This document shows positions 1-64,000 of a stretch of 64,000 nucleotides of DNA, one piece after another. Position 1 is the first letter of the stretch. Every line of letters starts with the position of its first letter. The stretch covers positions 62,001 through 126,000 of the forward strand of contig NZ_AMRM01000010.1 of assembly GCF_000300335.1 (NCBI RefSeq), given 5' to 3'. The notes below the pieces were generated by a model. The model was not told where the DNA came from, made no database searches, and saw nothing but the letters and a program-made list of their open reading frames with translations. The translations under genes were made by a program, and so were the position numbers. Origin of the DNA: Nitratireductor pacificus pht-3B. GTDB taxonomy: Bacteria > Pseudomonadota > Alphaproteobacteria > Rhizobiales > Rhizobiaceae.

Positions 1-699
1 GGCCTCGGCATGCCGCGCAATGCGAAGAAGGCCGCCGAATGGTATGCGAAGGCCGCCGAGCAGGGCGTTCCCGAGGCGCAGTTTCAATATGCGCTGATGC
101 TCATCGACGGCGATTTCGTTTCCCCGGACATGGACCGGGCCTTCAAGCTGATGCAGACGGCGGCCGATGGCGGCAACCGGCTCGCCCAGTTCAATCTGGC
201 GCAGATGATTGTCGACCGGCAGCCGGGTTTCGAAAGCGAGAGGCGCGCCGTGACCTATTATGAGCGCGCAGCCAAGGCAGGCCTCGCCGATGCGCAATAC
301 GCCATGTCCCAGGTCTACGCCAACGGCTTCGGCGGCAAGCAGGTGGACGAGAAGGAAGCTGAAGAATGGCTGAAGCGCGCCGCCACGCAGAATTTCGACA
401 CCGCCCAGCTTGACCTGGGCACGTGGCTGGTCGAGGGACGCGGCGGAACCCATGATCCGAAGGCCGGCTTCGGCTGGCTCAAGCGGGCGGCCGACGGCGG
501 CAATGTGGCCGCGCAGAACCGGCTCGCCAAGCTGTATAGGGCCGGCGTCGGCACCGACGCCAACATGATCGAAGCGGCCGCATGGTACATCTCGGCGCGC
601 CGCGCCGGCCTGATCGACCGTGAGATGGAAGGCTTCCTCGCCGGCCTGACGCCGGAGGAGATGAAGGAGGCGATCCAGCGGGCCAACCGCCTGCGCTGA
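1..699 (+). CDS. Sel1-repeat (TPR-like) protein, 3' part only
   Basis: The frame is open from base 1 and already lies inside a repeat, so the true start is upstream of the window. The visible 232 residues are successive Sel1-like repeats of about 36 residues with the usual pattern: AAEWYAKAAEQG, then an alternating AQxxLA helix pair, GVG/GRG turns, and AAAWYISARRAG near the end. Sel1 proteins are alpha-solenoid scaffolds for protein-protein contacts, often periplasmic and involved in envelope signalling. The signal peptide, if any, is not visible. It is followed by efp after a 108-base gap. The specific role is unknown. Confidence 0.85.
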   Translation, partial: GLGMPRNAKKAAEWYAKAAEQGVPEAQFQYALMLIDGDFVSPDMDRAFKLMQTAADGGNRLAQFNLAQMIVDRQPGFESERRAVTYYERAAKAGLADAQYAMSQVYANGFGGKQVDEKEAEEWLKRAATQNFDTAQLDLGTWLVEGRGGTHDPKAGFGWLKRAADGGNVAAQNRLAKLYRAGVGTDANMIEAAAWYISARRAGLIDREMEGFLAGLTPEEMKEAIQRANRLR

Positions 700-807
700 C
701 GTTTCGGCCCGCGGGATTCGCGCTTCGGCTTGCCTTGGCAGGCGTTTTATGGTCTTGGAAGCGCCAAATTGCGCGCCGATGCGCCAGGCACCTCAGGACG
801 ATCCAGC

Positions 808-1371
808 ATGAAAATCAACGGCAACGAAATCCGCCCCGGCAACGTCATCGAACACAATGGCGGCCTCTGGGTCGCGGTCAAGACCAACGCGGTGAAGCCC
901 GGCAAGGGCGGCGCCTACAACCAGGTCGAACTCAAGAACCTCATCGACGGGACCAAGCTCAACGAGCGGTTCCGCGCCGCCGAGACCGTCGAGAAGGTCC
1001 GCCTCGAGCAGAAGGATTTCACCTTCCTCTACGAGCAGGACCAGGCGCTGGTGTTCATGGATTCAGAATCCTACGAGCAGCTCGAGCTGCAGAAGGACTT
1101 CGTCGGCGACCGCGCCGCCTTCCTGCAGGACGGCATGACCGTCACCGTCGAGCTCTACGAGGAAAAGCCGATCGGCATCTCCCTGCCGGATCAGGTGACG
1201 CTCGAGGTCGTCGAGGCGGACCCGGTGGTCAAGGGCCAGACGGCGGCTTCATCCTACAAGCCGGCCGTGATGGAAAATGGCGTCCGCGTCATGGTTCCGC
1301 CCTTCATCTCCGCCGGCGAGAAGATCGTCGTCGACACCAATGAGATCACCTATCTGCGCCGCGGCGAATAA
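808..1371 (+). CDS. efp: Translation elongation factor P
   Basis: 187 residues, the normal EF-P length. EF-P binds ribosomes stalled at consecutive prolines, between the P and E sites, and speeds peptide-bond formation. The N-terminal KOW-like domain contains the tip loop [11 protein letters not shown] with Lys33, the residue that EpmA-type enzymes beta-lysylate; the two OB folds follow. An in-frame extension upstream to position 730 exists, but family length and the sequence [14 protein letters not shown] fix the ATG at 808, preceded by an AGGA-type ribosome binding site. suhB follows 50 bases downstream. Confidence 0.97.
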
Positions 1372-1421
1372 GCCCGGCGCATTGATCCCCCAGCACGCCC
1401 AGACAGACGAAAGCAGATTTC

Positions 1422-2216
1422 ATGGCCCGTTCGGCGCTCATCAATGTCATGGTTCAGACCGCGATGAAGGCGGGCCGCTCCCTGTCGCGCGACTTCGGCG
1501 AGGTCCAGAACCTGCAGGTCTCGCTGAAAGGACCCGGCGACTATGTCAGCCAGGCAGACCGCAAGGCTGAAGAAATCATCTACAACGAGCTGTCGCGCGC
1601 CCGCCCCGGCTATTCCTTCCTGATGGAGGAGGGCGGCTCGGTGGAAGGCGACGATCCGCAGCACCGCTGGATCGTCGATCCGCTCGACGGCACGACCAAC
1701 TTCCTGCACGGCATCCCCGTCTTCGCCATCTCGATCGCTCTGGAGCGCCAGGGCCAGCTCGTCGCCGGCGTCATCTACAACCCGGCCATGGACGAGCTTT
1801 ACACCGCCGAGCGCGGCGGCGGCGCGTTCCTTAACGACCGGCGTCTGCGCGTCGCCGCGCGCAGCAAGCTCTCCGACGCGGTCATCGGCACCGGCATCCC
1901 GCATCTGGGCCGGGGGCACCATGGCAACGCCCTGCTCGACCTGCGCAACGTGATGGGCGAGACCGCCGGCATCCGCCGCCTCGGATCGGCCGCGCTCGAT
2001 CTAGCCTATGTCGCCGCGGGCCGCATGGACGGCTTCTGGGAAGACACGCTGGCCCCCTGGGACATGGCCGCGGGCATCGTCATGGTGCGCGAGGCCGGCG
2101 GCTTCGTGACCGACCGCGACGGCGGCGGCAAGATCTTCGAGACCGGCAAGGTCGTTGCGGGCAACGAGGCAATCCACCGTTCCCTGCTGAAGACGCTGGC
2201 CAAGCAGGGCCGCTAG
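1422..2216 (+). CDS. suhB: Inositol-1-monophosphatase family protein
   Basis: 264 residues, typical of the Mg-dependent, Li-sensitive inositol monophosphatase family, which dephosphorylates inositol-1-phosphate and related sugar phosphates; in enterobacteria SuhB also joins the rRNA antitermination complex. The metal-binding motif WIVDPLDGTTNF (Asp86, Asp89), the EE pair at 69-70 and the C-terminal WDMAAG motif are all present. It sits just downstream of efp, probably co-transcribed. The physiological substrate cannot be told from sequence. Confidence 0.93.
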   Translation: MARSALINVMVQTAMKAGRSLSRDFGEVQNLQVSLKGPGDYVSQADRKAEEIIYNELSRARPGYSFLMEEGGSVEGDDPQHRWIVDPLDGTTNFLHGIPVFAISIALERQGQLVAGVIYNPAMDELYTAERGGGAFLNDRRLRVAARSKLSDAVIGTGIPHLGRGHHGNALLDLRNVMGETAGIRRLGSAALDLAYVAAGRMDGFWEDTLAPWDMAAGIVMVREAGGFVTDRDGGGKIFETGKVVAGNEAIHRSLLKTLAKQGR

Positions 2217-2217
2217 C

Positions 2218-2250
2218 CCCGTTCGGCGTTTCAACGGCATCTCGAACGGG
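2218..2250. terminator. Hairpin after suhB, possible terminator
   Basis: Eight-base arms CCCGTTCG and CGAACGGG with a 17-base loop begin one base after the suhB stop codon. No T-run follows, so intrinsic termination is doubtful. The remainder of the 236-base gap up to 2453 is AT-richer around 2340-2420 and probably holds the promoter of the next gene; I see no convincing -35/-10 pair. Confidence 0.3.
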
Positions 2251-2452
2251 TCTGGGATCTGAGAGCGGGAACCGGCCCATGCTTCCCGTCGAACGGGCGA
2301 GGCGCGCAACCCCGGATCGCACATGTCTGCTGCAGGTTAAGTCTGTATAGACGGTTCCTGTGCCTCACTTTCAATTTCGTCATATTTGCGATTAGGATCG
2401 GCGCTATCAGGAATCACTGCATGTTCTGCGTTGCAACGCACATGAGGAGCAG

Positions 2453-3463
2453 ATGGCCTTGCTGAAATCGCGGGAGGATGACGAACCGTCCATCGGGGCC
2501 GAATACGACCCCCACACGCTGTCCAGCCCTCAGGTCTTTCTCTACTCGATGCTGGTGTTCCTTGCGATCGCCGGCTTCGTCGCGGCGATCCTCTACCGGC
2601 AGATCGCTTCGGCCTTCCAGACCAATCCCGGTCTCAACGGCCTGATCCTCGGCGTTCTGCTGATCGGCATCCTGCTCGCCTTCCTGCAGGTCACCCGCCT
2701 TTTCCGCGAAGTGCGCTGGGTCAACTCGTTCCGCATGGGCTCGGATGCATCCGACCCGGTGCTCCTGGCGCCCATGAAGGCACTGCTGAGCCGCTCCTCC
2801 ACCATGGCGCTGTCGACCGCCTCGATGCGCTCGATCCTCGATTCCATCGCCACCCGGCTCGACGAGAGCCGCGACATCTCGCGCTACCTGATCGGTCTTC
2901 TGGTCTTTCTCGGCCTGCTCGGCACCTTCTGGGGCCTCCTTCAGACCATCGGCTCGATCGGCGACACGATCCAGTCGCTCGATCCCGCCTCGGGCAATGC
3001 CAACGACGTGCTCGATGCGCTCAAGTCCGGCCTGTCGGCACCGCTCGACGGGATGGGAACGGCGTTCTCCTCATCGCTCTTCGGCCTTTCCGGCTCGCTC
3101 GTTCTCGGCTTTCTCGACCTGCAGGCCGGCCGGGCGCAGAACCGGTTCTACACCGAGCTGGAAAACTGGCTGTCTTCCGTGACGGATCTCGGCTCCGACT
3201 TCGCGGAGGGCCGCAACGGCGCTTCGGACGAGATGCAGGCGCTGGCCGACAAGCTGCGCAGCGTGCAGGAGAGTGGCGGCGCCAATCCGCGCCTCGCCGC
3301 CTCGATGGCCAATCTGGCCGAAGGAATCTCCGGCCTGGTGAAGAACATGCGCCAGGAACAGCAGATGATGCGCGACTGGGTCGAGGCCCAGGCCGAGGAA
3401 CAGAAGGCGATGCGCTCGACGCTGGAGAAGATCGCCACATCGCTGAGAAAGCGGGACGGCTGA
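2453..3463 (+). CDS. MotA/TolQ/ExbB-like proton channel protein
   Basis: 336 residues of inner-membrane protein. Predicted membrane segments lie at about residues 28-49, 62-82, 145-170 and 203-223, with a large cytoplasmic loop between the second and third, the topology of MotA. The GLLGTFWGLLQTI stretch in the third segment is the conserved core of the MotA/TolQ/ExbB family. The C-terminus (from about 235) is a charged, probably coiled-coil cytoplasmic tail. One base separates it from a MotB/OmpA-like partner, so the two probably form a proton-driven stator. No flagellar, Tol or Ton genes are nearby, so the driven machine is unknown. Confidence 0.85.
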   Translation: MALLKSREDDEPSIGAEYDPHTLSSPQVFLYSMLVFLAIAGFVAAILYRQIASAFQTNPGLNGLILGVLLIGILLAFLQVTRLFREVRWVNSFRMGSDASDPVLLAPMKALLSRSSTMALSTASMRSILDSIATRLDESRDISRYLIGLLVFLGLLGTFWGLLQTIGSIGDTIQSLDPASGNANDVLDALKSGLSAPLDGMGTAFSSSLFGLSGSLVLGFLDLQAGRAQNRFYTELENWLSSVTDLGSDFAEGRNGASDEMQALADKLRSVQESGGANPRLAASMANLAEGISGLVKNMRQEQQMMRDWVEAQAEEQKAMRSTLEKIATSLRKRDG

Positions 3464-3464
3464 C

Positions 3465-4496
3465 ATGGCGCTGGCCCGAGGGCGGCGTACCGACCGCCGC
3501 GTCGACTACTGGCCGGGCTTCGTCGATGCGATGGCGACGCTGCTGCTTGCCATCATGTTCCTCCTGTCCGTGTTCGTGCTGGCGCAGTATTTCCTCAGCC
3601 AGGAAATCACCGGCAAGGATGCCGTCCTCGACCGGCTGAACACCCAGATCAACGAGCTGACGCAGCTTCTGGCGCTGGAGCAGGCCAACACGCAGGACGC
3701 TGAGGACGCGCTGGCCAATCTGCGCGCCTCGCTGGAAGAAGCCCAGTCCGAGAAGTCGCGGCTGGAGCAGATCCTGGCCAGCGGCACGGGGCAGAGCGAG
3801 GAGGCGGCCGCCCGCATCGGCGCGCTGAGCGGTGAACTGGAGACGGAGCGCCAGCTCAGCCAGCGCGCCATGTCGCAGGTCGAACTGCTCAACCAGCAGA
3901 TCTCCGCCCTGCGCAAGCAGATCGGCGCGCTGGAGGCGGCGCTGGAGACCTCCGAGAGACGCGACAGGGAATCCAACACCAAGATCGCTGATCTCGGGCG
4001 CCGGCTGAACGTCGCGCTCGCCCAGCGTGTGCAGGAACTCAACCGCTACCGCTCGGATTTCTTCGGCCGGCTGCGCGAAATCCTCTCCGACCGCGAGAAC
4101 ATCCGCATCGTCGGCGACCGCTTCGTCTTCCAGTCGGAGGTGCTGTTCCCGTCCGGCGCAACGGAGATCAACCCGAACGGCCAGACGGAGATGCGCAAGC
4201 TCGCCGAGGCGATCCTCGAATTGCAGAAGGAAATCCCCCCGGAGATCAACTGGGTGCTGCGCGTCGACGGCCACACCGACGACGTGCCGCTGTCCGGCAC
4301 GGGACGCTTCCGCGATAACTGGGAGCTTTCCACCGCCCGCGCCACGGCGGTCGTGAAATACCTGATCGAGAACGGCGTGCCGGCCAACAGGCTTGTCGCC
4401 GCCGGCTTCGGCGAGTTTCAGCCCCTCGACCCGGCGGACACGCCCGAGGCCCGTGGCAGGAACCGCCGCATCGAGCTGAAGCTGACCGAGCGCTGA
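3465..4496 (+). CDS. MotB/OmpA-like peptidoglycan-binding protein
   Basis: 343 residues. A single membrane helix at about 18-40 (GFVDAMATLLLAIMFLL) carries Asp21 at the position of the proton-carrying Asp of MotB. A long coiled coil follows (about 45-190, rich in EQANTQDAEDALANL-type heptads), then a C-terminal OmpA domain with the peptidoglycan-binding signature LRVDGHTDDVP and the ending GRNRRIELKL. It is the cell-wall-anchored half of a proton channel with the preceding gene, whose stop lies one base before this ATG. The coiled coil is much longer than in flagellar MotB. Exact function unknown. Confidence 0.85.
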   Translation: MALARGRRTDRRVDYWPGFVDAMATLLLAIMFLLSVFVLAQYFLSQEITGKDAVLDRLNTQINELTQLLALEQANTQDAEDALANLRASLEEAQSEKSRLEQILASGTGQSEEAAARIGALSGELETERQLSQRAMSQVELLNQQISALRKQIGALEAALETSERRDRESNTKIADLGRRLNVALAQRVQELNRYRSDFFGRLREILSDRENIRIVGDRFVFQSEVLFPSGATEINPNGQTEMRKLAEAILELQKEIPPEINWVLRVDGHTDDVPLSGTGRFRDNWELSTARATAVVKYLIENGVPANRLVAAGFGEFQPLDPADTPEARGRNRRIELKLTER

Positions 4497-4578
4497 CGCT
4501 CTCCCTTTCACGCCTTTCCCAACTTGCGAAGCCGACCGACTTCGTGTCCCTTGCCCGCGTCTGCAATTGAGGTGTCTC

Positions 4579-6063
4579 ATGTCCTTCCGGAAACTCGATG
4601 AACTCGGCCACAGGCTCGCTGCCCTGGAGCATGCGCTGGCCATTCTTGGCGCCGATGAGGCGACACACATGGCGCCTGGCGGCGGCGAGGCGCGCGCCGA
4701 GGCGATGTCGGCGCTGGCCGGCATGGCGCATCGTCAGGCGAGCGCGCCCGAGATCGGCGACTGGATATCCGCCGCCGAGACAGAAGACCTCAATCCCGAG
4801 CAGCAGACGGCCGTCGCCGAGTTCCGCCGTCACTACGTCAACCTGACCGCGCTGCCGACGGAGTTCGTCGAGCGCCAGACCCGGACGCGCATGCGCTGCG
4901 AGCAGCTCTGGCGCGACCTGCGCGCGAAGGGAGACTGGGCTGGTTTCCTGCCGGCACTGGAAGGCGTGATCGAGCTTGCCCGCGAGGAAGCCTCCCTGCG
5001 GGCCGGCGTGCTCGGCCTCTCCCCCTACGATGCCCTGATGGAGCAGTTCGATCCCGGCAACCGCGTTGCCGATATCGCCCCGGTGTTCGCCGAACTCAAA
5101 GCCTTTCTGGTCGATTTCGTTCCGAAGGCCCTCGAAGTCCAGGAAAGGCGCCGCGAAAAGCACCCGCTGCGTCCCCTGTCCGGCAACTACCCGATCGAGC
5201 GGCAGCGGGAACTCGGCCTCGCCATGATGACCGCCGTCGGTTTCGACCTGACGCGCGGCAGCCTGTCCGTCTCGCATCACCCCTTCTGCGGCGGCGTGCC
5301 GACAGATGTGCGCATCACGACCCGTTACCGGACCACCGAGTTCCTGTCCTCGCTGATGGGCATCCTGCACGAGACCGGCCACGCGCTCTACGAGCAGAAC
5401 CTGCCGCGCCAATGGGCCCACTGGCCGCTCGGCAAGGCGCGCGGCATGGCGATGCACGAGAGCCAGAGCCTGTTCGTCGAGAAGCAGATCGGCCGCAATC
5501 CCGCCTTCTGGGAGTGGGCGCTGCCCGTGGTGGAAAAGCACCTTGGAGAGGCGTGGTCGAAGGACGAGATCCTCGCCCATGTGCATCATGTGGAGCGCGG
5601 GCTGATCCGCGTCGATGCCGACGAGGTCACCTATCCGCTGCACGTCATCCTGCGCTTCGAGCTGGAGCAGGATCTGATTTCCGGCGCGCTCGAGGCGCGC
5701 GACCTGCCGGAAGCCTGGGACCAGAAGATGCGCGACTATCTCGGCCTGTCGACCATCGACGCGCCGCAGGACGGCCCCATGCAGGACGTGCACTGGCCCT
5801 CCGCCGCCTTCGGCTATTTCCCCTCCTACACGCTGGGCGCCATGATCGCCGCGCAGCAATGGGCGGCGATCGAGAAGGAGATTCCAGACGTTGAGGCGCA
5901 GTTCGCCAAGGGGCAGTTCGACGCCGTCAATGCGTGGCGGAACGACCGGGTCTGGTCGCAGGCCTCGCTCTGGTCGACGCCCGAGCTGATCGAACGGGCG
6001 ACGGGCGAACCGCTCAACGCGGCGCATTTCACGGCCCATCTGGAGGCGCGCTACGGCGGCTGA
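4579..6063 (+). CDS. Carboxypeptidase, M32 family (thermostable carboxypeptidase Taq-like)
   Basis: 494 residues, normal for M32 metallo-carboxypeptidases, which remove C-terminal residues from peptides in the cytoplasm. The zinc site HETGH lies at residues 264-268 and the third ligand is Glu294 in the HESQS motif, both diagnostic of the family. A TTG four codons upstream is in frame, but the ATG at 4579 gives the standard N-terminus MSFRKLDELGHRL. It follows the channel pair by 82 bases. Likely role: peptide turnover. Confidence 0.95.
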   Translation: MSFRKLDELGHRLAALEHALAILGADEATHMAPGGGEARAEAMSALAGMAHRQASAPEIGDWISAAETEDLNPEQQTAVAEFRRHYVNLTALPTEFVERQTRTRMRCEQLWRDLRAKGDWAGFLPALEGVIELAREEASLRAGVLGLSPYDALMEQFDPGNRVADIAPVFAELKAFLVDFVPKALEVQERRREKHPLRPLSGNYPIERQRELGLAMMTAVGFDLTRGSLSVSHHPFCGGVPTDVRITTRYRTTEFLSSLMGILHETGHALYEQNLPRQWAHWPLGKARGMAMHESQSLFVEKQIGRNPAFWEWALPVVEKHLGEAWSKDEILAHVHHVERGLIRVDADEVTYPLHVILRFELEQDLISGALEARDLPEAWDQKMRDYLGLSTIDAPQDGPMQDVHWPSAAFGYFPSYTLGAMIAAQQWAAIEKEIPDVEAQFAKGQFDAVNAWRNDRVWSQASLWSTPELIERATGEPLNAAHFTAHLEARYGG

Positions 6064-6116
6064 GCGCCGTCGGCCGGGGCACGGATGGACTTGTCAGGCA
6101 AGGCTGCTTCGGCGCA

Positions 6117-6809
6117 ATGTCCGCCATCATGACAGTGACCGCGCCAGAGACCGATTCCCCTTCCACCGTCGCCACGGTGGCCGACGCCATCACCGCCGCC
6201 GTGCGCGGCGGACGGCTGGTGCCCGGCCAGCGCCTGACGGAGAATGCGTTCACCGCCCGCCTCGGCGTTTCCCGTTCATCCGTGCGCGAGGCATTCCGCC
6301 AGCTCGCCGCCGACGGGCTCCTGGTCGCCGAACCCCATCGCGGCGTCACCGTTCGCCAGCTGTCCCGCGGCGAGGTCGACAATCTCTTCGCCGTGCGCGG
6401 CGCGCTCGAAACCCTTGCCGTGCAACTGGCCCTGCCGACGCTCCATGCCGCGCCGGGGCCGCTCATTGCCTTGCAGGCGGAGCTCGACGCGGCGGCGGAA
6501 GCAGGCGAAATGGCCCGGTTCTCGGATCTCAACGGCCGCTATCATCTCCTGTTTCGCCGGAACGCGGGAAATCCGCTCCTGGACGAGACGCTGACCCGCC
6601 TCCTGAATTCGCTCTATTGGTTGCAGTTTCGCGTCATGGTGGACAGCACCGACGTGTTCGAGACCAATCGCCAGCATCAGCACCTCACCGCCTGCATCGC
6701 AGCCGCGGACGCGGCTAGCGCCGAAGCCGCCATGCGGGAGCATGTCGAGACGGCGCGCCTGCTGATACAATCCCTGCCCGACGACCATTTCGCGCCGGAT
6801 CCACGCTGA
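6117..6809 (+). CDS. GntR-family regulator, FCD (FadR) subgroup
   Basis: 230 residues: an N-terminal winged helix-turn-helix (about 18-85; LGVSRSSVREAFRQLAADGLL is the recognition region) and an all-helical FCD effector domain (about 95-220) with the conserved Asp/His positions expected of metal-dependent ligand binding. FCD regulators usually control adjacent catabolic genes and respond to organic acids. It lies 89 bases upstream of a nitroreductase-fold gene on the same strand, and the gap contains a FadR-type operator (6859-6869), so it probably controls that gene and perhaps itself. ATG at 6117 is preferred; a second ATG at 6129 is possible. Confidence 0.9.
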   Translation: MSAIMTVTAPETDSPSTVATVADAITAAVRGGRLVPGQRLTENAFTARLGVSRSSVREAFRQLAADGLLVAEPHRGVTVRQLSRGEVDNLFAVRGALETLAVQLALPTLHAAPGPLIALQAELDAAAEAGEMARFSDLNGRYHLLFRRNAGNPLLDETLTRLLNSLYWLQFRVMVDSTDVFETNRQHQHLTACIAAADAASAEAAMREHVETARLLIQSLPDDHFAPDPR

Positions 6810-6858
6810 CCGGCGCCCCTGTGGCGACGGACCTTGACGGATGCGCAAATCTCTAGGA

Positions 6859-6869
6859 TTGTCGGACAA
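6859..6869. promoter_or_regulatory. Predicted FCD/GntR operator
   Basis: TTGTCGGACAA fits the FadR-subfamily operator pattern TNGTNNNACNA exactly. A related half-site, CAGACAA, follows within 10 bases. The site lies about 30 bases upstream of the ATG at 6899, directly after the FCD-type regulator gene, a good place for repression of the downstream reductase. Inference from pattern and context only. Confidence 0.5.
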
Positions 6870-6898
6870 AATTATCAGACAAATTTGAGGAGACCCTC

Positions 6899-7588
6899 AT
6901 GACCGCGCACATGACCAAGGAATACCGCCCCATTCCGCTGCCCGACTTCCAGGAGATTCCCGTCGAGGAGATGCGCGCCCGGGCCAAGGCGTTCTACGAG
7001 GAAATCCGCACCCGCCATACGGTCCGCGACTTTTCCACGCGCCCGGTGCCGCGCGACATCATCGAGACCTGCATCCTGGCCGCCGGCACGGCGCCCAACG
7101 GCGCCAATCACCAGCCCTGGCATTTCGCCGTCATCGGCGACCCGGCGCTCAAGAAGCAGATCCGCGAAGCGGCTGAAATCGAGGAGAAGACCTTTTACGA
7201 AGGCCGTGCCGGCGAAGAATGGCTACAGGCGCTGGCGCCCCTCGGCACCGACGCCAACAAGCCTTTTCTCGAGGAAGCCCCCTGGCTGATCTGCATCTTC
7301 GGCGAGCGCAAGAGCCGTTCGGCGGACGGCGTCGCGCGCAAGAACTACTACGTGCCCGAATCCGTCAGCATCGCCACGGGCTTCCTGATCGCCGCCCTGC
7401 ACCGGGCAGGCCTTGCGACCCTGACCCACACGCCCAACCCGATGAGCTTCCTCAACGAACTGTGCGGCCGCCACCCGCACGACAAGCCCTACATCCTGAT
7501 GGTCGTCGGCTACCCCAGGGAAGACGCAACCATTCCGACCCACGCCATCGAGAAGAAGCCCCTCGAGGAGATCGCCACGTTCCTGTAG
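6899..7588 (+). CDS. Nitroreductase-fold flavoprotein resembling iodotyrosine deiodinase
   Basis: 229 residues of the FMN-dependent nitroreductase superfamily. The N-terminal FMN-binding region ([10 protein letters not shown], about 37-46), [12 protein letters not shown] (63-74) and the C-terminal VVGYP motif are present. Compared from memory with animal iodotyrosine deiodinase, the resemblance runs along the whole catalytic domain, including [18 protein letters not shown]. The three lid residues that clamp the amino-acid part of halotyrosine in that enzyme have counterparts here: Glu96, Tyr100 (EKTFY) and Lys121 (NKPFLEEAP). The likely activity is reductive dehalogenation of halotyrosine or a related phenol; general nitro/quinone reduction is the alternative. 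Probably controlled by the adjacent GntR protein. Confidence 0.8.
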
Positions 7589-7630
7589 AGCGTCAAAGCG
7601 TTTTGCAGTCAGGTGGAATCGCCTGATGCC
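7589..7630. repeat. Short dispersed palindromic repeat
   Basis: Starts at the stop codon of the preceding gene and includes the inverted repeat TCAGG/CCTGA at 7609-7626 preceded by GCGTCAAAGCGTTTTG. This resembles a common intergenic repeat of Hyphomicrobiales. The rest of the gap between the two convergent genes (to 7704) shows no gene and no clear terminator. Confidence 0.4.
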
Positions 7631-7704
7631 CGCACAAACGCGGTAGAACGATGCGATAGACCCGTTCAGCGTTTTCCTGAAATAATGGACCGGTCCGGTC
7701 GGGC

Positions 7705-9522
7705 CTACTCCGCCGCATCGCCGAACGCGTTGGCGCCGGCTTCGAACTGCAGGCTGGCGAGCTTGGCATAGGCCCCGCCCTTGGCGACGAGGGCGGCATG
7801 GGTGCCTTCCTCGACGATCCGTCCGTCATCCATGACGAGAATGCGGTCGGCCTTCAGCACAGTCGCCAGCCGATGGGCGATCACGACGGTGGTGCGGTCC
7901 CGCATCAGGTGCTCCAGCGCCTTCTGCACGAGCGTCTCGCTCTGCGAATCGAGCGCGGAGGTTGCCTCGTCGAGCAGCAGGATCGGCGCATCGCGCAGGA
8001 TCGCCCGCGCGATCGCCACCCGCTGCCGCTGGCCGCCCGACAGGGTGACCCCGCGCTCGCCGACCTCCGTGTCGTATCCCTGCGCCATCTCGCTGATGAA
8101 ATCATGCGCCAGCGCCGCCCGGGCAGCTGCCTCGATCTCGGCGCGGCTGGCATCCGGCCGGCCGAAGGCGATGTTCTCGGCCGCCGTCGCCGCGAAGATC
8201 GTCACGTCCTGCGGAACGATCGCCATGTGCGCCCGCAAGGCCTGCGGGTCCGCGTCGCGGGCATCCACGCCGTCGACCAGAATGCGCCCCGTATCGGGAT
8301 CGTAATAGCGCAGCAGAAGCGAGAACACCGTCGTCTTGCCGGCGCCGGAGGCCCCGACGATTGCCACGGTCTCGCCTGGCTCGACCGTGAACGACAGGCC
8401 GTGCAGGGCGGAGCGTTCCGGCCGCGTCGGATAGGCGAAGGAGACCGCGTCGAACGTCACCGCGCCGCGCGCCGGTTCCAGCAGCGCAACCGGCCTGGCC
8501 GGAGCGACGATGGCCGGCGTTTCGGCAAGCAGCTCGCTCATCCGCTCGGCGGCGCCCGCCGCCTGGGAAAGCTCGCCCCAGACCTCAGACAGCGCGCCGA
8601 GCGCCCCGGCGGCCAGCACGGAGTAGAGCAGGAACTGGCCGAGCGTGCCCGGCGTCATCGCACCGGACAGCACGTCGCGCGAGCCGAACCACAGCACCGC
8701 CACCACGGACGCGAAGGTGAGGAAGATCGCGAAGAAAGTCAGGAACGACCGCGCCAGGATGGAAGCACGCGCCGCCGCGAACGCCGTTTCGATGGCCCCG
8801 GCGAACGCCTTCGTCACCGCGTTTTCACCCGTGAAGGCCTGGAGGGTGCGCACCGCCCCGATCTGTTCGCTGGCATAGGCCGTGGCGTCGGCCAGCGTGT
8901 CCTGCGCAAAGCGCGAGCGGCGGCGGACGGACCGCCCGAAAGCCACCAGCGGCAGGACGATGACGGGAATGGCCGCGACGACGATCAGCGAGAGGCGCGG
9001 GCTCGTCACCACCATCATGCCGACCGCGCCAAGACCCATGATCAGATTGCGCAGCGCCACCGAGGCGGTCGCGCCGACGGCCGATTTGACCTGCGTCGCG
9101 TCGGCCGAAAGACGCGAGACGATCTCGCCTGATTGCACCGTGTCGAAGAAGGCCGGCGAAAGCCGCGTCACATGCGCAAACACATCGCGGCGCAGATCGG
9201 CCACGACCCGCTCGCCCAGCGTGATCACGAAGAAATAGCGCCCCGCCGAGGCCAGCGCCAGGACGGCGGCGATGACGATCAGCATCGAGAAGTAGTTGGC
9301 GATGAAGACCGAGTCGGACTCTGAGAAGCCATGGTCGATCATCCGCCGGACCGCGAGCGGCAGGGTCAGCGTTGCGATGGCCGCCATGACCAGGAAGACG
9401 CCCGCGCCGAAAGCCAGCCCGCGATAGCGCGCCACATAGGGCACGAGGCGTCGCAGCGGCTTCAGCGAGCGCCGCCTGGCGGTTGCCTCTGCTGCACGGG
9501 ATGCCGTGTCTGAACCCGCCAT
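7705..9522 (-). CDS. ABC exporter, fused membrane and ATPase domains (MsbA-related)
   Basis: 605 residues from the ATG at 9522, which has an AAGG ribosome binding site; another in-frame ATG lies 21 bases upstream at 9543. The N-terminal half has six membrane helices with the coupling region FFDTVQSGEIVSRLSADATQ. The C-terminal half is a nucleotide-binding domain with Walker A GASGAGKTT, signature LSGGQ and Walker B ILLLDEATSALD. It matches the alphaproteobacterial MsbA-related exporter group, a homodimeric half-transporter of the inner membrane. The substrate is unknown; lipid or drug export is plausible. Confidence 0.92.
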   Translation of the reverse strand: MAGSDTASRAAEATARRRSLKPLRRLVPYVARYRGLAFGAGVFLVMAAIATLTLPLAVRRMIDHGFSESDSVFIANYFSMLIVIAAVLALASAGRYFFVITLGERVVADLRRDVFAHVTRLSPAFFDTVQSGEIVSRLSADATQVKSAVGATASVALRNLIMGLGAVGMMVVTSPRLSLIVVAAIPVIVLPLVAFGRSVRRRSRFAQDTLADATAYASEQIGAVRTLQAFTGENAVTKAFAGAIETAFAAARASILARSFLTFFAIFLTFASVVAVLWFGSRDVLSGAMTPGTLGQFLLYSVLAAGALGALSEVWGELSQAAGAAERMSELLAETPAIVAPARPVALLEPARGAVTFDAVSFAYPTRPERSALHGLSFTVEPGETVAIVGASGAGKTTVFSLLLRYYDPDTGRILVDGVDARDADPQALRAHMAIVPQDVTIFAATAAENIAFGRPDASRAEIEAAARAALAHDFISEMAQGYDTEVGERGVTLSGGQRQRVAIARAILRDAPILLLDEATSALDSQSETLVQKALEHLMRDRTTVVIAHRLATVLKADRILVMDDGRIVEEGTHAALVAKGGAYAKLASLQFEAGANAFGDAAE

Positions 9523-9579
9523 TGCCTGCCTTTCCGCCCTCATCGCGCCCGAGCCGGGAAATTCTGCCCCGCTCCAGTC

Positions 9580-9608
9580 TTGTCTTGCCGAAGCGCCTGA
9601 TGTATAGG
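9580..9608 (+). promoter_or_regulatory. Candidate sigma-70 promoter for rpmE
   Basis: TTGTCT (9580-9585) and TATAGG (9603-9608) are separated by 17 bases and point toward rpmE, leaving a leader of roughly 110 bases before the ATG at 9727. Pattern match only; no transcript data. Confidence 0.4.
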
Positions 9609-9726
9609 CACGCCAACCATTTCCGAAGCCGTAGCCTTCCTTGGCCGCGGCTTCAAGTTTTCAAGATGGGTGCAATTGCCGCAACATGGCTTCGATTGGC
9701 ACCCCGAGAGAGTTCAGGACAGACCG

Positions 9727-9948
9727 ATGAAAGCCGATATTCATCCAGACTACCACACCATCAAGGTCGTCATGACGGACGGCACCGAGTACGAGACCCG
9801 CTCCACCTGGGGCAAGGAAGGCGACACGCTGCAGCTCGACATCGACCCGTCCACGCACCCGGCATGGACCGGTGGCCAGCAGTCGCTGATGGATCGCGGC
9901 GGCCGCGTCTCCAAGTTCAAGAAGCGCTACGAGGGCCTCGGCATCTAA
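9727..9948 (+). CDS. rpmE: 50S ribosomal protein L31
   Basis: 73 residues, full length ([19 protein letters not shown] at the start). It lacks the CxxC zinc-ribbon cysteines, so it is the zinc-independent (C-minus) form usual in this order. L31 sits at the bridge between ribosomal subunits near the central protuberance. The gene is monocistronic: candidate promoter at 9580 and a strong bidirectional terminator just after the stop. Confidence 0.97.
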
Positions 9949-9970
9949 GCCGGCTTCGCAACGAGCTTTC

Positions 9971-10003
9971 GAAAAACCCGCCTCACTCAGGCGGGTTTTT
10001 TGT
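9971..10003. terminator. Bidirectional intrinsic terminator
   Basis: AAACCCGCCT/AGGCGGGTTT stem with loop CACTC, A-run on the left and T-run on the right, placed between convergent rpmE and the SelT/W-like gene. The stop codon of the minus-strand gene (9983-9985) lies inside the loop and stem, so the last codon and the terminator share sequence. Confidence 0.85.
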
Positions 10004-10282
10004 TGCCGCCCTGTCGCTGTGGCCGAGATCCCGCTCCGGATCGATGATGTCGCGGACGCGCTGCTTCAGCACCTTGGCCTCGGGGAAGCCGCCGTCGCGC
10101 TTGCGCTCCCAGATGAGCGTCCCATTGCAGGTGATCTCGAAGATGCCGCCCGTGCCGGGCCGGAGGCTGACTTCGGCGAGTTCGGTGGAGAAGGTCGAAA
10201 GCAGCTCCTGCGCCAGCCAGGCCGAGCGCAGGAGCCATTGGCATTGCGTGCAATAGGTGATCGCGACGCGATGCCCGGTCAT
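9983..10282 (-). CDS. SelT/SelW/SelH-like thioredoxin-fold protein
   Basis: 99 residues of the Rdx family: beta-strand VAITYC, redox motif CTQC at residues 11-14 (Cys in place of the selenocysteine of animal homologues), and the central GTGGIFEITCNGTLIW strand-turn characteristic of SelW-type proteins. Function is presumed redox, poorly defined in bacteria. It starts five bases after the yebC stop and is probably co-transcribed with it. Confidence 0.85.
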   Translation of the reverse strand: MTGHRVAITYCTQCQWLLRSAWLAQELLSTFSTELAEVSLRPGTGGIFEITCNGTLIWERKRDGGFPEAKVLKQRVRDIIDPERDLGHSDRAATKNPPE

Positions 10283-10287
10283 GGCCG

Positions 10288-11037
10288 TCAGGCCGCGCTG
10301 AGCTTAGCCAGCGTCTCGTCGTCCACCTCGAAATTGGCGTAGACGTTCTGCACGTCGTCGTCGTCCTCGAGCGTGGCGATCAGCTTCAGGATCGACTGCG
10401 CGCGATCCTCGTCGACCGGCGTTCCCGTCTGCGGCCGCCAGATCGCCTTCACCGACTCGGCTTCGCCCAGTGCCGTTTCCAGCGCGGAGGTGACCTCGCC
10501 GATATCCTCGAAGCCACAGGTGATGACGTGGCCGTCCTCGTCGGACTGCACGTCTTCGGCGCCCGCCTCGATGGCAGCTTCCATCACCTTGTCGGCGTCA
10601 CCGACGCTTGCCGGATAGACGATCTCCCCGACGCGGTCGAACATGAAGGAGACGGAGCCCGTTTCGCCAAGCGCCCCGCCGGCCTTGGTGAAGGCTGCAC
10701 GCACATTCGAGGCGGAGCGGTTGCGGTTGTCCGTCAGCGCCTCGACGATGACGGCGACGCCGCCCGGGCCATAGCCCTCGTAGCGCACTTCCTCATAGTT
10801 CTCCGCATCGCCGCCGGAGGCCTTCTTGATGGCTCGCTCGATATTGTCCTTCGGCATGGACTGCGCCTTGGCGTTCTGGACCGCAAGGCGCAGGCGTGGG
10901 TTCATCGCCGGGTCAGGCAGGCCAGACTTGGCGGCAACCGTGATCTCGCGCGCCAGCTTGGAAAACATCTTCGAACGGACGGCATCCTGCCGTCCCTTGC
11001 GGTGCATGATGTTCTTGAATTGGGAATGACCGGCCAT
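10288..11037 (-). CDS. yebC: YebC/TACO1-family protein
   Basis: 249 residues starting at the conserved [15 protein letters not shown]; the five extra in-frame codons upstream are unlikely to be used. Members were long annotated as transcriptional regulators and are now linked to translation of proline-rich or other difficult stretches at the ribosome. The [20 protein letters not shown] motif and acidic C-terminal part are intact. First gene of a two-gene unit with the SelT/W-like protein, and divergent from the MBL-fold gene across 150 bases. Confidence 0.95.
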
Positions 11038-11187
11038 GGGGCTCCTTTTCACGGACTTTTGAAAACATCGGAATTGCCGCGCCTTATAGTGAAAATGCCG
11101 GCCAACGTCCAGAAGCGCAAGCAGGGGCGGCGGCGGGCGGACTGGTTTTGACGGACCCTTTCCTGCTTGCCGAAACGGGAGATGCTC

Positions 11188-12006
11188 ATGACCGCAGTCG
11201 CTACCGCCTGGCGCACTCTTGTCGTCTTACTGCCGTTCCTGCTGTTTCCGCTGGCCGGTTCCCACGCGCAGGAGCAGCGGCCCAGCACCTGCCTCGCCAT
11301 GGCTCGGGCATTGCCGAACGTGATCTACGCCTCGGTGCTGCTCCCCGCGGCCGCGAGCGCCGAGACGGTCGAGATCACCTACGCCGGTCATTCCACCTAT
11401 CTCATAGAGACTCCCGGCGGCGTCACCATCGCCACCGATTTCTCCGGCGCCTACGGCGCAAACCCGGCGCCCCGCGTCGTCACCATGAACAAGGCGCACG
11501 GAACGCATTTCACCATGAACCCCGACCCCGCCATCGAGCATGTGCTGCCCGGCTGGAACCCGGATGGCGGACCGGCGAAGCATTCACTGCTGGTCGACGA
11601 CGTCTATATCCGCAACGTGACGACGGACATCCGCCGCTATGGCGCGATGGAGCCCGACGCCAATTCGATCTTCATCTTCGAAGTCGCCGGCCTGTGCATC
11701 GGCCATCTCGGCCACCTGCACCACCGGCTGGAGGATTCCCACTATGCGGCGATCGGCCGGCTCGACGTGCTGATGGTGCCGATCGACGGCGGCATGACCC
11801 TGTCGCTCGACGGCATGAGCGAGATCGCGCGGCGGCTTTCCTCGTCGGTGATCCTGCCGATGCACCGTCACGCAACCCCGCTCAGCGCCTTCACGAGCCG
11901 CATGGGCGAGGGCTTCGATATCGACTTCCGCGAAACGCGCGGCATCACCGTGTCGCTGACCTCCCTGCCGAGAAGGCCGACCATCGTGATCCTGCAGGGC
12001 GTCTGA
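11188..12006 (+). CDS. Secreted MBL-fold (UlaG-like) hydrolase
   Basis: 272 residues from the ATG at 11188, chosen because GGGAG sits seven bases before it; TTG at 11167 and ATG at 11182 are in frame. A hydrophobic signal segment (about 8-28) ends near the AQEQ sequence, so export is likely. The lactamase-fold region shows [16 protein letters not shown], then TDF in place of the full HxHxDH motif, GHLGHLHH, and a late PMHRHATP. The altered first metal motif (residues around [12 protein letters not shown]) makes hydrolase activity uncertain. Substrate unknown. Confidence 0.75.
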
Positions 12007-12009
12007 GCG

Positions 12010-12780
12010 TCACCCTTCGCGCGCGTCCTCCGCCGGCGCGCTGGCGTGCGTCCGCTTGCGCCGCGCCAGCATGTTCAGCCCCTCGACCAGCGCCGAGAAG
12101 CCCATGGCGGCATAGATGTAGCCCTTCGGCACGTGGAAGCCCATGCCGTCGGCGATCAGCGTCATGCCGATCATCAGCAGGAAGGCGAGCGCCAGCATCA
12201 CAACCGTCGGATTGGCCGCAATGAAGCGCGACAGCGGCTCGGCGGCGAGCAGCATCACCGTTACCGCCGCGATGACGGCGATGTACATGATCGCGATCTC
12301 GTTGGTCATGCCGACCGCGGTGATGATGGAATCGATCGAGAAGACCAGGTCGAGGAGCAGGATCTGGAAGATGGCCGCGCCAGCGGTCATCGTCACCGCC
12401 CCCATCATGTTCTCCTTGCCGTCGTCAGGGTCGACGGAATGGTGGATCTCCTTCGTCGCTTTCCAGACGAGGAACAGGCCGCCCGCGATGAGGATCAGGT
12501 CGCGCCACGAGAAGCCGTGGCCGAAGAGTTCGAACAGCGGCGTGGTGAGTTGCACGATGAAGGAGATCGTGGCCAGCAGCGCCAGCCGGAGGATCAGCGC
12601 CGCGCCGATGCCGATGCGACGCGCCCGCGCCTGATGCTCCTTGGGCAGTTTGTTGGTGAGGATGGAGATGAAGATCAGGTTGTCGATGCCGAGGACGATC
12701 TCGAGCACCACCAGGGTGAACAGAGCAACCCAGGCCTCGGGGCTGGAAACGAAGTCGAAATGTCCGGCAAGCCACTCCAT
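12010..12780 (-). CDS. TerC-family integral membrane protein
   Basis: 256 residues, seven or eight hydrophobic helices. Family hallmarks are [17 protein letters not shown] (about 27-43) and [15 protein letters not shown] (about 150-165), the paired intramembrane acidic motifs thought to bind metal, plus a short charged C-terminal tail. TerC-family proteins are linked to Mn export and metal loading of exported enzymes; the tellurite name is historical. Start at ATG 12780 (MEWLAG). It is convergent with the MBL-fold gene, three bases between stops. Confidence 0.92.
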
Positions 12781-12847
12781 CGCGGCACCCCTCATTGGCA
12801 GTTTCTATGATTCGGTTCCGCAGAGTTAGGCGCGCGAACCTCCAGCG

Positions 12848-13672
12848 TCAACGCCAGAACGCAGGGATCGTTTCCTCGAGGCGCGGTCCCAGCCTCAGCG
12901 GCGCGATCTTTTCCGCAAGCCCCGTGCGGTCGGAAATCTCCACGCCCAGCCCGCAGATGGTGGCCGGGCCGTTGGCCGTTTCGAAGCGTCCTTTCGGCAC
13001 CTTCGCAGTGAAGCGGTTGAGCGGCTCTTCCTTGTCCATGCCGAGAGAGGAATCGTAGTCCCCGCACATGCCGGCATCCGACAGATAGCCGGTGCCGCTG
13101 TTGAGAATCTGGTGGTCCGCCGTCGGCTGGTGTGTGTGCGTGCCGATCACGACGCTCGCCCGCCCGTCGACGAAATGGCCGAAGCACATCTTCTCCGACG
13201 TCGCCTCCGCGTGGAAATCGATGATCACCGCGTCCGCCTGCTCGCCGAGCGGGCAGGCAGCAAGAACGTCCTCAACGCAGGCGAAGGGATCGTCGAGTTC
13301 CGGATGCATGAAGACCCGGCCCATGATGTTGGAGACGAGAACCCGCGCGCCGTTGCGGGCGACATAAACCCCCGCTCCCTTGCCGGGCGTGCCCTTCGGG
13401 AAGTTGGCGGGACGCAGGAAGCGCTCCTCGCGCGGCGCGAAGGTCAGCGCCTCGCGCTGGTCCCACACATGATTGCCCGTCGTCACCACGTCGGCGCCGG
13501 CGTCGAGCGTGTTCCTGAAGATCTCCTCGGTGATGCCGAACCCGCCGGCGGCGTTCTCGCCGTTCACCACCACGAAATCGAGCTTGAGATCGGAGATCAA
13601 CCCGGGCAACTGCTCCCAGACCGCTGTCCGACCCGACCGGCCCACCATGTCACCAAGAAATAGAAATCGCAT
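12848..13672 (-). CDS. YmdB-family metallophosphatase/phosphodiesterase
   Basis: 274 residues of the TIGR00282 calcineurin-like family. Visible metal ligands are in FLGDMVG (Asp8), NGENAAGG, TTGNHVWD (His), VIIDFHAEATSEK and GTHTHQPTAD. Bacterial members hydrolyse 2',3'-cyclic nucleotides and affect biofilm behaviour; a few related proteins cleave RNA. It sits between the TerC-like gene and ygfA on the same strand and starts just after a palindromic repeat. Confidence 0.92.
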   Translation of the reverse strand: MRFLFLGDMVGRSGRTAVWEQLPGLISDLKLDFVVVNGENAAGGFGITEEIFRNTLDAGADVVTTGNHVWDQREALTFAPREERFLRPANFPKGTPGKGAGVYVARNGARVLVSNIMGRVFMHPELDDPFACVEDVLAACPLGEQADAVIIDFHAEATSEKMCFGHFVDGRASVVIGTHTHQPTADHQILNSGTGYLSDAGMCGDYDSSLGMDKEEPLNRFTAKVPKGRFETANGPATICGLGVEISDRTGLAEKIAPLRLGPRLEETIPAFWR

Positions 13673-13684
13673 GGAACGGTTCTA

Positions 13685-13729
13685 GAGCATCGGACCGAAA
13701 AGTGGAATCCGGTTTTCGGTCCGACGCTC
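13685..13729. repeat. Dispersed intergenic palindrome
   Basis: Arms of 17 bases (13685-13701 and 13713-13729) begin GAGCATCGGACCG and end CGGTCCGACGCTC with one mismatch, around a short AGTGGAATCC-type loop. This is a variant of a very common Hyphomicrobiales intergenic repeat containing AAAAGTGGAATCCGGTTTT. It lies between ygfA and the metallophosphatase gene. Confidence 0.7.
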
Positions 13730-13779
13730 AGTCAATGATTGGGGTAGTTCTTTGTGCATCCGAAAGAACGCGTGGCGCT

Positions 13780-14364
13780 CTATAGAGTGGATGCGAAACG
13801 GCGCAAGCCGCTTTCGGTAAGGATCTCGTCGAGCGCCATGTCGTGCGGCTCCTCGGGCACGCGCGCGACCTCCTGGCAGTCGAAGGCGACGCCGATCAGC
13901 CGCGGCGGACGCCCCCGCGCCACGAGCCGGGCGATCGCCCGGTCGTAATAGCCGGCGCCGTAGCCGATGCGATGGCCGCGACCGTCGAAAGCTGCGAGCG
14001 GCACCAGCATCAGGTCCGGATCGAGTACGGCCGCCGTCGCGTCAGGCCCCTGCGTGCCGAACCCCATGTCGATGAGCGGGGCATCACGCAGGAACGCGCG
14101 GAAGACGATGGTGGTCCTGTCGAGGATGGCCGGCAGGCAGAGCCGGGCGCCGCGCCCGGCGAGCGCCTCCATCAGCGGCCGCACGTCCATTTCCGAACGC
14201 ATCGGCCAGAAGCCGGAGACGACCGTCTCCGGGGCGGGGTCGATCTCGGCCGCCGCTCCGGCAAGATCGAGCGCCGCCCGTGCGCGCCAGGCGGCGTCCA
14301 GCCCGTCGCGTCGGGCCAGCGCCTGCCGGCGGAGTTCCTTCTTGAGGTCGCGTGAAGGAGTCAT
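13780..14364 (-). CDS. ygfA: 5-formyltetrahydrofolate cyclo-ligase
   Basis: 194 residues. It converts 5-formyl-THF to 5,10-methenyl-THF with ATP, returning the storage folate to one-carbon metabolism. Visible motifs: N-terminal KKELRRQALARRDGL, central PAILDRTTIVFR, and the ATP/Mg loop GYGAGYYDRAI. Start at ATG 14364 (MTPSRDLKK) rather than the upstream in-frame ATG that runs into a palindromic repeat. A 6S RNA lies upstream on the same strand, the classic ssrS-ygfA arrangement. Confidence 0.93.
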   Translation of the reverse strand: MTPSRDLKKELRRQALARRDGLDAAWRARAALDLAGAAAEIDPAPETVVSGFWPMRSEMDVRPLMEALAGRGARLCLPAILDRTTIVFRAFLRDAPLIDMGFGTQGPDATAAVLDPDLMLVPLAAFDGRGHRIGYGAGYYDRAIARLVARGRPPRLIGVAFDCQEVARVPEEPHDMALDEILTESGLRRFASTL

Positions 14365-14398
14365 GGAGCGAAACCCGCCAAGGCCGGCAGGTGGCATA

Positions 14399-14549
14399 CC
14401 CCCCTCTGTCCTGCCGGACATCTCCCCCTCAGGGGGGGAGATTGGCCGTCATCGATGCCTCGCGCATTCGCAGATGCGGCATGGCGGAGCCGCGAGTGAT
14501 TTGCGATCTCCCCCCTTGTGGGGGAGATGTCCGGCAGGACAGAGGGGGG
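14399..14549. repeat. 151-bp palindromic element with perfect 29-bp terminal inverted repeats
   Basis: Left arm 14399-14427 and right arm 14521-14549 are exact inverted copies (CCCCCCTCTGTCCTGCCGGA... and its complement). Each arm ends in its own small C-run/G-run hairpin, giving a cruciform-like structure. The 90-base interior has no ORF of note. A near-identical pair of arms with a different interior occurs at 31358-31511. It sits between 6S RNA and ygfA, so the transcript must read through it. Confidence 0.85.
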
Positions 14550-14611
14550 CGTGAAAAGCTCCGGCATGCGCCCACGATAGGCGAGCCGGCGGCATCGGGA
14601 AAGGAAGGAAA

Positions 14612-14770
14612 GATGGCGATCCACGACGACCGATGGAATGTCGATCCCGGGAACCTACACAGTAGGTGGGCGCCGTATGGCCAAGCCCACGGGCAAGACC
14701 AGGGACAGCTCCCTTAGAGATCGATAAGGCCCCGGGGATAAGTTTTCCTGTCGGGAAGCGCAGACCGCTG
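14612..14770 (-). ncRNA. ssrS: 6S RNA
   Basis: Called from three facts. It lies directly upstream of ygfA on the same strand, the conserved ssrS position. The sequence contains the alphaproteobacterial 6S signature hairpin CACCTACTGTGTAGGT followed by TCCCGGGATC. A GC-rich partly paired rod of about 160 bases is flanked upstream by a TATATT -10 box at 14776-14781. 6S RNA mimics an open promoter and sequesters sigma-70 RNA polymerase in stationary phase. Both ends are estimates, good to about 15 bases; no other gene is visible in 14550-14905. Confidence 0.75.
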
Positions 14771-14905
14771 CCGCCAATATAGGCGCGCCTCCGAGGCTCC
14801 GCCAGTGGCATTTGCAAACCCCGAAAATTGATTCCGGTTTCCGGGCCGATGCGTTAGGTTCGCGAAACCGTTTGGACTTGAACAAAGCTCGAAGGATCTG
14901 TGCGC

Positions 14906-15742
<837 letters not shown>

Positions 15743-15760
15743 GCGCAGGACGGCGCTGCG

Positions 15761-16315
15761 GTGGAGATATTCGTTCCAGTTCCGCCAGGAGATGGCGAAT
15801 GGGTGGTGACCGACCGTTACCCGGAGCTGGAGAAAATGCTCGACGCAGGCGCCAGACGCATCCCCTGGTGGCGACGGCCGATCAAAGCCCTGCACGTGAC
15901 GGAGACCGACGACCGGCAGACGCGCCGGACTGTGGACGCGCCATGGATGGGCAGTCACGGCCTGGTGGTGAAACCCGCAGCGCGTGCGGTTCTCGAACCG
16001 CTGTTCGGTGCAGCGGCGCAATTCGTGCCGGTGCGCGGCACCCCCTATCCGGGGCTCGACTACGTTCACGTTCACCATCTCGTCAACGTGCTCGACGAGG
16101 AGCGTTCGGAGATCGTCTATTTCACGCCCGGCGCGGACATCCTGGAGATCACAAGGCATGTCTTTCTGCCCGAAATCGCCAGCGCAGGCCCGGTTTTCAA
16201 GCTGTCGCGCCTGCCGCGCGGCAGCATCTTCCTGCGCGACGATGTGGTCGAGGCGATCCTTACTTCGAACCTGACCGGCTTCGCATTCGAAAAGGTCTGG
16301 AGCAACGTGGAATGA
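15761..16315 (+). CDS. Imm11-like (DUF1629) protein
   Basis: 184 residues with a GTG start, 18 bases after the MoxR stop. The order of elements resembles the Imm11/DUF1629 family from polymorphic-toxin loci: GLVVKPAARAVLEPLF, then YVHVHHLVNVLDEERSEI, then IFLRDDVVEAIL followed by LTGFAFEKVW at the end. No toxin, secretion or VgrG/Rhs gene is near, so it may be an orphan immunity protein or one recruited to another role. It is followed in the same frame by the tail of a lost GNAT gene (16316-16390), suggesting it was inserted here. Confidence 0.6.
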   Translation: MEIFVPVPPGDGEWVVTDRYPELEKMLDAGARRIPWWRRPIKALHVTETDDRQTRRTVDAPWMGSHGLVVKPAARAVLEPLFGAAAQFVPVRGTPYPGLDYVHVHHLVNVLDEERSEIVYFTPGADILEITRHVFLPEIASAGPVFKLSRLPRGSIFLRDDVVEAILTSNLTGFAFEKVWSNVE

Positions 16316-16390
16316 GCGGACCGCAGGCTCTATGATCGCCTGGCGCACACCACGCCCTTCGTCAAATACCAGCGCCAGGAGCCGCTATGA
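16316..16390 (+). pseudogene. Remnant: C-terminal tail of a second GNAT acetyltransferase
   Basis: Reading straight on after the TGA at 16313-16315, the frame encodes RRLYDRLAHTTPFVKYQR, a few more residues, then TGA at 16388-16390. This matches the last residues of the intact GNAT protein downstream (ARKLYDRIGRLTPFIKYQR). The 5' part of this copy is missing; its place is taken by the Imm11-like gene. Its stop overlaps the start of the intact gene as ATGA, so the two copies were once translationally coupled neighbours. Confidence 0.75.
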
Positions 16391-16836
16391 GCAGCAGCCT
16401 TCAGATCCGTCCCCTTCTGCCCGCCGACGAACCGGAATGGCGACGGCTGTGGACCGCCTATCTGCGGTTCTACGAGACCACCCTGCCGGAGGCCGTCTAC
16501 GCCTCGACCTGGGAACGGCTGTTTTCCGATGGCATCTACGAGCCGAAGGGGCTGATCGCCGAGCTGGACGGCCGGCCGGTCGGCCTCGTGCATTACATGT
16601 TCCACCGCACCTGCTGGGCGGTCGGCGACAATTGCTACCTGCAGGACCTCTATGCGGACCCGGAGGTGCGCGGCAAGGGCATCGGCCGGGCGCTGATCGA
16701 GGCCGTCTACGAGAAGGCCGACCAGGCCGGCGCGGCGAACGTCTACTGGTCGACGCAGCACTTCAACGAAACGGCCCGCAAGCTCTACGACCGCATCGGC
16801 AGGCTGACGCCCTTCATCAAGTACCAGCGAAGCTGA
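16387..16836 (+). CDS. GNAT-family N-acetyltransferase
   Basis: 149 residues. The acetyl-CoA-binding motif A is clear: LYADPEVRGKGIGRALIEAVYEKA, with the R/Q-x-x-G-x-G/A pattern as RGKGIG, and motif B follows as VYWSTQHFNETARKLYDRIG. Transfers an acetyl group to an amine; substrate unknown (small molecule or protein N-terminus). It lies between the MoxR-side genes and the CoxE-like gene, and a degraded paralogue precedes it. Confidence 0.9.
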   Translation: MSSSLQIRPLLPADEPEWRRLWTAYLRFYETTLPEAVYASTWERLFSDGIYEPKGLIAELDGRPVGLVHYMFHRTCWAVGDNCYLQDLYADPEVRGKGIGRALIEAVYEKADQAGAANVYWSTQHFNETARKLYDRIGRLTPFIKYQRS

Positions 16837-16841
16837 CGACG

Positions 16842-18032
16842 ATGTTTGTCCCCTTCTTCCTCGAGCTGAAAGCCGCGCGCGTGCCCGTCTCGCTGCGCGA
16901 ATATCTTTCGCTGCTCGAGGGACTGGAGGCGGGACTGGTCACCTATGACGTGGAGGGCTTCTACTATCTGGCCCGCGCCGCGCTGGTGAAGGACGAGCGC
17001 CACATCGACCGTTTCGACCGCGTGTTCTCGCGCGTCTTCAAGGGCGTGGAGGCGGTGTCGGGAGCCGATGGCGTCGATGCGCAGGCGATCCCCGAGGAAT
17101 GGCTCCGCCGGCTCGCCGAGAAGCACCTGACCGAAGAGGAAAAGAAGCTCGTCGAGGCGCTCGGCGGCTTCGACAAGCTGATGGAGACGCTGAGGAAGCG
17201 GCTCGAGGAGCAGAAGGGTCGCCATCAGGGCGGCAGCAAGTGGATCGGCACCGCCGGTACCTCCCCCTTCGGCGCCTATGGCTACAATCCCGAAGGCGTG
17301 CGCATCGGCCAGCACGAATCGCGCCACCGCCGCGCCGTCAAGGTCTGGGACAAGCGGGAGTTCCGCAATTTCGACGACACCGTGGAACTCGGCACGCGCA
17401 ACATCAAGGTCGCACTGAAGCGCCTGCGCCGCTGGGTCCGCGAAGGCGCGGAGGAGGAGTTCGACCTGCCCGGCACGGTGCAGGCGACTGCCGAGCACGG
17501 CTATCTCGACGTGAAGACCAGGCCCGAGCGGCGCAACGCGGTAAAGCTCCTGATGTTCTTCGATGTCGGCGGCTCGATGGACGACCACATCCGCATCGTC
17601 GAGGAGCTGTTCTCCGCCGCACGCGCAGAGTTCAAGCATATGGAGTATTTCTACTTCCACAACTGCCTCTACGAGGGCGTGTGGCGGGACAACCGGCGAC
17701 GCCATTCCGAGGTCGTGCCGACCTTCGACGTGATCCACAAATACGGCCCCGACTACAAGGCCGTCTTCGTCGGCGACGCGTCCATGAGCCCCTACGAGAT
17801 CGCCTATCCCGGCGGCGCGGTCGAGCACTGGAACGAGGAGGCCGGCCATGTGTGGATGACGCGCGCCCTCGCCCAGTGGCCGAACGCGGTCTGGCTGAAC
17901 CCGGTGCCGGAGAAGCACTGGCGCTACACGCATTCGATCCAGATGCTGCGCGAACTGGTCGCCAACCGGATGTTTCCGCTCACCCTGTCGGGGCTGGAAG
18001 CGGCGACGCGGGAATTGTCGCGCAGGCATTGA
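16842..18032 (+). CDS. VWA-domain (CoxE-like) protein
   Basis: 396 residues of the CoxE/DUF58-type VWA family that partners MoxR ATPases. N-terminal helical part FVPFFLELKAARVPVSLREYLSLL; a basic middle region around 120-200; a VWA domain from about 225 with MIDAS FFDVGGSMDD (DxGxS form) and later GDASMSPYEI. It begins five bases after the GNAT stop. In carbon-monoxide dehydrogenase loci CoxD (MoxR) and CoxE assemble the metal site, but no such enzyme is encoded here. The client is therefore unknown. Confidence 0.88.
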   Translation: MFVPFFLELKAARVPVSLREYLSLLEGLEAGLVTYDVEGFYYLARAALVKDERHIDRFDRVFSRVFKGVEAVSGADGVDAQAIPEEWLRRLAEKHLTEEEKKLVEALGGFDKLMETLRKRLEEQKGRHQGGSKWIGTAGTSPFGAYGYNPEGVRIGQHESRHRRAVKVWDKREFRNFDDTVELGTRNIKVALKRLRRWVREGAEEEFDLPGTVQATAEHGYLDVKTRPERRNAVKLLMFFDVGGSMDDHIRIVEELFSAARAEFKHMEYFYFHNCLYEGVWRDNRRRHSEVVPTFDVIHKYGPDYKAVFVGDASMSPYEIAYPGGAVEHWNEEAGHVWMTRALAQWPNAVWLNPVPEKHWRYTHSIQMLRELVANRMFPLTLSGLEAATRELSRRH

Positions 18033-18042
18033 GCCGCAAGGC

Positions 18043-18828
18043 TCACGCCACGCCGCGCCGGCCCACCATGCGCTGGCCGGGCGCCCTCTGGCCCCGGGCC
18101 TCGTCGCCTGCCGTCAGATGCGCCGCGCCCTCCCCGCCGAAGATGATCTGCAGGAAGTCGACCAGCCATTGCTTCAGGTGCCGGTCCCAGATGAGCCGCC
18201 CGCCGAGATGGTCGCGGCCCTGCTGCGCGCCGGGCATGACGAAGCGCTGCGACCCGCGCACCACCCAGCGATGCATCATGGCGCGGGTCAGTTCGGCGTG
18301 GAACTGGACACCCCAGGCATTGCGGCCATAGCGGAACGCCTGGTTCGTATAGTGATCGGCGGTGGCCAGAAGCGTCGCATCCTTCGGCAGGGAAAAGCCC
18401 TCGCGGTGGAACTGGTAGACCATTTCCGGCCAGTGCAGGAGATGGCGTCCCTCATCGGTTGCCCGCAGCGGATACCAGCCGATCTCCACGAGGCCGTCAT
18501 CATGGCTTTTGACATGCCCTCCGAGATGCTTGACGAGCATCTGCGCGCCGAGGCAGATGCCGAGAAACGGCTTGTCCTCCCTGAGCGGGACGGACAGCCA
18601 GTCGGTCTCGCGCTTGACGAATTCGTCATGATCGTTGGCGCTCATCGGCCCGCCGAAGACGACGACGCCGGCATGGTCTTCCAGCGTCTCCGGTAAGGGG
18701 TGCCCGAGCGGCGGGCGACGCACGTCGAGCGCGAAGCCCCGGGACTGCAGCACCTGACCGACCCGGCCGGCGCTCGACGTTTCCTGATGCAGGACGATGA
18801 GGATCTTGCGGCTTGGGTCGGACACCAT
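18043..18828 (-). CDS. Class I glutamine amidotransferase-like protein
   Basis: 261 residues from ATG 18828. Single GATase-I domain with nucleophile elbow GICLGAQ and the His-Glu pair in VQFHAEL. Without a fused synthetase domain it resembles stand-alone GMP-synthase-like GATases that hydrolyse glutamine or gamma-glutamyl compounds; the substrate is not predictable. Convergent with the VWA gene (ten bases apart) and seven bases downstream of the TerB-like gene on the same strand. Confidence 0.88.
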   Translation of the reverse strand: MVSDPSRKILIVLHQETSSAGRVGQVLQSRGFALDVRRPPLGHPLPETLEDHAGVVVFGGPMSANDHDEFVKRETDWLSVPLREDKPFLGICLGAQMLVKHLGGHVKSHDDGLVEIGWYPLRATDEGRHLLHWPEMVYQFHREGFSLPKDATLLATADHYTNQAFRYGRNAWGVQFHAELTRAMMHRWVVRGSQRFVMPGAQQGRDHLGGRLIWDRHLKQWLVDFLQIIFGGEGAAHLTAGDEARGQRAPGQRMVGRRGVA

Positions 18829-18835
18829 GGGCGGG

Positions 18836-19300
18836 CTAGTCTTCGCTGCTCTTGTCTTGCATCTGCTGGCGCAACAGGACGCGGTCACGGTTGTCGACGC
18901 CGATCAGTTCCGCCACGCGCCAGACCAGATTGTCCTCCAGCTCGTGCAGCTCGCCGTCGGCGAACACCACGCCCCACATCAGGCCGATGAACTGCTTGCG
19001 GGCATCGGCGTCCAGATGCCGCTTCAGAACGCTGGTGAACGCGTAGAGATCGATCGCCTCCTGCTCGGCCTTCTCGCCGGCCTTCAGCAGATGTTCCAGC
19101 TCCGCGCCGCTGACATTGTAGGTCGCCGACAGCGTTTCCCTGAGCCGCTTCATCTCCGCCGCGTCGCGAATGCCGTCGGCGTCGAGCACATGAAACAGGA
19201 GAGCGGCTGCCGCGACGCGCGGATCGTCCTCTGGCCGCAGCTGCTGCGCGCGTCCGCCTGCGGGAATGTCTTTCAGGAAGGTGAGAATACGGTCGAACAT
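18836..19300 (-). CDS. TerB-family protein
   Basis: 154 residues, all-helical, with RVAAAALLFHVLDADGIRDAAEM and the later LMWGVVFADGELHELEDNLVWRVAELIGV, the acidic helix pair of the TerB/DUF533 fold thought to bind metal ions. Cytoplasmic, no signal peptide. Despite the family name no other tellurite genes accompany it. Probably in one unit with the GATase gene. Confidence 0.85.
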   Translation of the reverse strand: MFDRILTFLKDIPAGGRAQQLRPEDDPRVAAAALLFHVLDADGIRDAAEMKRLRETLSATYNVSGAELEHLLKAGEKAEQEAIDLYAFTSVLKRHLDADARKQFIGLMWGVVFADGELHELEDNLVWRVAELIGVDNRDRVLLRQQMQDKSSED

Positions 19301-19370
19301 GAACGATGGCCGCTGTCTTGGGGCTGGGGAAGGATCCGCCGCAACGCGGCGAATCGTTTGCGCCTTTCTT

Positions 19371-21041
19371 CTAGAATAGGCGGAAGCCGGCCGGGGTCGA
19401 GCCGTTCGCCTCGTCGGGATCGACGCCCGGATCGTCGGGTAAGCGCGGCTTCGCGCTCATATCCGCTTCCTCGGACCGCGCTCCGTCCCGTTTGGCCAGA
19501 TCGGGAGAGGCGGGCTTCGCCGCCACGCTCTGCGGCGGGGTAGGCGCCTTGTCCTTTTGGGGGCCGGCGGCTTCCGGCGAAGCCTTTTCCCCTGTCTCCT
19601 GCCCGGTGGCGGGTGCCGGAGGCGGCGTTGCGGCCGGCGTCGCCTCGATCACCACCGCATCGTCGACCTCGGTTTCGCGCGCCGCCGGGAGGACAGCGGG
19701 CGTCACGGAGGACGCCGGAGCGAAATCCTCTCCGCTCTCGATCACCTGCGCCAGACGCTCCATCGGCACGCGCCATTCGAAGGCGTCGAGCTTGCCGGTC
19801 ACCGGCGAGATGGGCGCCCAGTGTTCCGCGACATAGCCGTCGGCCACCCAGGCAGGATCGCGCGGCGCGCGCAGGGCCCTGGCCAGCCATTGCCGCACCC
19901 GGCCCTGGTCGCCCGTCTCGGCCTCCTCGATGTCGGCCATCAAGAGATACACGCTTTCGCGCGGGCCGAGCCGGGCGGCGGCCTCCGCCGCGTCGCGCGC
20001 CAGTTTGTACTCGGCCGCATCGAGCGCCGCCCGCCCCACCGCAAGCGACGATTCGACATTGTTCTGCTTCAGCGATTCCAGCTTTTTCGCGCGCGTCAGG
20101 CGGTCCTGGACCGAATCGCCCGGCCGGGCATGGATGTAGACCGCGGCCACTTCGGGATGCGGTTCCTTCTTCCAGACCGCCTCCAGCACCTTCGACCCCT
20201 TGCGCAATTCGCTCTGGCGGAACAGCGCCTTGGCGGCGACCACCGCCGCGGGCACGAAATCCGGCCGCAGCTTGTGCGCTTCGAGCGCCGCGCTGCGGGC
20301 GCCCTGCACGTCCGCGTCGAGCGTCTCCATCGCCTTCGCCGTCAACAGCACCGCGCGCCTGCGCGCTGCGCTCTCGCGATCGGCCTGGCTGGCCGGCTTG
20401 CGCGTATCGAGCAGCTTCAGCGCCCCGTCCCAATCACCCTCGCCGGTCTTGCCCTCAAGCGCCGCATTGGCTGCCCATTCGAGCTGCGGCGCGTCCTCGA
20501 CCGCACGCTCCGCATAGTGGCGCGCGGCTTCGCGCTCGCCCATGCGCTCGGCTTCCAGGTAAAGCCCGCGCAGGCCGAGCAGCCGCATTTCGGGATCGTC
20601 GAGCATCGCCGTGAACTTGTCGCGCGCTGCCTGCCGGTCGCCTTCCAGAAGGGCCGCCTGTGCGTCGAGCAGGTGGATCAGCGGTTCCTGGTCGGCGGAG
20701 ATCAGCTTCGCGGCCTGCTTGCCCATGCGCCGGGCAAGGCCGCCATCCCCCGCGCCGGCCGCGATCATACCCGTCGAGAGCGCCTGATAGCCCCGGTCGC
20801 GCCGGCGCACGCGAAAATAGCGCGCCACGGTGTAGGGGCTGTTCCAGATGCCGCGGATGAGCCACCACAGGATCATCACCGCTGCGACGATGACGACGAT
20901 CAGCACCGCCGCCACCATCAGCGTCACTTCGTACCGGTAGCCGGCGAACGTGACCACGAGTTCGCCGGGCCTCTCCGCCAGCCAGGCGAAGCCGAGACCG
21001 AGCAGGAAGACGACGAGAAGATAGAAAAGGATGCGAAACAT
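19371..21041 (-). CDS. hemY: HemY-like membrane TPR protein
   Basis: 556 residues. Two N-terminal membrane helices (2-20 and 40-62), the HemY_N segment (GRYF-type YTVARYFRVRRRDRGYQALSTGMIAAGAGD) and then TPR-like helices to about 420, followed by a low-complexity Pro/Ala/Lys tail. Found beside heme-pathway genes in proteobacteria, with a presumed scaffolding or regulatory role in late heme synthesis; it is not the protoporphyrinogen oxidase also called HemY in Gram-positives. It follows the mitofilin gene by six bases. Confidence 0.9.
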   Translation of the reverse strand: MFRILFYLLVVFLLGLGFAWLAERPGELVVTFAGYRYEVTLMVAAVLIVVIVAAVMILWWLIRGIWNSPYTVARYFRVRRRDRGYQALSTGMIAAGAGDGGLARRMGKQAAKLISADQEPLIHLLDAQAALLEGDRQAARDKFTAMLDDPEMRLLGLRGLYLEAERMGEREAARHYAERAVEDAPQLEWAANAALEGKTGEGDWDGALKLLDTRKPASQADRESAARRRAVLLTAKAMETLDADVQGARSAALEAHKLRPDFVPAAVVAAKALFRQSELRKGSKVLEAVWKKEPHPEVAAVYIHARPGDSVQDRLTRAKKLESLKQNNVESSLAVGRAALDAAEYKLARDAAEAAARLGPRESVYLLMADIEEAETGDQGRVRQWLARALRAPRDPAWVADGYVAEHWAPISPVTGKLDAFEWRVPMERLAQVIESGEDFAPASSVTPAVLPAARETEVDDAVVIEATPAATPPPAPATGQETGEKASPEAAGPQKDKAPTPPQSVAAKPASPDLAKRDGARSEEADMSAKPRLPDDPGVDPDEANGSTPAGFRLF

Positions 21042-21047
21042 CGGCGC

Positions 21048-22508
21048 TTATGCCCCCTTCAGCGCGTCGGAAAGCGCCTTGTCCAAAGCTTCGTCGGCGG
21101 CATGCCGCGCCGCCAGCATCTGTGCGAAATCGCCCGCGGCCTGCTTCCCGGCGTCGGGCAGGGTTTCGTATTCCGCCAGCGCCTTCTGGTAATCGCCGGC
21201 GATCACTGCGGCCTCGAAGCGCGCCGCGATGGCGTCCACCCCGTTGCCTTCCACGCTGCCCACCGGGCGGACCACCACCAGCGACCGAGCGCTGGACATC
21301 AGATTGTCGATGATGCCGCCGTCATTGCCGGAGGCGCGGTTGGCGGCGGCGACGATCCGGGTCGCGAACTCCGGAACCTGCGCGGCGAGCGTCGTGCGGC
21401 TGGGAACACCCTTCGCAGCATGTTCGCGCAGCGGCGCCAGCGCTTCGGCATCCGGCGCGATCGCCGCATAGGTGTCGAGTTCGCCAGCGAACGGCGCGCC
21501 GCGCTCGACCGCCGATTTGAGCGCAGAGGCCGCGATCACCAGCGCCATGCGCGGCGCATCGTTGTTCTTGGCGACCTCCTGCCTGAGGCTTTCGATCTCG
21601 GCGCTGAGGCGCGACAGCGCCGCAGCGTTCTCCGACGAGGCGCTGGCCGCCGCGCCCGTATCTTCACTCGCCTTCGCGATGTCCGCCTGCAACGTGGCGA
21701 TGCGCGATGTCACCTCCTGCAGAGCCGCATCGTCACCGCCGGCGCCCGCAGCCGCCTCGAGATTCGAAAGCCGCGCGGCGAGCGCTTCCGCGCTCGCCCC
21801 GTCACCCGCCGCACCGGAGGAAACCGCATCCTGCAGCGTCGCAAGCTGGCTATCCAGTTCCGAGATGCGCCCGTCCAGCGCATCCGCCCTCTGGCTGGCC
21901 TGCGACAGGGCCTCGCCCACATCCGCGCCAGCGTCCACGCCGCCGGCCGCTTCGAGCCGACCCTGCTGATCGTCCAGCCTGTCCTCCAGCGCCGCCACCT
22001 GCTGGCGCAGCGTTTCCATGGCGGGATCGGCGGTCCTCGTCTCGGGCTTCAGACCAGGCAGGATGCCTGCCCATTGCAACCCACCCGCAAGCGCCAAGGC
22101 GATGACGCCGCCGGCAACACCCGCGCCGAGCATGCTCCCGCCGCCCCGGCCGGCCGGGCTGGCCGGGCGAGCATTGGAGGCGGCTTTCCCGGCATCCACC
22201 TTCGGCGTCTCGCCGGAAGCGGACGTCCTGCCGAAACCGCCCTGTCCCTCCTGGTCTTTGGCCTGCTGAGGCTTCTGCTCGGCGGCCTTTTCCGGACCTG
22301 CCTCCTTCAGTGCGCCGGTCTTACCGGCCGTATCCGGCTGTTTCGGGCCGGCGTGCGTCTGGTCCTTCGGCGCGGCGGCACCCGGCTTCTCCTCGCCCCC
22401 CGCCTTGGCCGTGTCCGCCGTCTCGCGCTTGACCTGATCCGGGGGGAGATCGATGGTCACCGGCTCTCGCTGGGGTTTGGAATGGCGCGTTCTCGGCGTT
22501 TTGACCAT
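21048..22508 (-). CDS. Mitofilin/Mic60-like inner membrane protein
   Basis: 486 residues from ATG 22508 (MVKTPRTRHSK); the longer frame upstream has no support. A Pro/Lys-rich cytoplasmic segment (1-120), one Gly-rich membrane helix (about 128-150, GVAGGVIALALAGGLQWAGI), a long periplasmic coiled coil (about 165-310) and a C-terminal conserved domain of COG4223. Alphaproteobacterial homologues of mitochondrial Mic60 shape membrane invaginations and are typically found next to heme genes, as here between hemD and hemY. Confidence 0.88.
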   Translation of the reverse strand: MVKTPRTRHSKPQREPVTIDLPPDQVKRETADTAKAGGEEKPGAAAPKDQTHAGPKQPDTAGKTGALKEAGPEKAAEQKPQQAKDQEGQGGFGRTSASGETPKVDAGKAASNARPASPAGRGGGSMLGAGVAGGVIALALAGGLQWAGILPGLKPETRTADPAMETLRQQVAALEDRLDDQQGRLEAAGGVDAGADVGEALSQASQRADALDGRISELDSQLATLQDAVSSGAAGDGASAEALAARLSNLEAAAGAGGDDAALQEVTSRIATLQADIAKASEDTGAAASASSENAAALSRLSAEIESLRQEVAKNNDAPRMALVIAASALKSAVERGAPFAGELDTYAAIAPDAEALAPLREHAAKGVPSRTTLAAQVPEFATRIVAAANRASGNDGGIIDNLMSSARSLVVVRPVGSVEGNGVDAIAARFEAAVIAGDYQKALAEYETLPDAGKQAAGDFAQMLAARHAADEALDKALSDALKGA

Positions 22509-22606
22509 CAGGCAACTCCACGGACAAAGTGCAAATCTGGCACCGTGTGCGGTGCACATAAAGTCCTATCACACCGTTCTATGGTGAAAACAGGGGCGTG
22601 TCGCGA

Positions 22607-23317
22607 TCAGCGATGTCGGTCGAGCAGCGCCAGCAGCGGTTCCTCGGCGGGCTGCGCGGCGATTTTCTTCCTTTCCGAGGCGATTGTCGGCAGGGCGTCG
22701 GCAATCCGCTGCGATAGGCAGTAGAACGTCGCATGGTCAAGTCTCGTTCCCAGGACAGGCCGTGACATCAGCTTGCCGATCTGCAGCGCGCCATTGGCCG
22801 AATGCACCAGCACGGCCGAAACCCCCGCCTCGCCGAAAGCCGCCGCGATCGCCGCATCGTCGGGATCGAGCGGCAGCGTGTTGTAGGTCTCGATCAGCCG
22901 GACGCGGTATCCACCATCCCGCAGCCTGCCCTCGAGGACATCGCGCCGCACGCGTCCGCACAGAACCGTGATGGCGCGTGGCGCGGGAAAAGCGGCGGCG
23001 ATGGCCCGCGCAAGACCTTCCGCATCGCCGGCTGCCTCGTCGACAACGTTCAGCCCGGCTTCGCGCGCGGCGATGCCCGTCCGCGTGCCGACAGCGAAAA
23101 CCGGCGCGCGCGCCAGCATGTCGAGGAGCGGCCGGGGCGCATGGCGAACGGCGTTGGCGCTGGTGACCGCAACCGCATCGACCGGCCCGGCGTCCGCCGC
23201 TTCGGCCAGCGGGACTGTCTCGGTGAGCGGCAGGACGACGGCCTCAAACCCGCGTGCGGCGAGCCGCGCGGCGGTTTCGCTGGAACCGGGCTCGGGCCGC
23301 GTCACCAGCACCCGCAT
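22607..23317 (-). CDS. hemD: Uroporphyrinogen-III synthase
   Basis: 236 residues. Cyclises hydroxymethylbilane to uroporphyrinogen III with inversion of ring D, the step after HemC. The family diverges strongly; recognised from the N-terminal MRVLVTRPEPGSSETAARL, the TSANAVRH motif and the second-lobe VHSANGAL, and from its place directly after hemC (three bases apart). Confidence 0.93.
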   Translation of the reverse strand: MRVLVTRPEPGSSETAARLAARGFEAVVLPLTETVPLAEAADAGPVDAVAVTSANAVRHAPRPLLDMLARAPVFAVGTRTGIAAREAGLNVVDEAAGDAEGLARAIAAAFPAPRAITVLCGRVRRDVLEGRLRDGGYRVRLIETYNTLPLDPDDAAIAAAFGEAGVSAVLVHSANGALQIGKLMSRPVLGTRLDHATFYCLSQRIADALPTIASERKKIAAQPAEEPLLALLDRHR

Positions 23318-23320
23318 GTT

Positions 23321-24250
23321 TCAGGACCAGCCGTCGAAGAAGCGGGCGCCGGCCTTCTGGCGGATCGCCGCTCCGGCGTCGGCACCGATCCGCGCCGCTT
23401 CGGCGGTGCGCCCCTCGGCGGCGATATCATGCGTCTCGCGGCCGTCCGGCGTCAGGATCAGGCCGGAGAAGCGCAATCCATCGCCGTCGATCCGCGCCAG
23501 CCCGGCGATCGGCGTCCGGCAGGACCCGTCGAGCGCAGCCAGGAACGCGCGCTCGCAGGCCAGTGCGAAGCCCGTCGCCGTGTGATGGATCGCGGCGACC
23601 ATCGGGCCGATGCGCCGGTCGCCGATGCGGCTTTCGATGCAGATCGCCCCCTGCCCCAGCGCCGGCGGAAAGCGTTCCGGGTCCATGATCTCGCTGGCGA
23701 TGTGCGCCACGCCGAGCCGTTTCAGCCCGGCCAGCGCCAGAAGCGTGCCCTCGGCGACGCCTTCCTCCAGCTTGCGCAGGCGCGTCTGGACATTGCCGCG
23801 GAACATGCCGACCTCGAGGTCCGGCCGAAGCCGCAACACGAGCGCCTGCCGGCGCAGCGAGGACGTGCCCAGCTTCGCCCCCTGCGGCAGGCTCCCGAGG
23901 CTTGCCACGGAGCGGCCGATGAACACGTCGCGCACATCCTCGCGCTCGAGAAAGGCGGAAATCTCCAGCCCGTCGGGCAGCACGGTCGGCATGTCCTTCG
24001 AGGAATGGACGGCGAGATCGATGCGGCCGTCGATCAGCGCCTCCTCGATCTCCTTGGTGAAAAGCCCCTTGCCGCCGGCCTGCGACAGGGGTCTGTCCTG
24101 TATCTGGTCGCCGGAGGTGGAGATGATGACGATCTCGAACGCCTCTTCCGGCATGCCATGCGCCGCCATCAGCCGGGCGCGGACCTCGGCTGCCTGCGCC
24201 ACCGCGAGGGCGCTGCCGCGCGTGCCGATCTTCACCACATCAGTTTGCAT
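23321..24250 (-). CDS. hemC: Hydroxymethylbilane synthase (porphobilinogen deaminase)
   Basis: 309 residues. Polymerises four porphobilinogens to hydroxymethylbilane. Conserved GTRGSALA at 9-16, [10 protein letters not shown] (80-89), [13 protein letters not shown] and LGQGAICIE are intact. Cys244 in [10 protein letters not shown] is the attachment point of the dipyrromethane cofactor. First gene of the minus-strand hemC-hemD-mic60-hemY run; divergent from tsaD across 94 bases. Confidence 0.97.
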
Positions 24251-24344
24251 GCCGTCACGTCCGTGCTAACCCGCATCCCGAAACCGGATGCACCTTTCCC
24301 TAACGGGGATTGGCCGCGACGGCAACAACAGCGGGTAAGGCCGA

Positions 24345-25433
24345 ATGACGCGCATTCTGGGCATCGAGACGAGCTGCGACGAAACCGCCGCCTCGGTCGT
24401 CGGCTGTGACGCGACCGGCGCGCCGGCCATCCTGTCGAACGTCGTGCTCAGCCAGATCGCCGAGCATGCCGCTTTCGGCGGCGTGGTGCCGGAGATCGCC
24501 GCACGCGCCCATGTGGAAGCGCTCGACGGGGTGATCGATGCGGCGCTTACCGAGGCCGGCTGCACCCTCGCCGACATCGATGCCATCGCCGCCACTGCCG
24601 GCCCCGGCCTGATCGGCGGATTGATCGTCGGCCTGACCACGGCGAAGGCCATCGCCGCGGCGGCAGGCAAGCCGCTGATTCCGGTCAACCATCTCGAGGG
24701 CCACGCGCTGACCGCGCGGCTGACGGACGGGCTGGACTTCCCCTATCTGCTGCTGCTGGTTTCCGGCGGGCACACCCAGATCGTCCATGTGAGCGGCGTT
24801 GGCCGCTACACGCGCTGGGCCTCGACCATCGACGACGCCCTCGGCGAGGCTTTCGACAAGACCGCGAAACTGCTCGGCCTGCCCTATCCGGGGGGACCGA
24901 GCGTCGAGAAGGCCGCCCGCTCGGGCAATGCGCGGCGCTTTGCCTTCCCGCGTCCGCTCAAGGGCGAGGCGCGGCCGGATTTCTCCTTCTCCGGCCTGAA
25001 GACGGCGGTGCGCCGCACGGCGACGGAGCTTGCGCCCCTCGCGGAAAGCGACATTGCGGACATCTGCGCCGCGTTCCAGCGCGCTGTCACCGAGACCCTG
25101 GCGGATCGCGTGAAGCGCAGCCTGGAGCGCTTCCGCGACGAGCATCCGGATCTGAAGAAACCCGTGCTGGTGGTGGCCGGCGGCGTCGCGGCCAATCAGG
25201 CGATCCGCGCGGCGCTGGACGCCCTGTGCGAAGCGAACGGCTTTGGCCTCGTCGCGCCGCCGGCAAAACTGTGCGGAGACAATGCGGCAATGATCGCCTG
25301 GGCCGGACTGGAAAGGCTGCGGCACGGGCTGGCCGAGGACGATCCCCTGTCCTTCGCGCCGCGCCCGCGCTGGCCGCTCGACCAGGCGGCGGCGCCGCTG
25401 TTCGGGGCGGGTAAGCGGGGAGCCAAGGCATGA
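24345..25433 (+). CDS. tsaD: tRNA threonylcarbamoyladenosine synthase subunit TsaD
   Basis: 362 residues. Transfers the threonylcarbamoyl group to A37 of ANN-decoding tRNAs with TsaB and Tsa[15 protein letters not shown] at the start, metal-binding His116 and His120 in NHLEGH, VSGGHTQ and the late [13 protein letters not shown] are present. Overlaps gpsA by four bases (ATGA), a conserved tsaD-gpsA coupling in the order. Confidence 0.97.
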
Positions 25434-26416
25434 ACAGACCATCGACGATTGCCGTTCTTGGCGCCGGCGCCTGGGGCACAGCGCTTGCCGGCACGATGCG
25501 CGCGGCCGGCCACGCCACCACCGTCTGGGCGCGCGACGCCGCCCTCACGCAGGCAATCAACGACACCCATCGCAACGAGCGCTACCTGCCAGGCATCGCG
25601 CTCGACCCGGCGCTGCGGGCGACCACGGAGATGAACGTCGCGCTGGAAGGTGCCGGATGCGTTCTGGCGGTCACGCCGACGCAGACCATGCGGGCCGTTC
25701 TCGCTGCGGCGGCGCCACACCTGCCGCAGGGCGTTCCAGTCGTCCTTTGTGCCAAGGGCATCGAGCGGGAAACCGGGCGGCTCCTGTCGGAGATTGCGGC
25801 CGAGATCCTGCCGAAAAACCCCGTCGCCGCCCTCTCCGGCCCGAGTTTCGCGACCGACCTGGCGCGCGGCCTGCCCACGGCGGTCACCGTGGCGGCGAAC
25901 GATGCCGCATTGGCCGCGCGGCTTGCCGAAAGCCTCTCCGCGCCGCATCTGCGCTGCTACTCCACTGACGACATGACCGGTGTCGAGATCGGCGGCGCGC
26001 TGAAGAACGTGCTGGCCATCGCCGCCGGCGCCACGAGCGGCGCGGGCCTCGGAGCCAGCGCCGTCGCCGCCCTGATCACGCGCGGCTTCGTCGAGCTGCG
26101 CCGCATCGGCGGTGCCTTCGGGGCGCGACCGGAGACGTTGATGGGGCTTTCGGGCCTTGGCGACCTGATCCTCACCTGCGGCTCCGAACAGTCGCGCAAC
26201 TTCGCCTACGGCGTGGCGCTGGGGCGCGGCGACAGTCTCGACGGCCGGCCGCTCGCCGAGGGCGCACACACCGCCGGCATCGCCGCCCGCATCGTCCGGG
26301 AACGCGGACTCGAGGCGCCGATCATCGAGAGCGTGACGGAACTGCTGCACGGGCGGCTGACGGTCGAGAAGGCCATGCAGGCGCTTCTGGCGCGGCCGCT
26401 GAAGAGCGAGGATTGA
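25430..26416 (+). CDS. gpsA: Glycerol-3-phosphate dehydrogenase [NAD(P)+]
   Basis: 328 residues. Reduces dihydroxyacetone phosphate to sn-glycerol-3-phosphate for phospholipid synthesis. Rossmann motif [13 protein letters not shown], the GIERETGRL loop, ALSGPSFA, and the catalytic Lys in [16 protein letters not shown] are all present. Translationally coupled to tsaD. Confidence 0.97.
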
Positions 26417-26439
26417 GGTGGCGCTTGGGAAGAAGAAGG

Positions 26440-26617
26440 ACCCCTCTCTTGCAAATTCCAAGGACTTGGCTCCGCCAAGCCCAGGAATTTGCTTTCTCCT
26501 CCACAGGGGGAGATAGGCGTACTTCTTCGATGCAGGCGTATCTCTCCCCTTGCGGGAGAGAAAGCGATTTCAACATCTTAGCTGAAGGCTAAGTGTTAGA
26601 ATTCGCAAGGGAGGGGT
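26440..26617. repeat. 178-bp palindromic element with 19-bp imperfect terminal repeats
   Basis: Outer arms 26440-26458 and 26599-26617 (ACCCCTCTCTTGC... and its complement) match at 17 of 19 positions. Inside are further nested inverted repeats: TTGGC/GCCAA at about 26465-26480 and CTCTCCCC/GGGAGAG near 26543-26562. No ORF. MITE-like structure of unknown mobility, filling most of the gap between gpsA and the YciI gene. Confidence 0.7.
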
Positions 26618-26665
26618 AAGCGCGCGCCACGCCGGAAAGAGACAACGATCGAAAAGGGAGAACCC

Positions 26666-26962
26666 ATGATCTTCGCCATCATCTGCAAGGACAAGCCGGG
26701 ACATCTGGACACCCGCACCGGCACGCGCCCCGACCACGTGGCGTTCCTCAACGGTCTCAACGAGAACGGCGCGCTGAAATTCGCCGGCCCCTTCCTCGAC
26801 GCGGAGGGAAAGCCCTGCGGCAGCCTCGTCGCCATCGAGGCGGAAGACCAGGCGGCCGCCGAACTGATCGCCGCCGCCGATCCATATGCTCTTGCAGGCC
26901 TGTTCGAATCCGTTGAGATACGAGCCTGGAACTGGGTCTTCAACAATCCGGAGAACGCATGA
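26666..26962 (+). CDS. YciI-family protein
   Basis: 98 residues of the YciI (dimeric alpha/beta barrel) fold: IICKDKPGHLDTRTGTRPDHVAFL with the conserved His/Asp positions, AGPFLDAEGKPCGSLV, and the terminal EIRAWNWVF. Cytoplasmic, proposed small-molecule enzymes of unknown substrate. Overlaps the EVE gene by ATGA, so the two are co-translated. Confidence 0.88.
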   Translation: MIFAIICKDKPGHLDTRTGTRPDHVAFLNGLNENGALKFAGPFLDAEGKPCGSLVAIEAEDQAAAELIAAADPYALAGLFESVEIRAWNWVFNNPENA

Positions 26963-27387
26963 TGGCCTACTGGCTGTTCAAATCCGAACCCACCTCCTGG
27001 TCCTGGGAGATGCAGAAGAAGAAGGGCGACGCCGGGCAGGAGTGGGATGGCGTGCGCAACTACCAGGCGCGCAACAACATGCGCGAGATGAAGATCGGCG
27101 ATCTGGGCTTCTTCTACCATTCGGTGAAGGAAACCAGCGTGGTCGGCATTGTCGAGGTCTGCGCGCTGGCCCATCACGATTCGACGACCGATGACCCGCG
27201 CTGGGAATGCGTCGATATCCGCGCCGTGAAGGACGTTCCCAACCCTGTGACGCTCGCCGATATCAAGGCCAATCCGAAGCTCTCGGAGATGATCCTGGTC
27301 AACAATTCGCGCCTTTCCGTCCAGCCGGTCAGCAAGGCCGAATGGACCGAAATCTGCCGCATGGGCGGGCTCGACAAGGCTCCCTGA
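26959..27387 (+). CDS. EVE-domain protein
   Basis: 142 residues, a single EVE domain (PUA-like fold): YWLFKSEPTSWSW at the start, then VRNYQARNNMREMKIGDLGFFYHS, and the DPRWECVDIRAV strand. EVE domains bind modified bases in DNA or RNA in a surface pocket; stand-alone ones of this type resemble thymocyte nuclear protein 1. Two adjacent ATGs (26959 and 26962) are possible. The gene overlaps the YciI gene and is followed closely by a methyltransferase. Confidence 0.9.
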   Translation: MMAYWLFKSEPTSWSWEMQKKKGDAGQEWDGVRNYQARNNMREMKIGDLGFFYHSVKETSVVGIVEVCALAHHDSTTDDPRWECVDIRAVKDVPNPVTLADIKANPKLSEMILVNNSRLSVQPVSKAEWTEICRMGGLDKAP

Positions 27388-27396
27388 GAAGGCGCC

Positions 27397-28053
27397 GTGA
27401 AGCACATCACCCCGGACGACGCGGTGGCGTTCATCCGCGCCAACACGGCGCTGACGCGGCCGCCGCATGTGCCGGAGGTCGCCCTGCATCTCGCCGACGA
27501 AGCGCATGATCTGTGGCAGCGCACCGAAGAGGAGCTTGCCGAAATCGGCCTGCCGCCGCCCTTTTGGGCGTTTGCCTGGGCCGGCGGGCAGGGCCTTGCG
27601 CGCTATGTTCTCGACCGTCCCGAAAGCGTGCGCGGATGCAGCGTGCTCGACTTCGCGACCGGCTCCGGGCTGGTCGCCATCGCCGCGATAAAGGCCGGCG
27701 CGCAGCGCGTGCTCGCCGCGGACACCGATCCCTTCTCCCGGCCGACCTGCGCACTCAACATGGCCGCCAATGATGTGGCGTTCGAGACGACTGGGGACGA
27801 TCTAGTCGGCGCCATGGGCGGATGGGATGTCGTGCTGGCTGGCGACGTGTTCTACGACCGGGCGATGACGGACAGGCTGGTGCCCTGGTTCGAACGCCTC
27901 TCGCAGGCAGGGTCACGCGTGATCGTCGGCGATCCCGGCCGCAGCTACCTGCCGCGCGCCCGCCTCACCGAACTGGCCGTCTACGCCGTCCCGGTGACCC
28001 GCGCGCTGGAAGACGCGGAGGTGAAGCGCACCACGGTCTGGCAATTCGCTTGA
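27397..28053 (+). CDS. Class I SAM methyltransferase, ETFB-lysine-methyltransferase-like
   Basis: 218 residues, GTG start nine bases after the EVE stop. The N-terminal PPFWAFAWAGGQGLARYVLD is characteristic of the ETFB lysine methyltransferase/nicotinamide methyltransferase-like group. SAM-binding motif I is VLDFATGSGLVAIAAI, motif II around VLAADTDPFS, and DVVLAGDVFYDR matches the post-I acidic loop. A probable target is the beta subunit of electron transfer flavoprotein; ribosomal L11-type targets are the alternative. Confidence 0.82.
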   Translation: MKHITPDDAVAFIRANTALTRPPHVPEVALHLADEAHDLWQRTEEELAEIGLPPPFWAFAWAGGQGLARYVLDRPESVRGCSVLDFATGSGLVAIAAIKAGAQRVLAADTDPFSRPTCALNMAANDVAFETTGDDLVGAMGGWDVVLAGDVFYDRAMTDRLVPWFERLSQAGSRVIVGDPGRSYLPRARLTELAVYAVPVTRALEDAEVKRTTVWQFA

Positions 28054-28108
28054 CCGCATCCGGGGGTGCGGGTTCAATCCGGCTTGCAGAGCCTTCGAGG
28101 AGGATCCG

Positions 28109-28516
28109 ATGGATTTCGCCGGTCTCAACTATCTTGCCATTCTCGTCGCGGCGATCGCCGCCTTCATCTTCGGCTCGGTCTACTACGGCACGCTCGGCAA
28201 ACCGTGGATGAAGGCCGCGCGGATCAAGCCGGAGGAAGCGAAGATGGCCCCATCCCTCCTGATCACCTCCTTCGTGGCCGAACTGATCATGGCCTGGGTG
28301 CTGGCGGGCGTCATCGGCCATCTGGGCGCGGGCCAGGTCACGCTCTGGAACGGTGTCGTCTCGGGCGCTTTCGTCTGGCTGGGCTTCATGGCCACGACCA
28401 CCGCCGTCAACCAGCGCTATGAGGGATTTGGCTGGAACCTGACCCTGATCGACGCCGGCCACTGGCTGGGCGTGGCCGTCGTGATGGGCGGGATCATCGG
28501 CTGGTTCGGCGTCTAG
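28109..28516 (+). CDS. DUF1761 membrane protein
   Basis: 135 residues, four predicted membrane helices (about 6-26, 50-70, 80-100, 113-133). The first helix ends in GSVYYGTLGKPWMKA, the conserved motif of DUF1761, and the last contains DAGHWLGV. Inner-membrane protein of unknown function; AGGAGG-type ribosome binding site just before the ATG. Confidence 0.85.
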   Translation: MDFAGLNYLAILVAAIAAFIFGSVYYGTLGKPWMKAARIKPEEAKMAPSLLITSFVAELIMAWVLAGVIGHLGAGQVTLWNGVVSGAFVWLGFMATTTAVNQRYEGFGWNLTLIDAGHWLGVAVVMGGIIGWFGV

Positions 28517-28557
28517 GAATACGGGCCCCGGTCGTCAAAACTACCGATAAATACATC

Positions 28558-28584
28558 AATAATGATGTTCTAGACATCATTATT
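28558..28584. promoter_or_regulatory. Perfect 11-bp inverted repeat before the XRE regulator gene
   Basis: AATAATGATGT and ACATCATTATT flank TCTAG. It is strikingly AT-rich against the GC-rich surroundings and is followed by a TTGTATATAC promoter-like stretch and then the XRE gene at 28620. Most likely an operator for that regulator (autoregulation); a weak terminator for the DUF1761 gene is the alternative. Confidence 0.55.
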
Positions 28585-28619
28585 AAAAGCTTGTATATAC
28601 CTACCCAGACGGAGCGCCA

Positions 28620-28889
28620 ATGATCACCGCAGCACAAATGCGCGCCGCCCGCGCCCTTCTGGGTATCGATCAGAAGCAACTGGCCGAGCTTTCGGGCGTC
28701 TCCTTGCCGACGATCCAGCGGATGGAGGCGAGCGAGGGCAATGTGCGCGGCGTGGTCGACACGCTGTCCAAGGTCGTCGAGGCCCTGGCCGCCGCCGGCA
28801 TCGAGCTGATCGGCGACAACGCGCCGAGCACCGGGACCGGGCGCGGTGTGCGTTTCAGGGAACCCGCGGCACGGGCGAAGCCTGTCTGA
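28620..28889 (+). CDS. Small XRE-family helix-turn-helix regulator
   Basis: 89 residues: a single HTH_3 domain (about 3-60), ARALLGIDQKQLAELSGVSLPTIQRME being the HTH itself, with a short C-terminal extension. No effector domain. The gene sits between a palindromic operator candidate and a SulP transporter on the same strand (95 bases downstream), so local control of itself and the transporter is likely. Confidence 0.88.
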   Translation: MITAAQMRAARALLGIDQKQLAELSGVSLPTIQRMEASEGNVRGVVDTLSKVVEALAAAGIELIGDNAPSTGTGRGVRFREPAARAKPV

Positions 28890-28983
28890 ACATTGGCAAC
28901 GGCGACCGCCTGGCGCCCGCACAAACGCCGAATGAGTCTGAAGCCGACGGCACTGCTGCCGGAAGGTATTGGGGGGAGCAGCG

Positions 28984-30675
28984 ATGCCTACCCGCAGGAA
29001 CCAGGTCGATCTTGCCGCGCTTTTCACACCGAAGCTGATCACGGTGTTGCGTGAGGGCTACGGTCTGGATGCGTTCAGGGCCGATGTCATCGCCGGTCTC
29101 ACCGTCGCCATCATCGCGCTTCCCCTTTCCATGGCCATCGCCATCGCCTCCGGCGTGCCGCCGGAGCGGGGTCTTTACACGGCGATCGTCGGTGGTTTCC
29201 TGGTCTCGGCGCTGGGCGGCAGCCGCTTCCAGATCGGCGGTCCGGCGGGTGCCTTCATCGTCCTCGTCTTCGCCACGGTCCAGACGCATGGCATCGACGG
29301 GCTGATCCTCGCGACGTTTCTCTCCGGCTTCATCCTGCTCGCCATCGGCTTCCTGTGGCTCGGCACCTTCATCAAGTATGTTCCCTACCCCGTGACCGTC
29401 GGCTTCACCTCGGGCATCGCCGTCGTCATCCTGGCGAGCCAGATCAGGGATTTTCTCGGACTGATCCTTTCGGGCCCGGAACCCGGCCCGTTCATTCCCA
29501 AGCTGCAGGCACTGGCGACGGCGCTGCCGACGGTGAACAAGGCGTCCCTCGCACTCGCCATCGGCGTGGTCGCCGTCATCCTCGGCCTGCGCCGCGTCAG
29601 ACCGCATTGGCCGGGCTTTCTCATCGCCGTCGCGCTCGCGACGTGCGTGGCATGGGTGTCCGGCCTTCCCGTCGAGACCATCGGCACGCGCTTCGGCGGC
29701 ATTCCGCAGATGCTCCCCGCGCCGCACCTGCCGGCGTTGTCGCTGGAGAAGATCGTCGCCGTCCTGCCGTCTGCGCTGTCCTTCGCCCTGCTCGGCGGCA
29801 TCGAGAGCCTGCTCTCCGCCGTCGTCGCGGACAGCATGACCGGCCGGCGGCACCGGTCCAATTGCGAGTTGGTGGCGCAGGGGATCGCCAACATCGGGTC
29901 GGCGCTGTTCGGCGGCATCTGCGTGACCGGCACCATCGCCCGCACGGCGGCGAATGTGCGCGCCGGTTCGCGCGGGCCGGTGTCCGGCATGCTTCACGCG
30001 CTGTTCCTGCTCGCCTTCATGCTGATCGCCGCGCCGCTGGCGCGCTTCATCCCGCTCGCGGCCCTCGCCGCCATTCTCGTGGTCGTCGCCTGGAACATGG
30101 CGGAGAAGCATCAGTTCGGCGCGCTCCTGCGCTCTTCCGGCGGCGATGCGGCGGTGCTCCTCGTCACCTTCCTGCTGGTGGTGTTCCGCGACCTGACCGA
30201 AGGCATCCTGGTCGGCTTCGGCCTCGGCGCGCTGCTGTTCCTGCACCGCATGTCGGAGATGGTGCGCGTTGAGCACGGCATGGCGTCGATCGCCGACCGC
30301 CCCGACAATGGCGAACAACCCTATGCGCCCGATATCGCTACCGATGACGACATCGTCGTCTACCGGATTTCCGGCGCATTCTTCTTCGGCGCGGCATCCG
30401 CCGTTGCCGCGGCACTCGACCGCATCGGCGGACAGCCGAAAGCCTATGTCATCGACATCTCCGCGGTCAGCTTCCTCGATTCCACGGCCGCCTCCACCAT
30501 CGAGGGCTTCGTCCGCAAGGCGGGACGGCATGGCGCGGGCCTGTATCTGGTCGGCGCCAGCCAGCCGATGCATCGCCTGTTGCGGACGCACGGCCTGCAT
30601 GCGCCACAAGTGCGCTTCTACGGAAGCCTGGAAGAAGCCACGGCCGCCGCGCGGCGGGCCATCGCGACCGCGTGA
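28984..30675 (+). CDS. SulP-family anion transporter with STAS domain
   Basis: 563 residues from ATG 28984 behind a GGGGGAG ribosome binding site. About 12-14 membrane helices (25-420), with the SulP signatures LTVAIIALPLSMAIAIASGVPPERGLYTAIV and VGFTSGIAVVI, then a cytoplasmic STAS domain (about 450-555) carrying VIDISAVSFLDSTAASTIEGF. Transports sulfate, bicarbonate or dicarboxylates; substrate not predictable. Probably regulated by the preceding XRE protein. Convergent with yciB, seven bases apart. Confidence 0.93.
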   Translation: MPTRRNQVDLAALFTPKLITVLREGYGLDAFRADVIAGLTVAIIALPLSMAIAIASGVPPERGLYTAIVGGFLVSALGGSRFQIGGPAGAFIVLVFATVQTHGIDGLILATFLSGFILLAIGFLWLGTFIKYVPYPVTVGFTSGIAVVILASQIRDFLGLILSGPEPGPFIPKLQALATALPTVNKASLALAIGVVAVILGLRRVRPHWPGFLIAVALATCVAWVSGLPVETIGTRFGGIPQMLPAPHLPALSLEKIVAVLPSALSFALLGGIESLLSAVVADSMTGRRHRSNCELVAQGIANIGSALFGGICVTGTIARTAANVRAGSRGPVSGMLHALFLLAFMLIAAPLARFIPLAALAAILVVVAWNMAEKHQFGALLRSSGGDAAVLLVTFLLVVFRDLTEGILVGFGLGALLFLHRMSEMVRVEHGMASIADRPDNGEQPYAPDIATDDDIVVYRISGAFFFGAASAVAAALDRIGGQPKAYVIDISAVSFLDSTAASTIEGFVRKAGRHGAGLYLVGASQPMHRLLRTHGLHAPQVRFYGSLEEATAAARRAIATA

Positions 30676-30682
30676 GACGCGG

Positions 30683-31324
30683 CTATTTCGTCGGCTCTTC
30701 CAGCGAATGCCGCATGATCAGCGGCATCTGGCTCATGGTGAAGAGGATGGTGATCGGCATGATGCCCCAGACCTTGAAGGCGACCCAGGCGTCGGTGGAG
30801 AAGGAGCGCCAGACGACCTCGTTGACCACCGCAAGGAACAGGAAGAACAGCCCCCAGCGCAGCGTAAGCTTGCGCCAGCCCTCCGCGTCGAGCTTGAAGG
30901 CGGAATCGAACACATAGCCGAGCAGCGATTTCCCGAAGGCGAGGCCGCCGAGCAGGATCGCGCCGAACAGCGTGTTGACGATGGTCGGCTTCATCTTGAT
31001 GAAGGTCTCGTTGTGCAGATAGAGCGTCAGCGCACCGAAGATCAGCACCACGACGCCGGAAACCAGTGGCATGATCGGCAGGGTGCGGGTCAGTACCCAG
31101 GATACGGCAAGCGCGATCACCGTCGCCGCCATGAACAGCCCGGTCGCCATGAAGATCGGCCCGCCGAGGGCCGCCAGCGCCGGGAATCGCTCGGCCAGCC
31201 ATTCGCCGCGCGCGTTGACGAAGAAGAACACCATCAGCGGCCCGAGCTCCAGCACCAGCTTCAGGAGCGGGTTGAGTTCCTTCCGCTTCGGGTCCGAGGG
31301 ATCGCGTTCGAGAAGACGGGTCAT
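30683..31324 (-). CDS. yciB: Inner-membrane septation-type protein YciB
   Basis: 213 residues from ATG 31324 (a GTG nine bases upstream is in frame). Five or six membrane helices; hallmarks are [20 protein letters not shown] and [19 protein letters not shown], with W-rich [18 protein letters not shown] at the end. Also called intracellular septation protein A; linked to cell-envelope and division homeostasis. Downstream neighbour of ftsY in the order, here separated by a palindromic element. Confidence 0.95.
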
Positions 31325-31357
31325 TGGACGCACTCCCGGAAGACGTTCGGCGCCCTG

Positions 31358-31511
31358 CCCCCCTCTGCCCTGCCGGGCATCTCCCCCTCAAAGGGGGAGA
31401 TCAGGTGGCGGAAGCCTTGGTGCCAATCACCAATGTTGCAGAACCGCGAAACCGTCCGTGCGGGCCATTCTACCCCCTTGAGGGGGAGATGCCCGGCAGG
31501 ACAGAGGGGGG
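31358..31511. repeat. 154-bp palindromic element, sister of the one at 14399
   Basis: Arms 31358-31391 and 31478-31511 are inverted 34-base copies with one mismatch and share the C-rich CTCTGYCCTGCCGGRCATCT core of the element at 14399-14549. The interior (about 86 bases) is unrelated to the other copy. It lies in the gap between ftsY and yciB, both on the minus strand, and could affect read-through between them. Confidence 0.85.
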
Positions 31512-31535
31512 TATCCAGGTTCAAGCGCGTCAAAA

Positions 31536-32592
31536 CTAAGCCACTCCCGCAATCGCCTTGGCGAAATCGCTCGCCGAAAAGGGTTCCAGATCGTCGACCT
31601 GCTCGCCGACACCGATGAAATAGACCGGCAGCTTGTGCTTGGCGGCGATGGACACGAGGATGCCGCCCCGCGCCGTGCCGTCGAGCTTGGTCATGACAAG
31701 GCCGTTGACGCCCGCAACATTGCGGAAGATTTCGACCTGATTAAGGGCGTTCTGCCCGGTGGTCGCATCGACCGTCTGGAGGACGGTGTGCGGCGCATCC
31801 GGATCATGCTTGCCGAGCACGCGGACGATCTTCTCCAGCTCCGCCATCAGCTCGGCCTTGTTCTGCAACCGGCCGGCCGTGTCGATGATCAGCACGTCGG
31901 AGCCGGCTTCCTTCGCCTTTTCATAGGCATCGAAGGCGAGGCCCGCCGCGTCGGCGCCAAGTTTTGAGGAAACGACGGGCGAGCCGGTGCGCTCGCCCCA
32001 GATCCTGAGCTGCTCGATGGCCGCCGCGCGGAACGTGTCGCCGGCACCCAGCGTCACGGACAGGCCGCCCTCGACCAGCTTCGCGGCAAGCTTGCCGATG
32101 GTGGTCGTCTTGCCGGTGCCGTTGACGCCGACCACGAGGATGACATGCGGCTTGTGCGACAGGTCGAGTTCCAGGGGCATGGCGACGGGCGCCAGCACCT
32201 TCTCGATTTCCTCGGCCATCACCGCCTGCACTTCCTCGCCGGAAATGTCCTTGCCGTAGCGGCCCGACGCGAGCGCATCGGTCACCCGCATCGCCGTCTC
32301 CAGGCCAAGATCGGCGCGCAGCAGCACGTCTTCCAGATCCTGCAGCGTGTCCTCGTCCAGCTTCCGCTTGGTGAAGACACCGGCGATGTTGTCGCGCAGC
32401 TCGCGCGACGAGCGCGACAGCCCTTCGCGCAGCCGCTGGTACCAGGGCTTCTTCGGCGCGGCAGCCGGCTCGGGCGCCGCCTCACCCTTCCGCTCGACGG
32501 TCTTGGCGACGGTGAGCCTGGCCGGAGGAACGACCGCCGCAGCTTGATCTTCTACCTTCGGCTCCGGAGCGGCATCGGCTTCCCGGGCATCG

Positions 32593-32600
<8 letters not shown>
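31536..32600 (-). CDS. ftsY: FtsY, SRP receptor GTPase: NG-domain part (separate frame)
   Basis: 354 residues from a TTG at 32600 preceded by AGGAG at good spacing. The N domain ([21 protein letters not shown]..., about 49-125) and G domain are intact: G1 [41 protein letters not shown] and the closing [12 protein letters not shown]. It is the receptor that docks SRP-ribosome complexes at the inner membrane. The upstream coding region (32593-33309) is in another frame, overlapping as TTGATTGA. So either the NG domain is made by coupled reinitiation or ftsY is frameshifted here. NG domains lacking the A region retain activity in other bacteria, so function is plausible. Confidence 0.9.
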
Positions 32601-33309
<709 letters not shown>

Positions 33310-33313
33310 CCCG

Positions 33314-34597
<1,284 letters not shown>

Positions 34598-35479
34598 TCA
34601 GGCCGCCCCCTCCGTTTCCCGCTGCCAGGCACCCGTTGCCGGATCGAAACGGCCGGAGAACTCCCAGGCCGCCGGGCCGGTCATGATGACGTGATCGTCC
34701 TCGCGCCATAGAAGGTCGAGCGCGCCACCAGGCACGGTCACCGTGACATGGCGTCCCGTTCGGCCGGTGCGTGCGGCGGCGACGGCGGCGGCGCAGGCGG
34801 CGGAGCCGCAGGCGAGCGTCAGCCCGGCTCCACGCTCCCAGGTGCGCAGCGTCAGCGCTTCGTCGGACGTGATCCGGGCGAGCGAGATGTTGGCGCGCTC
34901 GGGAAAGATCGGATGGTTCTCGAGCAGCGGACCGAAACGGGCGAGATCATAGGAATTGATATCCTGCTCCACCCAGAAGATCGCGTGTGGATTGCCCATC
35001 GAGACCACCGAGGGCGAATGCAGCACCGGCGCGTCGATCGGCCCGACCTGCAACTCGATCATCCGCGTGTCGCGGAATTCCTCAGCAAGCGGAATCTCCT
35101 GCCAGCCGAAGCGCGGCCTGCCCATGTCGACGGAGATCAGCCCGTCCTCGTGCTCGGTGGCGCTGATGATGCCGGCGACGGTCTGGAAGGTGAAGGCCTT
35201 CCGCCCGGTCTCGGCGGACAGGGCCTGCACCACGCAGCGCGTGCCGTTGCCGCAGGCCTGCGCCTGGCTGCCGTCGGAGTTGAGGATCTCGATATAGTTC
35301 TGCGTGCCGGCGATGCGCGGGTCGTGGATCGCCATGATCTGGTCGAAACGCGTTGCCGGATCGGCGTTCAGCGCGCGCGCGGCCTCGGCGGCGACGCGAT
35401 CCGTGCGCCCGCGCATGTCGGCGACGATGATCGCGTTGCCGAGGCCGTTCATCTTCGCAAAAGCTGCCAGTTCCGCCAT
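34598..35479 (-). CDS. dapF: Diaminopimelate epimerase
   Basis: 293 residues from ATG 35479. Interconverts LL- and meso-diaminopimelate for peptidoglycan and lysine. The two catalytic cysteines are in QACGNGTRC and [19 protein letters not shown] and NPHAIFWVE are conserved. First gene of dapF-mtaB-ftsY. A 41-base hairpin lies in its leader at 35507-35547. Confidence 0.97.
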
Positions 35480-35506
35480 CCGGACCCCGATGCCTGGATT
35501 CAATGA

Positions 35507-35547
35507 CTTGCAGCGTCATGCGCCTCGAAGGATCACGACGCTGCAAG
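35507..35547 (-). other. Hairpin in the dapF leader
   Basis: CTTGCAGCGT and ACGCTGCAAG form a 10-bp perfect stem around a 21-base loop, 28-68 bases upstream of the dapF ATG. No match to a riboswitch I recognise. The rest of 35548-35671 shows no gene; a short plus-strand reading frame here overlaps the leader and has no family features. Confidence 0.45.
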
Positions 35548-35671
35548 GGTCTGGCGCCTATATGGCTGATGACGGGCGAAATTACCAGACGAACGGCGGC
35601 AGGCGCGTGTCCGTCAGCCGTCCTCTTCGCCGAAGCGAACCGGCCAACGGAGGGTCCCGCGTCGGGCCCGG

Positions 35672-35833
35672 CTAGGCGATGACCACGATGCCCAGCACGG
35701 CGAGCAGGAACAGCACCAGGACAATGGCGATCAGCAGCTTCACGCCCGTCATGGCGGCACCGGCAATACTGTTCATGCCGAGAAGACCGGCAACCGCAGC
35801 AACAATCAGAAGAATAAGAATCCATTTGAGCAT
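35672..35833 (-). CDS. DUF1328 small membrane protein (YtjA-like)
   Basis: 53 residues, two membrane helices: MLKWILILLIVAAVAGLLG, then IAGAAMTGVKLLIAIVLVLFLLAV. The LKW start and the GxxxIAGAA turn are diagnostic of DUF1328. AAGGGG ribosome binding site six bases before the ATG. Monocistronic small inner-membrane protein, often stress-induced in related bacteria; function unknown. The 261-base gap to omp19 holds no other gene; TATAGT at 36008-36013 may be the omp19 -10 box. Confidence 0.9.
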   Translation of the reverse strand: MLKWILILLIVAAVAGLLGMNSIAGAAMTGVKLLIAIVLVLFLLAVLGIVVIA

Positions 35834-36094
35834 AATCGTACCCCTTGTTGCGGCCCATCATTGAAGTCCCGGGTCGCGTCGGGTCTTAACGCCGGGGTCG
35901 AACCCTGGTTCCCTGCGGCGCGGATCCCGGTGTTGCCGAGTGTTGCTGATTGGAGACAGTCGGCGCGCATCGACTTCGAAACCGGTTCTTAACCACGCCT
36001 GGGCTGTTATAGTTGCGAAAGTTGCCACGATTGGCGTTTCGAATGGAACTCTTAGACGAGTCGGCGCATTAAGCGCCGCAACGGAGAGACACGC

Positions 36095-36628
36095 ATGCCG
36101 CACACAAAATTCGCATTCATGGCAGTTTCACTGCTTGCGCTCACTCTTGGCGGCTGCACCAGCGAGCGCTTTGCATCCGCGGGCGGCAACCGCGCGCCTG
36201 CGCCTTTGGCAGCAGCCCCTTCCGGAACGGTGACCTCCAGCCAGCTTCCGCCTCCGTCCGCCCCGACCAACCCTTCCGATTTCCCGGCGCCGCCGGAGCA
36301 GGGCACGCAGGTCGCGGCACTCGATCCGAACGCCGCCGCAAACGCCCCGGAAGTTTCCTCCGGCGCCGTCGCAGGCGTGTGGAGCGTGAACGTCGCGGGC
36401 CAGTCCTGCCGCGTGGCGACGCCGCAGACCAAGTTCGGCGCCGGCTACCGCGCCGGCCCCCTGCGTTGCCCGGCACCCATGGATGGCGTGAAGTCCTGGA
36501 ACGTCGAAGGCAAGCAGTTGGCGTTTTACGATGCGAATGGCGGTGTCTTGGCCCGGCTCTATTCCTCGGGTGCGGAACGCTTCGACGGGCAGACGACCAG
36601 CGGCCAGCCGATCTCCCTGACACGCTAG
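36095..36628 (+). CDS. Omp19-type outer membrane lipoprotein (protease inhibitor family)
   Basis: 177 residues. Signal peptide with lipobox LGGC (Cys21), a Pro/Ala-rich linker (about 28-88), and a C-terminal Inh/omp19 beta-barrel domain: GVWSVNVAGQSCRVATPQTK, FGAGYRAGPLRCP with two cysteines, and AFYDANGGVLARLYSSG. Brucella Omp19 is a surface lipoprotein that inhibits host and gut proteases. This protein matches it closely in order and motifs. Confidence 0.92.
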   Translation: MPHTKFAFMAVSLLALTLGGCTSERFASAGGNRAPAPLAAAPSGTVTSSQLPPPSAPTNPSDFPAPPEQGTQVAALDPNAAANAPEVSSGAVAGVWSVNVAGQSCRVATPQTKFGAGYRAGPLRCPAPMDGVKSWNVEGKQLAFYDANGGVLARLYSSGAERFDGQTTSGQPISLTR

Positions 36629-36636
36629 AGGTTCCG

Positions 36637-36658
36637 GCCGAAGCGGCATCGCTTCGGC
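36637..36658. terminator. Hairpin after omp19, possible terminator
   Basis: GCCGAAGC/GCTTCGGC stem with loop GGCATC eight bases after the omp19 stop. No T-run, so termination is uncertain. Confidence 0.35.
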
Positions 36659-36789
36659 ACCGAAGAATGTGGCAAGAGAAGAGTCCAGAACAGTTCAGGC
36701 GGGCCGGGTCATCATGAGATCGCTCCGGGATCGGACCCTGGACCCCCAGTTTTCATCCTGCGGCCGGCCGGCCGATCCGAAAGCCCATC

Positions 36790-37998
36790 ATGACGCTGCG
36801 TGACGGCCTCGTTGTTCATCCTTCCGTCGCGCAACGCTACGATCACCTGGTGGAAACGGGCGCGCTGACGCGCGATCCGATCCAGATGAAGGTGGCCGCC
36901 GCCCTCGATCACCTGATCGGCGAGATCTGCGACAAGCGCCTGGCGCGCAAGTCCAGCGCGCTTGGTTGGTTGTTCGCCAAGCGCGACAGGACCCGCGAAC
37001 CCGTCCGGGGGCTTTACGTCCATGGCGGCGTCGGCCGCGGCAAGACCATGCTGATGGACCTGTTCTTCGAGCTTGTGCCGGTCGAGCACAAGCGCCGCGC
37101 GCATTTCAACGACTTCATGGCCGACGTCCACGACCGGATCGGCCGGCACCGCGCCGCACTGAAGGCCGGCGAAACGCGGGAGGCCGACCCGATCGGCCCC
37201 GTGGCGGCCGCGCTGGCGAAGGAAGCCTGGGTCCTGTGCTTCGACGAATTCACGGTCACGGACATCGCCGACGCGATGATCCTGTCGCGCCTGTTCGCGG
37301 CCCTGTTCGAGCGCGGCGTCGTGCTCGTGGCCACCTCCAACGTCGCGCCGGACGATCTTTACCGCAACGGCCTGAACCGGGGTCTGTTCCTGCCCTTCAT
37401 CGGCATTCTGAAGCAGCATACGCGCATCCTGGAACTGGACGCCGACACGGATTACCGGTTGCGGAAGCTCAACCGCATGCCCGTCTACATGACGCCGGAC
37501 GACGACGACGCCGAACGCCAGATGGACGAAGCGTGGGGAACGGTCGCAGACGGGCGCGAGCCGGAAGCCCGCACCCTTAGCGTGAAGGGACGCAAGATCC
37601 CCGTAGAGCGGGCGGTGGGTCGCGCAGCGCGCTTTTCCTTCGCGGAGCTGTGCGAAAAACCCCTGGGCGCGCGCGACTATCTCGCCATCGCCGCAGCGTT
37701 CGACACGCTCTTCATCGATCACGTGCCGGTGATGGACCTGTCGCGCCGCAACGAGGCGAAGCGCTTCATCCTGCTGATCGACACATTGTACGACAGCCAT
37801 GCCCGCCTGTTGCTCTCCGCCGCGGCGGCTCCCGAGGCGCTCTACCAGGCAACATCGGGAACGGAGGCGTTCGAGTTCGAGCGCACCGTCTCCCGCCTGA
37901 TCGAGATGCAGAGCCACGACTGGCTCGCCGGGACGGCGGCGCTGAACGGCGCGGCGTCCCGTGACGGCGAAACCGCCGCCACTGCATATCCGGGATAG
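36790..37998 (+). CDS. zapE: Cell division ATPase ZapE (AFG1 family)
   Basis: 402 residues. AAA-type P-loop GGVGRGKTMLMDLF near 77-90, the LCFDEFTVTDIADAMIL Walker B region and the family-specific RAHFNDFMADVH and ATSNVAPDDLYRNGLNR. Bacterial members associate with the Z ring under stress; mitochondrial AFG1/LACE1 relatives act in respiratory-complex turnover. Commonly found directly upstream of mdh in this order. Confidence 0.94.
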   Translation: MTLRDGLVVHPSVAQRYDHLVETGALTRDPIQMKVAAALDHLIGEICDKRLARKSSALGWLFAKRDRTREPVRGLYVHGGVGRGKTMLMDLFFELVPVEHKRRAHFNDFMADVHDRIGRHRAALKAGETREADPIGPVAAALAKEAWVLCFDEFTVTDIADAMILSRLFAALFERGVVLVATSNVAPDDLYRNGLNRGLFLPFIGILKQHTRILELDADTDYRLRKLNRMPVYMTPDDDDAERQMDEAWGTVADGREPEARTLSVKGRKIPVERAVGRAARFSFAELCEKPLGARDYLAIAAAFDTLFIDHVPVMDLSRRNEAKRFILLIDTLYDSHARLLLSAAAAPEALYQATSGTEAFEFERTVSRLIEMQSHDWLAGTAALNGAASRDGETAATAYPG

Positions 37999-39303
<1,305 letters not shown>

Positions 39304-39316
39304 GAACAGCGGCCCC

Positions 39317-40513
<1,197 letters not shown>

Positions 40514-40519
40514 GCCAAG

Positions 40520-41422
40520 ATGTCCATTCTCGTCAACAAAGACACCAAGGTTCTGGTTCAGGGCCTGACCGGCAAGACCGGCACCTTCCACACCGAGCAG
40601 GCGCTCGCCTATCACGGCACGCAGATGGTCGGCGGCATTCACCCCAAGAAGGGCGGCTCCACCTGGACCGGCCAGGGCGGTGAAGAGCTTCCGATTTTCG
40701 CCTCCGTCGCCGAAGGCAAGGAGCGGACCGGCGCGGACGCATCCGTGATCTACGTGCCGCCGGCAGGCGCCGGTGCTGCCATCATCGAGGCGATCGAAGC
40801 GGAGATCCCGCTCATCGTCTGCATCACCGAGGGCATCCCTGTGATGGACATGGTCCAGGTGAAGGCGAAGCTCGAGAAGTCGAAGTCGCGCCTGATCGGC
40901 CCGAACTGCCCCGGCGTCCTGACGCCGAACGAGTGCAAGATCGGCATCATGCCCGGCAACATCTTCAAGAAGGGCTCCGTCGGCGTGGTCTCCCGCTCCG
41001 GCACACTCACCTATGAGGCGGTGTTCCAGACGACCAATGCCGGCCTCGGCCAGACCACGGCCGTCGGCATCGGCGGCGACCCGGTCAAGGGCACCGAGTT
41101 CATCGACGTGCTGGAGATGTTCCTCGCCGACGACGAGACCAAGTCGATCATCATGATCGGCGAGATCGGCGGCTCGGCGGAAGAAGAAGCAGCCCAGTTC
41201 CTGCGCGACGAAGCCAAGAAAGGCCGCAGGAAGCCGATGGCCGGCTTCATCGCGGGCCGCACTGCCCCTCCCGGACGCACCATGGGCCATGCCGGCGCGG
41301 TGATCTCCGGCGGCAAGGGCGGCGCGGAAGACAAGATCGCGGCGATGGAAGCGGCCGGCATCAAGGTGTCGCCTTCGCCTGCACGTCTCGGCACGACACT
41401 CGTCGAAGCGATCAAGGGATAA
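40520..41422 (+). CDS. sucD: Succinate-CoA ligase, alpha subunit
   Basis: 300 residues. CoA-binding Rossmann domain ([17 protein letters not shown]), [18 protein letters not shown], and the phosphohistidine site [14 protein letters not shown]. Active with SucC. An inverted repeat starts at the base after its stop codon. Confidence 0.98.
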
Positions 41423-41510
41423 GCGAATAGGGAGTAGCGAATAGCGAATAGACCTGCCGAGCGGCGCACGCGCCGCTTCTCCTATTCGCTACTCACTATT
41501 CGCTACTCGC
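41423..41510. repeat. 88-bp inverted repeat between sucD and sucA
   Basis: Arms 41423-41451 and 41482-41510 (built of GCGAATAG-type octamers and complements) pair at 24 of 29 positions. Between them an 8-bp perfect stem AGCGGCGC/GCGCCGCT (41460-41477) caps the structure. No T-run. The sucDA transcript must form a long hairpin here. GCGAATAG-repeat palindromes are a known intergenic repeat type in the order. Confidence 0.8.
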
Positions 41511-41548
41511 TCCAAGCAAGGAGACGGAGCGCGGGCTCCGGAAAGACT

Positions 41549-44539
41549 ATGGCACGACAAGATCAGGCCAACGACGAAATGTCCCTCACCTCCTTCCTGT
41601 ATGGCGGCAATGCCGCCTACATCGAGGAGCTTTATGCCAGCTACCAGGACAATCCCTCCTCGGTGAACGAGGACTGGCGCGCTTTCTTCGGCGCACTGCA
41701 GGACGATGCAGCGGACGTTCGCAAGAACGCTTCCGGCGCGTCCTGGAAGCGGAAGGGCTGGCCCGAAACCGCCAATGGCGAGCTGGTCTCAGCGCTAGAC
41801 GGCGACTGGGGCACGCTGGAGAAGCATTTCGACGGCAAGATCAAGGACAAGGCGGCCGCTGCCGGCGCCGCCGCGCTGACCGCCGAGGAGGTGCAGCGCG
41901 CCACCCGCGATTCCGTCCGCGCCATCATGATGATCCGCGCCTACCGCATGCGCGGCCATCTGCATGCCGATCTCGACCCGCTGGGCATCGCAAAGCCGCT
42001 CGAGGACTATAACGAGCTGTCGCCGGCCGCCTATGGCTTCACCGAAGCCGACTACGACCGCCCGATCTTCATCGACCATGTTCTGGGCCTCGAGACCGCG
42101 ACCATCCGCGAGATGCTCGACATCCTGAAGCGCACCTATTGCTCGACGCTCGGCGTCGAGTTCATGCACATCTCCAACCCCGAGGAGAAGGCCTGGATCC
42201 AGGAGCGCATCGAGGGGCCGGACAAGGGCGTCGAGTTCACCGCCAACGGCAAGAAGGCGATCCTGCAGAAGCTGGTCGAGGCGGAAGGCTTCGAGCAGTT
42301 CATCGACGTCAAGTACAAGGGCACGAAGCGTTTCGGCCTCGACGGCGGCGAGGCGCTGATCCCGGCGCTCGAGCAGATCATCAAGCGCGGCGGCCAGATG
42401 GGCCTCAAGGAGATCGTCTTCGGCATGGCCCACCGCGGCCGCCTGAACGTGCTCTCCCAGGTGCTGCAGAAGCCGCACCGCGCCATCTTCCACGAGTTCA
42501 AGGGCGGTTCCTTCGCCCCCGACGACGTGGAAGGTTCGGGCGACGTGAAGTACCATCTGGGCGCCTCGTCGGACCGCGAGTTCGACAGCAACAAGGTGCA
42601 TCTCTCGCTCACCGCGAACCCCTCCCATCTGGAAATCGTCAACCCGGTCGTCATGGGCAAGGCCCGCGCCAAGCAGGACCAGATTTTCGGCCGCAAGCGC
42701 GAGGAAGTCGTGCCGATCGAGGAGCGCGCCCGCGTCATGCCGCTGCTGCTGCACGGCGACGCCGCCTTCGCCGGCCAGGGCGTGGTGGCCGAATGTCTCG
42801 GCCTGTCCGGCCTGCGCGGACACCGCGTCGCCGGCACCGTGCATTTCATCATCAACAACCAGATCGGCTTCACCACCAATCCGCGCTTCTCGCGCTCCTC
42901 GCCCTATCCGTCCGACGTGGCGAAGATGATCGAGGCGCCGATCTTCCACGTGAACGGCGACGATCCGGAAGCGGTGGTCTACGCCGCGAAGGTGGCGACC
43001 GAATTCCGCATGACCTTCCACAAGCCGGTGGTCATCGACATGTTCTGCTACCGCCGCTACGGCCACAATGAGGGCGACGAGCCGGCATTCACCCAGCCGA
43101 TCATGTACCGCAAGATCCGCCAGCACGCGACGACCGGCGAGGTCTACGCGAAGAAGATGCTGGCCGAAGGCATCGTCACCGAAGCGGACATCGAGAAGAT
43201 GCGCGCGGACTGGCGCGCTCATCTCGAAACCGAGTTCGAGGCCGGCCAGGCCTACAAGCCCAACAAGGCCGACTGGCTGGACGGTGCGTGGTCGGGCCTG
43301 AAGAAGGCCGACAACGAGGACGAGCAGCGCCGCGGCAAGACCGCCATGCCGGTGAAGACGCTGAAGGAGATCGGCCGGAAGCTCTCGGAAGTGCCGGAGG
43401 ACTTCGAGGTCCACCGCACCATCCAGCGCTTCATGACCAACCGTCAGAAGATGATCGATTCCGGCGAGGGCATCGACTGGGCGACCGCCGAGGCGCTCGC
43501 CTACGGCTCGATCCTGATCGAGGGCCATCCGGTTCGCCTGTCGGGCCAGGATTCCGAGCGCGGCACCTTCTCGCAGCGCCACTCCGTGCTCTACGACCAG
43601 CGCGACGAGAACCGCTACATCCCGCTCAACAACCTGGGACCGCAGCAGGCCTATTACGAGGTCATCAACTCGATGCTCTCGGAAGAAGCCGTGCTCGGCT
43701 TCGAATATGGCTTCTCGCTGGCCGAGCCGCGCGCGCTGACCCTGTGGGAAGCGCAGTTCGGCGACTTCGCCAACGGCGCGCAGGTCGTGTTCGACCAGTT
43801 CATCTCGTCGGGCGAGCGCAAGTGGCTGCGCATGTCGGGCCTCGTCTGCCTTCTGCCGCACGGCTATGAGGGCCAGGGGCCGGAGCACTCCTCCGCGCGC
43901 CTGGAGCGTTTCCTCCAGCTCTGCGCCGAGGACAACATGCAGGTGGCGAACTGCACCACGCCGGCCAACTACTTCCACATCCTGCGCCGTCAGATGAAGC
44001 GCGACTTCCGCAAGCCGCTGATCCTGATGACGCCGAAGTCGCTGCTGCGTCACAAGCGCTGCGTGTCGACGCTTAGCGAGCTGGCCGGCGAAAGCGCCTT
44101 CCACCGCCTGCTGTGGGACGATGCGGAGTATCTGAAGGATCAGCCGATCAAGCTGGTCAAGGATTCCAAGATCCGCCGCGTGGTGATGTGCTCGGGCAAG
44201 GTCTATTACGATCTCTATGAGGAACGCGAGAAGCGCGGCATCGACGATGTCTACCTGCTGCGCATCGAACAGCTCTATCCGTTCCCGGCCAAGGCGCTGA
44301 TCACCGAATTGTCGCGTTTCAAGAACGCCGAGATGGTGTGGTGCCAGGAAGAACCCAAGAACATGGGTGCATGGTCGTTCATCGATCCCTATCTGGAATG
44401 GGTGCTGCAGCACATCAACGCCAAGAACACCCGCGTGCGCTATACCGGCCGTCCGGCCGCCGCATCGCCGGCAACGGGCCTGATGTCGAAGCACCTGGCG
44501 CAGCTCGAGGCTTTCCTCGAAGACGCGCTCGGCGAATAG
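41549..44539 (+). CDS. sucA: 2-oxoglutarate dehydrogenase E1 component
   Basis: 996 residues, thiamine-diphosphate E1o. N-terminal E2-binding segment [23 protein letters not shown]; then [33 protein letters not shown] and the TPP/Mg region [12 protein letters not shown]-terminal transketolase part with [23 protein letters not shown]. Decarboxylates 2-oxoglutarate and passes succinyl to SucB lipoyl groups. sucB follows after 19 bases. Confidence 0.98.
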
Positions 44540-44558
44540 GAAGCGACGGAGACTGGAA

Positions 44559-46103
44559 ATGGCGACTGAAATCCGCGTCCCCACGCTCGGCGAGTCCGTC
44601 GCGGAGGCGACGATCGCCCGCTGGATGAAGAATGTCGGCGACGCGATCGCCGCCGACGAGCCTATTGTCGAGCTGGAAACCGACAAGGTCTCCATCGAGG
44701 TGCCCGCGCCTGCGTCCGGTACGCTGGATGAGATCGTGGTGAAGGAAGGCGATACCGTTGAGGTCGGCGCCCTGCTCGGCATGATCGCCGAAAGACAGGC
44801 GGCCGGAAAATCGAAACCAGAGACAAACCAGTCCGCAGCGGAAGCGTCCGGCGGCAGTCAGAATCAGGAGGCAACCATGGCCGGCGGAAAAATCGTCGAG
44901 GTGAATGTTCCATCGGCGGGTGAATCCGTCACCGAGGCCCAGGTCGGCGAGATCTACAAGAAGGTCGGCGACGCGGTGAAGACCGACGAAGCGCTTCTGG
45001 AACTGGAGACCGACAAGGCCGCCCAGGAAGTGATGTCGCCCGTCGACGGCGTCATCAAGGAACTGGTCGTTGCCTCGGGCGATGAAGTGCAGGTCGGCGC
45101 GCTGCTGCTGCGCATCGAGGAAGGCGCCTCCGCCGGTGCCGCCAAGCCGGCCGAGAAACCCGCAGCCGAGAAGCCTGCCGAAGCGGAGAAGCCGGCCAAG
45201 GCCGCCGAGAGCAGCCGCCCCCCCGCACCTTCGGCGCAGAAGCTGATGACCGAGCAGGGCGTGAAGGCTGGCGACGTTTCCGGCTCCGGCAAGGAAGGCC
45301 AGGTCCTGAAGGGTGACGTGCTGGCCGCCATGGAGCGCGGCGCGCCGAGCTCCCCGGCGGAGACGCCGAAGGTCGCCCGCCCGGCCTCGCCGGCCGAGGA
45401 CGAGGTGCGCGAGGAACGCGTGAAGATGACGCGCCTGCGCCAGACCATCGCCCGCCGCCTTAAGGACGCGCAGGCGAACGCCGCCATGCTGACCACCTTC
45501 AACGAGGTGGACATGACGGCCGTCATGGACCTGCGCAAGAAGTACAAGGACCTGTTCGAGAAGAAGCACGGCGTGAAGCTGGGCTTCATGGGCTTCTTCA
45601 CCAAGGCCGTGACGCATGCGCTGAAGGAGATTCCCGCGGTCAATGCCGAGATCGACGGCACGGACATCATCTACAAGAACTTCTGCCATATCGGCGTCGC
45701 CGTCGGCACCGACCGCGGCCTCGTCGTGCCGGTGGTGCGCGATGCCGACCGGATGTCCATCGCCGAGGTGGAGAAGGAGATCGGCCGGCTGGGTCTCGCG
45801 GCCCGCGACGGCAAGCTCTCCATGGCCGACATGCAGGGCGGCACCTTCACCATCTCCAATGGTGGCGTCTACGGCTCGCTGATGTCGACGCCGATCCTGA
45901 ACGCCCCGCAGTCCGGCATTCTCGGCATGCACAAGATCCAGGAGCGGCCGATGGTCGTCGGCGGCCAGATCGTCATCCGCCCGATGATGTATCTCGCGCT
46001 TTCCTACGACCACCGCATCGTTGACGGCAAGGAAGCCGTGACCTTCCTGGTGCGCATCAAGGACGTGCTGGAGGATCCCGAGCGTCTGGTGCTGGATCTC
46101 TAG
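44559..46103 (+). CDS. sucB: 2-oxoglutarate dehydrogenase E2, with two lipoyl domains
   Basis: 514 residues. Lipoyl domain 1 (1-78; Lys43 in [10 protein letters not shown]), a polar linker, lipoyl domain 2 (108-188; Lys153 in [10 protein letters not shown]), an Ala/Pro/Lys linker, E1/E3-binding domain (about 224-262) and the catalytic domain with [13 protein letters not shown]. Related proteins in the order usually have one lipoyl domain and about 408-420 residues. An internal ATG at 44877 with AGGAGG at 44866-44871 would give a 408-residue single-lipoyl form, so two isoforms may be made. The two lipoyl domains differ clearly in sequence, arguing against a very recent duplication. Confidence 0.95.
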
Positions 46104-46115
46104 GGGCTGAACGCG

Positions 46116-46607
46116 ATGCGGCGCTGGACGGTCATTCCAAGCCTCCTTGCCGCACTCTGCCTCGCGGGGCAGGCGCATGCCGCCTGCCCGCAGGAACTGT
46201 CGGTCTACAGCGAAGTGGGCGGCGCGACGGAGCTCAACTTCCGGCCGGAAACCGAAGCCGCCATCGTCGCCAACAGCTTTCGCCTGATCCTGCCGGATGG
46301 CCCGGTTCTGGAAGGTCACATGACCTGGAACGAGGGCGTTTCCCGCCCGACCGGCGCCCTGATGCTCGACTGCCCCGAGGGCGACCTGACCGGCGACGAG
46401 ATCGCCGCCTGCACCCATTGGCAGGGCGTCGTCTATGCGCTCGACGCGGAGGGGAATGTAGGCCTCATCCCGCCACGCGGCGAGACGGCAGCGCCCCGGT
46501 TGCTGCTGGCCGACCTGAGCCGGGCGCTGCATGCCGGCCCGCTCAACGACGGCGAGACCGCCCTCCCCGCCTGGGACGTCTACGCACTGAGCGGGTGCCA
46601 GGAATGA
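46116..46607 (+). CDS. Secreted protein of unknown function
   Basis: 163 residues. Clear signal peptide (basic MRRW, hydrophobic VIPSLLAALCLAG, cleavage near AHA-ACP). Mature part has five cysteines (CPQE, DCPEGD, AACTHW, SGCQE pattern) that may form disulfides, consistent with the periplasm. No family recognised. It lies in the suc operon, 12 bases after sucB, and ends 28 bases before the SDR gene. Confidence 0.8.
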   Translation: MRRWTVIPSLLAALCLAGQAHAACPQELSVYSEVGGATELNFRPETEAAIVANSFRLILPDGPVLEGHMTWNEGVSRPTGALMLDCPEGDLTGDEIAACTHWQGVVYALDAEGNVGLIPPRGETAAPRLLLADLSRALHAGPLNDGETALPAWDVYALSGCQE

Positions 46608-46635
46608 TCATCGAGAACCGGCCGCGCAGGAACGC

Positions 46636-47391
46636 ATGACGCAAACGGCGAAGACACTTCTGGTGACAGGCGGCGGACGCGGCATCGGCGCGGCGCTCTG
46701 CCGGCTCGGCGCCGAGGCGGGCTACCGCGTCGTCGTCAACTACGTCGCCAATGCCGCTGCCGCCGACGAGGTGGTTCGCGCCATCGAGGCCGCCGGCGGC
46801 GAGGCTTTCGCCGTCAAGGCCGATATGGCTAGCGAGGCGGAAATCCTCTCCATGTTCGAGGCAATCGACGAGCGCTTCGGCCCGCTCGATGCGCTGGTCA
46901 ACAATGCCGGCGTCGTCAGCCTCAAGGCCCGCGTCGACGAAATGGATGCGGCCCGCATGGAACGCATGATGCGCATCAATGTCATCGGCACCATGCTGTG
47001 CGCCCGCGAGGCTGTGAAGCGCATGTCCACGCGCCACGGCGGCAAAGGCGGTGTCATCGTCAACATCTCCTCCATTGCCGCCGTGCTCGGTTCGGCCGGG
47101 GAATATGTCGACTACGCCGCGGCCAAGGCCGCCGTCGACACCTTCACCGTCGGCCTGGCGCGCGAGGTCGCGGAAGAAGGCATCCGCGTCAATGCCGTGC
47201 GGCCTGGCACCATCGACACGGAAATCCACGCCTCGGGCGGCCAGCCCGACCGGGCGATGCGGGTTTCCGCCCAGATTCCCATGAAGCGCCCCGGCACGGC
47301 CGAAGAAATCGCCCGCGCCGCGCTGTGGCTCTTGTCCAACGAAGCGTCCTATGCGACGGGCGCTATTCTCAATGTCAGCGGCGGCCGCTAG
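46636..47391 (+). CDS. Short-chain dehydrogenase/reductase
   Basis: 251 residues of the classical SDR family: cofactor motif VTGGGRGIGAAL (TGxxxGIG), NNAGVVS, catalytic Ser in VNISSIAA, and YxxxK as YAAAK. The basic residue pattern after the Rossmann strand suggests NADP(H). Substrate unknown. Its place inside the 2-oxoglutarate dehydrogenase operon, between the secreted orphan and lpdA, is typical of the order. Confidence 0.93.
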   Translation: MTQTAKTLLVTGGGRGIGAALCRLGAEAGYRVVVNYVANAAAADEVVRAIEAAGGEAFAVKADMASEAEILSMFEAIDERFGPLDALVNNAGVVSLKARVDEMDAARMERMMRINVIGTMLCAREAVKRMSTRHGGKGGVIVNISSIAAVLGSAGEYVDYAAAKAAVDTFTVGLAREVAEEGIRVNAVRPGTIDTEIHASGGQPDRAMRVSAQIPMKRPGTAEEIARAALWLLSNEASYATGAILNVSGGR

Positions 47392-47424
47392 CGACCGCCA
47401 AGGAAATGCAGGAAAGGCAGCGAA

Positions 47425-48831
<1,407 letters not shown>

Positions 48832-48847
48832 GCCGGCAAAGCGCATA

Positions 48848-48893
48848 AACAAAAACACCCCGGAACGGCGCCGTTTCGGGGTGTTTTTGTTTT
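48848..48893 (+). terminator. Intrinsic terminator of the mdh-suc-lpdA operon
   Basis: ACAAAAACACCCCG and CGGGGTGTTTTTGT pair into a long stem around GAACGGCGCCGTTT, 17 bases after the lpdA stop, with a U-rich 3' side. Symmetric enough to work for the converging minus-strand gene as well. Confidence 0.9.
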
Positions 48894-48946
48894 GCGGGGT
48901 CGATGGTTGTGTTTTCTCGCCCACCGGCTGCTTGCATCGCCTTCCT

Positions 48947-49063
48947 GCGTGGTTCGACAAGCTCACCATGAGGGAGGCAGAGGGCTGCAAGGCCCATTCG
49001 CCAAGTCTCCGAGAGACCCATGCCAGTTCCGACCGCCCTCATGGTGAGCTTGTCAAACCACGC
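48947..49063. repeat. 117-bp element with 28-bp inverted terminal repeats
   Basis: Arms 48947-48974 and 49036-49063 contain GACAAGCTCACCATGAGGG and its complement and differ at one of 28 positions. The interior has no ORF of note. It is a common dispersed repeat type in alphaproteobacteria, here between the lpdA terminator and the end of the M48 protease gene. Nothing else is visible in 48832-49130. Confidence 0.8.
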
Positions 49064-49130
49064 ACGACGCTGCCGCCGCAGGATGCCGGCACGCTCCAAA
49101 CCCGCATGCGTCGCTGACAAAGGGCCAGGT

Positions 49131-50612
49131 TCAGCTATCGGTGATGATCTTCACCTTGCTGCCGGCGGAAGGCGTCCCGCCGGGTCCGAGCGCGTTCAGC
49201 AGGCGGAACAGTTCCACCTTGCGATCGACGCCGCGCATCATCGCCGCCAGCGATCCAAGCGTCTCCCCGGGCTTCACCGTGACGACACGGATGCGCAGGG
49301 GCTGCAGGGCGGCCTTCTCCGCTTCGCTGAGGATGCGGAAGCTCTGGCCCACTGAACTCGCGACGCGCTCGAGGTCGCCGCTGGTCGCCGGCGCGGCCGT
49401 CAGCAGGCGGTACACCTGCCCACCCGAGCGGATCACCGTGACGTCGAACTGCCAGCCGTCGGCGCTGGCCCGGCCGGTGGCCGCCGGACGGCCGTTGATG
49501 GTGATTTCGCGGATCGTCTCCGGCTCCAGCCCGGCAACCCAGCCGCTGGTCAGATACTGCGTCAGCGATGTGCTTTCCGGCACCGTCGCGCCGTCGAAGC
49601 GCACGGCGACGTCGCCCGGTCCGACGGCTGTCACCGCCTTGGCCGAATTGTCGATCACGAAGCCCTCCGGAACGCGGAAGGCGACGCCGAGACGGGGATG
49701 CAGGAAGTCGCGTCCGCGCACGAAGCCTTCCTCCGGCGGATCGCCATAGATCATGCCGTCGATGCCGGCGAGGAAGGAATCCCGGTCCCGCGTCCCGGCT
49801 CCCGCAGTCTCGAACTCCCGCGCATGACGCTGGGCAAGTTCGATGCGGCGCGGCGCATTGGGGTGGCTCGCCAGGAAGTCGAGGCTGGCATCCGTCGCCC
49901 CGCTGACCGTGCGGAACCCCTGATAGCTGTCCATGGCCTGCAGGAACCGCGCGGCGGCGAAGGCGTCGAAGCCCGAATGCGCGGTGGTGCGAATGCCGAT
50001 GCGGTCGGCCTCCAGCTCCTGGTTGCGCGAGAACTGCGCCAGACGCAGCTTGCCGCGCACCAGCGCCGTCTGCGCATCCTGGTCCCGGCCGAGAACCTCG
50101 TTCACCACCTTGCTGGCGAACTGCTCCTCGGCCTCCATCTTCTGCCGCTCGATCCCGTGATTGGCGGTGACATGCGCCATCTCATGCGCCAGAACGGCCG
50201 CCAGCTCCGCGGAATCGTTCGCCAGCGCCAGAAGGCCGCGGGTGACGTAGAGATAGCCCCCCGGCAGCGCGAAGGCATTCACATTGGGCGAATTGAGGAT
50301 GGTGATGCGATAGGCGGGCGCGGCGTTCTGCTCGTCCAGCGTCAGGTTGCCGACCACCTTGGCGACCATGCGTTCCAGCTTGGGGTCCGAATACTCGCCA
50401 CCATAGGTTGCCAGGATGCGCGGATGCTGCTGGCGCGCCTGCCGTGCCAGGCGATTGCCCCGCGTCACCGAATCGACCGTGATCGGGTTGGAAGACGGGA
50501 TGAAGCTGCCGGCGCCGGTCTCGATCATCTGGCACCCGGCAAGGCCGGCCAGAAGGCACAGGGCTACCATCGTATGGCACGGACGTCGCCGGGAAACGGA
50601 GAAGGACTTCAT
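49131..50612 (-). CDS. M48-family metalloprotease lipoprotein
   Basis: 493 residues from ATG 50612. Signal peptide with lipobox LAGC (Cys27); M48 peptidase domain with zinc motif HEMAH (His143, Glu144, His147) and the later ELEADRIG Glu; a C-terminal region ending in a LysM-like fold (VVTVKPGETLGSLAAMM ... AGSKVKII). Related to BepA/LoiP-type periplasmic proteases that police outer-membrane assembly. Longer in-frame extensions upstream lack a signal sequence. Confidence 0.9.
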   Translation of the reverse strand: MKSFSVSRRRPCHTMVALCLLAGLAGCQMIETGAGSFIPSSNPITVDSVTRGNRLARQARQQHPRILATYGGEYSDPKLERMVAKVVGNLTLDEQNAAPAYRITILNSPNVNAFALPGGYLYVTRGLLALANDSAELAAVLAHEMAHVTANHGIERQKMEAEEQFASKVVNEVLGRDQDAQTALVRGKLRLAQFSRNQELEADRIGIRTTAHSGFDAFAAARFLQAMDSYQGFRTVSGATDASLDFLASHPNAPRRIELAQRHAREFETAGAGTRDRDSFLAGIDGMIYGDPPEEGFVRGRDFLHPRLGVAFRVPEGFVIDNSAKAVTAVGPGDVAVRFDGATVPESTSLTQYLTSGWVAGLEPETIREITINGRPAATGRASADGWQFDVTVIRSGGQVYRLLTAAPATSGDLERVASSVGQSFRILSEAEKAALQPLRIRVVTVKPGETLGSLAAMMRGVDRKVELFRLLNALGPGGTPSAGSKVKIITDS

Positions 50613-50786
50613 CTGTGTGGGCGCTCGATTGGACAGTCTCGTGTCCTTCCGGTTGATATTGTCCGATTTCACGATTGCCGCAATGCGGCAGCCATGCATC
50701 GGGTTCCCCTTGCTACAACTTCTCGTCCCATTCGAAGCTGCATCTAGCGCATACGCCAAAAAAGGGGAATCACTTTGTTCCCGATC

Positions 50787-51533
50787 CTATTTCATTTCGC
50801 GGCGCGAACCTACGTAGCGGTTGAAGGCCTCCGAGCGCGCTCCCGCCAGGAATTCCGACGCCGGCCCGGTCTCGGCGATCGTCCCCCCGTCGACGAACAC
50901 CATCGTGCGGCACAGCCGTTCGGCATCGCGCGGATCGTGCGTCGCCATCAGAACGGTCATGCCCTGCTCGGCGTGAAGCTGCGCGATGAGGTCGAGCATC
51001 TCGTCCCGCAAGGCCGGTCCGAGCGAGGCGAAGGGCTCGTCGAGCAGCAGGACCGGCCGATGGCGGATCAGCACCCGGGCCAGCGCCACCCGCTGGCGCT
51101 CGCCGCCCGAAAGCGCCTGCGGCAGCCGGTCTTCCTTTCCCGAAAGCCCGGTCCGCGCGAGCGCGTCGCGCACCGCCTGCCGGTCGGCCTCGCCGAGGTG
51201 CAGCCTCACCGAGCGCCCGAGGCCGACATTCTCGGCCACGCTCAGATGCGCGAAGAGATTGTTCTCCTGAAACACCATCGACACGGGCCGCCGGTGCGGC
51301 GCAAGTCCGCCGACATCCTCCCCGCCGATCAGCAGCCGGCCGGAGGAAGGGCTTTCAAACCCCGCGATCAGGCTGAGCAGGGTGGACTTCCCCGAGCCGC
51401 TCGGCCCCATCACGGCAACCATGTCCGACGCCTCGACGGAAAGATCGAAGCGGATCGGCGCGCCGCCGGGATAGGCGAAGCGCAGATCCTCGAGGATGAT
51501 CGGAGCGCCCTGCGGGCTTGCGGTGCGGTTCAT
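50787..51533 (-). CDS. thiQ: Thiamine ABC transporter, ATPase
   Basis: 248 residues. Walker [11 protein letters not shown]-loop FQENNLF, signature LSGGERQR and Walker [14 protein letters not shown], close to the ThiQ/PotA group. Energises thiamine (or thiamine diphosphate) uptake. ATG overlaps the thiP stop (ATGA). Last gene of thiBPQ. Confidence 0.94.
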
Positions 51534-53173
51534 CGGGTCTCCCTGCCGAGACGATCGGCGGCGAACATGAGTGCCAGGCACAGGAGCCCGAGGAAAAGGG
51601 CGATACCCGCGGCATCGGCGGTACGGTAGCTGCCCATGCGCTGCAGGAGAAGGTAGGGCAGGGTCTGCACCTGGTCGCTGCCGAACAGGGCGATCACGCC
51701 GAGATCGCCGAGCGACAGCGCCGTCGCGAAGGCCAGCGCCGTCGCCGCCGGACGCCGCAGGGCCGGCCAATCCACCAGCCGCAGGCGCGTCCAGCCGGAA
51801 ATGCCGAGCGACAGGCAGAGACGCTCATGGCGCGCGCTCGCCGCGTCATAGGTGGGGCGGATGGCGCGAATGGCGAAGGGCATCGCCATCACCGCATTGA
51901 CGGTGACGACCATGACCGGCGCGAAGGCGAGAACATCCCCGACATGGCGCAGCAGGATGAACCAGCCCGCACCGATCACCAGCGGAGGGACGATCAGCAC
52001 CAGCGCCGCGCCGCTGTCCGTGGCGCGTTCGAGCAGGCCGGCCGGCAGGGCGCCGCGCCGCATCTCCAGCGCCCGCCTTGCGGCGACCAGCATCAGCGAG
52101 AGCGCCAGGCACAGCACGGCGGAAAGCCCGGCGAAGACGAGGCTCGTAATCGTGGCCGCGTGCACCGCCCCTTCGCCGGCCAGCCGAGTGAGATCGGCCT
52201 GAAGCCCAGCCAGCACGGTTGCCGCCATCGGCCCGGCGACGAACAGCAACGCGAGCGTGATAAGCACCGTGTTCAACACCGCTTCCCGCCGCCTGTGCCA
52301 GACGAAGCGGCGCGGCGCGACCGGCAGGCTGGCGTCGCCGCTGAGCGACGCGCCGAGCCGCGTCAGCGCCAGGACCACCCCGCCCGCCAGCGCGACCTGC
52401 ACCAGCGTCAGCGCCAGCGCGCGGGCGGGATCGAAGTCGAAGCGCAGAGCCTGATAGATCGCCACCTCCAGCGTCGTGGCGCGCGGCCCACCACCCAAAA
52501 GCAGCACGATGGTGAAGGAGGTGACGCAGAGCATGAACACCAGCCCCGCTATGCCCGGCAGGGCCGACCGCATGGCGGGCCATTCGAGAAATCGGAACGA
52601 AGCGCGCGCGCCCATGCCGAGTTGCGCGGCCAGCCGCCACTGGTCGGCGGGAACGCTCTCGAGCGCATTGAGGAAAAGGCGCGTCGCCAGCGGCAGGTTG
52701 AAGAAGACATGGGCAACCAGAATGCCCGACAGGCCGTAGATGCCCGGCCAGCGCTCACCCGTCAGCGCTGAGAGAGAGGGCGCGAAGAACCCCGCCCGGC
52801 CGTACAACGCCAGCACCCCCAGCGCGGCGACGATGGCCGGCAGGGCCAGCGGCACGGCGAACAGGCGCAGGATGAAGGCACGGCCCGGAAACACGGGATG
52901 CCGGGCCAGCGCGCGCGCCAGCAGGATCGCCGGCCCGACCGACAGCAGCGCCGACAGCAGCGCCTGCCAGAGCGTGAAGCGTGCGATGCGCAGGAGATAG
53001 GCGTCGAAGGCATCGAGCGCGCCGCCGCTCTGGCGAAGCGCTTCCAGCGCAAGTCCGGCGAAAGCGCCGCCGACCAGAAGGGCGACGGCGGCCAGCGCCG
53101 CGCGGCCCAGGGCGACGCGGCGGTCGGCGGACGGGTTTGCGAAACGGCTCAGCGGCTCATCACCGACAGCCAT
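51530..53173 (-). CDS. thiP: Thiamine ABC transporter, permease
   Basis: 547 residues, about 12 membrane helices arranged as two fused BPD_transp_1 permease domains (EAA-like loops around [12 protein letters not shown] and [14 protein letters not shown]). Inner membrane. Overlaps thiB by 25 bases and thiQ by 4, a tight operon. Confidence 0.94.
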
Positions 53174-54153
53174 TCATCCACCCAGGCCTTGCGGTGCTCG
53201 GCGACCTCCTCAGAGGAGAACTCGAGCGTCTTCGCCGGCGTCACCAGCGTGTCGAACACCGGATTGAGCGGTTCGGAAACCGCGCCGGCCGGGAACATCC
53301 AGTTCGTTTCGGGAATGGCATCCTGAAAGCCGGGACCGGTCATAAAGGCCAGGAACTTGCCGGCCAGCGGGTTCTCGGCGCCCTTCACCGTCTGCGCGGC
53401 GACTTCCACCTGCAGGTAATGTCCTTCCTCGAAGGCGGCGGCCTTGTAACGCTCCGTGTCCTCGGCGATCTGGTGATAGGCCGGCGAGGTGGTGTAGGAG
53501 AGCACCATCGGCACCTCACCGCTGGTGAACAGCCCGTAGGCCTCGCTCCAGCCCGGCGTGACGGTCAGCACCTTGTCCTGCAGCTTGCCCCAGGCTTCGG
53601 CGGCACCATCGCCATAGACCGACTTCACCCACAACAGGAGGCCGAGCCCCGGCGTCGAGGTGCGCGGGTCCTGGATGGCGATCTTGAGGTCGCTCGTGTC
53701 CTCCACCAGCGCCTTCAGGCTGGCCGGCGGGGTCGCCAGGGCCTCCGTATCGTAGACGAAGGCGAAATAGCCGTAGTCGTAGGGAACGAAAATGTCGTTC
53801 TCGAAGCCTCCGGGCACCGAGATGCTGGCGAGATCGACGCCATGCGGGGCAAAGAGCCCGGTCTCGCGCGCTTCGTGAAGCAGGTTGTTGTCCAGTCCGA
53901 GCACGATGTCGGCCTTTGTGGACGTGCCTTCGAGCTTGAGGCGGCTGAGCAGCGCCACGCCGTCGGCCACCGAGACGAACTCCAGGTCGCAGGCACATTC
54001 GGCCTCGAAGGTCTTCTCGACCACCGGCCCCGGTCCCCAGTCGGACGTGAAGCTGTCATAGGTGTAGACGGTGAGCTTCTCCTGGGCCGCCGCAGGCGCG
54101 GCCATGGCGGCGAGTCCGAGGATCATGGTCGAAAGCGGGGTCGTCAAGCGCAT
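53149..54153 (-). CDS. thiB: Thiamine-binding periplasmic protein
   Basis: 334 residues. Signal peptide [19 protein letters not shown]-type cleaved near AAAQ; mature start [16 protein letters not shown] and the later [13 protein letters not shown] match TbpA/ThiB. Binds thiamine, TMP and TPP in the periplasm. First gene of thiBPQ, under a TPP riboswitch. Confidence 0.95.
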
Positions 54154-54203
54154 CTGCGCCTCCTCTCGTCATCAGTGGGAATGAGGCGCTGCTTCGAAAG
54201 CGT

Positions 54204-54300
54204 CTAATCCCTCCGCCGGTGCAAACCGGATCAGGTTCAGCGGGTTGGCCGGTTCATCCCCAAGCCTCTCAGCCGGCAATCTGCCGGCACCCCGTTAGAG
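54204..54300 (-). promoter_or_regulatory. TPP riboswitch (THI element)
   Basis: On the minus strand the order is ACGGGGTGCC, GCTGAGAGG, then AACCCGCTGAACCTGATCC and finally GGCGGAGGGATTAG, the conserved core of the thi-box. It ends about 50 bases before the thiB ATG. TPP binding is expected to block thiBPQ expression, probably at translation initiation. Confidence 0.95.
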
Positions 54301-54422
54301 CGACCGGGAAAATAGGGCGGCGGATGCGGAGGCGCAAGGGGGTGCGCGCCGCCTTGCCCTGAGGGGACGAAAACCATCATCGGCGTTGGCGCTTCCGCGC
54401 CACCATGATAAGGGCCTCGCCC

Positions 54423-55070
54423 ATGAGCCGATTTACACTTCTCCTGGGCGGCGACCTGGTGCGCACGCCGTCGCTCGACGCCCTGATTTCGGGGACCCGC
54501 GTCATCGCGGCCGATTCCGGCATGCGGCACGCCGCCACGCTGGACATCGTTCCCGAACTCTGGGTCGGCGACTTCGATTCCGTGCCGCAGGACATGATCG
54601 ACGCCTATCCCCATGTGCCGCGCCGGGTGTTTCCGCCGGAGAAGGACAAGACCGATGGCGAACTGGCGATCGCCGCAGCACTCGAGGCCGGCGCCACAGG
54701 CCTGACGCTGGCGGGCGCCTTCGGCGGCGAGCGACCCGACCACATGTTCCTGCACCTGACCCAGGCGCTCCAGCTCAGCGAGCGCGGCATCGACGCCCGC
54801 CTGACCAGCGGCGCGCAGGAGGGCCTGCCGCTTGCCCTCGGCCGGCGGCACCTGTTCGACTATCCCCAGGACATGCTGTTTTCCATCCTCGCCTTCTCGC
54901 CGCTTTCGGGCCTGACCGTCGAGGGCGCGAAGTGGCCGCTCGACGCCGTCGAGGTGGCGTTCGGCTCGTCCCTGACCCTGTCCAACGCCGTCGATGGTCG
55001 TCTTGCCGTCACCCTGGAAAAGGGCCGCGCCCTGCTGGTCGCGCATCTTCTCGACGACGGAGCGCACTGA
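54423..55070 (+). CDS. thiN: Thiamine pyrophosphokinase
   Basis: 215 residues from ATG 54423. Converts thiamine to TPP with ATP. VIAADSGMRHA, WVGDFDSVP, PEKDKTDGELA and FGGERPDH are the family motifs. Divergent from thiBPQ, so uptake and activation of thiamine are adjacent; the riboswitch controls only the uptake side. Confidence 0.95.
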   Translation: MSRFTLLLGGDLVRTPSLDALISGTRVIAADSGMRHAATLDIVPELWVGDFDSVPQDMIDAYPHVPRRVFPPEKDKTDGELAIAAALEAGATGLTLAGAFGGERPDHMFLHLTQALQLSERGIDARLTSGAQEGLPLALGRRHLFDYPQDMLFSILAFSPLSGLTVEGAKWPLDAVEVAFGSSLTLSNAVDGRLAVTLEKGRALLVAHLLDDGAH

Positions 55071-55073
55071 GCC

Positions 55074-56885
55074 ATGGCCCCTCCCCTGTTAAAGCTGGAA
55101 GGCATCCGCCTCACCTTCGGCGGCACGCCGCTGCTCGACGGCGCATCGCTGATGGTCGGCCCCGGCGAACGCCTGGCGCTGGTCGGCCGCAACGGATCCG
55201 GCAAGTCGACGCTGCTGAAGATCGCTGCCGGCCTGGTCGATCCGCAGGACGGCGAAATGTTCCGCCAGCCCACGGCCACCGTCCGCTACCTGGCGCAATC
55301 GCCGGACTGGCAGGGTTTTCCGACCGTCCGGGCCTATGTGGAGGGCGGGCTGGGACCGGCCGACGACATCAACCGCGTGGCGCTGGTGATCGACCGGCTG
55401 GGGCTGACCGGCGAGGAAGACCCGGCGACCCTGTCCGGCGGCGAGGCGCGCCGCGCCGCGCTTGCCCGCGTCCTCGCCCCGGAACCCGACCTCCTGCTGC
55501 TCGACGAGCCGACCAACCATCTGGACCTCGCCACCATCGAATGGCTGGAAGACGAGTTGCAGCGCACCTCTTCGGCGCTGGTCACCATCTCGCACGACCG
55601 GCGCTTCCTGGAAAAGGTCAGCCGTGCGACGGTCTGGCTCGACCGCGGCGTGACGCGCCGGCTCGACAGGGGTTTCGCCTATTTCGAGGACTGGCGCGAC
55701 ACCGTGCTGGAGGAAGAGGAGCGCGAGCAGCACAAGCTCGGAAGGCAGATCGCCCGCGAGGAACACTGGCTGCGCTACGGCGTGACCGCCCGGCGCAAGC
55801 GCAATGTCCGCCGGCTCGGCGAACTGCATACCCTGCGCGAGCGCCACCGCACGCATGTGCGCGCCGAGGGCCTGGCGACGATGACTGCCAGCGACGCGGC
55901 GGAATCCGGCAAGCTCGTGATCGAGGCGAAGGGTCTCCAGAAGGCCTATGGCGACACGGCCGTTGTCAGGGATTTCTCCATCCGCGTCCAGCGCGGCGAC
56001 CGGATCGGCCTCGTCGGGCCGAACGGAGCCGGCAAGACAACGCTCGTCAATCTCCTGACCGGCATGCTTGCGCCGGATGCGGGCACGCTCCGGCATGGCG
56101 CCAATCTCGAGATCGCCATGCTCGACCAGAAGCGCGCGCTCGATCCGCAGGAGACGCTGGCACATTTCCTGACTGACGGTCGCGGCGACAGCGTCGTGGT
56201 CAACGGCCAGGAGCGGCATGTCGTTTCCTACATGAAGGATTTCCTGTTCAAGCCCGAGCAGGCACGCACGCCGATCCGCGAGCTTTCCGGCGGCGAAAAG
56301 GCGCGGCTTGTCCTCGCCCGGCTTCTGTCGCGCCCGGCCAATCTCCTGGTCCTCGACGAACCGACCAACGACCTCGACATGGAAACGCTCGACCTGTTGC
56401 AGGAGCTGGTCGAAGGCTTTCCGGGAACCGTCCTGCTGGTCAGCCACGACCGCGACTTCCTCGACCGCACGGTGACCAGCACGCTGGCCCCCGCCGGCGA
56501 TGGCCGCTGGATCGAGTATGCCGGCGGCTATTCCGACATGATGGCACAGCGCAGGGGCGAGGAACTGGAGCGACGCAAGCTGCGCGCGGCCGCCGAAGCC
56601 CCGAGAACGAAACCGGCATCCGCCGAAGCGCCGAAACCCGTTTCCAAAAAGCTCTCCTACAAGCAGAAATTCGCGCTCGAGACACTGCCGCAGAAGATCG
56701 AGCAACTGGGTGCGGAAATCGGCGGGCTGGAGGCGAAACTCTCCGACCCGGCGCTCTACGCCCGCGACGCAAAGGCCTTCGAGCGCTTCACCCGGGAACT
56801 CGACGAGAAGCGCGGCGCGCGCGACCGTTTCGAGGAAGAATGGCTGGAGCTGGAGATGCTGCGCGAGGAAATCGAGGGCGCGTGA
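55074..56885 (+). CDS. uup: ABC-F family ATPase, Uup-like
   Basis: 603 residues, two ATPase domains without membrane helices: Walker A GRNGSGKST (about 38-46) and GPNGAGKTT; signatures LSGGEAR and LSGGEKAR; Walker B LLLLDEPTNHLD and LLVLDEPTNDLDMETLDLL, the latter Uup-specific. Charged C-terminal coiled coil (about 525-600). ABC-F proteins act on the ribosome; Uup also limits transposon excision and helps with Holliday-type intermediates. Starts three bases after thiN. Confidence 0.93.
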   Translation: MAPPLLKLEGIRLTFGGTPLLDGASLMVGPGERLALVGRNGSGKSTLLKIAAGLVDPQDGEMFRQPTATVRYLAQSPDWQGFPTVRAYVEGGLGPADDINRVALVIDRLGLTGEEDPATLSGGEARRAALARVLAPEPDLLLLDEPTNHLDLATIEWLEDELQRTSSALVTISHDRRFLEKVSRATVWLDRGVTRRLDRGFAYFEDWRDTVLEEEEREQHKLGRQIAREEHWLRYGVTARRKRNVRRLGELHTLRERHRTHVRAEGLATMTASDAAESGKLVIEAKGLQKAYGDTAVVRDFSIRVQRGDRIGLVGPNGAGKTTLVNLLTGMLAPDAGTLRHGANLEIAMLDQKRALDPQETLAHFLTDGRGDSVVVNGQERHVVSYMKDFLFKPEQARTPIRELSGGEKARLVLARLLSRPANLLVLDEPTNDLDMETLDLLQELVEGFPGTVLLVSHDRDFLDRTVTSTLAPAGDGRWIEYAGGYSDMMAQRRGEELERRKLRAAAEAPRTKPASAEAPKPVSKKLSYKQKFALETLPQKIEQLGAEIGGLEAKLSDPALYARDAKAFERFTRELDEKRGARDRFEEEWLELEMLREEIEGA

Positions 56886-56960
56886 GCCTCCGACTGGGCA
56901 GCACTCCGGATCCCTGTTAAACCTTCAGGCAGCCCTTCACGCAACGGACGCGCGCTCCGC

Positions 56961-57713
56961 ATGAAAGTTGCCTTTGCCCAGTGGCCATGGATCCTGCTGC
57001 TCCTCTGCCTCATACCGTTTCACGCCGCGACGGCGAACGACGATCATGCGGCGCTCTATCGCGCCGTGACCATCGTCACCGGCACGGTGGAGCCGGAGCG
57101 AAGCCGCGGCTTTGCCGCGTGCCTTCGCGAGGTGCTGATGAAAATTTCGGGTGATCCCGCCCTCGCCGATGCACCGGGCGTCGATGCGCTTGCCGACCGC
57201 GTGGGAGATTTCGTCGCCGCATTCGGCTATCGCGACCGGATGGCCAGCATCCCGGTGCATGACGAGCAGGGCACGCGCGAGCGACCGCATTTCCTGACCG
57301 TCGAATTCTCCCAGCCGAAGATCGACGCCGCCCTCCGCTCTCTCGGCGCAAAACCCTGGCTCGATCGCCCTCTCCTCACACTCAACGTAACGATCGACAA
57401 TGGCGCGCGCCGGTTTCCCCTGCTGCGCGACGGCGCCTTCGGGCGCGACCAGCGGGCATCGCTTCTGGAAACCGCCGAACGCTACGGCTTGCCGATATTC
57501 TTCCCGCTAGCGCAAGGCCGGTCCGCAAAAGAGCCGGTTCTGACCGGCACGCTGATCTGGCAAGCCGACCGGCTGGAATGGTCGGCCGAATGGTCGCTCG
57601 GGCCTGCGGGCGACGCTGTCGAATGGGCCTTCGCCGCGCCCTCCTTCGACGGCGTGTTTCGTCAGGCTCTCGGGCGGGCCATGACCCGTCTCGCGGCCGG
57701 GAGCCGGCCGTAG
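56961..57713 (+). CDS. DUF2066 exported protein
   Basis: 250 residues. N-terminal signal segment (about 8-25, WILLLLCLIPFHAATA). DUF2066 features: ALYRAVTIVTGTVEPERSRGFAACLREVLMKISGD and the LTVEFSQPKIDAALRSLG strand-helix. Function unknown; found widely in alpha- and gammaproteobacteria, commonly near hda/dnaA-regulatory or purM genes, which are not in this window. Confidence 0.82.
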   Translation: MKVAFAQWPWILLLLCLIPFHAATANDDHAALYRAVTIVTGTVEPERSRGFAACLREVLMKISGDPALADAPGVDALADRVGDFVAAFGYRDRMASIPVHDEQGTRERPHFLTVEFSQPKIDAALRSLGAKPWLDRPLLTLNVTIDNGARRFPLLRDGAFGRDQRASLLETAERYGLPIFFPLAQGRSAKEPVLTGTLIWQADRLEWSAEWSLGPAGDAVEWAFAAPSFDGVFRQALGRAMTRLAAGSRP

Positions 57714-57777
57714 AACCGTTCACCGGATGCTAACGCGGCGCGGCGACACTACCCGGTGACAGCAGCGGATATCGCCC

Positions 57778-58719
57778 ATGCAACAGGAATTCCTCATTGC
57801 CGCCCGTCCCGACCTGCAAAAGGCGCGGACCGAATGGTTGAAGGCCCTTGGCGGCGAACGGCGGCTCTCGGTCCTGACCGTCGAGGCCTATGAGCGCGAC
57901 ACGCGGCAGTTCCTCCAGTTCCTTACCGGCCATTGCGGCGGACCGCCCGGTCTTGCCGATGTCGCCGAACTCAGGCCCGCCGACCTGCGTGCGTTCCTCG
58001 CCTCGCGCCGCGCCGCGGGCGCCGGGGCGCGCACGCTCGGGCGGGGACTTGCCGGCATACGCTCGTTCCTGCGCTTTCTCGAGCGGCGCGGGCTGGTCAA
58101 CGCGGCGGCGGCCTCCGCGCTGAGGGCGCCGCGCGTGCCGCGCAGCCTGCCCAAGCCCCTGACCGCCGCCGATGCCCGCAAGGTGGTCTCCGCGCCGGCT
58201 CAGCTTGCCGAGGAGCCATGGATCGCCGCGCGCAATGCCGCCGTCCTGACGCTGCTCTACGGATCTGGACTGCGCATCGCGGAGGCGCTGGCCCTGACGG
58301 GCGGCGACGTTCCCGCCGGAGAACAGCCGACCCTGCGCATTACCGGCAAGGGCGGCAAGACGCGGCTGACGCCGGTGCTGCCAGTGGCCAGTCAGGCGAT
58401 TGCCGAGTACCGCCGGCTTTGCCCCTATCATCTCGCCGCCGACACGCCGCTTTTTCGGGGCGCCCGGGGCGGCGCCCTTCAGCCGGCGATCATTCAGCGC
58501 GAGATGAAGCGCATGCGCTCGGCGCTGAACCTGCCGGACACGGCGACGCCGCACGCCCTGCGCCACTCCTTCGCCACGCATCTTCTGGCGCGCGGCGGCG
58601 ACCTGCGCGCCATCCAGGAACTGCTCGGCCATGCGAGCGTCTCGACGACGCAGGTCTACACCGCCGTCGACACGGCTCGGCTGATGGAGATCTACGATGC
58701 AGCACATCCCCGGGCCTGA
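57778..58719 (+). CDS. xerC: Tyrosine recombinase XerC
   Basis: 313 residues. N-terminal SAM-like core-binding domain (TVEAYERDTRQFLQFL) and catalytic domain with Arg in GSGLRIAEAL, Lys in TGKGGKTR, HALRHSFATHL (His-x-x-Arg), LLGHAS and the nucleophile Tyr in STTQVYT. Resolves chromosome dimers at dif with XerD. No dif site was recognised here. No flanking repeats suggest a mobile element; this is the chromosomal Xer. Confidence 0.93.
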   Translation: MQQEFLIAARPDLQKARTEWLKALGGERRLSVLTVEAYERDTRQFLQFLTGHCGGPPGLADVAELRPADLRAFLASRRAAGAGARTLGRGLAGIRSFLRFLERRGLVNAAAASALRAPRVPRSLPKPLTAADARKVVSAPAQLAEEPWIAARNAAVLTLLYGSGLRIAEALALTGGDVPAGEQPTLRITGKGGKTRLTPVLPVASQAIAEYRRLCPYHLAADTPLFRGARGGALQPAIIQREMKRMRSALNLPDTATPHALRHSFATHLLARGGDLRAIQELLGHASVSTTQVYTAVDTARLMEIYDAAHPRA

Positions 58720-58793
58720 CCCGTTCCCGAAACGCCTTCAATTCATCGGATGGGATTAACCGTTTGCCGTCATTTCCCCGATAGGCTGATGTC

Positions 58794-59858
58794 ATGAAGA
58801 TCAAGGTCTCGACATTCGAACGGAACACGGATCTGGCGCTGCTGGTTGTCGCGGCTCTGCCGATGCTCCTCCTTATGGCCCTGCTTGCCGGCCTGCTGGC
58901 CGCAACCCCGGTTGCCGCCAGGGACATCGCCTGCACGGGTCAGAGCCTGCTGACTGAGCTGGCTGCGGAAAACCCGGACCTGCTGCGGGAAGTGCGCCGC
59001 AAGGCGGCCGAGACCCCTAACGGCAAGGGCCTGCTCTGGCGGGTGGAGAAGGACGGCGTCGCGCCTTCCTATCTGTTCGGCACAATGCATATGAGCGACC
59101 CGCGCATCGTCGACCTGCCCGACGCGGCGCAGGTCGCGTTCGATGCGGCCGAGCGTGTCGTCATCGAGACGACGGACATCCTCGACCAGAAGGCCATGGC
59201 GGCGGCGATGTTCCAGCGGCCCGACCTGACCATGTTCACCGGCGACGAGACCCTCGCCGACCATCTTTCACAGGACGACCGGACGGTGGTCGAGAACGCG
59301 CTTGCCGAACGCGGCGTCCCGTTTGCCAGCGTCAGGAAGATGAAGCCCTGGATGCTGATCGCGCTGGTCGCCCTGCCCGCCTGCGAGGTGGCGCGCAAGG
59401 ATGCCGGCCTGTCTGTCCTCGACGTCAAGCTCGCGCAGGAAGCCCAGGCCAACGGCAAGGAACTGCTGGGGCTTGAAAGCGCCGTCGAGCAATTGTCGGC
59501 CATGGCCTCGCTGCCCATGGAGATGCATGCCCGCGGGCTCGTCGAGACGCTCGCCCTCGGCGATCGGCTCGACGACGTGATGGAAACAATGGTCGCGCTG
59601 TATCTGGAAGGCGAGACCGGCATGTTCTGGCCGCTCATCCGGGCGGCGTTTCCCGACCAGGATGCCGGCGAAGCCGACTATGCGGCCTTCGACCAAGCCA
59701 TGGTCAGGGCGCGCAACGGCGTGATGGCCGAGCGGGCCATGCCCATTCTCGAACGCGGAAACGCCTTCATCGCGGTGGGCGCACTGCACCTACCGGGCGC
59801 GGAAGGATTGGTCGAGCGCCTGCGCAGGGCCGGGTACTCCGTCGAAAGCGCCGGCTAA
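58794..59858 (+). CDS. TraB/GumN-family protein
   Basis: 354 residues. An N-terminal hydrophobic segment (about 13-42) then the TraB/GumN (Tiki-like) domain: SYLFGTMHMSDPR with the conserved GxxH, MKPWMLIALVALP, GLESAVEQLSAM and the final VGALHLPGAEGLVERLRRAGY. Metal-dependent protease activity is known for animal Tiki; bacterial roles are unclear. Likely exported. Confidence 0.9.
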   Translation: MKIKVSTFERNTDLALLVVAALPMLLLMALLAGLLAATPVAARDIACTGQSLLTELAAENPDLLREVRRKAAETPNGKGLLWRVEKDGVAPSYLFGTMHMSDPRIVDLPDAAQVAFDAAERVVIETTDILDQKAMAAAMFQRPDLTMFTGDETLADHLSQDDRTVVENALAERGVPFASVRKMKPWMLIALVALPACEVARKDAGLSVLDVKLAQEAQANGKELLGLESAVEQLSAMASLPMEMHARGLVETLALGDRLDDVMETMVALYLEGETGMFWPLIRAAFPDQDAGEADYAAFDQAMVRARNGVMAERAMPILERGNAFIAVGALHLPGAEGLVERLRRAGYSVESAG

Positions 59859-59937
59859 TATTTTTATCGGAACCAGCCGCTGCGTCGCGCGTTGTTTTGC
59901 CTATCTCCGGTTTCGCAGAGAGTGCGGGAGCAAGGGC

Positions 59938-60135
59938 ATGCAGGACGATTATGATCCGGCCGGCGGCAGGCGGAACCTTTCGAGCGGAACGCGCGGTTTT
60001 GTTTACGGCGCGCTGGCGGCCGCCGCCTTCATTCTGCTGACGATGGCCATTCTCAAGACCGGATTTTTCACGCCTTCGGACACCGCCGAACCCATCGCCC
60101 TGCAGTCCGGCCCGTCCGTCCCCCAGTCCGAATAG
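59938..60135 (+). CDS. Small single-pass membrane protein of unknown function
   Basis: 65 residues: a polar N-terminus (Gly/Arg/Asn-rich), one membrane helix (about 19-41, GFVYGALAAAAFILLTMAIL) and a short exported tail. No family recognised. Preceded by GAGCAAGGGC, a weak ribosome binding site. Convergent with rpoH. Coding is supported only by length, helix and start context. Confidence 0.55.
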   Translation: MQDDYDPAGGRRNLSSGTRGFVYGALAAAAFILLTMAILKTGFFTPSDTAEPIALQSGPSVPQSE

Positions 60136-60192
60136 CGAAGATCAGATACGCGGCGACGTCGCAGCGCGCGGCTTCCGGTACGGGACATGCCT

Positions 60193-61050
60193 TCAGATCG
60201 CGTGCGTCTGCAGGCCGGGATGCGCCCTGGTCAGGGCTGCCCGCAATTTCTCCAGCGCGCGCGTCTCGATCTGCCGCACCCGCTCCTTGGAGATGCCGAG
60301 TGCCGAACCCAGCGACTCCAGCGTGGCGCCCTCCTCGCTCAGGCGGCGTTCACGGATGATCTGCAATTCCCGGCGGTCCAGCACGTCCAGGGCGTCGTTC
60401 AGCCAGGTCGAGCGCCGTTCCGCATCGATCATGTGCTCGACCACCTCGTCGATCGGCTCGTCATCTGATGCGATGAATTCCACCCGGTCGGCCGATCCAT
60501 CCCCTTCCTCGCGCATCGGCGCGTTGAGCGACGTGTCCGGGCCGGAAAGGCGCGCGTCCATCAGGGCCACGTCCGCCGCGGACACGCCCAGTATCTTCGC
60601 CGCCTCCTGGTGAAGTTCGGCAGCCGAAATCATGCTCTTCTGCAGCTTGGCGCGCAGGCGGCGGAAGTTGAAGAACAGCGCCTTCTGCGCCGAACTCGTC
60701 CCGCCGCGCACGATCGACCAGTTGCGCAGCACGTAATCCTGCATGGATGCGCGGATCCACCAGGTGGCATAGGTGGAGAAACGCACGCCGCGCTCCGGAT
60801 CGAAACGCGCCGCGGCCTCCAGAAGGCCGATATGCCCCTCCTGGATCAGGTCGCCGACCGGAAGGCCGAAATTGCGGAAGCGTGACGCCATCGCGATCAC
60901 AAGCCGCATGTGGGAGATCGTGATCTGGTGGAGCGCGTTCTGGTCCTGTCGGCGATGCCAGCGCTCGGCGAGCGCCTGCTCGTCCTCAAGCGCCAGATAG
61001 GGCGCCTTCATGGCCGTCTGGATGAGTTTGCGTTCCGCCCGGTCTTGCAT
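60193..61050 (-). CDS. rpoH2: RNA polymerase sigma factor RpoH2-type
   Basis: 285 residues. Sigma-70 group 3 of the heat-shock type: region 2 LIQEGHIGLLEAAARFDPERG and FSTYATWWIRASMQDYVLRNWSIV; the RpoH box QKALFFNFRRLRA; region 4 with LESLGSALGISKERVRQIETRALEKL. The sequence is closer to rhizobial RpoH2 (oxidative and photo-oxidative stress) than RpoH1 by the N-terminal ALEDEQALAERWHRRQDQ form. Assignment to RpoH2 is inference. Confidence 0.92.
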   Translation of the reverse strand: MQDRAERKLIQTAMKAPYLALEDEQALAERWHRRQDQNALHQITISHMRLVIAMASRFRNFGLPVGDLIQEGHIGLLEAAARFDPERGVRFSTYATWWIRASMQDYVLRNWSIVRGGTSSAQKALFFNFRRLRAKLQKSMISAAELHQEAAKILGVSAADVALMDARLSGPDTSLNAPMREEGDGSADRVEFIASDDEPIDEVVEHMIDAERRSTWLNDALDVLDRRELQIIRERRLSEEGATLESLGSALGISKERVRQIETRALEKLRAALTRAHPGLQTHAI

Positions 61051-61240
61051 GGTGCACTCCCTTGTCAGCCTGCCCTCCCGCCTGCTGCGGGTCGGCGCTT
61101 CGGAGTCCCACCGGTGCGTCGCTCACTGCGACACACCAGGTGAAAGATGCCGCCAGGTACGAAGGCATCACCTAATGTAACGAGTGGAAATCAGAAAAAG
61201 TTCCAGAAACCTGGGGCCGGACGCCGGAGATCGGTGCGCC

Positions 61241-61278
61241 GGCAACAAAAAACCCGGCTGCCTGGCAACCGGGTCCTT
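61241..61278 (-). terminator. Intrinsic terminator of cdnL
   Basis: On the minus strand ACCCGGTTGCC, AGG, CAGCCGGGT followed by TTTTTTGTTG, about 30 bases past the cdnL stop. The rest of 61051-61240, upstream of rpoH2, shows no gene; it includes a TCACTGCGACACACC-type repeat-poor stretch and presumably the rpoH2 promoter. Confidence 0.85.
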
Positions 61279-61304
61279 TGAATGACGAAACCTGAGCGGG
61301 GCGC

Positions 61305-61874
61305 TTACGCCGCCTCTTCCTTCTCGGCTTCCTCGTTATCGGCCTTGCCGCGGCGCGGGCCCTTGTTGAGGTTGACCTCGATCAGACGCACGGCCTCGGT
61401 CTCCGACATGCGGTTGACCGCAGCGATCTCGCGCGCCATGCGGTCGAGCGCCGCTTCATAGAGCTGGCGCTCGGAATAGGACTGTTCGGGCTGGTTGTCG
61501 GCGCGGTAGAGATCGCGCACCACCTCCGAAATGGAAATCAGATCCCCGGAATTGATCTTCGCGTCATATTCCTGGGCGCGACGCGACCACATGGTGCGCT
61601 TCACGCGCGCGCGGCCCTGAACCACCTTCAGCGCGCGATCCACATAGTCGGTTTCGGAAAGCTTGCGCATGCCGATAGACGTGGCCTTGGCGACCGGCAC
61701 CTTCAGCCGCATCTTGTCCTTCTGAAAGTCGATGACGAACAATTCCAGCTTGTGTCCGGCAACTTCCTGGTCCTCGATCGTGACGATCTGTCCGACTCCA
61801 TGAGCCGGATACACGATGAATTCGCCGGTCTTGAAGCCATGGCGCTGCGCCGATTTCTTCTGCTGGGTTGTCAT
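61305..61874 (-). CDS. cdnL: CarD/CdnL-family RNA polymerase-binding regulator
   Basis: 189 residues from ATG 61874 (MTTQQKKSAQRHG). CarD_TRCF/RID domain (FKTGEFIVYPAHGVGQIVTIEDQ, about 13-70) binds the RNA polymerase beta subunit; the helical C-terminal domain (about 80-170, SETDYVDRALKVVQGRARVKRTMWSRRAQEYD) contacts promoter DNA beside the -10 region. Stabilises open complexes, especially at rRNA promoters; in alphaproteobacteria it adjusts growth to nutrients. Acidic tail EEAEKEEAA. Confidence 0.95.
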   Translation of the reverse strand: MTTQQKKSAQRHGFKTGEFIVYPAHGVGQIVTIEDQEVAGHKLELFVIDFQKDKMRLKVPVAKATSIGMRKLSETDYVDRALKVVQGRARVKRTMWSRRAQEYDAKINSGDLISISEVVRDLYRADNQPEQSYSERQLYEAALDRMAREIAAVNRMSETEAVRLIEVNLNKGPRRGKADNEEAEKEEAA

Positions 61875-62250
61875 CCGCCTAACACTCCTGTTTTTAATGG
61901 GGCATGCTGGCCGCCCGTAGAGCGATTCCACATGCCCAACCCGCCTGCCGGTCCGTGAGGCACAAGGTAGGGGACACTCATGAAAGACCTGGATCGCGCC
62001 TGCACCAAGGACGCGTCACCCAAACCAAAACAGCCTGGCCCAGTTTACCTGGTCCGGACTTGGAGCCCCGCCCTTTCAGTGATTAGTTCGTGTGCGCGCC
62101 ATATAAAGACGTGTTGTCACCGGCATGATTTAGAGACGCTATCATAAAAAGCCGAAAGAATCAACAATTTGCCGCATGCGCGAAGATGTCGCGGCAAGAA
62201 TTTGCGCAACTTGGCTTCGTTCCAGGTCCCGCCGACAGGCGAAACGGGGG
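61875..62250. other. 376-base non-coding gap between fdxA and cdnL
   Basis: No convincing gene. Near the cdnL side it holds that gene's leader. At about 62171-62199 a stem TTGCCGC/GCGGCAA followed on the minus strand by ATTGTTGATTCTTT could be a weak fdxA terminator. TATAAA at 62102-62107 is promoter-like. The middle (61980-62090) is unassigned and could hide a small RNA, but nothing in the sequence demands it. Confidence 0.5.
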
Positions 62251-62589
62251 TCAATCGCCGGTACCGGGCTCCGGCGAAAAATACAGCTCGAGCTTGTTCT
62301 CGATCCCGTCGAATTCCTTGGCGTCGGCCGGCGGTTCCTTCTTGGCCGTGATGTTCGGCCATTTCTCCGCGTAGTCGGCATTCAGCTTGAGCCACTGGTC
62401 CAGCCCAGGCTCGGTGTCGGGCTTGATCGCCTCGGCAGGACATTCCGGTTCGCAAACGCCGCAATCGATGCACTCGTCGGGATGGATGACGAGCATGTTG
62501 TCGCCTTCATAGAAGCAGTCCACCGGGCAGACTTCTATACAATCCATATACTTGCACTTGATGCAATTGTCGGTGACGATATAGGTCAT
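62251..62589 (-). CDS. fdxA: Ferredoxin FdxA (seven-iron type)
   Basis: 112 residues. Cluster-binding cysteines in [21 protein letters not shown] and [18 protein letters not shown] give one 3Fe-4S and one 4Fe-4S site; a long C-terminal extension ([18 protein letters not shown]) is typical of Azotobacter FdI-like proteins. Electron carrier in the cytoplasm. Conserved neighbour of cdnL/carD in this order. Confidence 0.96.
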
Positions 62590-62757
62590 AGGCGCTCTCG
62601 GCTGACAGCATTCACGGATGTCGTGGGGTGAGGTAGACCCTTTGCAGGGTCGTTGCAAGGCCCGTTATTGCGCCGCAATCGTCGCAGGCGAAATGCAATT
62701 CCATCCCTTCGAACCGGTTTTTCGCGCACACTTCCAGCGCCTGCCACGCCCACCGGT

Positions 62758-63147
62758 CTACGGCTCCTCGCGCCACCGGTCGAGCGCCCGCCGCTGCTTC
62801 TTCGTCGGACGGCCCGCACCGGGGTCGCGCCGTAGCGCGGGCGTCTGGTCCGCCGGTGCTTCGGCGACCGGCGGCGTGAGATCTTCGTAGAGGAGACGCG
62901 CCTCTTCCGCCGGTCCACGCCGGTTGCCGGGCGCCAGCACACGATAGACCAGAATGCGCCGATCGAGCGTGATGGTCAGCACGTCGCCCGCCTTCACCGG
63001 ATGGGCGGCCTGCTCGATCTTGTTGCGGTTGACCCGCACACGGCCACCCTGGGCGAGCTTGGCTGCCAGCGAACGCGACTTGACGACACGCGCGAAGAAC
63101 AGCCACTTGTCGATGCGCTGACGTTCTCCGACCGTCTCGCCGCCCAT
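62758..63147 (-). CDS. S4-domain RNA-binding protein (Hsp15-like)
   Basis: 129 residues. S4 domain RIDKWLFFARVVKSRSLAAKLAQGGRVRVNRNKI (about 11-45) and a basic C-terminal tail (PTKKQRRALDRW). Related to Hsp15/HslR, which rescues 50S subunits with a stranded nascent chain. Starts eight bases after the helicase stop on the same strand. Confidence 0.9.
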   Translation of the reverse strand: MGGETVGERQRIDKWLFFARVVKSRSLAAKLAQGGRVRVNRNKIEQAAHPVKAGDVLTITLDRRILVYRVLAPGNRRGPAEEARLLYEDLTPPVAEAPADQTPALRRDPGAGRPTKKQRRALDRWREEP

Positions 63148-63155
63148 GAGACCCG

Positions 63156-64000
63156 CTACTTCTTCAACTGTTCCTTGAGCGCCGCGAGCTTGGCGAAAGG
63201 CGAATTCGGATCGATCCTGGCCGGCCGTTCCTCCCGCTGGCGCTGCGGCGCGCCATTGCGCTTGAAGCCGCCATGCTTGTCGCCGCCCTGCTTGCCGCCA
63301 TCATCCCCGCGTCCCTTGCCGCGTGGCTTGCCGCGATGCGGCGCACCGCCTTCGCCGCCGGCACGACCCGGACGGCCATGCCGTTCCTGGCCGGAACCCT
63401 TGCCGGCAGGGCGCGGCCCCTGACGCTTGCGCCCCTCGAAACGGTTCTGGCGCCAGATAAGAACCGGCTTCGGTTCTTCAGCAGCATCGTCCTGCGCAGC
63501 CGTTGCCGGCTCCGCATCGACTGCCACGGGGGCCTGCTCCACCGTTTCCGCCGCAGCGGGCTGTTCGGCGGCTTGGCTCTCGACCGGTTGCGCGACGGGC
63601 TCGGCGGGAGCCGTCTCTTCGGTCCCGCTCTCCTGCACATCCTGAGATGTCTGGCTCCCGTCAGCTTCCGCCTCGGCAGCAGGGGCCTCCGCCGGCGCAC
63701 TCTCTTCCGGCGCCTTCGTGCCGGCCGTGTCCCGCACTGCCGCAGCTTCGTCGAGCGCCTTCAGATGCGCCGCAACGTCCTCGGCCGGCTTCGGCTCGCT
63801 GCGATAACCCAGCCCCTTCAGAACGGCTTCCATGTCCTCGGCGGTCGCCCCGAGGATCGACATCATCGCCGGCGTGACAACGAAGGCCGAACCGTCATAG
63901 GCGCCGTCCGGCCGCGTTCCATTACCCGGCTTCCAGCCCAGCGCCGGGCGGATCAGGTCGGCGAGCCGCTCCAGGATATCGACGCGCACGGCGCGGCGGC
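63156..64000 (-). CDS. MgpS-type helicase, C-terminal part only
   Basis: About 280 residues visible; the frame is open at the window edge, so the helicase core lies beyond 64000. The visible part has RRAVRVDILERLADLIRP followed by AFVVTPAMMSILGATAEDMEAVLKGLGYR, a region typical of the helicase-related (MgpS-like) proteins upstream of S4/fdxA/carD in this order, then an Ala/Glu/Pro low-complexity linker and a Gly/Lys/Arg-rich basic tail ending PFAKLAALKEQLKK. Confidence 0.75.
   Translation of the reverse strand, partial: RRAVRVDILERLADLIRPALGWKPGNGTRPDGAYDGSAFVVTPAMMSILGATAEDMEAVLKGLGYRSEPKPAEDVAAHLKALDEAAAVRDTAGTKAPEESAPAEAPAAEAEADGSQTSQDVQESGTEETAPAEPVAQPVESQAAEQPAAAETVEQAPVAVDAEPATAAQDDAAEEPKPVLIWRQNRFEGRKRQGPRPAGKGSGQERHGRPGRAGGEGGAPHRGKPRGKGRGDDGGKQGGDKHGGFKRNGAPQRQREERPARIDPNSPFAKLAALKEQLKK

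What the first reader, a model, noticed from the sequence alone, without database searches (positions are those of the whole stretch)
6899..7588. Possible bacterial iodotyrosine (halotyrosine) deiodinase
The flavoprotein matches iodotyrosine deiodinase along the full catalytic domain and keeps counterparts of the Glu-Tyr-Lys lid that grips the halotyrosine zwitterion (Glu96, Tyr100, Lys121). Most bacterial nitroreductases lack this triad. A dedicated GntR regulator gene upstream suggests an inducible dehalogenation trait.
Basis: partly seen in the sequence, partly recalled or inferred. Interest (0 to 1): 0.65.

Follow-up and report, generated by a model that had tools for sequence, protein, structure and literature searches.

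The report
GntR-controlled bacterial iodotyrosine deiodinase
A soil-type bacterium carries the bacterial version of the thyroid enzyme that strips halogens from tyrosine, next to a regulator gene that very probably switches it on and off; the enzyme type is already known in bacteria, but its dedicated switch and likely electron suppliers look undescribed.

Summary
The protein at 6899-7588 is an iodotyrosine deiodinase (IYD) family member: 50% identical to the crystallised IYD of Haliscomenobacter hydrossis and 43-45% to human and mouse IYD; its first 25 fold matches in the PDB are IYD chains; it sits in the IYD clade with 99/98 support. The Glu96-Tyr100-Lys121 lid and the flavin-N5 threonine are identical in 96 of 96 family loci; 0 of 13 other nitroreductases compared have the lid triad. 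Halide release is inferred. Bacterial IYDs are already known, so this is a new member of a known kind. New here: a palindrome TTGTCnGACAA overlaps the presumed iyd promoter and travels with the neighbouring gntR: 13 of 16 distinct loci with same-strand gntR have it, 0 of 111 others; in 34 further loci only the one with gntR has it. Nine of 9 genomes without the neighbour have no gntR match at E<=1e-30. The inducer is unknown. In three lineages a ferredoxin-NADP reductase gene, sometimes with ferredoxin FdxA, lies near iyd, a lead for the native electron donor; but 16 of 52 iyd genomes lack that reductase.

The parts
6899..7588 (+). iyd: FMN-dependent iodotyrosine (halotyrosine) deiodinase homologue, 229 aa; lid residues E96, Y100, K121; N5 threonine T178
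6117..6809 (+). gntR: GntR/FCD (FadR-type) transcriptional regulator, 230 aa (an in-frame GTG at 5934 would give a longer form)
   Evidence: near iyd in several genera
6859..6869 (+). operator 1, TTGTCGGACAA, perfect palindrome fitting the FadR-type consensus TNGTNNNACNA
6872..6882 (+). operator 2, TTATCAGACAA, one mismatch, 13 bp downstream in register; 14 of 22 loci keep a second copy with at most 2 mismatches
6834..6839 (+). presumed -35 element TTGACG (17 bp before GATTGT)
   Evidence: TTGACG 25-26 bases before operator 1 in 9 of 9 genus loci listed; also in 5 relatives without gntR; not listed by the generic scan
6857..6862 (+). presumed -10 element GATTGT, overlapping operator 1
   Evidence: inference from conservation
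6091..6101 (+). TTGTCAGGCAA, one-mismatch operator in front of gntR (presumed autoregulation)
   Evidence: 11 of 29 gntR-bearing loci (duplicates included) have a perfect copy within 140 bp of gntR
6887..6892 (+). ribosome-binding site GAGGAG of iyd
   Evidence: sequence

Best explanation
The locus is a small regulated unit, gntR-iyd. The enzyme is a soluble FMN protein of the IYD family that binds L-halotyrosines (chloro-, bromo-, iodotyrosine) by closing its lid over the zwitterion (Glu96, Tyr100, Lys121) and removes the halide reductively to give tyrosine. The FadR-type GntR protein binds one or two TTGTCnGACAA operators that overlap the presumed -10 element of the iyd promoter and so represses it; a ligand, most likely a halotyrosine or a related aromatic acid, releases it. 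Shown here by computation: family membership, fold, residue conservation, operator conservation and co-occurrence with gntR. Inferred: FMN use and halide release, direction of regulation (repression), the inducer, and entry of the tyrosine into ordinary catabolism (the genome has 4-hydroxyphenylpyruvate dioxygenase).
For: Sequence and fold; tree 99/98; EYK and T178 identical in 96 of 96 loci. Operator: 13 of 16 distinct loci with same-strand gntR have TTGTCnGACAA within 200 bp of iyd, 0 of 111 others, Fisher p 3e-15, not corrected for relatedness. The three exceptions fit: L014 has TTGTAGGACAA, and both Lysobacter loci (L022, L026) have a perfect copy in front of gntR instead, gntR and iyd being 20 and 53 bp apart. 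Fresh sample of 34 loci: one has gntR, and it alone has the operator. gntR at E<=1e-30: one match in 7 of 7 genomes with it adjacent (two of these divergent and only 39-41% identical), none in 9 of 9 without. In the genus, 9 of 10 genomes have the site at iyd; the tenth, G009, has neither gene nor site there.
Against: No activity data. Mouse FMN contacts R97 and S124 (list seen) are H40 and N67 here, though H40 is found in 87 and N67 in 49 of 96 family loci. Position 119 is Ala where hh/mouse/human have Trp. The generic promoter scan did not list the presumed promoter. TNGTNNNACNA occurs 4 times in the window, as chance predicts, so the case rests on conservation, not rarity. Independent contrasts on the tree are too few for significance: 3 on supported branches (same way in 2.7, other way in 0.0, no difference in 0.3 on average), 7 on the best tree. 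No tyrosine gene was seen next to iyd in the window.
Confidence: 0.8

Rival explanations
1. An IYD-fold enzyme whose physiological substrate is another tyrosine-like phenol (for example nitrotyrosine or a modified tyrosine), with dehalogenation only a side activity; the GntR senses that substrate.
For: PF00881 enzymes are catalytically diverse (recalled); iodotyrosine should be rare in soils (inference). C. elegans SUP-18 is an IYD orthologue whose substrate 'remains to be elucidated' (PMC3930498, passages).
Against: The zwitterion-gripping triad and the N5 threonine linked to dehalogenation (role recalled) are identical in 96 of 96 loci; the four closest fold matches are iodotyrosine-bound structures.
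Confidence: 0.15
2. A generic nitroreductase, BluB or FbiB-like flavoprotein misread as IYD.
For: Pfam names it only 'Nitroreductase' and NCBIfam's nearest model is BluB.
Against: BluB 49.6 of 150 bits needed; BluB 2isj ranks 43rd in the fold search, below 25 IYD chains; the tree places it with IYD at 99/98, BluB itself not being in the tree.
Confidence: 0.03
3. The GntR protein controls something else or is an activator, and TTGTCnGACAA belongs to another factor.
For: Direction of regulation was not tested; each of 10 genus genomes holds 1-5 copies of the motif.
Against: Motif and gntR come and go together, and the motif also stands before gntR itself; of the copies away from iyd, the five whose loci were read in full (L121, L126, L127, L129, L130) lie inside long ORFs; L123, most of L125 and copies given no locus were not inspected.
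Confidence: 0.12

Closest known systems
Haliscomenobacter hydrossis IYD (PDB 5ko7/5ko8/5krd)
   Same: 50% identity over 195 aligned residues, same lid triad and THTP motif, same fold
   Different: counterparts of mouse R97 and S124 are R and S there, H40 and N67 here; its lid Trp is Ala119 here; its gene neighbourhood was not examined
Mammalian IYD (DEHAL1), mouse 3tnz, human 4ttb
   Same: 43-45% identity in the catalytic domain, E/Y/K and T conserved
   Different: the mammalian protein is a transmembrane protein (PMC3930498, passage) and works in thyroid iodide recycling; here 229 aa, presumed soluble
Thermotoga neapolitana IYD (PDB 6pz0; organism name recalled)
   Same: IYD recovered at E 2.2e-24 and at ranks 24-25 of the fold search
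   Different: more distant, shorter (192 aa chain)
FadR-type GntR regulators (FCD domain)
   Same: GntR and FCD domains; operator fits TNGTNNNACNA, quoted for this subfamily in PMC2230225 (passage)
   Different: below the cut-off of each of the 25 NCBIfam models listed; best phnR_burk, 119.4 of 271.5 bits
BluB / NfsB / FbiB nitroreductase-fold enzymes
   Same: common fold (fold search); common FMN site recalled
   Different: no full EYK lid in 13 of 13 other family members compared; other PF00881 proteins form a separate group

Membership tests
Iodotyrosine deiodinase (IYD) | sequence and fold closest to characterised IYDs | tested here: met
   IYDs first in both; the first 25 fold matches are IYD chains
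Iodotyrosine deiodinase (IYD) | falls inside the IYD clade | tested here: met
   99/98; caveat: only three characterised IYDs in the tree, 6pz0 and BluB not included, several other rows on very long branches
Iodotyrosine deiodinase (IYD) | Glu-Tyr-Lys lid for the substrate zwitterion | tested here: met
   E96, Y100, K121; 96 of 96 loci
Iodotyrosine deiodinase (IYD) | Thr side chain at flavin N5 (human T239; role recalled) | tested here: met
   T178, 96 of 96
Iodotyrosine deiodinase (IYD) | FMN contacts of mouse IYD (R96, R97, S98, R100, P123, S124, T235, R275) | tested here: inconclusive
   R39, T41, R43, P66, T178 kept or conservative; R97 to H40, S124 to N67; R275 not assessed, its C-terminal alignment being uncertain
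Iodotyrosine deiodinase (IYD) | reductive halide release from halotyrosine | not testable with these tools
   needs enzyme assay
FadR-type GntR regulator | GntR winged helix plus FCD domain | tested here: met
   both above gathering scores
FadR-type GntR regulator | binds a TNGTNNNACNA operator near its target | tested here: inconclusive
   site present and co-occurring with the gene; binding itself not testable
BluB | TIGR02476 equivalog cut-off 150 bits | tested here: not met
   49.6 bits

The most novel reading that the evidence does not exclude
Some Proteobacteria possess an inducible halotyrosine-salvage module: a dedicated GntR repressor with operator TTGTCnGACAA controls IYD, and in several lineages the physiological electron donor of IYD, to my recollection not identified for any IYD, is a ferredoxin-NADP reductase passing electrons through ferredoxin FdxA. 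In Nevskia the route is laid out in one run: gntR | iyd - fpr - fdxA - aromatic amino acid transaminase.
Probability: 0.3. Interest if true: 0.6.

Novelty: new member of a known kind. Interest (0 to 1): 0.4.

Why it matters
Bacterial IYDs are known as proteins, but what they are for, what reduces them and when they are made is, to my knowledge (recalled), open. A named regulator with a defined operator gives a direct handle: the ligand that lifts GntR off its operator should reveal the natural substrate, and the fpr/fdxA neighbours give a concrete reductase to test. Chlorotyrosine is a stable product of hypochlorous acid, and it has been suggested that microbes may use dehalogenases to reverse such chlorination (PMC9751292, passage).

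Tried and rejected
Rejected: generic nitroreductase or BluB. Rejected as evidence on its own: presence of TNGTNNNACNA in the window, at chance level. Wider regulon: the 10 genus genomes hold 1-5 motif copies each, never more than the reversed control (3-9; equal in G006); the iyd site is the only one seen in most genomes (9 of 10). A copy inside a nuoB-like ORF occurs in both G002 and G004, and G006 has one before gntR. No wider regulon was found, but not every copy was inspected. Operon partners of iyd elsewhere: of 10 flanking proteins, 6 gave Pfam families, all different in theme, and 4 none. Of tyrosine genes only the Nevskia transaminase was sought near iyd: 1 of 161 loci, Nevskia itself. 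The nitroreductase-like gene before iyd in L185 and L207 was not pursued. Literature (listings, and passages of eight papers): searches on iodotyrosine deiodinase with bacteria, Haliscomenobacter, nitroreductase superfamily, reductive dehalogenation, ferredoxin, electron donor, chlorotyrosine and GntR (no paper) showed no report of the regulator or the electron donor; the two IYD papers I tried to open are not held. The notebook gives the site before gntR as 6090-6100; 6091-6101 is right.

Full report
What was checked. The ORF at 6899-7588 (+) is intact, 229 aa, with a ribosome-binding site GAGGAG. Against the PDB its best sequence matches are the IYD of Haliscomenobacter hydrossis (5ko7, listed there as 'Nitroreductase'; E 1.4e-63), mouse and human IYD, and 6pz0; the first chain not called IYD is 4dn2 at 1.5e-14. 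Identity in the alignment is 50% to hhIYD over 195 columns, 45% to mouse over 206 and 43% to human over 207.

Catalytic features. E96, Y100 and K121 align with the lid residues human E157, Y161 and K182, and T178 with human T239 (human numbering and the roles of these residues are recalled). All four are identical in 96 of 96 loci examined, 80 from named genomes and 16 from relatives, some of them near-duplicates. Of the mouse FMN contacts listed in PMC3930498 (passages), two differ here: R97 is H40 and S124 is N67. These are clade features: H40 is in 87 and N67 in 49 of 96 loci. Of 13 other nitroreductase-family proteins aligned, none has EYK; three have E and Y without K.

Fold and tree. An AlphaFold model from 29 family sequences has mean pLDDT 87.4 and pTM 0.84. 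Its first 25 PDB matches are IYD chains, led by iodotyrosine-bound hhIYD (TM 0.89/0.93); BluB 2isj is rank 43. In a maximum-likelihood tree of 68 rows, the 52 IYD-like rows, with hhIYD, mouse and human IYD nested inside, are separated from 16 other PF00881 proteins at 99/98; several of the latter sit on very long branches, and 6pz0 and BluB were not in the tree.

Distribution. The window lies in a Nitratireductor-like genome: the closest named locus is the MAG Nitratireductor sp. pb3, 88%. All 9 congeneric genomes have the gene. Homologues occur at E<=1e-40 in 46 of 398 Pseudomonadota genomes, at E<=1e-60 in 38 of 385 genomes of the class and, with the Nevskia protein as query, at E<=1e-50 in 6 of 85 genomes of the order of Nevskia; each tally includes the genome of origin. 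So it is widespread but patchy.

The regulator. Among the neighbours in the 80 named loci, the GntR/FCD cluster (19 loci) is level with a broad ABC-transporter cluster (19 loci) as the most frequent; 17 gntR genes are upstream on the same strand, about 1.15 kb away in L015 (L017 is the same arrangement) and closer elsewhere, and two are divergent (L053, L057). The 89 bp between gntR and iyd hold TTGTCGGACAA at 6859-6869, which fits the FadR-subfamily consensus TNGTNNNACNA (quoted in PMC2230225, passage). The consensus by itself is not rare in the window: 4 found, 3.6 expected. Conservation is the evidence. In 127 distinct loci (133 taken, 6 duplicates dropped), TTGTCnGACAA lies within 200 bp of iyd in 13 of 16 with same-strand gntR and in 0 of 111 others; it is absent from the whole fetched stretch, about 10 kb where the contig allowed, of every locus without same-strand gntR. 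The exceptions are L014, with TTGTAGGACAA, and the two Lysobacter loci, where a perfect copy sits before gntR and the genes are 20 and 53 bp apart. On the tree this gives only 3 independent contrasts on supported branches (2.7 in the expected direction, none in the other, 0.3 without difference on average) and 7 on the best tree, too few for a significant sign test.

Out-of-sample test. Of 34 further distinct loci (36 fetched already held), one, L258, has the same-strand gntR; it is also the only one with the operator. A search for the GntR protein at E<=1e-30 in 16 genomes found one match in each of the 7 whose iyd has it adjacent (two of them divergent, 39-41% identical) and none in the 9 others, some of which are drafts. 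Within the genus, 9 of 10 genomes have the site at iyd, and G009 lacks gene and site.

Promoter logic. In the genus TTGACG stands 25-26 bases before the operator in 9 of 9 loci listed; with 25 this reads TTGACG-N17-GATTGT in the window, the -10-like hexamer overlapping the operator. Five relatives without gntR (L007-L010, L024) keep TTGACG-N17-GA[A/T]TGT but not the palindrome, as expected if the operator overlies a promoter that works without it. Eleven of the 22 loci, from other genera, do not show TTGAC at that distance, and the generic promoter scan did not list this promoter. A second copy 13 bp downstream, TTATCAGACAA in the window, is kept with at most two mismatches in 14 of 22 loci. 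In front of gntR, 14 of 29 gntR-bearing loci (duplicates included) have a copy with at most one mismatch, 0.09 expected from mononucleotide shuffles; 11 are perfect, the window's TTGTCAGGCAA (6091-6101) has one mismatch. This is the anatomy of an autoregulated repressor; repression itself is inferred.

Electron donor. Ferredoxin-NADP reductase (fpr) genes lie in the fetched stretch of 11 of 161 distinct iyd loci: eight Thalassospira/Rhodospirillales-type loci, Nevskia L057, L185 and L207; the tree of 127 loci needs at least 3 changes. FdxA genes are near 5 of 161 (L022, L026, L057, L207, L270). In 52 iyd-bearing genomes fpr has 40 matches, about 0.8 per genome, so roughly 0.3 chance neighbours would be expected in 161 loci (my estimate). 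In G016 and G158 the fpr beside iyd is a second copy, which favours a special role; in G414 and G418 it is the only copy, which does not. In Nevskia the order is gntR | iyd - fpr (4-base overlap) - fdxA - aromatic amino acid transaminase. Against: the link was noticed after the fact, no fpr was found in the 34 fresh loci, and 16 of 52 iyd genomes have no fpr match and 11 of 52 no fdxA match at E<=1e-10. In the window genome the close fpr match is on another contig and an fdxA lies 55 kb from iyd, still in the window.

What is known. [quoted passage not shown] 2014, PMC3858845, not held). Structures of hhIYD and 6pz0 are public. No held paper combines iodotyrosine deiodinase with GntR, and the three that combine it with ferredoxin do not look to be about its electron donor (listing; in one of them, PMC8913905, the term was found only in the reference list).

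Verdict. A genuine IYD homologue with its own regulator: ordinary as an enzyme, of moderate interest for its regulation and for the electron-donor lead.

Noticed in passing
L057 4194-8030 (Nevskia MAG): Run of iyd, ferredoxin-NADP reductase, FdxA and aromatic amino acid transaminase on one strand, divergent from a gntR.
   Followed up: partly
L185 3971-5576 and L207 3266-5963: A second nitroreductase-family gene lies directly upstream of iyd, with a divergent fpr; L207 also has fdxA downstream and a LuxR-type regulator gene beyond fpr.
   Followed up: partly
window 62278-62589 (-): fdxA ferredoxin gene of this genome, 55 kb from iyd (coordinates derived).
   Followed up: no
L009 3216-4916; by eye also L116 and L131: In some relatives the gene upstream of iyd or gntR is an FAD-binding dehydrogenase (PF00890, tested on L009 only); in the window that place holds an M32 carboxypeptidase gene (4582-6063).
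   Followed up: no
G005:C206:7951-8629 (L096, L116): iyd is split over two frames in this draft genome, perhaps a sequencing error.
   Followed up: no
tree: Mammalian IYD and hhIYD branch together (100/98) inside a mostly proteobacterial group, which hints at a bacterial origin of the animal enzyme; long branch, few references.
   Followed up: no
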